Below, one piece after another: positions 1 to 35,076 of a DNA stretch of 35,076 bases. The DNA lies in the NCBI GenBank assembly GCA_947448305.1, contig CANFME010000016.1:1-35076 (forward strand), in the 5' to 3' direction. Position 1 is the first letter of the stretch; each line of letters starts with the position of its first letter. The notes below the pieces were generated by a model. That model ran no database searches. It had not been told where the DNA came from and saw nothing but the letters and a program-made list of their open reading frames with translations. Both the position numbers and the translations under genes were made by a program. Source of the stretch: Burkholderiaceae bacterium (lineage in GTDB: Bacteria; Pseudomonadota; Gammaproteobacteria; Burkholderiales; Burkholderiaceae).

Positions 1-307
1 AAGCTTTGGCCATTTCACCAAGAGCTGAAATCGTATTTTTAACCACAACTATTGGAAGTTGGGCTGGAGCCTTAGAGGCATCGCTAATCAAGGATCCGAT
101 TGCACCCCCTTGTTGTACTTGCGTTAAAAAATGATGTGCATCAAATTTTTCCCCAGCAATAGCAACAAAAAAATCATCTTTCAATAGCTTTCGACTATCG
201 GTCACAATCCTTTTTAGAGGCTGATCAAGAACCTGATCCGCCTGCATCATCACCGCATCAGGAAGATACCGGCTGATGGTGCGCATGGTTAAATACTTTG
301 CTGTCAT
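1..307 (-). CDS. murF: UDP-N-acetylmuramoyl-tripeptide--D-alanyl-D-alanine ligase, N-terminal part (truncated by window edge)
   Basis: Reading from ATG at 307: MTAKYLTMRTISRYLPDAVMMQADQVLDQPLKRIVTDSRKLLKDDFFVAIAGEKFDAHHFLTQVQQGGA; the TDSR..FVAI.GE.FD.H.F pattern is MurF-like; directly follows murE with an ATGA overlap. Confidence 0.88.
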   Translation of the reverse strand, partial: MTAKYLTMRTISRYLPDAVMMQADQVLDQPLKRIVTDSRKLLKDDFFVAIAGEKFDAHHFLTQVQQGGAIGSLISDASKAPAQLPIVVVKNTISALGEMAKA

Positions 308-1872
308 ACAACCCTCCGCAAAGCGAGCCGTAAATGATCTTGATCAGAAAAAGGAAATTTATTACCCATTACTTCCTGAGTTGTCTCGTGCCCCTTACCT
401 GCTATAACAATGACATCATTCACCTGGGCTGTTCTTACTGCATTCAAAATTGCAAAGGCTCTATCTTCTAAGATACTGACTTTGGGTTTTGAAATTGTCG
501 GTACGCCTTGCATGATGCCTGAGATAATTTGCATCGGATCTTCATTACGTGGATTATCACTTGTGAGAATTACTCTATCCGCAATTTCGGCAGCAATTTG
601 ACCCATCATGGGGCGTTTGGCTGTATCGCGATTACCACCACAACCGAACACACAAACCAATTTACCCCCTCTTTGCTTTGCCACTGGCAAAAGGGTATGT
701 AAAGTCTTAGATAAACCATCTGGGGTATGAGCAAAATCAACAATCGCAAGTGGCATCAACTTATCACCTAAATTGATCATTTCCATTCGACCAGGAACCG
801 ACTTTAGTTGTTCAATATTTTTAATGATTTTTTCAACGGTAAACTCATAAGCTAATAATGTGCTGATGACCGCTAATGCATTTTGAATATTAAAACTACC
901 CAATGTCGGAATCATTAGATTAAAAGCCTGGTCTCGGGCATCAATTTTTACCAACATTCCAGAGCGACTGACTGTTTTTAACTCATATAAAACAGGATAA
1001 GATTTGCTCTGTTGTTCTTCAGTTAATTTCGCAAAGTTTTGGGCTTGTCCATAAACCGTAATTCTTGCCTTCGAATGACCAATTAGCTTTTGCGCCCACG
1101 CTAGTCCAGTCTCGTCGTCTAGATTCAAAATGATATTTTTTAAATTTGCTCTTCTAAATAAATCAAATTTCGCCGCTTCATAAGCAGTCATATCTTGGTG
1201 ATAATCTAAATGATCCTGACTTAGATTACTAAATATTGCAGTGTTAATTTGAACACCATCTACTCTGCCTTGATCTAGGGCATGGGAAGACACTTCCATT
1301 GCTACCGTTTTAAATTTTTGCTCCCGCAACTCCGCCAACATCCTTTGTACTCTCGGCGCATCTGGTGTGGTAAAGCCTGTGGTGTGTAAATCATCAATAC
1401 TTCCGTAACCCATCGTTCCAGCAATAGCGGTTAAATGGCTTTTGCCAAATGCCTGTGCCAACCAGTGGGTAATCGTTGTTTTACCATTCGTTCCGGTAAC
1501 CCCAATTACATCTAGTTCTGCAGAAGGATTACCGTACCAACGATTCGCTATTTCACTAGCTATTTTTCCTAAGTTAGGGACTGGGATACACCGAGGATCA
1601 CCCAATACTTCTCTAGCAGAAAGTAACTCTGTCTCGAGCCAGTTTTCATTATCATATAAGACCAGTGCAACCCCTTTTTCTAAAGCGGTTGGAATATGTA
1701 TACGGTTGTCGCTTAAACCTCGACCAAACCCTACTGGATAAGCTAAAAATACATCTCCCGACCCTAACAATCTAGTGTCAGCTGATAAGTGCGCTTTACG
1801 GTCTACCTGACTGTATAGCGTATTTTCTATATCAGCGAATATCGAGGAGAGATTTTTTGGATTCAATTTCAT
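304..1872 (-). CDS. murE: UDP-N-acetylmuramoyl-L-alanyl-D-glutamate--2,6-diaminopimelate ligase
   Basis: GVTGTNGKTT P-loop, DNPR meso-DAP specificity motif (TSDNPRNEDP), dcw context. Confidence 0.97.
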   Translation of the reverse strand: MKLNPKNLSSIFADIENTLYSQVDRKAHLSADTRLLGSGDVFLAYPVGFGRGLSDNRIHIPTALEKGVALVLYDNENWLETELLSAREVLGDPRCIPVPNLGKIASEIANRWYGNPSAELDVIGVTGTNGKTTITHWLAQAFGKSHLTAIAGTMGYGSIDDLHTTGFTTPDAPRVQRMLAELREQKFKTVAMEVSSHALDQGRVDGVQINTAIFSNLSQDHLDYHQDMTAYEAAKFDLFRRANLKNIILNLDDETGLAWAQKLIGHSKARITVYGQAQNFAKLTEEQQSKSYPVLYELKTVSRSGMLVKIDARDQAFNLMIPTLGSFNIQNALAVISTLLAYEFTVEKIIKNIEQLKSVPGRMEMINLGDKLMPLAIVDFAHTPDGLSKTLHTLLPVAKQRGGKLVCVFGCGGNRDTAKRPMMGQIAAEIADRVILTSDNPRNEDPMQIISGIMQGVPTISKPKVSILEDRAFAILNAVRTAQVNDVIVIAGKGHETTQEVMGNKFPFSDQDHLRLALRRVV

Positions 1873-3605
1873 CTCTGAAAATTTACCTGCTGAATTGCAT
1901 TACTTTGTACTAATTGAGTCGAGTTTGCATCGGGTGCAATGTTTAACACTCTTAACGCAGACCCGGTTACAGCTGAGAATACAGGTGCTGCAACATCACC
2001 ACCATAATGACCCCCTACAGTCGGTTCATCAATCACTACTGCTACAACAATTCTCGGTGAACTAATTGGAGCAATTCCGACAAAAAAGCCGTCGTATCGA
2101 TTTGAGCTATAGCCTTTTTTCCCATTCGACTTATGCGCGGTCCCTGTTTTTCCACCCACGCGATAACCATCAACTTGTGCTTTAACTGCTGTCCCACCAA
2201 CCTGTGTCACCGTTTCCATCATTTCTCTTACTTGCATAGCCACTTTTGGTGAAATAACAGGCGAACCCATTGTTGGTTTATCCACTTTTTTCATCGAAAG
2301 TGTAGCTAATTCTCCATCACGAACAAAAATCGAATAGGCTTTTGCAATCTGAAATAATGAGGTCGAAATACTATATCCGTAAGACATACTTGCTTGGTCT
2401 AACTTACCCCATTTATCATAGGGCTTGACGAGTCCAGCAACAGCACCAGGGAAGCCAATTTTAGGAGCCTGCCCGAAACCGACAGCTTGAAACATACCCC
2501 ACATATCTTCTGGTTCCATTTGTAAGGCGATGCGAGTAGTACCAATATTGCTTGATTTTTGAATAATCTGCGCCACACTCAGCACACCATATGGATGCGT
2601 ATCAGTTATGACTTTTTTACCAATTTGTAAATGTCCAATTGGCATCATTGTGGTAGGGGTAACAATACCCTTCTCAAGCGCTAAGGCAATTGTGATTGGT
2701 TTCATGGTTGAACCTGGCTCAAAGGTATCTGTCAGCACCCGGTTACGCAGTTGTTCACCGGTTAAATTAGCACGATGATTCGGATCATAAGAGGGCCAAT
2801 TTGCTAATGCCAATATTTCACCCGTTACAGCATCTAAAACAACAGCACCACCAGCTTTTGCTCGGTGTGTCTCCACTGCCTTTTTTACTTCTTGATAGGC
2901 AATTGACTGTATTTTGCTATCAATCGAAAGTTGTAAATCCTCACCATTTCTTGACGGAATGTATCCACCCAAGTCATCTACTACACGTCCAAGGCGATCA
3001 ATGATCACGTTACGTTGACCACTTTTGCCAGTCAGTAAAGTGTTATTAGATAACTCCATTCCTTCCTGACCAACATCTTCCACATTAGTAAAACCGACCA
3101 CGTGCGCCACAGCTTCCCCCTCGGGATAGTACCGCCGATATTCACTCGTTATCGTGATACCTGGAATTTCTAAGGCTTTAATCTTAGCGGCAACATCGGG
3201 CTCGATTTGGCGTCTTAAATAAAGCTGGTTTCTAGATTCGCCTAATTTTTTACGTAACTCAGACTCACTCATACCTAACAACTTAGCAAAAGCCAGTACC
3301 TTTGATTTTTCTAAATCATCCGGCACGATATCAGGATAGGCAATAACAGTCTTGGCTTCTAGACTAGTCGCTAATATTGCGCCATTACGGTCTAGGATTT
3401 TTCCCCGAATCGCATTTAACTCAATAACTCTTTTTACGCGATTCCCTTTTTCTGCATAAAAATCATTACCAACACCTTGAATCCAAAATGCCCGAGCAAT
3501 CAGAGTACAAAACGCTGCAAACATCAAGAATAGAACCACTCTTGACCGCCACATCGGCAGTCTTAAGACGAGTTCAGAAGAAGGAAGTGGACGCGCTGTC
3601 CTCAT
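1869..3605 (-). CDS. ftsI: Peptidoglycan D,D-transpeptidase FtsI (PBP3)
   Basis: N-terminal TM, GSTMKP (SxxK), SSN, KTGTAHK motifs; dcw context. Confidence 0.97.
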   Translation of the reverse strand: MRTARPLPSSELVLRLPMWRSRVVLFLMFAAFCTLIARAFWIQGVGNDFYAEKGNRVKRVIELNAIRGKILDRNGAILATSLEAKTVIAYPDIVPDDLEKSKVLAFAKLLGMSESELRKKLGESRNQLYLRRQIEPDVAAKIKALEIPGITITSEYRRYYPEGEAVAHVVGFTNVEDVGQEGMELSNNTLLTGKSGQRNVIIDRLGRVVDDLGGYIPSRNGEDLQLSIDSKIQSIAYQEVKKAVETHRAKAGGAVVLDAVTGEILALANWPSYDPNHRANLTGEQLRNRVLTDTFEPGSTMKPITIALALEKGIVTPTTMMPIGHLQIGKKVITDTHPYGVLSVAQIIQKSSNIGTTRIALQMEPEDMWGMFQAVGFGQAPKIGFPGAVAGLVKPYDKWGKLDQASMSYGYSISTSLFQIAKAYSIFVRDGELATLSMKKVDKPTMGSPVISPKVAMQVREMMETVTQVGGTAVKAQVDGYRVGGKTGTAHKSNGKKGYSSNRYDGFFVGIAPISSPRIVVAVVIDEPTVGGHYGGDVAAPVFSAVTGSALRVLNIAPDANSTQLVQSNAIQQVNFQR

Positions 3606-3868
3606 TCTTTTTCCTTCAAATATATAGTCTTATCTTGCTTTGCATCATTCATATGCAATTGTTTTTTCGCAATATCGATGATGCGGGTTGATCGCGATAA
3701 TTCTCTTTGTTCGTACTCCAGACGATTCCACTCTTGATTGAGTTTGCGCTGTTGAATCTCTAAACGATTCTTATCAATAAATAATTGGCGTGTTTTTTGC
3801 TGGGAGTTCACTAGTAAAAGTGAACTTCCCATCAAAGCTAGTATCAGAATCACCACTGCACGGTTCAT
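3602..3868 (-). CDS. ftsL: Cell division protein FtsL
   Basis: 88 aa, N-terminal TM then coiled coil, between rsmH and ftsI with 4-nt overlaps. Confidence 0.9.
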
Positions 3869-4794
3869 CGCATCTCCCCAATTTTTTCAGCAACACGCAT
3901 GACCGCTGAACGCGATCTTGGGTTAGCACTAATTTCACTACTGGATGGCTTGATCCTAGCAATCAGTCTTAACGGGGATTTTGGAATTTGTGATTCTTTC
4001 AAGGGCAATCCTCGAGGTATTTCTACCCGACTATGGCCTTGCATAAACTGCTTCACAATGCGGTCCTCGAGTGAATGAAAACTAATCACCACTAAGCGAC
4101 CACCCGTTTTTAAAAGTTTCAAGGCCACATCTAATCCCTTTTCCAAGTCGTGAAGTTCTTGGTTGATGTGAATCCGTATAGCCTGAAAGGTACGCGTTGC
4201 AGGGTCTTGCTCTGAGTCACGCGAGCGGACGACACTAGCCACGAGCGACGCGAGTTGTCGTGTGGTCCCAATAACGTTGCCTTGCTCCCTGCTAGCAACA
4301 ATCGCCTTTGCAATCGATAGAGCAAACCGTTCTTCCCCATATTCTTTTATTACCTTATGTAGTTCTTTCTCACTGGCAACAGCCAGCCACTCTTGAGCAC
4401 TTTGCCCCTCCTTGTTATTCATACGCATGTCCAAAGGACCATCCATACGAAATGAAAATCCTCTTTCCGCCTGATCAATTTGTGGAGAACTAATCCCTAA
4501 ATCTAATAAGATGCCGTCTAAACTACTAGGCTCAAGGTAATCCTCCATACTCGCAAATGAATCATGCACAATCCTAAATCGACCATCTTCAATCCTGCTC
4601 GCTTCCTCAATCGCCTGAGGATCTTTATCCATCGCGATTAACCGTCCATCAAGTGGCAAGTTAGCTAATATTTTTCTTGAGTGACCACCTCGACCAAAAG
4701 TCCCATCCAAATACAATGGGCTGACATGAGTCGACCCAACCAATAAGGCAGAAACTGCCTCATCCAGTAAAACCGGGCGATGACTGATGCTCAT
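3865..4794 (-). CDS. rsmH: 16S rRNA (cytosine(1402)-N(4))-methyltransferase RsmH/MraW
   Basis: [48 protein letters not shown] motifs. Confidence 0.97.
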
Positions 4795-4806
4795 GGAGTC
4801 CTCGCA

Positions 4807-5235
4807 TTAAAAATTAAATTGACGTAATGCCTCTGGCATACCCTGTGAGATAGCAATTTGCTCTTTCACAGCGTACGTATTGGCATCCCAAACTTCAAAG
4901 TGCGTTCCCATGCCTAGTAAAATCACTTCTTTTTCAATCCCAGCACTAGACCTTAACTCTGGGCTAATCAAAATTCTTCCTGAGCCATCTACTTCGACCT
5001 CATTGGCATTCCCTAAAAAAATTCTCCGCCACCAATGCGCTTCCATTGGTAACTTGGCAATTTTTTCACTGAAATTCTCCCACTCGATCTGAGGGAAGAG
5101 CATTAGACAACCATCGGGGTTTTTTGTAAGCGTTGCACGCAGGCCATTCTCAGTTTTAAGGGCGTCACGATGCTTTGACGGCACTAACATCCGTCCTTTC
5201 ACATCTAAATTGATCGCTGAGGCACCCTGAAACAT
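4807..5235 (-). CDS. mraZ: Transcriptional regulator MraZ
   Basis: [24 protein letters not shown]; the track ORF begins at 5259, but homologous MraZ proteins start MFQGA, so the internal ATG at 5235 is preferred. Confidence 0.93.
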
Positions 5236-5242
5236 GCTATTT

Positions 5243-5273
5243 TTCCCACTTTTTGACACATTCTCCCACTTTA
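5243..5273 (-). promoter_or_regulatory. Putative MraZ operator: three 10-bp-phased boxes (two AAAGTGGGA plus degenerate central AATGTGTCA)
   Basis: Plus-strand TCCCACTTT at 5244-5252 and 5264-5272, TGACACATT at 5254-5262; immediately upstream of the preferred mraZ ATG. Confidence 0.75.
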
Positions 5274-5325
5274 AAGGTGTAATAAGTTAAGGTCAAGGGG
5301 TTTTAGGGAATTTCTACTACTTTTT

Positions 5326-5339
5326 CTTGTAATTACAAG
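5326..5339. repeat. Perfect palindrome CTTGTAATTACAAG (extends to TCTTGTAATTACAAGA, 5325-5340)
   Basis: Direct reading; in the mraZ upstream region. Confidence 0.85.
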
Positions 5340-5436
5340 AGCTTAGAAATGATTTCTCAAGCTTTAAATATTAAATTTACAATATTAAACAGTGTCTTAC
5401 AAACCATACTTCAAGTAGTAATTGAGAAAGCTATGG

Positions 5437-5476
5437 TTTCTACTAATTTGTACTAGTTTCTACTAGTTTCTTCTAA
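5437..5476. repeat. Four tandem 10-bp units, consensus TTTCTACTAG
   Basis: tttctactaa tttgtactag tttctactag tttcttctaa; coq7-mraZ intergenic region. Confidence 0.85.
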
Positions 5477-5501
5477 TGGGCGAATAAACAAAAAACAACG
5501 A

Positions 5502-6179
5502 TTACAAATAATAGGCGGTTTTTGTCATGGCTTGAGATATCAAACCCATGACTTTTGTAATGGGTTCAGGTAAATCTTTTGCTCCCAAATTTCTCGCCAT
5601 ATTGCCGTGCTCAATCTCTTCAATACGCATTTGCTCAACAATACTTCTCGAAGCCATATCATTCACAGGCAAAGCCTCTAAATGACTATTTAAATGATTT
5701 TCAACCTGTTTTTCTGTCTCAACCACAAAACCCAAACTCCATTGATCACCTGCTAAGCCCGCAAGAGTGCCAATGGCAAAGGAACCAGCAAACCAAATTG
5801 GATTTAATAAGCTCGGCCTTGAACCCAACTCTTCGAGTCTTTTCGCACACCAAACCAAATGATCTTCCTCTTCTTTCGCTGCATGAGCGAGCTGAGATTG
5901 TAAGTGCGGGGATTCTGAAGTGAGGCGTTGTGCTTGATATAAGGCCTGCGCACAAACTTCACCAACGTGATTGACTCGCATCAAGCCTGCCGCGTGTTTT
6001 TTTTCTTGCTCCGAAAGAGGCGCAACATCTAAACTAGCTTCGGTTTCAAACTCACTGTCTTGAATTTTGCTTGAGGGCTCTTTTGAGGGTTTAGGCACTG
6101 GTCTACCCTGCGGCACAACACCGCTCAGTATGCGCAGAGCACGGTCACCCTCAATAATTAACTGATCTAGATTAAACAT
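5502..6179 (-). CDS. coq7: 2-polyprenyl-3-methyl-6-methoxy-1,4-benzoquinone monooxygenase (Coq7 di-iron hydroxylase)
   Basis: [18 protein letters not shown] and [10 protein letters not shown] di-iron motifs, EEIEHG. Confidence 0.95.
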
Positions 6180-6192
6180 AAATGAGATTTTA

Positions 6193-7215
6193 TCAACCTT
6201 TAAGAGGTTTTTTGACGACCGCTTTACTGGTTTTTTTTGCCGCCGGTTTAGCTACAGATCTTTTTGGCTTAATCGCCTCCGGCTTAGAAAATAATCCTGC
6301 CATTTGTCCCAGAACCTCTGCGGTAGAAGCTGTATCTTGCATAGCAAGTCCTTGCGCCATCGCAGCAGTATAAATTGGTGCAGTTGCATTAAAAATAGGC
6401 AATGGACAACCTACAGACTTAGCTAAATCACCAATCACCTGCATGTCTTTTTGCCAAACTTCGACTTTCATAGTCGGCGGGCTATATTCACGCTTAATCA
6501 TAAAGGGCGTTCGAAGTCTCATCACCCCAGTGCCAATGACTGGACTTGGGCCAAAAATATCTAAGACTTCTTGGGGATCTAAGCCGATTTTTCTGGCAAA
6601 TGTAACCGATTCAGCGCAGGCAACGTTATAAATTGCGACTAAATGATTTGCGATAAACTTCATTTTTAAGCCATTACCGTATTCACCAACATAAGGCGAG
6701 TTATCGGATAAGCATTTAAAAATTGGCTGCACTTCATTACAACTCGACTTCTTACCACTGACAAAAATTGTCCAAGCACGATCCTTCATCCGGGCAGCAG
6801 TACCACTAATAGGACAGTCTAATAAAGCAACTTGTTTTTTGGGTAATTGCTGCGCAATCCAATCTTTATCGGTCATAGCTAGCGTACTAGTTTCAACTAA
6901 TATGATCTTTTTAGGAGTTGCCTTCAAGGTTGCTGCAATTTCTTGATAAACCAATCGAAGTGCGTTACTGGTGGCTAGAGAAGTAATTAATACATCTGCT
7001 TGTTCAGTAACCTGAGTAACGGATTTGGCAACTTGTCCACCCGCTTTTTTAAGCCGAGCACAAGCACTTTTTTCAATATCAAAGCCCACCACACGGTACT
7101 GGTTCAGCAGTAGCGTTTCAGCCATGATGCCGCCCATAATACCCAAACCTACAATCCCAACTGTTGGGAGTTGTGCATTCAATCCAGTCTCATTTTTTTT
7201 CATTTTTTTGTTCAT
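6193..7215 (-). CDS. NAD(P)-dependent oxidoreductase, beta-hydroxyacid (3-hydroxyisobutyrate) dehydrogenase family
   Basis: [10 protein letters not shown] Rossmann motif, [24 protein letters not shown]; unusual Lys/Ala-rich C-terminal tail. Confidence 0.88.
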
Positions 7216-7342
7216 TTACAATTTTGTTGAGGTGATTAATTTTACTAGTATTTAGCTATCAGAATCGCTAGTAGCCTCAAAATTGTCTACCCATACAGAA
7301 AATTTTCGGCTATGATAAATAAATTACTCCTTACATAAATGC

Positions 7343-8533
7343 ATGAAAATCCAAGCAGAATTCATTGATCAACAAGCATTAATTCAATCCATCCGTCGGG
7401 ATATCCATGCTCATCCTGAACTTAAGTTTCAAGAGTATCGCACCGCCGAGTTAGTTGTTAAACAGCTCACTAATTGGGGTATTAAAACGCATACTGGACT
7501 TGCCAAAACGGGTGTTGTTGGGATTGTTGATGGAAATTTAGGCCCTGGAAAATCAATTGGCCTGAGGGCTGATATGGATGCCTTGCCCATTCATGAAATG
7601 AACACCTTTGAGCATGCGTCAACCCATCAAGGCACAATGCATGCCTGTGGGCATGACGGGCATACTGCAATGCTGTTGGGAGCCGCCCATTATTTCTCTA
7701 CTCATCGCAACTTTAAGGGCACTATTTATTTAATTTTCCAGCCTGCTGAAGAAGGTGGTGGTGGAGCGCGCGTAATGATAGAAGAAGGTCTTTTTTCATT
7801 ATTCCCCTGTGATGCTGTATTTGGCTTACACAATTGGCCCGGTATGCCTGAGGGTGAATTTGGCGTCATCACTGGACCAGCAATGGCATCTAGCAATGAA
7901 TTTAAAATCTCCATGAAAGGTAAGGGTGCTCACGCTGCCTTGCCACATAATGGAGCGGACCCAATTTACGCGTTAACTCAATTAGCAAATGGCCTCCAAA
8001 GCATTATTACTCGCAATAAGAGTCCAATTGATGCTGCAGTGTTATCGATCACTCAAATTCATGGTGGTTTTACCACTAACGTCATTCCAGATGATGCTTG
8101 GCTTGGCGGTACGGTACGAACATTTACCAACACGACGCTGGATTTAATCGAAAAGCGACTTATAGAAATTGCTCACGGCGTGGCTCAGACCTTTAATTGC
8201 CAAGCTGAAGTTAGTTTTGACCGAAACTATCCACCGCTCATCAATCATCCTGATGAATCAGCCTTTGCTGCAAAAGTGATTGAAGAAACCTTTGGTAAAG
8301 AACACCTCACTAAAACAATGCAACCCACGATGGGCTCTGAGGATTTCGCCTTTATGCTAGAAAAAGTGCCAGGTTGCTATGTCTTCCTTGGCAATGGTGA
8401 TGGTAAGCATCGGTTATCGGGGCATGGCTTAGGACCATGTGATTTACACAATCCTTCTTACGATTTCAATGATAATTTATTACCCATTGGCTCTAATTAC
8501 TGGGTTCAAATCGCAAAACAGTTTTTAGCTTAA
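7343..8533 (+). CDS. M20 family metallopeptidase / amidohydrolase (hippurate hydrolase-like)
   Basis: HACGHDGHTAMLLGAA, FQPAEEGGGGARVMIEEG, MGSEDFAFML. Confidence 0.93.
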   Translation: MKIQAEFIDQQALIQSIRRDIHAHPELKFQEYRTAELVVKQLTNWGIKTHTGLAKTGVVGIVDGNLGPGKSIGLRADMDALPIHEMNTFEHASTHQGTMHACGHDGHTAMLLGAAHYFSTHRNFKGTIYLIFQPAEEGGGGARVMIEEGLFSLFPCDAVFGLHNWPGMPEGEFGVITGPAMASSNEFKISMKGKGAHAALPHNGADPIYALTQLANGLQSIITRNKSPIDAAVLSITQIHGGFTTNVIPDDAWLGGTVRTFTNTTLDLIEKRLIEIAHGVAQTFNCQAEVSFDRNYPPLINHPDESAFAAKVIEETFGKEHLTKTMQPTMGSEDFAFMLEKVPGCYVFLGNGDGKHRLSGHGLGPCDLHNPSYDFNDNLLPIGSNYWVQIAKQFLA

Positions 8534-8574
8534 TTTTTATATTTCTCATTAAAAGCTAATCACTCCAGCTGTTG

Positions 8575-9417
8575 TTAACGATTAGATCGGCGCTGAAATT
8601 CAATATCACCATATTTTGCTTGCACTGCGTCGTTGGTATTATCCGTATCCGTCATAATTCCGATAGCAATTAATTTTCCAGGATTTTCGCCGTAAGCCTT
8701 TTTGAAATCGGCTTCAATTGATCTGCGGTGGACTCGCCACTCACCTAAACCTTGACCCCCTGAGTCCACTACGATCGATTTAATCCGACTAATATGTTTA
8801 TTAGTAATGACTTCTTCTGCCCCATTTTTTTCTGACCAAATATACATTAAAGTCGCATACGGTAATTCGTGCCCACTAATTAGTTTTGCTAAATCAAAAG
8901 CGAGTTGATCTTTGAGGGATAGCGTGGATTTATCACCCTCAAAACCCAGTACGATTCTCAGTGGCGCGTCATCAACATGGCCTTGTGTGTTATCAGCCAG
9001 AGCAATGTTTTTTAATGCTTTCCATGTCCACTGAAGATCAAACCCTGTAATATCCTTTGCTTTTAAGGGCACAATGAGGCCGGAGGCGCTTGATTGTGCA
9101 TCGGCGTGAATTACATTTTTACCTTGGTAATGGTGCAAATAATATTTCGTTTTCTTCTTGTGAGGTGCTAAGGACCATAAATACCATCCCTCGACACCTT
9201 CATTACTTGAGATTTCTGACTGATCAGAAATCTCAAGTGATTTAGAAATCATTTGAGAAAATTTTCTAATTTCTGGCTCTAGTGGAACATCCTGAATAGG
9301 ACGTTGATTTTCAAGACTAGTAGTGTTTTCTTTGGGCGTCAGAGCGCAGCTTGTCATCAGCATCAAACTGAGCAGGCAACTAAATATCCGAATGAAATGA
9401 AATTGTGCTTTTATCAT
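8575..9417 (-). CDS. DUF3047-like predicted lipoprotein
   Basis: Lipobox-like LMLMTSC after signal peptide; LQWTWKA, YATLMYIWS, GIMTDTDNTN typical of DUF3047. Confidence 0.75.
   Translation of the reverse strand: MIKAQFHFIRIFSCLLSLMLMTSCALTPKENTTSLENQRPIQDVPLEPEIRKFSQMISKSLEISDQSEISSNEGVEGWYLWSLAPHKKKTKYYLHHYQGKNVIHADAQSSASGLIVPLKAKDITGFDLQWTWKALKNIALADNTQGHVDDAPLRIVLGFEGDKSTLSLKDQLAFDLAKLISGHELPYATLMYIWSEKNGAEEVITNKHISRIKSIVVDSGGQGLGEWRVHRRSIEADFKKAYGENPGKLIAIGIMTDTDNTNDAVQAKYGDIEFQRRSNR
9205..9238. repeat. Perfect 15-bp inverted repeat with 4-nt spacer inside a CDS
   Basis: ACTTGAGATTTCTGA (9205-9219) ctga TCAGAAATCTCAAGT (9224-9238). Confidence 0.95.
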
Positions 9418-9426
9418 TACCTGTTA

Positions 9427-10539
9427 TTAATTTTTTGGTACCAATAACCACATGCTACCTGATTGTTTTGTCATTCCCGCTTTTTCTCCAGCAAGATCAC
9501 CAGATCCCCAATAATAGTCAGCTCGAACACTTCCAACAATAGCACTCCCTGTGTCTTGAGCAAATACTAAGCTTTCTATCTTTTTACCAGTTTTAGGGTC
9601 TGAAGTACTTAAGAAAACCGGAGACCCTTTAGGGATATGTTGCCAATCTACGGCAATACTTCTTTGGGCAGTAAGTGGCTCACCTAAAGCACCAATCGGT
9701 CCATCCTCCATTAATCCACTTGAATTAATTTTAAAAAACACATATCTAGGATTTGCATTTAAAAGATCTTGGACACGCCCTGGATTTCTTTTTGCCCAAT
9801 TAGAAATATTTTGCATACTCGCTTGAGAAGTTGTCATTTCTTGCTGTTGAATCAACCAATTGGCAATGGATTTGTAAGGTTGATTGTTGGTGCCGGCAAA
9901 GCCTAGCCTGAGCATTTGACCATTTTCTAATTGGATTTTTCCTGATCCTTGAATTTGCATCATCGCTGCCGCCACTGGATCATTGACCCAAGCTATCTCA
10001 TTGCCTTTTAAAAGCGAACTTTTCAAAAGCTCTGCACGCGCTGGTCTCAGTAATTTGGTATCACTCTTCCAGGCAACTGGGTATTGGTATAGGGGAATTT
10101 GAAACCCTGGGATCTTTGTTAATGAACCCTTCAAAATTGGCTCATAATACCCAGTAATTAAGCCCTCTGCACTCCCTTGAGTATATCCATTACTGGGTAA
10201 AGCCTGTCGCAATGACAAGGTCTGAAAATTATTTTCAAAAAATTGCTTTACTTGCAAAGGGCTTGGATTTTTCAATTTGGCAGAATCTGTACAAAGCCTT
10301 TTTAAAGGGCTATCAATGCTTGCTTTTTGAAGATAGTTACAACTTTTTTGCCAAGTAGTCCAAACCCCATCCATCGCATCATCCTTCCAACCTGGTAAAG
10401 CACTCAGCTGATCAGTATTTTGATTTTGAAGCGAAAGTTCTGGAACGAACTTATCTTGGCTAGTCTTTGATGTGATATTGCGCTCTTGATTTGCGCAAGA
10501 GACGAGTAAAATAAGGAAGAATGCAATGAAGTATTTCAT
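9427..10539 (-). CDS. mltA: Membrane-bound lytic murein transglycosylase A
   Basis: Lipoprotein signal (LLVSCANQ), GLITGYYEP, IQGSGKIQLENG, 3D-like VFAQDTGSAIVGSVRADYYWGSG. Confidence 0.95.
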   Translation of the reverse strand: MKYFIAFFLILLVSCANQERNITSKTSQDKFVPELSLQNQNTDQLSALPGWKDDAMDGVWTTWQKSCNYLQKASIDSPLKRLCTDSAKLKNPSPLQVKQFFENNFQTLSLRQALPSNGYTQGSAEGLITGYYEPILKGSLTKIPGFQIPLYQYPVAWKSDTKLLRPARAELLKSSLLKGNEIAWVNDPVAAAMMQIQGSGKIQLENGQMLRLGFAGTNNQPYKSIANWLIQQQEMTTSQASMQNISNWAKRNPGRVQDLLNANPRYVFFKINSSGLMEDGPIGALGEPLTAQRSIAVDWQHIPKGSPVFLSTSDPKTGKKIESLVFAQDTGSAIVGSVRADYYWGSGDLAGEKAGMTKQSGSMWLLVPKN

Positions 10540-10586
10540 TCGTTACTCATTCATTACATTTTTTTAATTTCAGTAAAAGGTCACAG

Positions 10587-10709
10587 ATGCTAGCAGACTT
10601 ATTAGATGAATACCCCATGCTTTTATTAGTGGCAGAAGCTGGGGTTGCCTTGTTGATCCTTGTTTTCATTGTTGTTTGGACCATGATGGGTAGAAAAAAA
10701 GATGAGTAA
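10587..10709 (+). CDS. Predicted 40-aa single-pass membrane microprotein
   Basis: ATG at 10587, SD AAAGG at 10576-10580 (6-nt spacer), TAA at 10707-10709: MLADLLDEYPMLLLVAEAGVALLILVFIVVWTMMGRKKDE; below the ORF-track size cutoff. Confidence 0.6.
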   Translation: MLADLLDEYPMLLLVAEAGVALLILVFIVVWTMMGRKKDE

Positions 10710-10713
10710 AGGC

Positions 10714-11088
10714 CTAGTGTAGGATTCTTGGCATCGTTAATAGAAATTCTGGAATGGGGGCTGCAAAAAACTCCGCCTCCTCCGAAACACAGAAATAACT
10801 CCCTTTCATTTTCCCATCCGGCGACGGAATAGAAGCCCAACTTGTGTACTCAAATGATTCTCCAGGTCTGAGAAAAGGTTGCTGACCAACCACGCCTAAA
10901 CCGCGAACTTCTTGTTCTACGCCTTCTGTGTCGGTAATAACCCAATGTCTACCAATCAACTGGAATGGGACTTGCGATTCGTTTTTGATGATCATCGTAT
11001 AGGCAAAACTATAGTTGCCTTTTTCAGGAATTGACTGATCTTCTAAATACTGTACTTTTACCGTTATTTGAATTGCATACTCGCTCAT
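10714..11088 (-). CDS. apaG: Co2+/Mg2+ efflux protein ApaG
   Basis: FAYTMIIKNES, GRHWVITD, GVVGQQPFLRPGESFEYTS, MKGSY. Confidence 0.96.
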   Translation of the reverse strand: MSEYAIQITVKVQYLEDQSIPEKGNYSFAYTMIIKNESQVPFQLIGRHWVITDTEGVEQEVRGLGVVGQQPFLRPGESFEYTSWASIPSPDGKMKGSYFCVSEEAEFFAAPIPEFLLTMPRILH

Positions 11089-11157
11089 GCTTAATAGTCC
11101 TTATTATCCGAATGTAATTTATTTTATGTGGATGAATCTCTACAGTAAAATAGATTT

Positions 11158-11862
11158 ATGAATAATAACTTACCTGCGATCATTGCACCATCGATCCTTT
11201 CTGCTGACTTTGCCTACTTAGGGCAAGAAGTTAAAGATGTCCTAAGTGCTGGTGCTGATTGGATTCACTTTGATGTGATGGATAATCACTTCGTTCCTAA
11301 CCTCACTATCGGTCCGCTCGTTTGTGAAGCAATTCGACCGCATGCCATAAAGAATGGGCATCCAGCCATTATTGACGTCCATTTAATGATTGAGCCGGTC
11401 GATGCATTGGTTCCAGAGTTTGCAAAAGCTGGTGCTAATTTGATTAGTTTTCACCCGGAAGCAAGTACTCACATAGATCGGACGATTAATTTAATTAAAG
11501 ATCAGGGGTGTCAAGTAGGCTTAGTCTTTAATCCGGCAACGCCATTGCATTATTTAGACCATGTTCTAGATAAACTCGATTTAATCTTATTAATGTCAGT
11601 AAACCCTGGCTTTGGTGGTCAGAAATTCATTCCGTCTACCCTTGAAAAACTAAAAGCTACTCGCAAATTGATTGATAGTTATACAGCCCAATCCGGCAGA
11701 GCTATTCGACTCGAAATTGATGGCGGAGTCAATCCAGATAATATTGGTGAGATTTATGCGGCTGGGGCAGATACCTTTGTTGCGGGTTCAGCCATCTTTG
11801 GAAAACCTGATTATGCCCAGATCATCAATGCCATGCGAACTTCTATTGCAAAAGTAAAATGA
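11158..11862 (+). CDS. rpe: Ribulose-phosphate 3-epimerase
   Basis: [44 protein letters not shown]. Confidence 0.98.
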
Positions 11863-13376
11863 CCTTAGATGAATTTAATCAGTTAGCGAACCAAGGTTAC
11901 AACCGTGTTCCGTTTGTGCTTGAGACCTTAGCTGACCTTGAAACCCCGCTATCACTCTATTTGAAGCTCACACAAGCTGAAGGTTCTAAGAATACATTTT
12001 TACTTGAATCCGTAGTCGGCGGTGAACGCTTTGGTCGTTACTCTATTATTGGCTTACCAGCAAGAACCTTGATTCGTTCCCGAGGAACTGCGCAAAGCCC
12101 CATCAATGAAGTACTCACTGATGGCGTAGTGGTTGAAACAAATGCTGATAATCCACTCGATTTTGTGGAGGCCTATCATGCTAAATTCAAGGCCGCCATC
12201 CTTTCAGGGCTTCCCCGCTTTTGTGGTGGGCTAGCTGGTTACTTTGCATATGACACGATTCGTTATATAGAGCCACGGTTAGCCAATTCTGCCCCAAAAG
12301 ATGAATTAGGATTGCCCGATATTCAGCTATTACTTACAGAAGAGTTGGCCGTGATTGATAATTTAGCCGGCAAACTGTATCTGATTGTTTATGTGGATCC
12401 AAAGTCTGAAAATGCCTATGTTCGTGCAAAAGAGCGATTAAAGGTTTTACGATCCCATTTAGACCGCTCGATTGTCAACCCCCTGCAGACTGCTAGCACT
12501 AAAACGCAGCCGATTCGAAATTACCCTAAAGAACAGTTTTTGGCCGCGGTCAATAAAACTAAAGAATATATTTTGGCGGGTGACTGCATGCAGGTCGTGT
12601 TTGGTCAACGCATTAGTCAGCCCTTCTCCGATAACCCCCTTTCACTTTACCGTGCTCTGCGCTCTTTGAATCCTTCACCCTATTTATATTTTTATGATTT
12701 TGGTGACCACCAATTGGTGGGTTCTTCCCCAGAAATTTTGGTTCGACAAGAAAGAACTACAGATTCAACTGGACAATTGAACCGCACCGTAACAGTAAGG
12801 CCGCTAGCAGGAACAAGACCTCGCGGTAAAACACCAGAACTTGATGAACAGTTAGCTCGGGATTTATTAGCCGATCCAAAGGAAATTGCAGAGCATGTGA
12901 TGTTGATTGATTTAGCAAGAAACGATATCGGTCGAATTGCTAAAATTGGTTCAGTCCATGTTACAGAAAAAATGAGTATCGAGAAATACTCCCATGTTCA
13001 GCATATTGTGAGTTCGGTTGAGGGTAACTTGCGTGAAGAGATTACCAATATGGATGTGTTGCGGGCTACTTTTCCAGCTGGTACTCTTTCCGGCGCACCT
13101 AAAATCCGGGCGATGGAAATAATTGATGAAATGGAAATCACCAAACGCGGCCCTTATGGCGGTGCAGCGGGTTATCTCTCGTTTTCAGGTGATATGGACG
13201 TTGCTATTATTATTCGCACAGGTGTGATTAAAGATGGTTGGTTACACTCACAAGCGGGGGCGGGAATCGTTGCCGACTCAGTCCCTGAGTCAGAATATCA
13301 AGAAACTGAAGTTAAAGCCCGAGCAGTTCTACGAGCAGCGGAAATGGTCCAAGCTGGACTAGATTCAAGCGCATAG
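11859..13376 (+). CDS. trpE: Anthranilate synthase component I
   Basis: Chorismate-binding motifs ([48 protein letters not shown]). Confidence 0.98.
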
Positions 13377-13408
13377 TTGATGCAACTGGAAAGCGATGAA
13401 AGAAATAT

Positions 13409-13978
13409 ATGCTACTCATGATTGATAACTACGATTCATTTACTTTTAACTTAGTTCAGTACTTCGGGGAACTAGGGCAAGAAGTCAAAGTTTTTCGTAA
13501 CGATGAGATTTCTTTGGATGAAATCGAGGCACTTGACCCAGATTATCTTTGTATTTCTCCTGGGCCTTGTAGCCCCAAAGAAGCAGGCATTTCGATTGAT
13601 ACAATCCTTCAGTTTGCCGGAAAAATTCCAATCTTAGGCGTTTGTTTAGGTCATCAAGCCATCGGTGAAGCATTTGGCGGTCATATTATTCGTGCCAAAA
13701 CGATCATGCATGGCAAAACAGATACCATCCAAACCAAAAGACGTGGCGTTTTTCAGGGGTTGCCAGCCGAGTTTACGGTGACCCGTTATCACTCCTTAGC
13801 GATTGAACGCTCGACTCTGCCAGACTGCCTTGAAATTACAGCCTCTACAGCTGACGGCGAAATCATGGGCGTCAAGCATAAAACACTCGCGGTGGAAGGT
13901 GTTCAATTCCACCCAGAATCTATTCTGTCAGAATATGGGCATGACTTACTGCAGAACTTTTTAAAACTGAAAAAATAA
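13409..13978 (+). CDS. trpG: Anthranilate synthase component II (glutamine amidotransferase)
   Basis: [36 protein letters not shown]. Confidence 0.97.
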
Positions 13979-13994
13979 TTGGTACGATAATTTA

Positions 13995-15035
13995 ATGACA
14001 ATCACCTATCAAGAAGCCCTCTTAAGATGTATTGAACACCGTGAGATTTTTCATGATGAAATGCTTGGTTTAATGCGCGCAATCATGAAAGGAGAGCTAT
14101 CTCCAAGTATGACCTCCGCTTTACTAGTTGGTCTGAGAACCAAAAAAGAAACGATTGGTGAAATTTCTGCAGCCGCGATGGTGATGCGTGAATTTGCCAA
14201 CCATGTGGTCGTAAAAGATTCCAGCAATTTTGTCGATATTGTTGGTACTGGTGGTGATGGTTCCCATAGCTTTAATATTTCAACAACCTCTGCTTTTGTG
14301 ATTGCTGGTGCTGGTGCCAAAGTTGCTAAACATGGTAACCGCAGCGTTAGTAGCAAATCAGGTAGTGCTGATGCCCTTGAATCGCTTGGCGCCCGGATTG
14401 ATCTTTCTGCTCAACAGGTTGGGCAATGTATTGAAAAAACGGGGATGGGTTTTATGTTTGCCCCTAACCATCACCCAGCAATGAAAAATGTTGCAGCGGT
14501 TCGTAAAGAACTCGGTATTCGTACTATTTTTAACATCTTGGGCCCCTTAACTAACCCAGCCAATGCGCCGCATATGCTCATGGGTGTTTTCCATCCAGAT
14601 TTAGTGGGTATTCAGATTCGTGTTTTAGAGCGTTTGGGTATGAAGCACGCTTTAGTCGTTTATGGCAAGGATGGGCTTGATGAAATTTCTCTTGGTGCTT
14701 CCACCTTAGTGGGAGAACTCAAAGATGGTCAAATTATTGAATATGAGATTCATCCTGAAGATTTTGGGATTGCCATGACAAGTTCGCGCGCCTTTAAAGT
14801 CGAGAATGCACAGGAATCAAAAAACATTATCTTAGACGTTTTGGATGGACAACCTGGACCAGCGTTAGATATCGTCGTTCTTAATTCTGGTGCTGCCTTA
14901 TATGCCAGTGACCTCGCCCCATCTATTGCAGCCGGTATCGAGATGGCACGCGCCACGATAGCCTCTGGTAAAGCGAAGGCGAAAATGCTCGAGTTTGTCA
15001 AAGCCACTCAGGAGCTAGGTGAAAACAATGTCTGA
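13995..15035 (+). CDS. trpD: Anthranilate phosphoribosyltransferase
   Basis: [35 protein letters not shown]. Confidence 0.98.
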
Positions 15036-15831
15036 TATCTTACATCGTATTCTTGCGACTAAAAAAGAAGAACTTGTCGTCTCCAAAGCAGTCGTTTCAC
15101 AATCTGATGTTGAAGCACTTGCGCTAGCAAGTTTGACGGATTCGATTTTGGCTCCCCGCGGTTTTATTAATGCGATTGAAGCAAAAATTGCCCTTGGTCA
15201 CGCCGGTGTCATCGCGGAAATTAAACAAGCTAGTCCTAGTAGAGGCATCTTAAGAAACCCATTCCATCCAGCACTCATTGCTCAAAGTTATGCAAAGCAT
15301 GGTGCTGCCTGTTTATCGGTCTTAACTGACGAGCAATACTTTAAGGGTTGTACAGCCTTTTTAAAAGAGGCTAGAGGAGCTTGTAACTTACCTGTTATTC
15401 GTAAAGATTTTATGGTTGATCCGTATCAAATTTATGAAGCTCGGGCGATGGGTGCTGATGCGATTCTACTGATTGTTTCCGCGCTCACCGATCAACAATT
15501 AAAGGAATTTGAAGACCTCGCCATCCAATTACAAATGGATGTGCTAATAGAAGTACACGATGCTGAAGAATTACAAAGAGCGCTGTTATTGAAATCGAAT
15601 TTACTCGGGATTAATAATCGGGACCTCAAAACTTTTGAAGTCTCGTTACAAAATACTATCGATTTACTCTCTGAAATTCCGAAAGAAAAAAGAATCGTTA
15701 CCGAAAGTGGTATCTTGGCCAAAAAAGATGTGGACTTCATGCGCGAGCATCAAGTGGATGCCTTTTTAGTTGGTGAAGCTTTCATGCGAGCAGAAAATCC
15801 TGGTCAGGCTCTGCAAGATCTATTCTTTTAA
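15028..15831 (+). CDS. trpC: Indole-3-glycerol phosphate synthase
   Basis: [15 protein letters not shown] start preferred over track start 15019; [37 protein letters not shown]. Confidence 0.97.
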
Positions 15832-15841
15832 GTAAAAACAG

Positions 15842-16972
15842 CTAAATTAAGCGCGCCTCAACTTCTTGCGCAATCGCTAAAGAGGAAGTCAAACCAGGCG
15901 ATTCAATCGCGAACAAATTGATGAGGCCAGTATGTCTATGAAACTGAGCATTATCAATTCTAAAATCGGCAGCCGGCTCACCAGGTTTACTCGTCTTTGC
16001 TCTGATCCCAGAGTATGCAGGACTCAAGACTCCATCCGGTAAGTCTGGCCAGTAACTACGAATCGCCGCATAAAATTTATTGCCGCGCAAAGGGTCTACC
16101 GCGTAATCGACTTGGCTCTCTTCTTCAATATCGAGCCACTCTACATCGGGGCCAAACTTCGCTTGTCCGCCAAGATCCATCGTGACATGCACACCTAGAC
16201 CACCAGGTTCAGGAATGGGGTAAATTAAACGAGCAAATGGGGACTTCATCGCCAAAGAAAAGTAATTCCCTTTAGCGAAGTAAGGTTTTGGTATGAGTGC
16301 TTCATCAAAGCCCAAAATTTGCTGAGCAACTTTTGGTGCGCTCATTCCGGCACTATTAATTAAGTATTTTGTTTCTAATTGGAAAACAGATCCATCTGCG
16401 GTTAAAACATCTAATCTATAACCGTTCATACCCTCTTGGATGGGACTTGTCTTGTGTAAAGAGGATTGATAAGCAATCATCCCCCCAGCATCTTCAAACT
16501 CACCCAGTAAAGAGAGCATATAACTATGACTATCAATCACACCTGTACTCGCCGACAGAATTGCTTCTTCGACGCGCAATACGGGTTCTAAGGCATTAGC
16601 TTGCTTTTTAGTAATGCGGGATAACTGGGGAACTAAATTAGCACAGGCCTTATCCCAAATTTTCTCTAAATCCTCGAGTTGAGTTTGATCACTAGCAACA
16701 ATCAACTTACCGCAGGGGTTATATGGGACACCGTGGGACTTTGCATACGCATGTAAGAGTGCGTTCCCTTTTAGGCAAACTTCTGTTTTGAGAGAGCCAG
16801 TGGGGTAGTAAATGCCAGCATGCATGACTTCACTATTGCGTGCGCTGGTAATAGTGCCAAAACTGGACTCACGTTCTAATAAGATGGTTTCTTTACCGCT
16901 TCTTGCCATTTGCCGCGCAATCGCTAGCCCAACAACTCCAGCTCCAACAACCACACAATCAACTCGTTCCAT
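15842..16972 (-). CDS. FAD-dependent oxidoreductase, L-2-hydroxyglutarate oxidase (LhgO)-like
   Basis: VVVGAGVVGLAIARQMA dinucleotide-binding motif, SARNSEVMHAGIYYP, GVHVTMDLGGQAKFGPDVEW. Confidence 0.88.
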   Translation of the reverse strand: MERVDCVVVGAGVVGLAIARQMARSGKETILLERESSFGTITSARNSEVMHAGIYYPTGSLKTEVCLKGNALLHAYAKSHGVPYNPCGKLIVASDQTQLEDLEKIWDKACANLVPQLSRITKKQANALEPVLRVEEAILSASTGVIDSHSYMLSLLGEFEDAGGMIAYQSSLHKTSPIQEGMNGYRLDVLTADGSVFQLETKYLINSAGMSAPKVAQQILGFDEALIPKPYFAKGNYFSLAMKSPFARLIYPIPEPGGLGVHVTMDLGGQAKFGPDVEWLDIEEESQVDYAVDPLRGNKFYAAIRSYWPDLPDGVLSPAYSGIRAKTSKPGEPAADFRIDNAQFHRHTGLINLFAIESPGLTSSLAIAQEVEARLI

Positions 16973-16988
16973 GGTTGTCTAAAAAAAC

Positions 16989-18083
16989 CTAGACGTTGAA
17001 TAAGAAATTCAGTACATCGCCATCTTTAACGACATACTCTTTACCCTCAGCTCGCATTTTGCCAGCTTCCTTCGCACCCTGTTCACCCTTGTATTGAAGA
17101 TAATCATCAAAACCAATGGTTTGCGCGCGAATAAAGCCTTTTTCAAAATCCGTATGGATGACACCGGCGGCTTGTGGTGCCGTATCACCAATATGAATGG
17201 TCCATGCACGAACTTCCTTAACACCCGCTGTAAAGTAAGTTTGCAGGCCTAAGAGACTAAAACCAGCTCGAATAACGCGGTCAAGACCTGGTTCATTCAT
17301 GCCCATCTCTTGCAAGAACTCAATCTTGTCTTCATCTTCTAAATCGGCAATCTCTGCCTCAATCGCTGCACAAACAGCAACGACAGGCGCGTTTTCTAGA
17401 GCAGCGTGTGCTTTGACAGCCTCTAAATGGGGATTGTTTTCAAAACCATTTTCCAACACGTTTGCGACGTACATCGCAGGTTTGGCCGTAATTAAACAAA
17501 ATGGCTTTAACAACAGCATTTGTTCAGGTGATAAACCAAGCGATCTCACGGGTTTTGCTTCATTGAGGTGAGCAGCCACTTTCGTTAAGACTGATAGTAG
17601 TGCTGCAGCCTCTTTATCGTTACCCGATTTTGCGGCTTTGGTATATTTGGTAATTGCTTTATCAACGCTGGTTAAATCCGATAAAGCTAACTCTGTATCA
17701 ATGACTCCGATGTCGGAGAGCGGATCAACCCGACCGGCAACGTGAATCACGTTATCGTCTTCGAAGCATCGGACGACGTGAGTGATCGCATCCGTTTCTC
17801 GAATATTGGCTAAAAACTGATTACCAAGACCCTCGCCTTTAGAAGCACCAGCGACTAAACCAGCAATATCGACAAACTCAACGATCGCAGGTACGATTCG
17901 TTCTGGCTTGACGATTTTTGACAGTTCGGATAGACGTGAGTCTGGAACTTCCACGACGCCAATATTAGGCTCAATCGTGCAAAATGGATAATTCTCTGCC
18001 GCGATACCAGCTTTGGTAAGCGCGTTAAAGAGGGTGGATTTGCCGACGTTAGGCAGGCCGACGATGCCGCATTTCAATGACAT
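16989..18083 (-). CDS. ychF: Ribosome-binding ATPase YchF
   Basis: [51 protein letters not shown]. Confidence 0.98.
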
Positions 18084-18109
18084 AAGCTATATTGTAATAA
18101 CATCATATT

Positions 18110-19333
18110 ATGAGTACACAAGAAATTATTATATTAGGTGGTGGAATAGTTGGTAAAACAGCCGCTTTAGCCTTTAGTCAAAAGGGTTTAAAGGTTTTAC
18201 ATATTGCTGCTAATTTTGGTGATAAATCCAACACAAATTTGTCGAGTTCTGAAAAAGATCCTTGGAATAGTCGAGTTTATGCGATTTCGCACAGTTCAGA
18301 ACAGCTATTTAAAGACCTACAAATTTGGCAAGCAATTGATCCAAGTCGAAGACAAGCCGTCGAACAAATGCGCATTTATGGTGATAGTGGTCAAACTGAA
18401 GATGGGATCCACTTTTCTGCCTTTGAGGCCAATTTGCCAAAACTTGCCTATATCGTAGAGTCCCAGCAAATTGAGGATGCTTTGGACCTTGCAACGACCT
18501 TTTCTAAATTCATTGTTCGCCTTGAAGCAAGTTTCGAGTCGATTTCAATGGATGAGGAGCAGGCCACAGTAAAAACCAACCTTGGCATTTTCAATGCACC
18601 GCTCGTCATTGCCGCTGATGGCGCAAATTCATTAGTTCGGACTCAAGTGGGTATAGAGATTTCACAAGATATTTATGAGCATACTGCCATCATCGGAAAC
18701 TTTGCTTCCGAAAATCAACATTTACGCACCGCACATCAATGGTTTTTGGACAACGGTGATGTGTTAGCACTTCTACCTTTGCCGGATAAAAAAGTCTCAA
18801 TGGTTTGGTCTACCTCTGAATCAAACGCTGCTCATTTAGTCGATCTAGCCAAAAATGACCCTAATCTTTTTTCTCAAACCATAAGTTCTCAAGCACAAGG
18901 TATGCCACTTGAAGCTTTGGGAAAATTGCAATTACTGAACCAAGTAAAGACTTATCCGCTCAAACGCCAGAGGGCAAAGCAATTTATTGGCCCTAACCTG
19001 GATCCAAAAGTTGTTTTACTCGGCGACGCGGCGCATGTGATGCATCCTCTAGCTGGCCAAGGTTTGAACCTAGGTCTTCGTGATATCAGAGACCTTGTCA
19101 AAACAATCACCGAAAAAGAAACTTTTAGAAAGATTAATGACCGTGTATTACTGCGCCGTTATGAACGTGCTCGCGTAGCGGATGTGGATGCTATTTTAGG
19201 CGTAACCCATCATTTACACCGATTGTTTATGAGAAATGACTCGGCGTTGAAATGGCTTCGAAATACTGGGATGCGTCTTCTCAATCAACAAAGTAACATT
19301 AAAAAACAATTGATTGCGAAAGCTTTAGAATAG
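18110..19333 (+). CDS. FAD-dependent hydroxylase, UbiH/UbiI/VisC family
   Basis: ILGGGIVGKTAALAF, ADGANSLVR, LLGDAAHVMHPLAGQGLNLGLRD. Confidence 0.88.
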   Translation: MSTQEIIILGGGIVGKTAALAFSQKGLKVLHIAANFGDKSNTNLSSSEKDPWNSRVYAISHSSEQLFKDLQIWQAIDPSRRQAVEQMRIYGDSGQTEDGIHFSAFEANLPKLAYIVESQQIEDALDLATTFSKFIVRLEASFESISMDEEQATVKTNLGIFNAPLVIAADGANSLVRTQVGIEISQDIYEHTAIIGNFASENQHLRTAHQWFLDNGDVLALLPLPDKKVSMVWSTSESNAAHLVDLAKNDPNLFSQTISSQAQGMPLEALGKLQLLNQVKTYPLKRQRAKQFIGPNLDPKVVLLGDAAHVMHPLAGQGLNLGLRDIRDLVKTITEKETFRKINDRVLLRRYERARVADVDAILGVTHHLHRLFMRNDSALKWLRNTGMRLLNQQSNIKKQLIAKALE

Positions 19334-19340
19334 AGTTTTA

Positions 19341-19380
19341 TTACTCTAGCTAGGATGTTCTTCGAACGTAGCTAGAGTAA
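19341..19380. repeat. 12-bp perfect inverted repeat with nested hairpin
   Basis: TTACTCTAGCTA ggat GTTC ttc GAAC g TAGCTAGAGTAA; between the UbiH-like gene and dsbC. Confidence 0.9.
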
Positions 19381-19394
19381 CTTAATTATTAGGA

Positions 19395-20126
19395 ATGACC
19401 ATCATGCGCACCTTTCAAATTTACCTAGCCTTTTTTTTGGGAAGTTTATCAATTTTTAGCCTAGCTCAATCTAACGATAAGATCAAAACCGAATTACAAA
19501 AGCAACTGGGTGCAAATGTCCAAATTAAAAGCATCTTGCCATCGCCAATTCCAGGAATTTTTGAAGTTGTTGTAAACAATACAGTGGTGTATACCGACGC
19601 ATCTGCAAAATATTTAATTCAGGGCAGTATTGTTGAATTAAAAACGGGTACTAACCTCACAGAGCAAAAAGAAGACGAGCTGAATAAAATCAAGTTTACT
19701 GATTTGCCAATGAAAGATGCCTTAAGGACAGTTAGAGGCGACGGAACTCGCGTTATTGCCGTGTTTGCTGATCCGAATTGTGGGTATTGCAAAACCTTGG
19801 AAAAAAATCTTTTAACAATGGATAACATTACCGTTTTTACCTATTTAATTCCAATCTTGTCTGCCGACTCAACGGCCAAGTCTAAAGCGATTTGGTGTAG
19901 TGCTGAGCCAAGCAAAGCATGGATCAACTGGATGACTCAACAGGTGCCACCCACAGCAGCAAAAGCAGATTGTGTTAACCCCTTAGATAGAAATTTAGCT
20001 CTTGCCAAAAAATATGGCGTTACCGGAACACCAGCAATTTTCTTTAGCGATGGCACCAGAATTCCTGGCGCAGTTTCTAAAGAAACTATTGAAAAGAAAT
20101 TTGCAGAATTAATCGTTAAAAAATAA
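19395..20126 (+). CDS. dsbC: Thiol:disulfide interchange protein DsbC family
   Basis: Signal peptide, VFADPNCGYCKTLE (CGYC active site), YGVTGTPAIFFSDG; true start may be the ATG four codons in (19404). Confidence 0.92.
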   Translation: MTIMRTFQIYLAFFLGSLSIFSLAQSNDKIKTELQKQLGANVQIKSILPSPIPGIFEVVVNNTVVYTDASAKYLIQGSIVELKTGTNLTEQKEDELNKIKFTDLPMKDALRTVRGDGTRVIAVFADPNCGYCKTLEKNLLTMDNITVFTYLIPILSADSTAKSKAIWCSAEPSKAWINWMTQQVPPTAAKADCVNPLDRNLALAKKYGVTGTPAIFFSDGTRIPGAVSKETIEKKFAELIVKK

Positions 20127-20136
20127 TCCCCTTTTT

Positions 20137-21930
20137 ATGGCAGATATTCAGTACACCATTTTTCCTATTGATGGACTTGGCCATTATTTTGAGGTCGAAT
20201 TACTGATTTCGAACCCGAACCCTTTTGGTCAAAAAATTCAGCTGCCCAATTGGATTCCTGGCAGTTATATGACGCGTGATTTTGCAAAAAATATCTTGTC
20301 CATGCATGCTTTTCGTCAAGACAAGAATCAAGTCTTTAAAGAGCCCCTACACCTTTTGCAAACCAACTCTGATACTTGGGAAATTGAAGCATCGGATGGT
20401 CCAGTTTTAATTAAATCAAAAATTTATGCATTCGATAATTCAGTTCGGACTGCCTTTTTGGATTCCGAACGTGCTTTTTTTAATTTCAGTAGTTTGTGTT
20501 TTCAAGTCGTAGACCAAACGCATAAGCCAATTGATTGTTATCTACAAAATACGCCTCTGACAAAAGCTTGGGAAGTGATTACTACCCTACCTAGTCAAAA
20601 AGTGGATAAACGCGGTTTTGGCTTATATTACGCACCTCAATATGATGCCTTGATTGACCACCCTGTGAGCTTAGGACGTTTTTCTAAAGTGGCTTGGCAG
20701 TCTTTTGGGATCCCCCACCAAATCGTTTTTCAGGGTGTGGTTGATCCGCTAAATTTGACTTTGCTCAAAGAAGACTTAAAAGCAATTTGTGATACCCACA
20801 TTGCTTTTTTTGACCCTAGTCACCATACGGCACCTTTTACCGAATATATTTTTCATGTCAATGTAGTGGGCAATGGCTATGGTGGCCTTGAACATCGTTC
20901 CTCGACAGCGCTGATTTGCAAACGATCTGACTTGCCCTATACAAACCAACTTGCTCAAGCTAATGAGATAAAAGCCTATCAAGACTTTTTAGGTTTATGT
21001 AGTCACGAGTATTTCCATTCTTGGATGGTCAAAAAAGTACAGCCCCTCGCTTTCCAACCTTATCGACTCAACCAACGTAATTTTACAAAACTACTTTGGT
21101 TGTTTGAGGGCTTCACCAGTTATTACGATGATCTGCAACTTTTTAGAAGTGGTCGAATTGATCAAAAAACTTACCTTCAACGTATTTTAGATACCCATCA
21201 TCAAGTCCTTAAAAACCCAGGAAGAATGCATCAAAGTGTTGCGCAAAGCTCCTTTAATGCTTGGACCAAATATTATTTGATGGATGAGAACACGCCTAAT
21301 GCAGTAGTGAGTTATTACGCTAAAGGTTCTCTCATTGCCTTTGCTTTAGATATATTGATTCGTGATTTTTCATTACAAGCAAAATCTTTGGATGATGTCA
21401 TGCGCATGTTGTGGGAAGAGCATGGTGCTTATGGAGATGATGTTGGCGTAGGTTTAACCGAAAATGGTTTAGATAAAGTACTTAGTAAATGCTTAGGTTC
21501 TAGTTTTAGATCTCTTTGGCTTGCTTTTAAAGCCGCTTATATTGACGGCACACAAGATATTGATGTGTTCCAACTGATGCAATCAGTAGGCATCTCCCTA
21601 AGCGTAAAGAAAGTTTCTGAGGCGGAGAATATTCAGCAAAGTTTAGGTATTCGCACAATTGCCCAAGATGGCTTTATTAAAGTGACCCATGTTCTTGAAG
21701 GTTATCTAGGTCAACTTGCGGGTCTTTGCCCAAATGACTTAATTATTGCCCTGAATGATGAAAAGGTGAGTTCTGGTAATTGGACCCAGTTACTCACGAG
21801 ACACCTTAGTAAGAAAACCACCTTAACTGTTTTTCGAAGTGATTTACTAAAAAAGGTTATGCTCCAATTACCTTCCAAGACTGGCTTAACAGATCCAAAG
21901 CTTCAATCCTATGTGTTAGCAAATGATTAA
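20137..21930 (+). CDS. M61 family peptidase (glycyl aminopeptidase-like) with C-terminal PDZ domain
   Basis: GGLEHRSS, CSHEYFHSWMVKKVQP zinc motif, LLWLFEGFTSYYDDL, PDZ-like C-terminus. Confidence 0.93.
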   Translation: MADIQYTIFPIDGLGHYFEVELLISNPNPFGQKIQLPNWIPGSYMTRDFAKNILSMHAFRQDKNQVFKEPLHLLQTNSDTWEIEASDGPVLIKSKIYAFDNSVRTAFLDSERAFFNFSSLCFQVVDQTHKPIDCYLQNTPLTKAWEVITTLPSQKVDKRGFGLYYAPQYDALIDHPVSLGRFSKVAWQSFGIPHQIVFQGVVDPLNLTLLKEDLKAICDTHIAFFDPSHHTAPFTEYIFHVNVVGNGYGGLEHRSSTALICKRSDLPYTNQLAQANEIKAYQDFLGLCSHEYFHSWMVKKVQPLAFQPYRLNQRNFTKLLWLFEGFTSYYDDLQLFRSGRIDQKTYLQRILDTHHQVLKNPGRMHQSVAQSSFNAWTKYYLMDENTPNAVVSYYAKGSLIAFALDILIRDFSLQAKSLDDVMRMLWEEHGAYGDDVGVGLTENGLDKVLSKCLGSSFRSLWLAFKAAYIDGTQDIDVFQLMQSVGISLSVKKVSEAENIQQSLGIRTIAQDGFIKVTHVLEGYLGQLAGLCPNDLIIALNDEKVSSGNWTQLLTRHLSKKTTLTVFRSDLLKKVMLQLPSKTGLTDPKLQSYVLAND

Positions 21931-21949
21931 GTCTGTTGACTAATTATTC

Positions 21950-22690
21950 ATGGATTATTTGCAAACTTTTCTTGATCGACTCCCAAAAGACTATCTTGAC
22001 TTATTAGCGCCTCGCTTAAAAGACCCTGAATGGGTTCGGATGTTAGAGCGCATTCAGGAACAAGAAGAATTGGCTAGAAATACACATCCAAACTCTATTT
22101 TTCCAAACTACGATCGAGTTTTTTTTGCTCTTTCAGCAACGCCTATTAGTAAGATCAAAGTGATTCTTTTGGGTCAAGATCCTTACCATTCTCCTGGACT
22201 TGCCCAAGGTTTAGCTTTCTCTGTCCCAGATCAAATATTGCCTGGTTCAAGTTTGTTTCCAAGCTCCCTGCGTAATATCAATAAAGCGCTGACCTTGGAA
22301 GGGTTCGCACCGCTTCAAAATGGTGATCTTTCCCACTGGGCCGACCAAGGTGTCCTCTTGCTGAATGCTTGCCTGACAGTTCAGTCTGGCTTTCCAAACA
22401 GCCATGTAGCCTTCGGATGGAATATCTTTACTGATGCCTTAATCCAAGATTTACTGCATGTTTTATCCGGAACTGTTGTCATGTTGTGGGGTGGTTTTGC
22501 CCACAAGAAAGAGGTATTCATCCATCCTGAGCGTAACCATCTTATTTTAAAATCTTCGCATCCTTCCGGTCTTGGTGTTTATAAAACCAAGGCGCCCTTT
22601 CTTTTGCCAAAAGATACAGGAAGCTGTAATCACTTTACACTGGCAAACTGTTGGCTTAGACAACAAAATAGAGATCCTATTACCTGGTAG
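21950..22690 (+). CDS. ung: Uracil-DNA glycosylase
   Basis: VILLGQDPYHSPGLAQGLAFSVP, LLNACLTVQ, SSHPSGLGVY. Confidence 0.97.
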   Translation: MDYLQTFLDRLPKDYLDLLAPRLKDPEWVRMLERIQEQEELARNTHPNSIFPNYDRVFFALSATPISKIKVILLGQDPYHSPGLAQGLAFSVPDQILPGSSLFPSSLRNINKALTLEGFAPLQNGDLSHWADQGVLLLNACLTVQSGFPNSHVAFGWNIFTDALIQDLLHVLSGTVVMLWGGFAHKKEVFIHPERNHLILKSSHPSGLGVYKTKAPFLLPKDTGSCNHFTLANCWLRQQNRDPITW

Positions 22691-22783
22691 TTTTTTCTAA
22701 AGCCACCTTAGTTCAATAGATTCTCCTCATTGGAGAACAAAACTTTATAATTGAAACCTTCTACTGAATTGAATTGATGTTCC

Positions 22784-23863
22784 ATGAAACCTAGTATGTA
22801 TTCAAAACTCGAGCATTTACAGGCTCGACTGCTTGAACTGAACTCGTTGATGTCCCGGGAAGATGTTACCCAAAACATGGATCAATTTCGAAAATATACT
22901 AAAGAACATGCAGAAATCGATGCAGTAGTCGCCAAATTTTCTCAGTATCAAGCAGCTATGCAAGATGAACAAGTTGCTATTGAAATGCGCAGTGACCCTG
23001 ATTCAAAAGATTTTGCTGAAGAAGAAATAAAGTCTGCAAGAGCCCGGATGGAAGTTTTACAAGATGAATTGCAAAAACTCCTGTTACCCAAGGATCCTAA
23101 TGATGAGAGAAATATCTTTCTAGAAATTAGAGCAGGTACTGGTGGTGATGAAAGTGCACTCTTTGCTGCTGATTTACTGCGTATGTACACTCGGTTTGCT
23201 GAACGTCAACGCTGGAAAACGGAAATCATTAGTTCGAATGAATCCGATTTAGGTGGCTACAAAGAAGTAATCCTGCGACTGGAAGGCGATAAAGTCTATT
23301 CAAAACTAAAATTTGAATCGGGTGGACATCGTGTACAGCGCGTCCCACAAACAGAGACACAAGGTCGCATCCATACTTCCGCTTGTACGGTTGCCGTTCT
23401 CCCTGAAGCAGATGAAGTTGAAGCAGTGCAAATTAATCCGAGTGAACTGCGGATTGATACTTTTAGAGCCTCAGGTGCTGGTGGACAACATATTAATAAA
23501 ACAGACTCTGCTGTGCGTATCACTCACTTGCCGACTGGAATTGTAGTGGAGTGTCAGGACGATCGAAGCCAACATCGTAATAAGGATCAAGCGATGAAAG
23601 TTCTCGTTTCTAGAATCATGGATGCGAGATATAAAGAACAGCACAATAAGGAAGCCCAAGAACGTAAGAGTTTGATCGGCTCAGGTGATCGTAGTGACCG
23701 TATTCGGACCTATAACTTTCCTCAAGGTCGTATTTCTGATCACCGGATTAATTTGACCCTTTATAAGATCGATGCCATGATGGATGGTGACATTGTTGAG
23801 TTGTTAAATGCCCTCTCAGCCGAACATCAGGCCGAGTTATTAGCAACTTTGGGTGAGAGTTAA
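22784..23863 (+). CDS. prfA: Peptide chain release factor 1
   Basis: [40 protein letters not shown]. Confidence 0.98.
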
Positions 23864-23905
23864 TCTTTTTTGATAACTCCCTCCCTTACTCTCTAATATT
23901 TCTTT

Positions 23906-24799
23906 GTGAGTTCCACCTATACAACAATCCGATCGATTCTCCAAACTACTTCATTAGACCGAGTAGATGCTAAGGTTCTTCTTTACTATTTAATACATCA
24001 TCATTATCAGTGGCCCAGAAGTTATCTAATTAGCCATGATTTGGATGTTTTATCGGACGCCTTTTTAAAAGATTGGGTCTGTCTTGAAGCAAAACGCCAA
24101 GAGGGGGTTCCGGTAGCCTATTTAACACACACCAGATACTTCCATCAGATTGACTTAATTGTCAGCCCTGATGTACTGATTCCACGTCCAGAAACCGAGT
24201 TATTGGTAGAACGAGGGATATCAACCATTGTTGATTTTTTACACGCCAATCCTATGCGTTTTAATTCTTCTAATCGTTTAAACATTTTGGATCTAGGTTG
24301 TGGGAGCGGCGCTATTATTTTAGCGATTGCAAAGCAATTTCAAAAATCTCCTTTTTTTGCTCATCTCAACTTTATGGCTAGCGATGTAAGTCCATCAGCA
24401 TTGAAGGTTGCTCAGCAAAATGCTAACAATCTTTCCCTTTCCGACTATGTCCAGTTTTTTGAGAGTAATTGGTTTGACCAACTACCATTTGAGCAATTTG
24501 GCATTATTTTGAGTAATCCCCCTTACTTAAGTTCTAATGACTCTCATTTGCAAATGGGAGATTTACGCTTCGAGCCACTTGGTGCTCTATCCGATTTTGC
24601 TGATGGTTTATCTGCTTATCGGCTGATTTGTGCTCAAGCGCGGCAGCGTCTACTCTCTGGGGGAAGTATTTTGTTCGAACATGGCTTTGAACAAGCAAAG
24701 GATGTCCAAGCCATATTACATAAGGAATCTTTTGTTCAGATCCTTACTGAAAAAGATTATTCAGGCCTAGATCGTGTTACCTTCGCTCAAAAAGGGTAA
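23906..24799 (+). CDS. prmC: Peptide chain release factor N(5)-glutamine methyltransferase
   Basis: GTG start; [30 protein letters not shown] (NPPY). Confidence 0.96.
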
Positions 24800-24830
24800 A
24801 ATAAATAATTATTGTTTTATTTGGGAGCAG

Positions 24831-25142
24831 ATGATGGATACTCAAGAACGTATTAAAGAGATAGTGGCTTCAAACCCTGTTGTGCTTTTCATGAAAGGTA
24901 CTGCCCAGTTTCCACAATGTGGATTTTCTGGACGTGCTATTCAAATTCTAAATGCCTGCGGTATTAATTCTCCTTTTACAGTGAATGTATTAGCCGATGA
25001 AGAGATTCGTCAAGGTATCAAAGAGTTTGCAAACTGGCCGACAATTCCGCAGCTGTATGTCAATGGTGAATTCGTTGGTGGCTCTGACATCATGACGGAA
25101 ATGTATGAGAGTGGTGAGTTGCAGGACGTGTTTAAAGCTTAA
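24831..25142 (+). CDS. grxD: Monothiol glutaredoxin (Grx4 family)
   Basis: [43 protein letters not shown]; start at ATGATGG with GGAG upstream preferred over track start 24774. Confidence 0.96.
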
Positions 25143-25164
25143 TTAATTCGCGTTATTTGATATT

Positions 25165-25200
25165 AGGTGTGTACTCTAGGGTCACACCTTTTACTTTTTT
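25165..25200 (+). terminator. Rho-independent terminator of the prfA-prmC-grxD unit
   Basis: AGGTGTG (25165-25171) / CACACCT (25183-25189) followed by T-rich tract. Confidence 0.65.
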
Positions 25201-25248
25201 TAGAATCACTAAATTCTCATAATATTTCTAATAGCTATAGTTTGAATA

Positions 25249-25284
25249 AGAAAAAGCCACTCTTGCTAAAAACAAGAGTGGCTT
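25249..25284 (-). terminator. Rho-independent terminator of the phasin gene
   Basis: AAGCCACTCTTG (25254-25265) / CAAGAGTGGCTT (25273-25284), 12-bp stem; T-tract on the minus strand. Confidence 0.85.
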
Positions 25285-25328
25285 AAATTAAATCCTACTA
25301 TTTTTTAAAGTTTTAAATCTTTAATAAA

Positions 25329-25922
25329 TTATGCAGTTTTACGTGCAGTTGGACGTGCTGTTGTTTTTGTAACTGCTTTCTTAGCGTTAGCAACTTGTCC
25401 CTTCATCGCTTCAACAGCTTGCTCAGTTGTTTTTTCAACATTACTGAAAACTTCTTTAGTAGCTGCTTGTACTTGTCCAACACCTTGCAATGTTGTGTCA
25501 ATTGAAGTTTTGAATGCATTTACAAATGCGTCAGATCCTGCTGGTGCATTTGCTGACATTGTTTCTACCCAATTTTTAAGAGTAGTTTTCATTTGATCAA
25601 TACTAGCATCTGACATTGCTGTCATTTCTTCAGCTGCTTCGCGGACAATCTTCGTTACTGACTGTTGATGAGCAACTAATTTGCTAGTGATGCCATCAAG
25701 GCCATTTTCTTGAGCAATTGAAATTACAGATTGTGGATCTTTTGCATTCAATACTTTGCTTAATGTATCGTTTGCATCTTCTAGTAATGACTTAGTTGTA
25801 TCAAAACTAACTTCAGCCAACTTGTGTGTACGGTCAAGTGACTTCTCAGTCAATGCCATGACGTTTTGTACATTTTTTGCGCTAAATTCGTTTAATTTTC
25901 CTGCAATTTGTTCGTAGTCCAT
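25329..25922 (-). CDS. Phasin family protein (PHB granule-associated)
   Basis: MDYEQIAGKLNEFSAKNVQNVMALTEKSL..., amphipathic helical, basic C-terminus; SD GGGAG before ATG at 25922 (track ORF extends to 25973). Confidence 0.9.
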   Translation of the reverse strand: MDYEQIAGKLNEFSAKNVQNVMALTEKSLDRTHKLAEVSFDTTKSLLEDANDTLSKVLNAKDPQSVISIAQENGLDGITSKLVAHQQSVTKIVREAAEEMTAMSDASIDQMKTTLKNWVETMSANAPAGSDAFVNAFKTSIDTTLQGVGQVQAATKEVFSNVEKTTEQAVEAMKGQVANAKKAVTKTTARPTARKTA

Positions 25923-25965
25923 GTTATTACTCCCAAGTAAGGTTATTAAATAAAAAAAATAATTA

Positions 25966-26032
25966 TGTTGCAATGCAATAAATTTACTCCTCTAAATATT
26001 AAAATGCAAGAGAATTTTGTTGCAATGCAATA
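25966..26032. promoter_or_regulatory. Two identical 15-bp TGTTGCAATGCAATA elements (core TTGCAATGCAA near-palindrome), PhaR-operator-like
   Basis: Copies at 25966-25980 and 26018-26032, offset 52 bp, upstream of phasin. Confidence 0.7.
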
Positions 26033-26062
26033 TATTTTCTAAATAATTGATGTTTTTTAAGC

Positions 26063-26099
26063 AAAAATCCCAGCAAGAGCTATCCTTGCTGGGATTTTT
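26063..26099. terminator. Symmetric bidirectional terminator
   Basis: AAAAATCCCAGCAAG (26063-26077) agctatc CTTGCTGGGATTTTT (26085-26099); lies after the BKACE stop on the minus strand. Confidence 0.85.
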
Positions 26100-26165
26100 T
26101 CGTTATTTACTTGAGGTAAATAGAAGTGAATCTTTCTTTTTACCGGACAGTTAAATGACTGATTC

Positions 26166-27038
26166 TTACATTTTCAAACCAAGCATAGCACGTGCTTCAG
26201 CAGAACTTGCTAGTTGACCACCAAGGTTTTCAACAATCAGTTTTGCTCTTGTCACGAGCTCAGCATTACTCTTTGCGAGAACACCTTTTTCCATGTAAAT
26301 ATTGTCTTCCATACCTACACGAACGTGACCGCCGAATAAATAAGCAGCGCCAACAATCGGGAACTCTGCTCTAGAAATACCAAATGCAGCCCATTTTGCG
26401 CCTGCAGGTAACTGACTACGCATAAATAGTAATGTTGCAGGATCAGTATTAAAACCATACTTTACACCCATCACAAATGTGTATAAGCCTGGACCCTCAA
26501 GACTTCCATCAGCAATCATATCTTTTGCTAAATTCAAATCACCTGTGTCAAAAATTTCGAGTTCAGGCATTACTCCGGCTTCACGAATTACCTTTGCCAT
26601 TTTTCTAGCATTTGAAGGTGTATTCATTACTACATCAGGACCTGAGTTCATTGTGTTTAGATCTAATGAACAAATATCTGGTTTTAATTTTGCAATATGC
26701 TCTACACGCTTTAATGGATGGCAAAGAGTTGTACCTGTGGTAAAAATCTTTGGGTCATCTTCCGACGGTACAAAGCGGCCACCAGGGCCTGTTGTTAAAT
26801 TGATAATCAATGATTTATTGTGTTTTTTGATTAAATCAATTGTTTCAGCATAATGCTCAATTTCCATCGATGGCTTGCCATCTGGGTGACGAACGTGAAT
26901 ATGCGCAACCGCTGCACCTGCTTCAGCTGCTTCTAATGCTGAATCTGCAATTTGTTGTGGTGTAATTGGTAAATAGGGTGTCATTTCTGGTTTAGTTAAA
27001 TTCCCAGTAATTGCACAGGTTAATATAGTTTTACTCAT
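26166..27038 (-). CDS. 3-keto-5-aminohexanoate cleavage enzyme family protein (BKACE, formerly DUF849)
   Basis: ILTCAITGNLTKPEMTPYLPITPQQIADSALEAAEAGAAVAHIHVRHPDGKPS. Confidence 0.95.
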   Translation of the reverse strand: MSKTILTCAITGNLTKPEMTPYLPITPQQIADSALEAAEAGAAVAHIHVRHPDGKPSMEIEHYAETIDLIKKHNKSLIINLTTGPGGRFVPSEDDPKIFTTGTTLCHPLKRVEHIAKLKPDICSLDLNTMNSGPDVVMNTPSNARKMAKVIREAGVMPELEIFDTGDLNLAKDMIADGSLEGPGLYTFVMGVKYGFNTDPATLLFMRSQLPAGAKWAAFGISRAEFPIVGAAYLFGGHVRVGMEDNIYMEKGVLAKSNAELVTRAKLIVENLGGQLASSAEARAMLGLKM

Positions 27039-27091
27039 GACTTCTTCCTTTCTGTTTATACTTCAAATCTAATAATGTTTAAATGTGACAC

Positions 27092-27775
27092 ATGCAAAAA
27101 ATAAATTTTGATACCCTCTCAAGTACTTCTCGTGAAACAGTAATGCGATTGCTGGATGTTTCTGAAGTACTGTTCTCTGAATCCGGTTATGCGGGCACCA
27201 CAGTTCGTGATATCTCGGCTAAATCGAATATTAATCAAGCGTTGATTAATTACCATTTCCAAAACAAACGCGGGCTTTTTATGGCAATCTTTGCCCGGCG
27301 CGGAAAGACTCTGTCGGATGAACGTTTGCACCTCTTGGAAGAGTTTCGTCGCGAAGCAAAAGGTCAATCGATTCCACTTAAAAAATTGATCTATGCTTTT
27401 GTGTACCCGCCCCTGCGTTTGGCTGGCGAGAGTTCTGGAGGAAGAGCTTTCGTTAAATTGCAAGCGCGCTTGCACAACGAACCGAAAGATATTGAAACAA
27501 CGCTTCGTCAAGAATATTACGACAAAATTAGTTTGGAATTTATGGAAGAGTTTCATAAAACCTTGCCACAAATTAGCAAAGAAACGATTGCTTGGCGAAT
27601 GATTTTTATTATGGGCCTCTATATTTACGTCGCTTCCAATACAGGTCGACTTGAGGTTATCTCTAATCAGAAATGTACGGGAAGTAACTGGAAAGAAGCC
27701 CTTGAGGAAATACTGAATTTTTGCGAACATGGATTCTTAGCGCCTGTAACAGACTCTACTCAGGTTTTGCCTTAG
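27092..27775 (+). CDS. TetR/AcrR family transcriptional regulator
   Basis: N-terminal HTH: LLDVSEVLFSESGYAGTTVRDISAKSNINQALINYHFQNKRGLFMAIF. Confidence 0.95.
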   Translation: MQKINFDTLSSTSRETVMRLLDVSEVLFSESGYAGTTVRDISAKSNINQALINYHFQNKRGLFMAIFARRGKTLSDERLHLLEEFRREAKGQSIPLKKLIYAFVYPPLRLAGESSGGRAFVKLQARLHNEPKDIETTLRQEYYDKISLEFMEEFHKTLPQISKETIAWRMIFIMGLYIYVASNTGRLEVISNQKCTGSNWKEALEEILNFCEHGFLAPVTDSTQVLP

Positions 27776-28802
27776 TTTCTATGACAACTTTACTCCAATG
27801 TTTTAATTCATTATTGATATAAGTTGTTGTTTGAGCCACAGTGCCGCCTACTGGAATTAAGCCAGCTTGACTTAATTTGTCTTTCGTATCGGGTTCCGCC
27901 ACAATTTTCGCAATCGCTCTATTGATTGTATTCACTTGATCTGGTGAGGTACCCGCTGGGGCTAAAACTGCAACCCACGTGTAATCTTGAATTTGCGGAT
28001 AACCTAACTCTTGCAAGGTTGGGACTTCTGGTAAGTCTGATACGCGTTCAGTACTAGACACACCAATGATTCTTACCTTGCCTTGCTTATGAAATTGAAA
28101 TACACCAGCTACCGCAGTACATCCAATCGGTGTCTCGCCACCCACAACCGCTACTGATGCAGGACCTGCACCGCGATATGGGATATGGGTAATATCTGCT
28201 TTCCAAATTACGTGAAATAAATTTTCACAGGTTAAATGTGGCGTTGTGCCACTTCCTGGTGAAGAGAAAGATAACTTTTCTTTCATTGCATAGGCTTTTA
28301 ATTCGTCAATTGTTTTAACTGGAACTTTTTCATTGACTGAAATAACATTTGGCTGTGTTGCAATAATAATGACTGGTGAGAAATCTTTTTGTGGGTTATA
28401 TCCAGCCTTCTCACCATACAGTGAGGGATTGACTGCATAAGATGAAGAAGTGATTAAAAAGTTATAACCATCATTAGGGTACTTAGCAACTATTTGCGCA
28501 CCAACGTTACCACCGGCCCCTGTCTTGTTATCCACGATGACAGACTGCTTTAATACATCACTTAGACGATTACCAATAATCCTGGCTGCCATGTCTACAG
28601 GGCCACCTGGTGGGAATGATACCGTCAGGCGAATTGGCTTTTCTGGATAGGCAGCTTGGCCAGGGAGTGCTACAGAGGCTAATAAAACAGCAAGCAGGCT
28701 TACGAAAGTGACTCTTTTGGCTAACATCTCCAATTTGAATCCAGTTCGTGCTTTTAATAAATTATTTTTAACTTTTAGCTGTTTTGTTAGTGCTGTTTGC
28801 AT
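27756..28802 (-). CDS. Tripartite tricarboxylate transporter (Bug family) periplasmic receptor
   Basis: YPEKPIRLTVSFPPGGPVDMAARIIGNRL, VDNKTGAGGNVGAQIVAK, PYRGAGPA; start at MQTALT with SD TGGAGA preferred over track start 28850. Confidence 0.93.
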   Translation of the reverse strand: MQTALTKQLKVKNNLLKARTGFKLEMLAKRVTFVSLLAVLLASVALPGQAAYPEKPIRLTVSFPPGGPVDMAARIIGNRLSDVLKQSVIVDNKTGAGGNVGAQIVAKYPNDGYNFLITSSSYAVNPSLYGEKAGYNPQKDFSPVIIIATQPNVISVNEKVPVKTIDELKAYAMKEKLSFSSPGSGTTPHLTCENLFHVIWKADITHIPYRGAGPASVAVVGGETPIGCTAVAGVFQFHKQGKVRIIGVSSTERVSDLPEVPTLQELGYPQIQDYTWVAVLAPAGTSPDQVNTINRAIAKIVAEPDTKDKLSQAGLIPVGGTVAQTTTYINNELKHWSKVVIETKAKPE

Positions 28803-28814
28803 ATCGATCTCCAG

Positions 28815-28856
28815 AACCATTTTCTGCCACTGAGTAGTGGCAGAATTCACATGGTT
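28815..28856. repeat. Intercistronic hairpin between cyclase and TTT-receptor genes
   Basis: TTCTGCCACT gagt AGTGGCAGAA (28822-28845) perfect, with outer AACCAT/ATGGTT arms. Confidence 0.85.
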
Positions 28857-28895
28857 TTATTTTTAGTATAAAAATTGAGTTATTACTTTTACTGA

Positions 28896-29864
28896 TTACT
28901 TAATTGCTAATGGATTAGTTGGTGATCCAACTGCGCCTGTAATTGGCAATGCTGGAGCAACAAACATAAACTCGTAAACGCCGTCTGCAGCACAATCATC
29001 TGCCAAATCTTTTAAGAAGAAGATTTCGCCCATAGTCATACCCATGATTGGAATTGTAATCCAATGCCAAGGTTGATTAATACCTACTTCAGATTCATTT
29101 GGGCGTACTTCACAACCCCACGTATCACTAGCTAAAGCAGCTAACTCTGTACGTTGAATCCATTCTAATGTTTCGAAAGCAAAACCTGGTGCGTCTCCAC
29201 CTGGGTACCCATCCCAACTACCTGCTTTGAGCTTATCTTCCATTTGACCGGTACGGACGATAATAAAATCGCCACGTTTAATTTCGATCCCTTGTTTTTT
29301 TGCAGTTTGGTCTAAATCATCACAAGTAATACCGTAACCATCAGGTAAAGTATCTAAGCCTTTGAAGCGAGCTACATCTAACAAAATCCCGCGTCCGACC
29401 ATCTTTGTTTTAGTTTTTTCAATACCGCACTTCGCAGCACCTGCTGATGAAACTTCACGGCAATCAAAGCCGTTGTACATGTAGTTATCAAAGAACACAT
29501 GACCAAGTCCATCCCATTGTGTACCGCATTGCAAAGGCATTACAACCATATCATCTGCAGCACGAATTCCGCGCTTGTCTAACACGCCAGAGTAAGCGTC
29601 TGTACCTGTTCTTAACATGGTATGTACCGGATTGATACGACCCATTGATGGGTATTTTGTCTTGGCACCCTGAGGACCAGATGAATCGTAATTTAACGCG
29701 AGGGAAATAACCTTACCCTTTTTAACTAATCCTGCAGCTTTTACGATATCTTCTGGTTGAGTAAAGTTTAGAGTTCCAATTTCGTCCTCAGCACCCCATT
29801 TACCCCAGTTTTTATATTTTTCAGCAGCAGCGTCTAAGTCAGCACGATTGATTTTTTTAGTCAT
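28896..29864 (-). CDS. Cyclase family protein (PF04199, kynurenine formamidase-like metal hydrolase fold)
   Basis: NWGKWGAEDEIGTLNFTQPEDIVKAA, QCGTQWDGLGHVFFD, GDFIIVRTG; start at MTKKIN with GGAGGAG SD. Confidence 0.9.
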   Translation of the reverse strand: MTKKINRADLDAAAEKYKNWGKWGAEDEIGTLNFTQPEDIVKAAGLVKKGKVISLALNYDSSGPQGAKTKYPSMGRINPVHTMLRTGTDAYSGVLDKRGIRAADDMVVMPLQCGTQWDGLGHVFFDNYMYNGFDCREVSSAGAAKCGIEKTKTKMVGRGILLDVARFKGLDTLPDGYGITCDDLDQTAKKQGIEIKRGDFIIVRTGQMEDKLKAGSWDGYPGGDAPGFAFETLEWIQRTELAALASDTWGCEVRPNESEVGINQPWHWITIPIMGMTMGEIFFLKDLADDCAADGVYEFMFVAPALPITGAVGSPTNPLAIK

Positions 29865-29896
29865 TTTGGTCTCCTCCAAGAATTATGAACAACAAC

Positions 29897-29918
29897 AATT
29901 TAAACATTTGTTTAAATT
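29897..29918. promoter_or_regulatory. 22-bp palindromic operator candidate upstream of the cyclase gene
   Basis: AATTTAAAC ATTT GTTTAAATT, 9-bp arms with 4-nt spacer. Confidence 0.75.
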
Positions 29919-30015
29919 AACATTAAGACACCATTTTGTCAATATTATTTTTAAATACAATTGAAATGTTAAGCGTTAAAACTGCGTTGATAGACTCTAA
30001 GAAGTCCACCAAGCA

Positions 30016-30846
30016 TCAAAACCCGTAAGATACCTTTACGCCGTATTCATTGGTTCGATTTGTGGGTTCTACAGCCGTATAAGTAGCGGTTGTGCCATTG
30101 GTTGTGATATTCACCGGGACCGCATCTGAGTTTTGAATAAACCAATAACTTAAATAGGGAGTAATACCCCAGTTTTCTTTTAAATATGAAACGGACAAAC
30201 GCATGCCCCAGCCACTTGTTTGGGTATTATTGGCGTCCGTGGCGTCTGTAATACCGCCGTATCCCGCTAAATCAGACAATTGGGATTGCACTTTGCCTTT
30301 GAGCAAGTAATCGTATTCCAACCTTGTTTCAATAATTGAATTACTAGCAGAGGCTTTACGAGAAATTAATCCAATCGGGATATAGGTGTAATTGATGGTT
30401 CTTTGATAACCATAGGCACCACTGGAAGAGGGTCCCCGATTATCGTTATAAAGAGATCTGTAACCCACGCCAATATAGGGAGAAATCGTTTCTTCATTGG
30501 CCTGGTAATTAGTACCAATCAGTATTCGCGCATCCCAATAACTTTGCGGTACTCCCGTTTTAGTTCCAGTACCTGCATACTCTACTCGTCCTGGGTTGTA
30601 ATCAATATTTGCTTTAATGAACGTGTTTGACGAAATCTTTTGGGTACGCTCATAACCAATTCCAGTAGTAAGTCCATTATGGGTTGTCTTTGCATCGGGT
30701 TCACTGTAAGAGTAATAAGCAGAAGAGGCGTAGATTTGATTGCCTGTGGTCGGCGGTAATTTGGGTAAAGTCGGAATAAACTGTGCATATCCACTTTGAA
30801 TGACAAAGCAGAACAATACGAAAATGGGCTTTAATATGCTATTCAT
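30016..30846 (-). CDS. Predicted outer-membrane beta-barrel protein, function unknown
   Basis: Signal peptide MNSILKPIFVLFCFVIQSGYAQ, alternating aromatic strands, C-terminal ...YGVKVSYGF; start inferred at internal ATG (track start 30897). Confidence 0.72.
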   Translation of the reverse strand: MNSILKPIFVLFCFVIQSGYAQFIPTLPKLPPTTGNQIYASSAYYSYSEPDAKTTHNGLTTGIGYERTQKISSNTFIKANIDYNPGRVEYAGTGTKTGVPQSYWDARILIGTNYQANEETISPYIGVGYRSLYNDNRGPSSSGAYGYQRTINYTYIPIGLISRKASASNSIIETRLEYDYLLKGKVQSQLSDLAGYGGITDATDANNTQTSGWGMRLSVSYLKENWGITPYLSYWFIQNSDAVPVNITTNGTTATYTAVEPTNRTNEYGVKVSYGF

Positions 30847-30988
30847 GGCAATGATCAATTGATTATGGTGTTTTATTGGTTCATCCAAGTCATACATTTT
30901 ATGTGCTTAAATTTAAGCCGCCACTTTTTTAATGGTTTTATACTTAAAATCTCTATTCCCATTATAAATTGATTTTTTAGAACTGAAG

Positions 30989-33385
30989 ATGACGGTCAAT
31001 TACAAAGCTCTCGATAAGCAAATCGCCAATATTAAAAAAATTTTTTCTGAGGGGAAAAAAGATCAAGCTATTGCGGCATGTCAGAGCCTAGTTTTTTTAC
31101 ATCCACCCAATTTAGTATTAAGAAAATTACTGGCTAATCTTTTAGCTATGTCAGGCAAGCCAATCCTCGCAGCTAAACAACTTGAAATTGGTTTTGGATT
31201 TAATCCAAATGATGAAGAGTTACTATTTAATCTTTCAATTTGTTACCGACAGGGTTTAGCTTTTCAAGAAGCAATTCGTTATCTGACAATTTATGTTGAA
31301 AAATATCCCTCTAATGCAGATGGTTGGGGATGCCTTTCCGAATGCCAATTCCAAGAGCAACTACACAATCAAGCACTAGAAAGTTCCTGTCAGGCGATTT
31401 TATTAAATAATCAAGATAGTCGACTTTTTTATAACCGCTCCAAAATCTATCGCTTATTAAAACAGTATGACAAAGCACAAAGTGACTTAGTGATTGCTAT
31501 GCAAATGCAATCTCAAAATCTGAGTTATGTGATGGAGTATGCTGAAATTACACTGATTCATCAAGGTAGACGTTATGCAATTCCTTATTTTGAGAAGGTA
31601 ATTCAATTACAACCAACTGACTATCTGGAACTCCTTTATTTAGGAAAGGCCTTCTATGCGCTAGGGAAATTTGATGAATCCATCATCATTTATCAGAAAA
31701 TTATTGCCGCAAATCAACACTTAGAACTTACCTATCTCAACTTAGGTACATCCCATTATGTTTTAAGGCAATACTCCGAAGCCTTGGACTGCTATCAAAA
31801 ATCGCTTGAGCTTAACAAAAACTCTTTAGATGCAAACATTAATATTGCAAACACGCTACAGGCTCAAAACCGTCTCAAAGAATCCCTCTCCTATATTCAG
31901 AGGGCTTTACAAATTGATTCTAATTCTAGTTTTGCTTATAAATTAAGAGCTCAATCAATTGAAGGCAATGGCTTTGAAGAGGATATCATTAAAGATTTAT
32001 TACTTGCTGAGCAGTATGATCCCACTTTAGAATCCCTCCAAGGACATTTACTGTATTCAAAACTCAATATCTGTGACTGGTCCGACCTTAAGTCTCGAAC
32101 AGAGAAGCTTCAATTTGCAATAAAAAATTTCGAAGCACATGTTCTTCCTTTTCAAGCTTCAATTTTCTTTGATATTCCGGAATTACATCAATTAAGCGCC
32201 CAGCAATTCGTAAATAATTACTTTCCATTAAATCGTCATCCACCACCGACTTTCAGCAAAATTCGAAAAGATAAGTTAAGAATTGCTTATGTCTCTCCAG
32301 ATTTTGGTGAGCACCCAGTTTCTTATCTAACAGCAGAACTTTTTGAATTACACGATAGTCATCAATTTGAAGTATTAGGAATTTCTTTAACTTATCGTCC
32401 TGATGACTCTTATCGCTTAAGAATTAAAAATGCTGTAGATACTTGGGTTGACGTAAGCCACTTAAGCGATGAAAAAGCCATAGAATTCTTACGCTCCCAG
32501 CAGATTGATATTGCTATTGATTTATGTGGTCACACTCGTGATCAACGCTTTAGTCTATGGGCCAATCGTATCGCGCCGATTCAAGTAAGTTACTTAGGTT
32601 ATTTAGGCACAATGGGATGTTCACATTACATTGATTATTTGATTGCGGATCAAATCATCATCCCTAATGAACTTAGACATTTTTATGATGAAAAAATAAT
32701 CTATTTACCTAGTTATCAAATCAATGATCGAAAAAAAACCCGAACTGATAATACGATTTCGAAGGAATCTTTAGGAATTCCTGAGAATCACTTTGTCTTT
32801 GCTTGTTTAAACAACTCATTTAAATATCATCCAGAAATTTTTGAGGCTTGGATGAAAATTTTGTTGGCCACCCCAAATAGTTCATTATTACTTTTAGGTA
32901 AAAGTCCAGTAATGATTAAAAATTTAAAAGCTGCAGCTACCAACGCACTTGTAGATCCGAGTCGATTAATCTTTTTAAATTTTGTTGATTACGCCACATA
33001 TCTAGAACGCCTTACTTGTATTGATCTTTTCTTAGACACAACTATTTACAATGCAGGTACTACTGCTTCAGATACTCTGTGGATGGGTGTACCTGTCATC
33101 ACCTGCATTGGTAAGTCCTTTAGTGCGAGGATAGCTGCGAGCGTTCTAGCATCTTTAGGAATGGAGGGGTTAATTACTCAATCTTTAGATGAGTATGTTT
33201 TACTTGGTATTGAATTAGCTAACAATAAAGTTAAATTTCTGGATTTAAAAAAACAATTAGATTCAAAGATTTTAACTACGAAGCTGTTTGATAGTCCTAG
33301 CACAACCTTGTCTTTGGAGAAGGCTTATCTTCAAATTTGGAATCACTTTTTGGGTGGTTTCCCACCTAAAGATTTTGTCATTTAG
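30989..33385 (+). CDS. TPR-repeat O-linked N-acetylglucosamine transferase-like protein (GT41/SPINDLY family)
   Basis: N-terminal TPR repeats; LRIAYVSPDFGEHPVSYL, LCGHTRDQRFSLWANRIAPIQVSYLGYLGTMG, DTTIYNAGTTASDTLWMGVPVIT. Confidence 0.93.
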   Translation: MTVNYKALDKQIANIKKIFSEGKKDQAIAACQSLVFLHPPNLVLRKLLANLLAMSGKPILAAKQLEIGFGFNPNDEELLFNLSICYRQGLAFQEAIRYLTIYVEKYPSNADGWGCLSECQFQEQLHNQALESSCQAILLNNQDSRLFYNRSKIYRLLKQYDKAQSDLVIAMQMQSQNLSYVMEYAEITLIHQGRRYAIPYFEKVIQLQPTDYLELLYLGKAFYALGKFDESIIIYQKIIAANQHLELTYLNLGTSHYVLRQYSEALDCYQKSLELNKNSLDANINIANTLQAQNRLKESLSYIQRALQIDSNSSFAYKLRAQSIEGNGFEEDIIKDLLLAEQYDPTLESLQGHLLYSKLNICDWSDLKSRTEKLQFAIKNFEAHVLPFQASIFFDIPELHQLSAQQFVNNYFPLNRHPPPTFSKIRKDKLRIAYVSPDFGEHPVSYLTAELFELHDSHQFEVLGISLTYRPDDSYRLRIKNAVDTWVDVSHLSDEKAIEFLRSQQIDIAIDLCGHTRDQRFSLWANRIAPIQVSYLGYLGTMGCSHYIDYLIADQIIIPNELRHFYDEKIIYLPSYQINDRKKTRTDNTISKESLGIPENHFVFACLNNSFKYHPEIFEAWMKILLATPNSSLLLLGKSPVMIKNLKAAATNALVDPSRLIFLNFVDYATYLERLTCIDLFLDTTIYNAGTTASDTLWMGVPVITCIGKSFSARIAASVLASLGMEGLITQSLDEYVLLGIELANNKVKFLDLKKQLDSKILTTKLFDSPSTTLSLEKAYLQIWNHFLGGFPPKDFVI

Positions 33386-33473
33386 TATTTTTATTGTTGG
33401 CTTCGTGAGTGCTTGTTTTAGAATCTGAATTTGTTGTTTACTTCTTAGAAGCATAACTCTAAAGCACTTAAGC

Positions 33474-33508
33474 AAAAAGGATTGAAGTCGAAAGACTGCA
33501 ATCCTTTT
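33474..33508 (-). terminator. Rho-independent terminator downstream of tRNA-Thr
   Basis: AAAAAGGATTG / CAATCCTTTT stem with inner AGTC/GACT pairing; T-tract on the minus strand. Confidence 0.8.
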
Positions 33509-33515
33509 ATATCTT

Positions 33516-33591
33516 TGGTGCCCCATGTCCGACTCGAACAGACCACCTACTGATTACAAATCAGTTGCTCTACCAGATGAGCTAATGGGGC
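33516..33591 (-). tRNA. tRNA-Thr (anticodon UGU), CCA encoded
   Basis: Minus strand GCCCCATTAGCTCATCTGGTAGAGCAACTGATTTGTAATCAGTAGGTGGTCTGTTCGAGTCGGACATGGGGCACCA; full cloverleaf, loop TTTGTAA. Confidence 0.97.
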
Positions 33592-33616
33592 TTTAATTAA
33601 GAACTAGTATTTTATA

Positions 33617-34048
33617 CTACTTTACTAACTTTAGATGAGATTTTGATTTGTTTGTTGTATCTTGGTTTTCTTTTTCAGCTTTAACTTTTGGCTCGGGCTT
33701 AGTTTCAGGAATATTGACCGGAAAACTCATGCCTTGACTATTCTCTTTTGAGTAGATTGCCATCACATGGGTAATTGGTACTAAAAGCTCTTTCGAGATT
33801 CCATTAAATCTGGCTTTAAAGCTAATCCATTCGTTATCAATTAAAAGTTCCTGACAAGCTGTTGGCCCAATATTGAGAACAATCTCATCTTTTCTTACAT
33901 ACTCAATCGGTACTTGAACGGTTTCATCTACAAATACTGACAAATAAGGAGTAAAGCCAAAGTCGATACACCATTCGTGCAAAGCCCTAATTAAATAAGG
34001 CTTTGTACTCGGTATCGATGCTCTTTGAGACTCGTCTCCAATTTGCAT
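33617..34048 (-). CDS. sspB: ClpXP protease specificity-enhancing factor SspB
   Basis: STKPYLIRALHEWCIDFGFTPYL, NIGPTACQELLIDNEWISFKARFNG; next to sspA. Confidence 0.95.
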   Translation of the reverse strand: MQIGDESQRASIPSTKPYLIRALHEWCIDFGFTPYLSVFVDETVQVPIEYVRKDEIVLNIGPTACQELLIDNEWISFKARFNGISKELLVPITHVMAIYSKENSQGMSFPVNIPETKPEPKVKAEKENQDTTNKSKSHLKLVK

Positions 34049-34049
34049 A

Positions 34050-34661
34050 TTAACGACGCATTACTTTTTCAGAAGGAGTTAATGCCTCGATATATGCCGG
34101 ACGACTAAAGATTCTTTCAGCATACTTAAGTAGAGGTGCAGCATTACGAGATAAATCGATACCGTAGTGCTCTAGTCTCCACAGTAATGGTGCAATAGCT
34201 ACGTCTAACATTGAAAACTCTTCACCAAGCATATACTTGTTTTTAACAAAAATTGGTGCAAGCATTGTTAAGCGATCACGAATTGCAAGTCTAGATTTAT
34301 CAAGAACAGCCTGGGCTGATTTGCCCTTTTCGTTTTCTAAAACTGAAACATGAACAAATAGTTCTTTTTCAAAATTAAATAAGAAAAGTCTTGCGCGTGC
34401 TCTAGCCACCGGATCAGGCGGCATTAATTGTGGATGCGGAAAACGTTCATCAATATACTCATTGATGATGTTTGATTCATACAAAATTAAATCTCTTTCA
34501 ACCAAGATTGGAACTTGGCCGTAAGGATTCATTACCGAAATATCTTCTTGTTTGTTAAACAAATCGACGTCACGGATTTCAAAATCCATGCCTTTTTCAA
34601 ACAAAACTAAGCGGCAACGTTGAGAAAATGGGCACGTAGTACCCGAATAAAGAACCATCAT
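34050..34661 (-). CDS. sspA: Stringent starvation protein A (GST-fold)
   Basis: SGTTCPFSQRCRLVLFEKGMDFEIRDVDLFNK; next to sspB. Confidence 0.95.
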   Translation of the reverse strand: MMVLYSGTTCPFSQRCRLVLFEKGMDFEIRDVDLFNKQEDISVMNPYGQVPILVERDLILYESNIINEYIDERFPHPQLMPPDPVARARARLFLFNFEKELFVHVSVLENEKGKSAQAVLDKSRLAIRDRLTMLAPIFVKNKYMLGEEFSMLDVAIAPLLWRLEHYGIDLSRNAAPLLKYAERIFSRPAYIEALTPSEKVMRR

Positions 34662-34690
34662 AGGAGCATTTCCTTATAAAACATCAATAG

Positions 34691-34717
34691 AAAAAGCAGA
34701 TAACCTCAGTCATCTGC
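34691..34717 (-). terminator. Rho-independent terminator downstream of the cytochrome c1 gene
   Basis: GCAGATAAC (34696-34704) ctca GTCATCTGC (34709-34717), A5 at 34691-34695 gives T-tract on the minus strand. Confidence 0.8.
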
Positions 34718-34738
34718 CTTGGCTCACATCAAAGAGTA

Positions 34739-35076
34739 TTAATGAATACTCTTCCAATAAGCTGCATTCAATCTCCAAGCGAAAACTGTGAATACGGCTA
34801 AGAATAGTAACACAATTACACCAATTCGCTTACGTTGTAGTTGACCAGGCTCGCTCATCCAAGTCAAAAATGCGGTAAGGTCGCCCATATTGTGATCAAA
34901 GTCTTGTTGATTCATTTTGCCAGGAGTGAGCTGTTCAAAGCCTACAAAACGTTGCTCAGCAGCACCACCGTGAGCACCAGCAGCTTCTTCAAATTTAGCT
35001 GCACGCTCTCCTTGTAATTCCCAAAGGATATGAGGCATACCAACGTTTTTGTATACCAAATTATTCCAGCCAGTCG
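34739..35076 (-). CDS. petC: Ubiquinol-cytochrome c reductase, cytochrome c1 C-terminal part (truncated by window edge)
   Basis: TGWNNLVYKNVGMPHILWELQG ... FLTWMSEPGQLQRKRIGVIVLLFLAVF; precedes sspA/sspB. The frame stays open to the window end, so the track start at 35059 is not a real start. The petC symbol is a naming choice. Confidence 0.9.
   Translation of the reverse strand, partial: TGWNNLVYKNVGMPHILWELQGERAAKFEEAAGAHGGAAEQRFVGFEQLTPGKMNQQDFDHNMGDLTAFLTWMSEPGQLQRKRIGVIVLLFLAVFTVFAWRLNAAYWKSIH

Follow-up and report, generated by a model that had tools for sequence, protein, structure and literature searches.

A conserved 40-codon gene between mltA and apaG

The window, that is, the whole 35,076-nucleotide stretch of Burkholderiaceae DNA that we analyzed, contains a real protein-coding gene of 40 codons between mltA and apaG, whose product (MLADLLDEYPMLLLVAEAGVALLILVFIVVWTMMGRKKDE) is predicted to be a single-pass inner-membrane microprotein. 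We propose that the gene is mostly free-standing, that its product would insert N-out/C-in, and that a conserved face of its single helix, formed by E17, A21, L24/L25, I28, and W31/T32, may dock onto a partner. The microprotein would then belong to an inner-membrane complex as a small subunit, accessory or regulatory, perhaps with a regulatory or stabilizing role, as CydX, CcoQ, and AcrZ do; taken as a whole, we give this reading about an even chance. The features on which we draw are as follows.

10587–10709, plus strand: microprotein gene, with ATG at 10587, 40 codons, and TAA at 10707–10709; conserved frame, dN/dS about 0.12.
10576–10580, plus strand: Shine-Dalgarno-like AAAGG, 6 nt (TCACAG) before the ATG.
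10540–10586, 47 nt: divergent intergenic stretch from the mltA start codon to the microprotein start codon, read from the sequence.
9427–10539, minus strand: mltA, murein transglycosylase A, the divergent neighbor (PF03562, E = 1.9e-44; PF06725, E = 9.8e-21).
10714–11088, minus strand: apaG, the convergent neighbor (PF04379, E = 6.4e-32; NF003967 over its cut-off).
11158–11862, plus strand: rpe, ribulose-phosphate 3-epimerase, in the conserved neighborhood (PF00834, E = 3.4e-85).
10635–10637, plus strand: codon of E17, an invariant glutamate (69/69 sequences), intramembrane in the predicted helix.
10677–10682, plus strand: codons of W31 and T32 at the C-terminal end of the helix (69/69 and 68/69 sequences).

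Of the 174 nt that lie between the mltA and apaG genes, the open reading frame takes up 123, and 4 nt separate its TAA from the apaG stop codon, which begins at 10714. The sequence-only reading that preceded this work had placed the ATG at 10587, the AAAGG, the 40 codons, the TAA at 10707, and the 4-nt gap, all correct to the base. Since it runs toward apaG and away from mltA, the gene is probably monocistronic. As 47 nt lie between the mltA and microprotein starts, any promoters must overlap there or sit in coding DNA; no sigma-70-type consensus was found between the two starts. Downstream of mltA, on the minus strand (8575–9417), lies a gene for an uncharacterized DUF3047 protein with a lipoprotein-like N terminus (PF11249, E = 2.3e-59), and a weaker homologue of this gene likewise follows mltA at locus L003.

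The reading frame is under purifying selection

The length of the frame alone is no proof of coding, since many frames of 30 to 50 amino acids occur in the same 5 kb. We therefore rely on conservation, which is far beyond chance. A protein search of the window genome and 60 relatives returned a homologue at E 1e-8 or better in 35 of the 37 same-genus genomes; the two genomes with no clear match are one that is 78% complete (G028) and one in which mltA is at a contig end (G025). The dN/dS ratio was about 0.12 (33 genus sequences; 166 pairs with pS below 0.6). Entropy at the three codon positions was 0.59, 0.27, and 1.20 bits in frame, while both flanks gave 1.6 to 1.9 bits with no period. Together, these results are decisive for coding. 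In the closest relatives, too, an AAGGA/AAAGG-type motif stands ahead of the start, which is TTG instead of ATG in one same-genus subclade (L004–L009); for several homologues, the start was assigned by a scripted rule. The sequence-only reading had taken the frame for a real small protein, to be checked by frame conservation, synteny, and dN/dS, and this was borne out: the frame and the locus are kept and selection is purifying.

Conserved non-coding DNA, such as a shared promoter region, could in principle be open by chance, and the frame does sit in a short divergent intergenic region. This explanation is contradicted by the third codon positions, which vary freely while the amino acids stay; in addition, the length of the segment after the helix changes by whole codons, and the frame persists where the neighboring gene differs. 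We give the non-coding explanation practically no credence.

The family is distributed over the order Burkholderiales at a conserved locus

To describe the distribution, we used an even sample of 300 genomes from the order Burkholderiales. A 28-row profile matched 154 of these at E ≤ 0.01, and a 69-row profile matched 164 at E ≤ 0.02, 148 of them at E ≤ 1e-5; these 148 are our confident carriers, counted, like the cross-tables below, by reading the match lists. A sequence scan of genome contigs found at least 229 relatives, in organisms including Thiobacillus, Massilia, Herbaspirillum, Noviherbaspirillum, Duganella, Curvibacter, Chitinimonas, and Oxalicibacterium. No homologue was found in plasmid records. 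Outside the order, the sole clear homologue among the sampled genomes of the class was that of G259 (MIWLILEALVALALLVGIVLWVALPAKKK). This homologue (L088/L054) reads LWVALPAKKK where others have WWTLPRKK, and its neighbors have no cluster in common with the other loci. A second match outside the order, in G170 (E = 0.0036), was rejected as CcoQ.

Among 80 loci fetched by sequence alone, mltA was the nearest recognized upstream gene, in divergent orientation, in 74, and apaG lay downstream in 64. Of the remaining six, four had no visible mltA (partly owing to contig ends) and two had atm1. An ABC exporter that among solved structures is closest to the Atm1 family, with a match at E = 5.7e-183 to 4mrn, a bacterial heavy-metal exporter of the Atm1 type, is the divergent neighbor in families f14, f22, f185, f189, and f207, several of which have no apaG or mltA nearby. 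Family f205 has no mltA left, and there the microprotein gene is still beside apaG. One place is kept across tens of families, from the genus of the window to Thiobacillus, Massilia, and Herbaspirillum, and the microprotein is very likely useful.

The divergent arrangement in 74 of 80 loci could mean that the microprotein takes part in, or regulates, MltA function or peptidoglycan turnover. MltA is an outer-membrane lipoprotein, whereas the microprotein is expected in the inner membrane. Furthermore, MltA matches were found in 138 of 148 carriers and in 118 of 136 non-carriers (Fisher p = 0.075), a p-value that, like the one for Atm1 below, overstates the case because the genomes are related and not independent; 16 genomes with only weak microprotein matches were excluded from both tables. 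Put the other way, the genome yields no MltA match in 10 confident carriers, MltA occurs with the microprotein undetected in 118 genomes, and the f205 gene has stayed beside apaG despite the loss of mltA. The envelope link via mltA that the sequence-only reading had suggested is not supported by these counts, nor by the Atm1-type exporter that takes the divergent position in several families. MltA is unlikely to be an obligatory partner, and we regard any role of the microprotein in MltA function or peptidoglycan turnover as very improbable.

A single predicted transmembrane helix carries a conserved face

Family members range from 27 to about 70 residues, a spread that comes from the hydrophilic C-terminal tail. 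Across 69 sequences, E17 and W31 are invariant (69/69), followed by T32 (68), I28 (67), A21 (66), and V29 (62), and the conserved region can be written as E-A-x-x-A-L-x-L-x-x-F-I-V-[WVL]-W-T, then K/R. With this motif, annotators can recognize the family and geneticists can choose residues for mutation. The conservation spectrum peaked at 100 degrees per residue, the alpha-helical period, at nominal significance only (permutation p = 0.024), which points to constraint on one side of the helix. AlphaFold2, run on the single sequence, gave helices at residues 2–8 and 10–39, the latter one long helix with a mean pLDDT of 88.8. Members of family f195 at three loci (L231, L280, and L281) have diverged (e.g., MIESGFWIFLVETLGIGGMFVALIWWVVRGSDSRHRK); they keep the Glu and the Trp, and Val replaces Thr.

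No K/R precedes the helix in 68 of 69 members, and at least two K/R occur in the 10 residues after it in 67 of 69. Because K/R are scarce before the helix and present after it, we predict an N-out/C-in topology for what is probably a single transmembrane helix in the inner membrane; the earlier description of a bitopic N-out/C-in protein agrees with this charge pattern. A plain anchor helix would need no invariant face, from which we infer a packing partner, and the conserved face could equally mean homo-oligomerization. A small, hydrophobic, single-helix peptide might also be self-assembling or membrane-depolarizing, like a small toxin. Against this, the gene is single copy, stays at one site in tens of families, and is under strong purifying selection, and no antitoxin-like element was noticed; we consider a toxin-like peptide highly improbable.

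The family is distinct from known small subunits

Sequence searches of Pfam, NCBIfam, and the PDB returned no significant match to the microprotein family, and open-access literature on the locus, the motif, Ribo-seq, and transposon screens held nothing on the gene. The paper on the Pro-SMP finder reports, in general terms, on putative small membrane proteins encoded between genes (PMC10903887); its main text makes no mention of Burkholderia, Ralstonia, Bordetella, or mltA. We file the family as a new one among small bitopic membrane proteins, separate from CcoQ, CcmD, and CydX.

One resemblance was to CcoQ, which would make the microprotein a small respiratory-oxidase subunit and a distant CcoQ relative. 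Comparison with a profile of 20 CcoQ sequences gave a probability of 93.5% over 22 columns, and 11 of the 20 single CcoQ sequences scored higher than every one of 20 control helices chosen to have a basic C-terminal flank, although this control set is small. Both CcoQ/FixQ (PF05545) and the microprotein show the N-out/C-in pattern, a similar helix end, and a basic exit. The likeness is, however, confined to the helix end: the microprotein lacks the CcoQ tail, CcoQ lacks the invariant Glu, and the microprotein has, besides this Glu, the Trp-Thr pair and a different locus, outside any oxidase operon. Carriers with no FixQ match, which we used as a proxy for the oxidase, include G000, G016, G337, G365, G606, G578, and G445, and the window genome itself has no detectable CcoQ. 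The window protein did not match PF05545, and one of 28 members did so at E = 0.056. We regard a small oxidase subunit distantly related to CcoQ as a quite improbable identity for the microprotein.

Other small proteins share the general build. CcmD (PF04995) is likewise a small N-out/C-in helix, with weak matches in 6 of 28 members (best E = 0.036), but the window protein scored 13.1 bits against a cut-off of 25.6 and no cytochrome c maturation genes were noticed in the neighborhoods. CydX and other small membrane-enzyme subunits (PMC4325964) resemble the microprotein in having fewer than 50 residues, one helix with conserved residues, and a tendency to be missed by annotation; unlike them, the microprotein matches no Pfam or NCBIfam small-subunit model, with no CydX/YbgT among the matches at E ≤ 1, and shares no operon with a known complex. 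AcrZ-type transporter regulators (PMC7267776) are comparable in their single helix, which in the microprotein could pack on a transporter, Atm1 being its recurrent divergent neighbor; no sequence similarity between the two was found.

An Atm1-type exporter is the only genomic lead to a partner

If the microprotein is an accessory or regulatory subunit, the only genomic lead to its partner, a lead and not a finding, is the Atm1-type ABC exporter. The microprotein could be an accessory subunit of this exporter (glutathione, heavy-metal, or Fe–S related) that binds its transmembrane region. In favor of this, the gene is divergent to atm1 in at least five families (those named above), and Atm1 was found in 144 of 148 confident carriers (including G466 and G570, in which atm1 is cut by contig ends) versus 95 of 136 non-carriers (Fisher p = 5e-11, overstated for the reason given for MltA). 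The association is nevertheless confounded by phylogeny, and in most families, that of the window included, atm1 is elsewhere in the genome. Contrasts within families are mixed: G488 has neither the microprotein nor an Atm1-grade match; the near-complete genomes G372 and G412 carry the microprotein, yet their closest ABC matches reach only 36 to 39% identity; and G593 and G509 have Atm1 without the microprotein. Many lineages likewise have Atm1 and no microprotein. On this balance, we consider an Atm1 accessory subunit distinctly unlikely.

More broadly, we postulate that the microprotein could be a small transmembrane subunit, so far undescribed, that in betaproteobacteria serves Atm1-type exporters or some other core machine of the inner membrane, with the Glu and Trp-Thr as its docking site. 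We hold this to be unlikely; if it is true, half of the order carries a component that went unnoticed because of its length of only 27 to 70 residues.

The losses bear on the partner as well. Families f15, f20, f21, f183, f190, and f201 are without the microprotein gene. It is absent from several families with complete genomes, so whatever the microprotein helps works without it there. In family f1, to which the window belongs, G488 (L233), a reduced genome of 1.2 Mb, is the only genome in the 300-genome sample to have lost the gene, and its mltA, apaG, and rpe remain adjoining. These families and G488 narrow the search for the partner.
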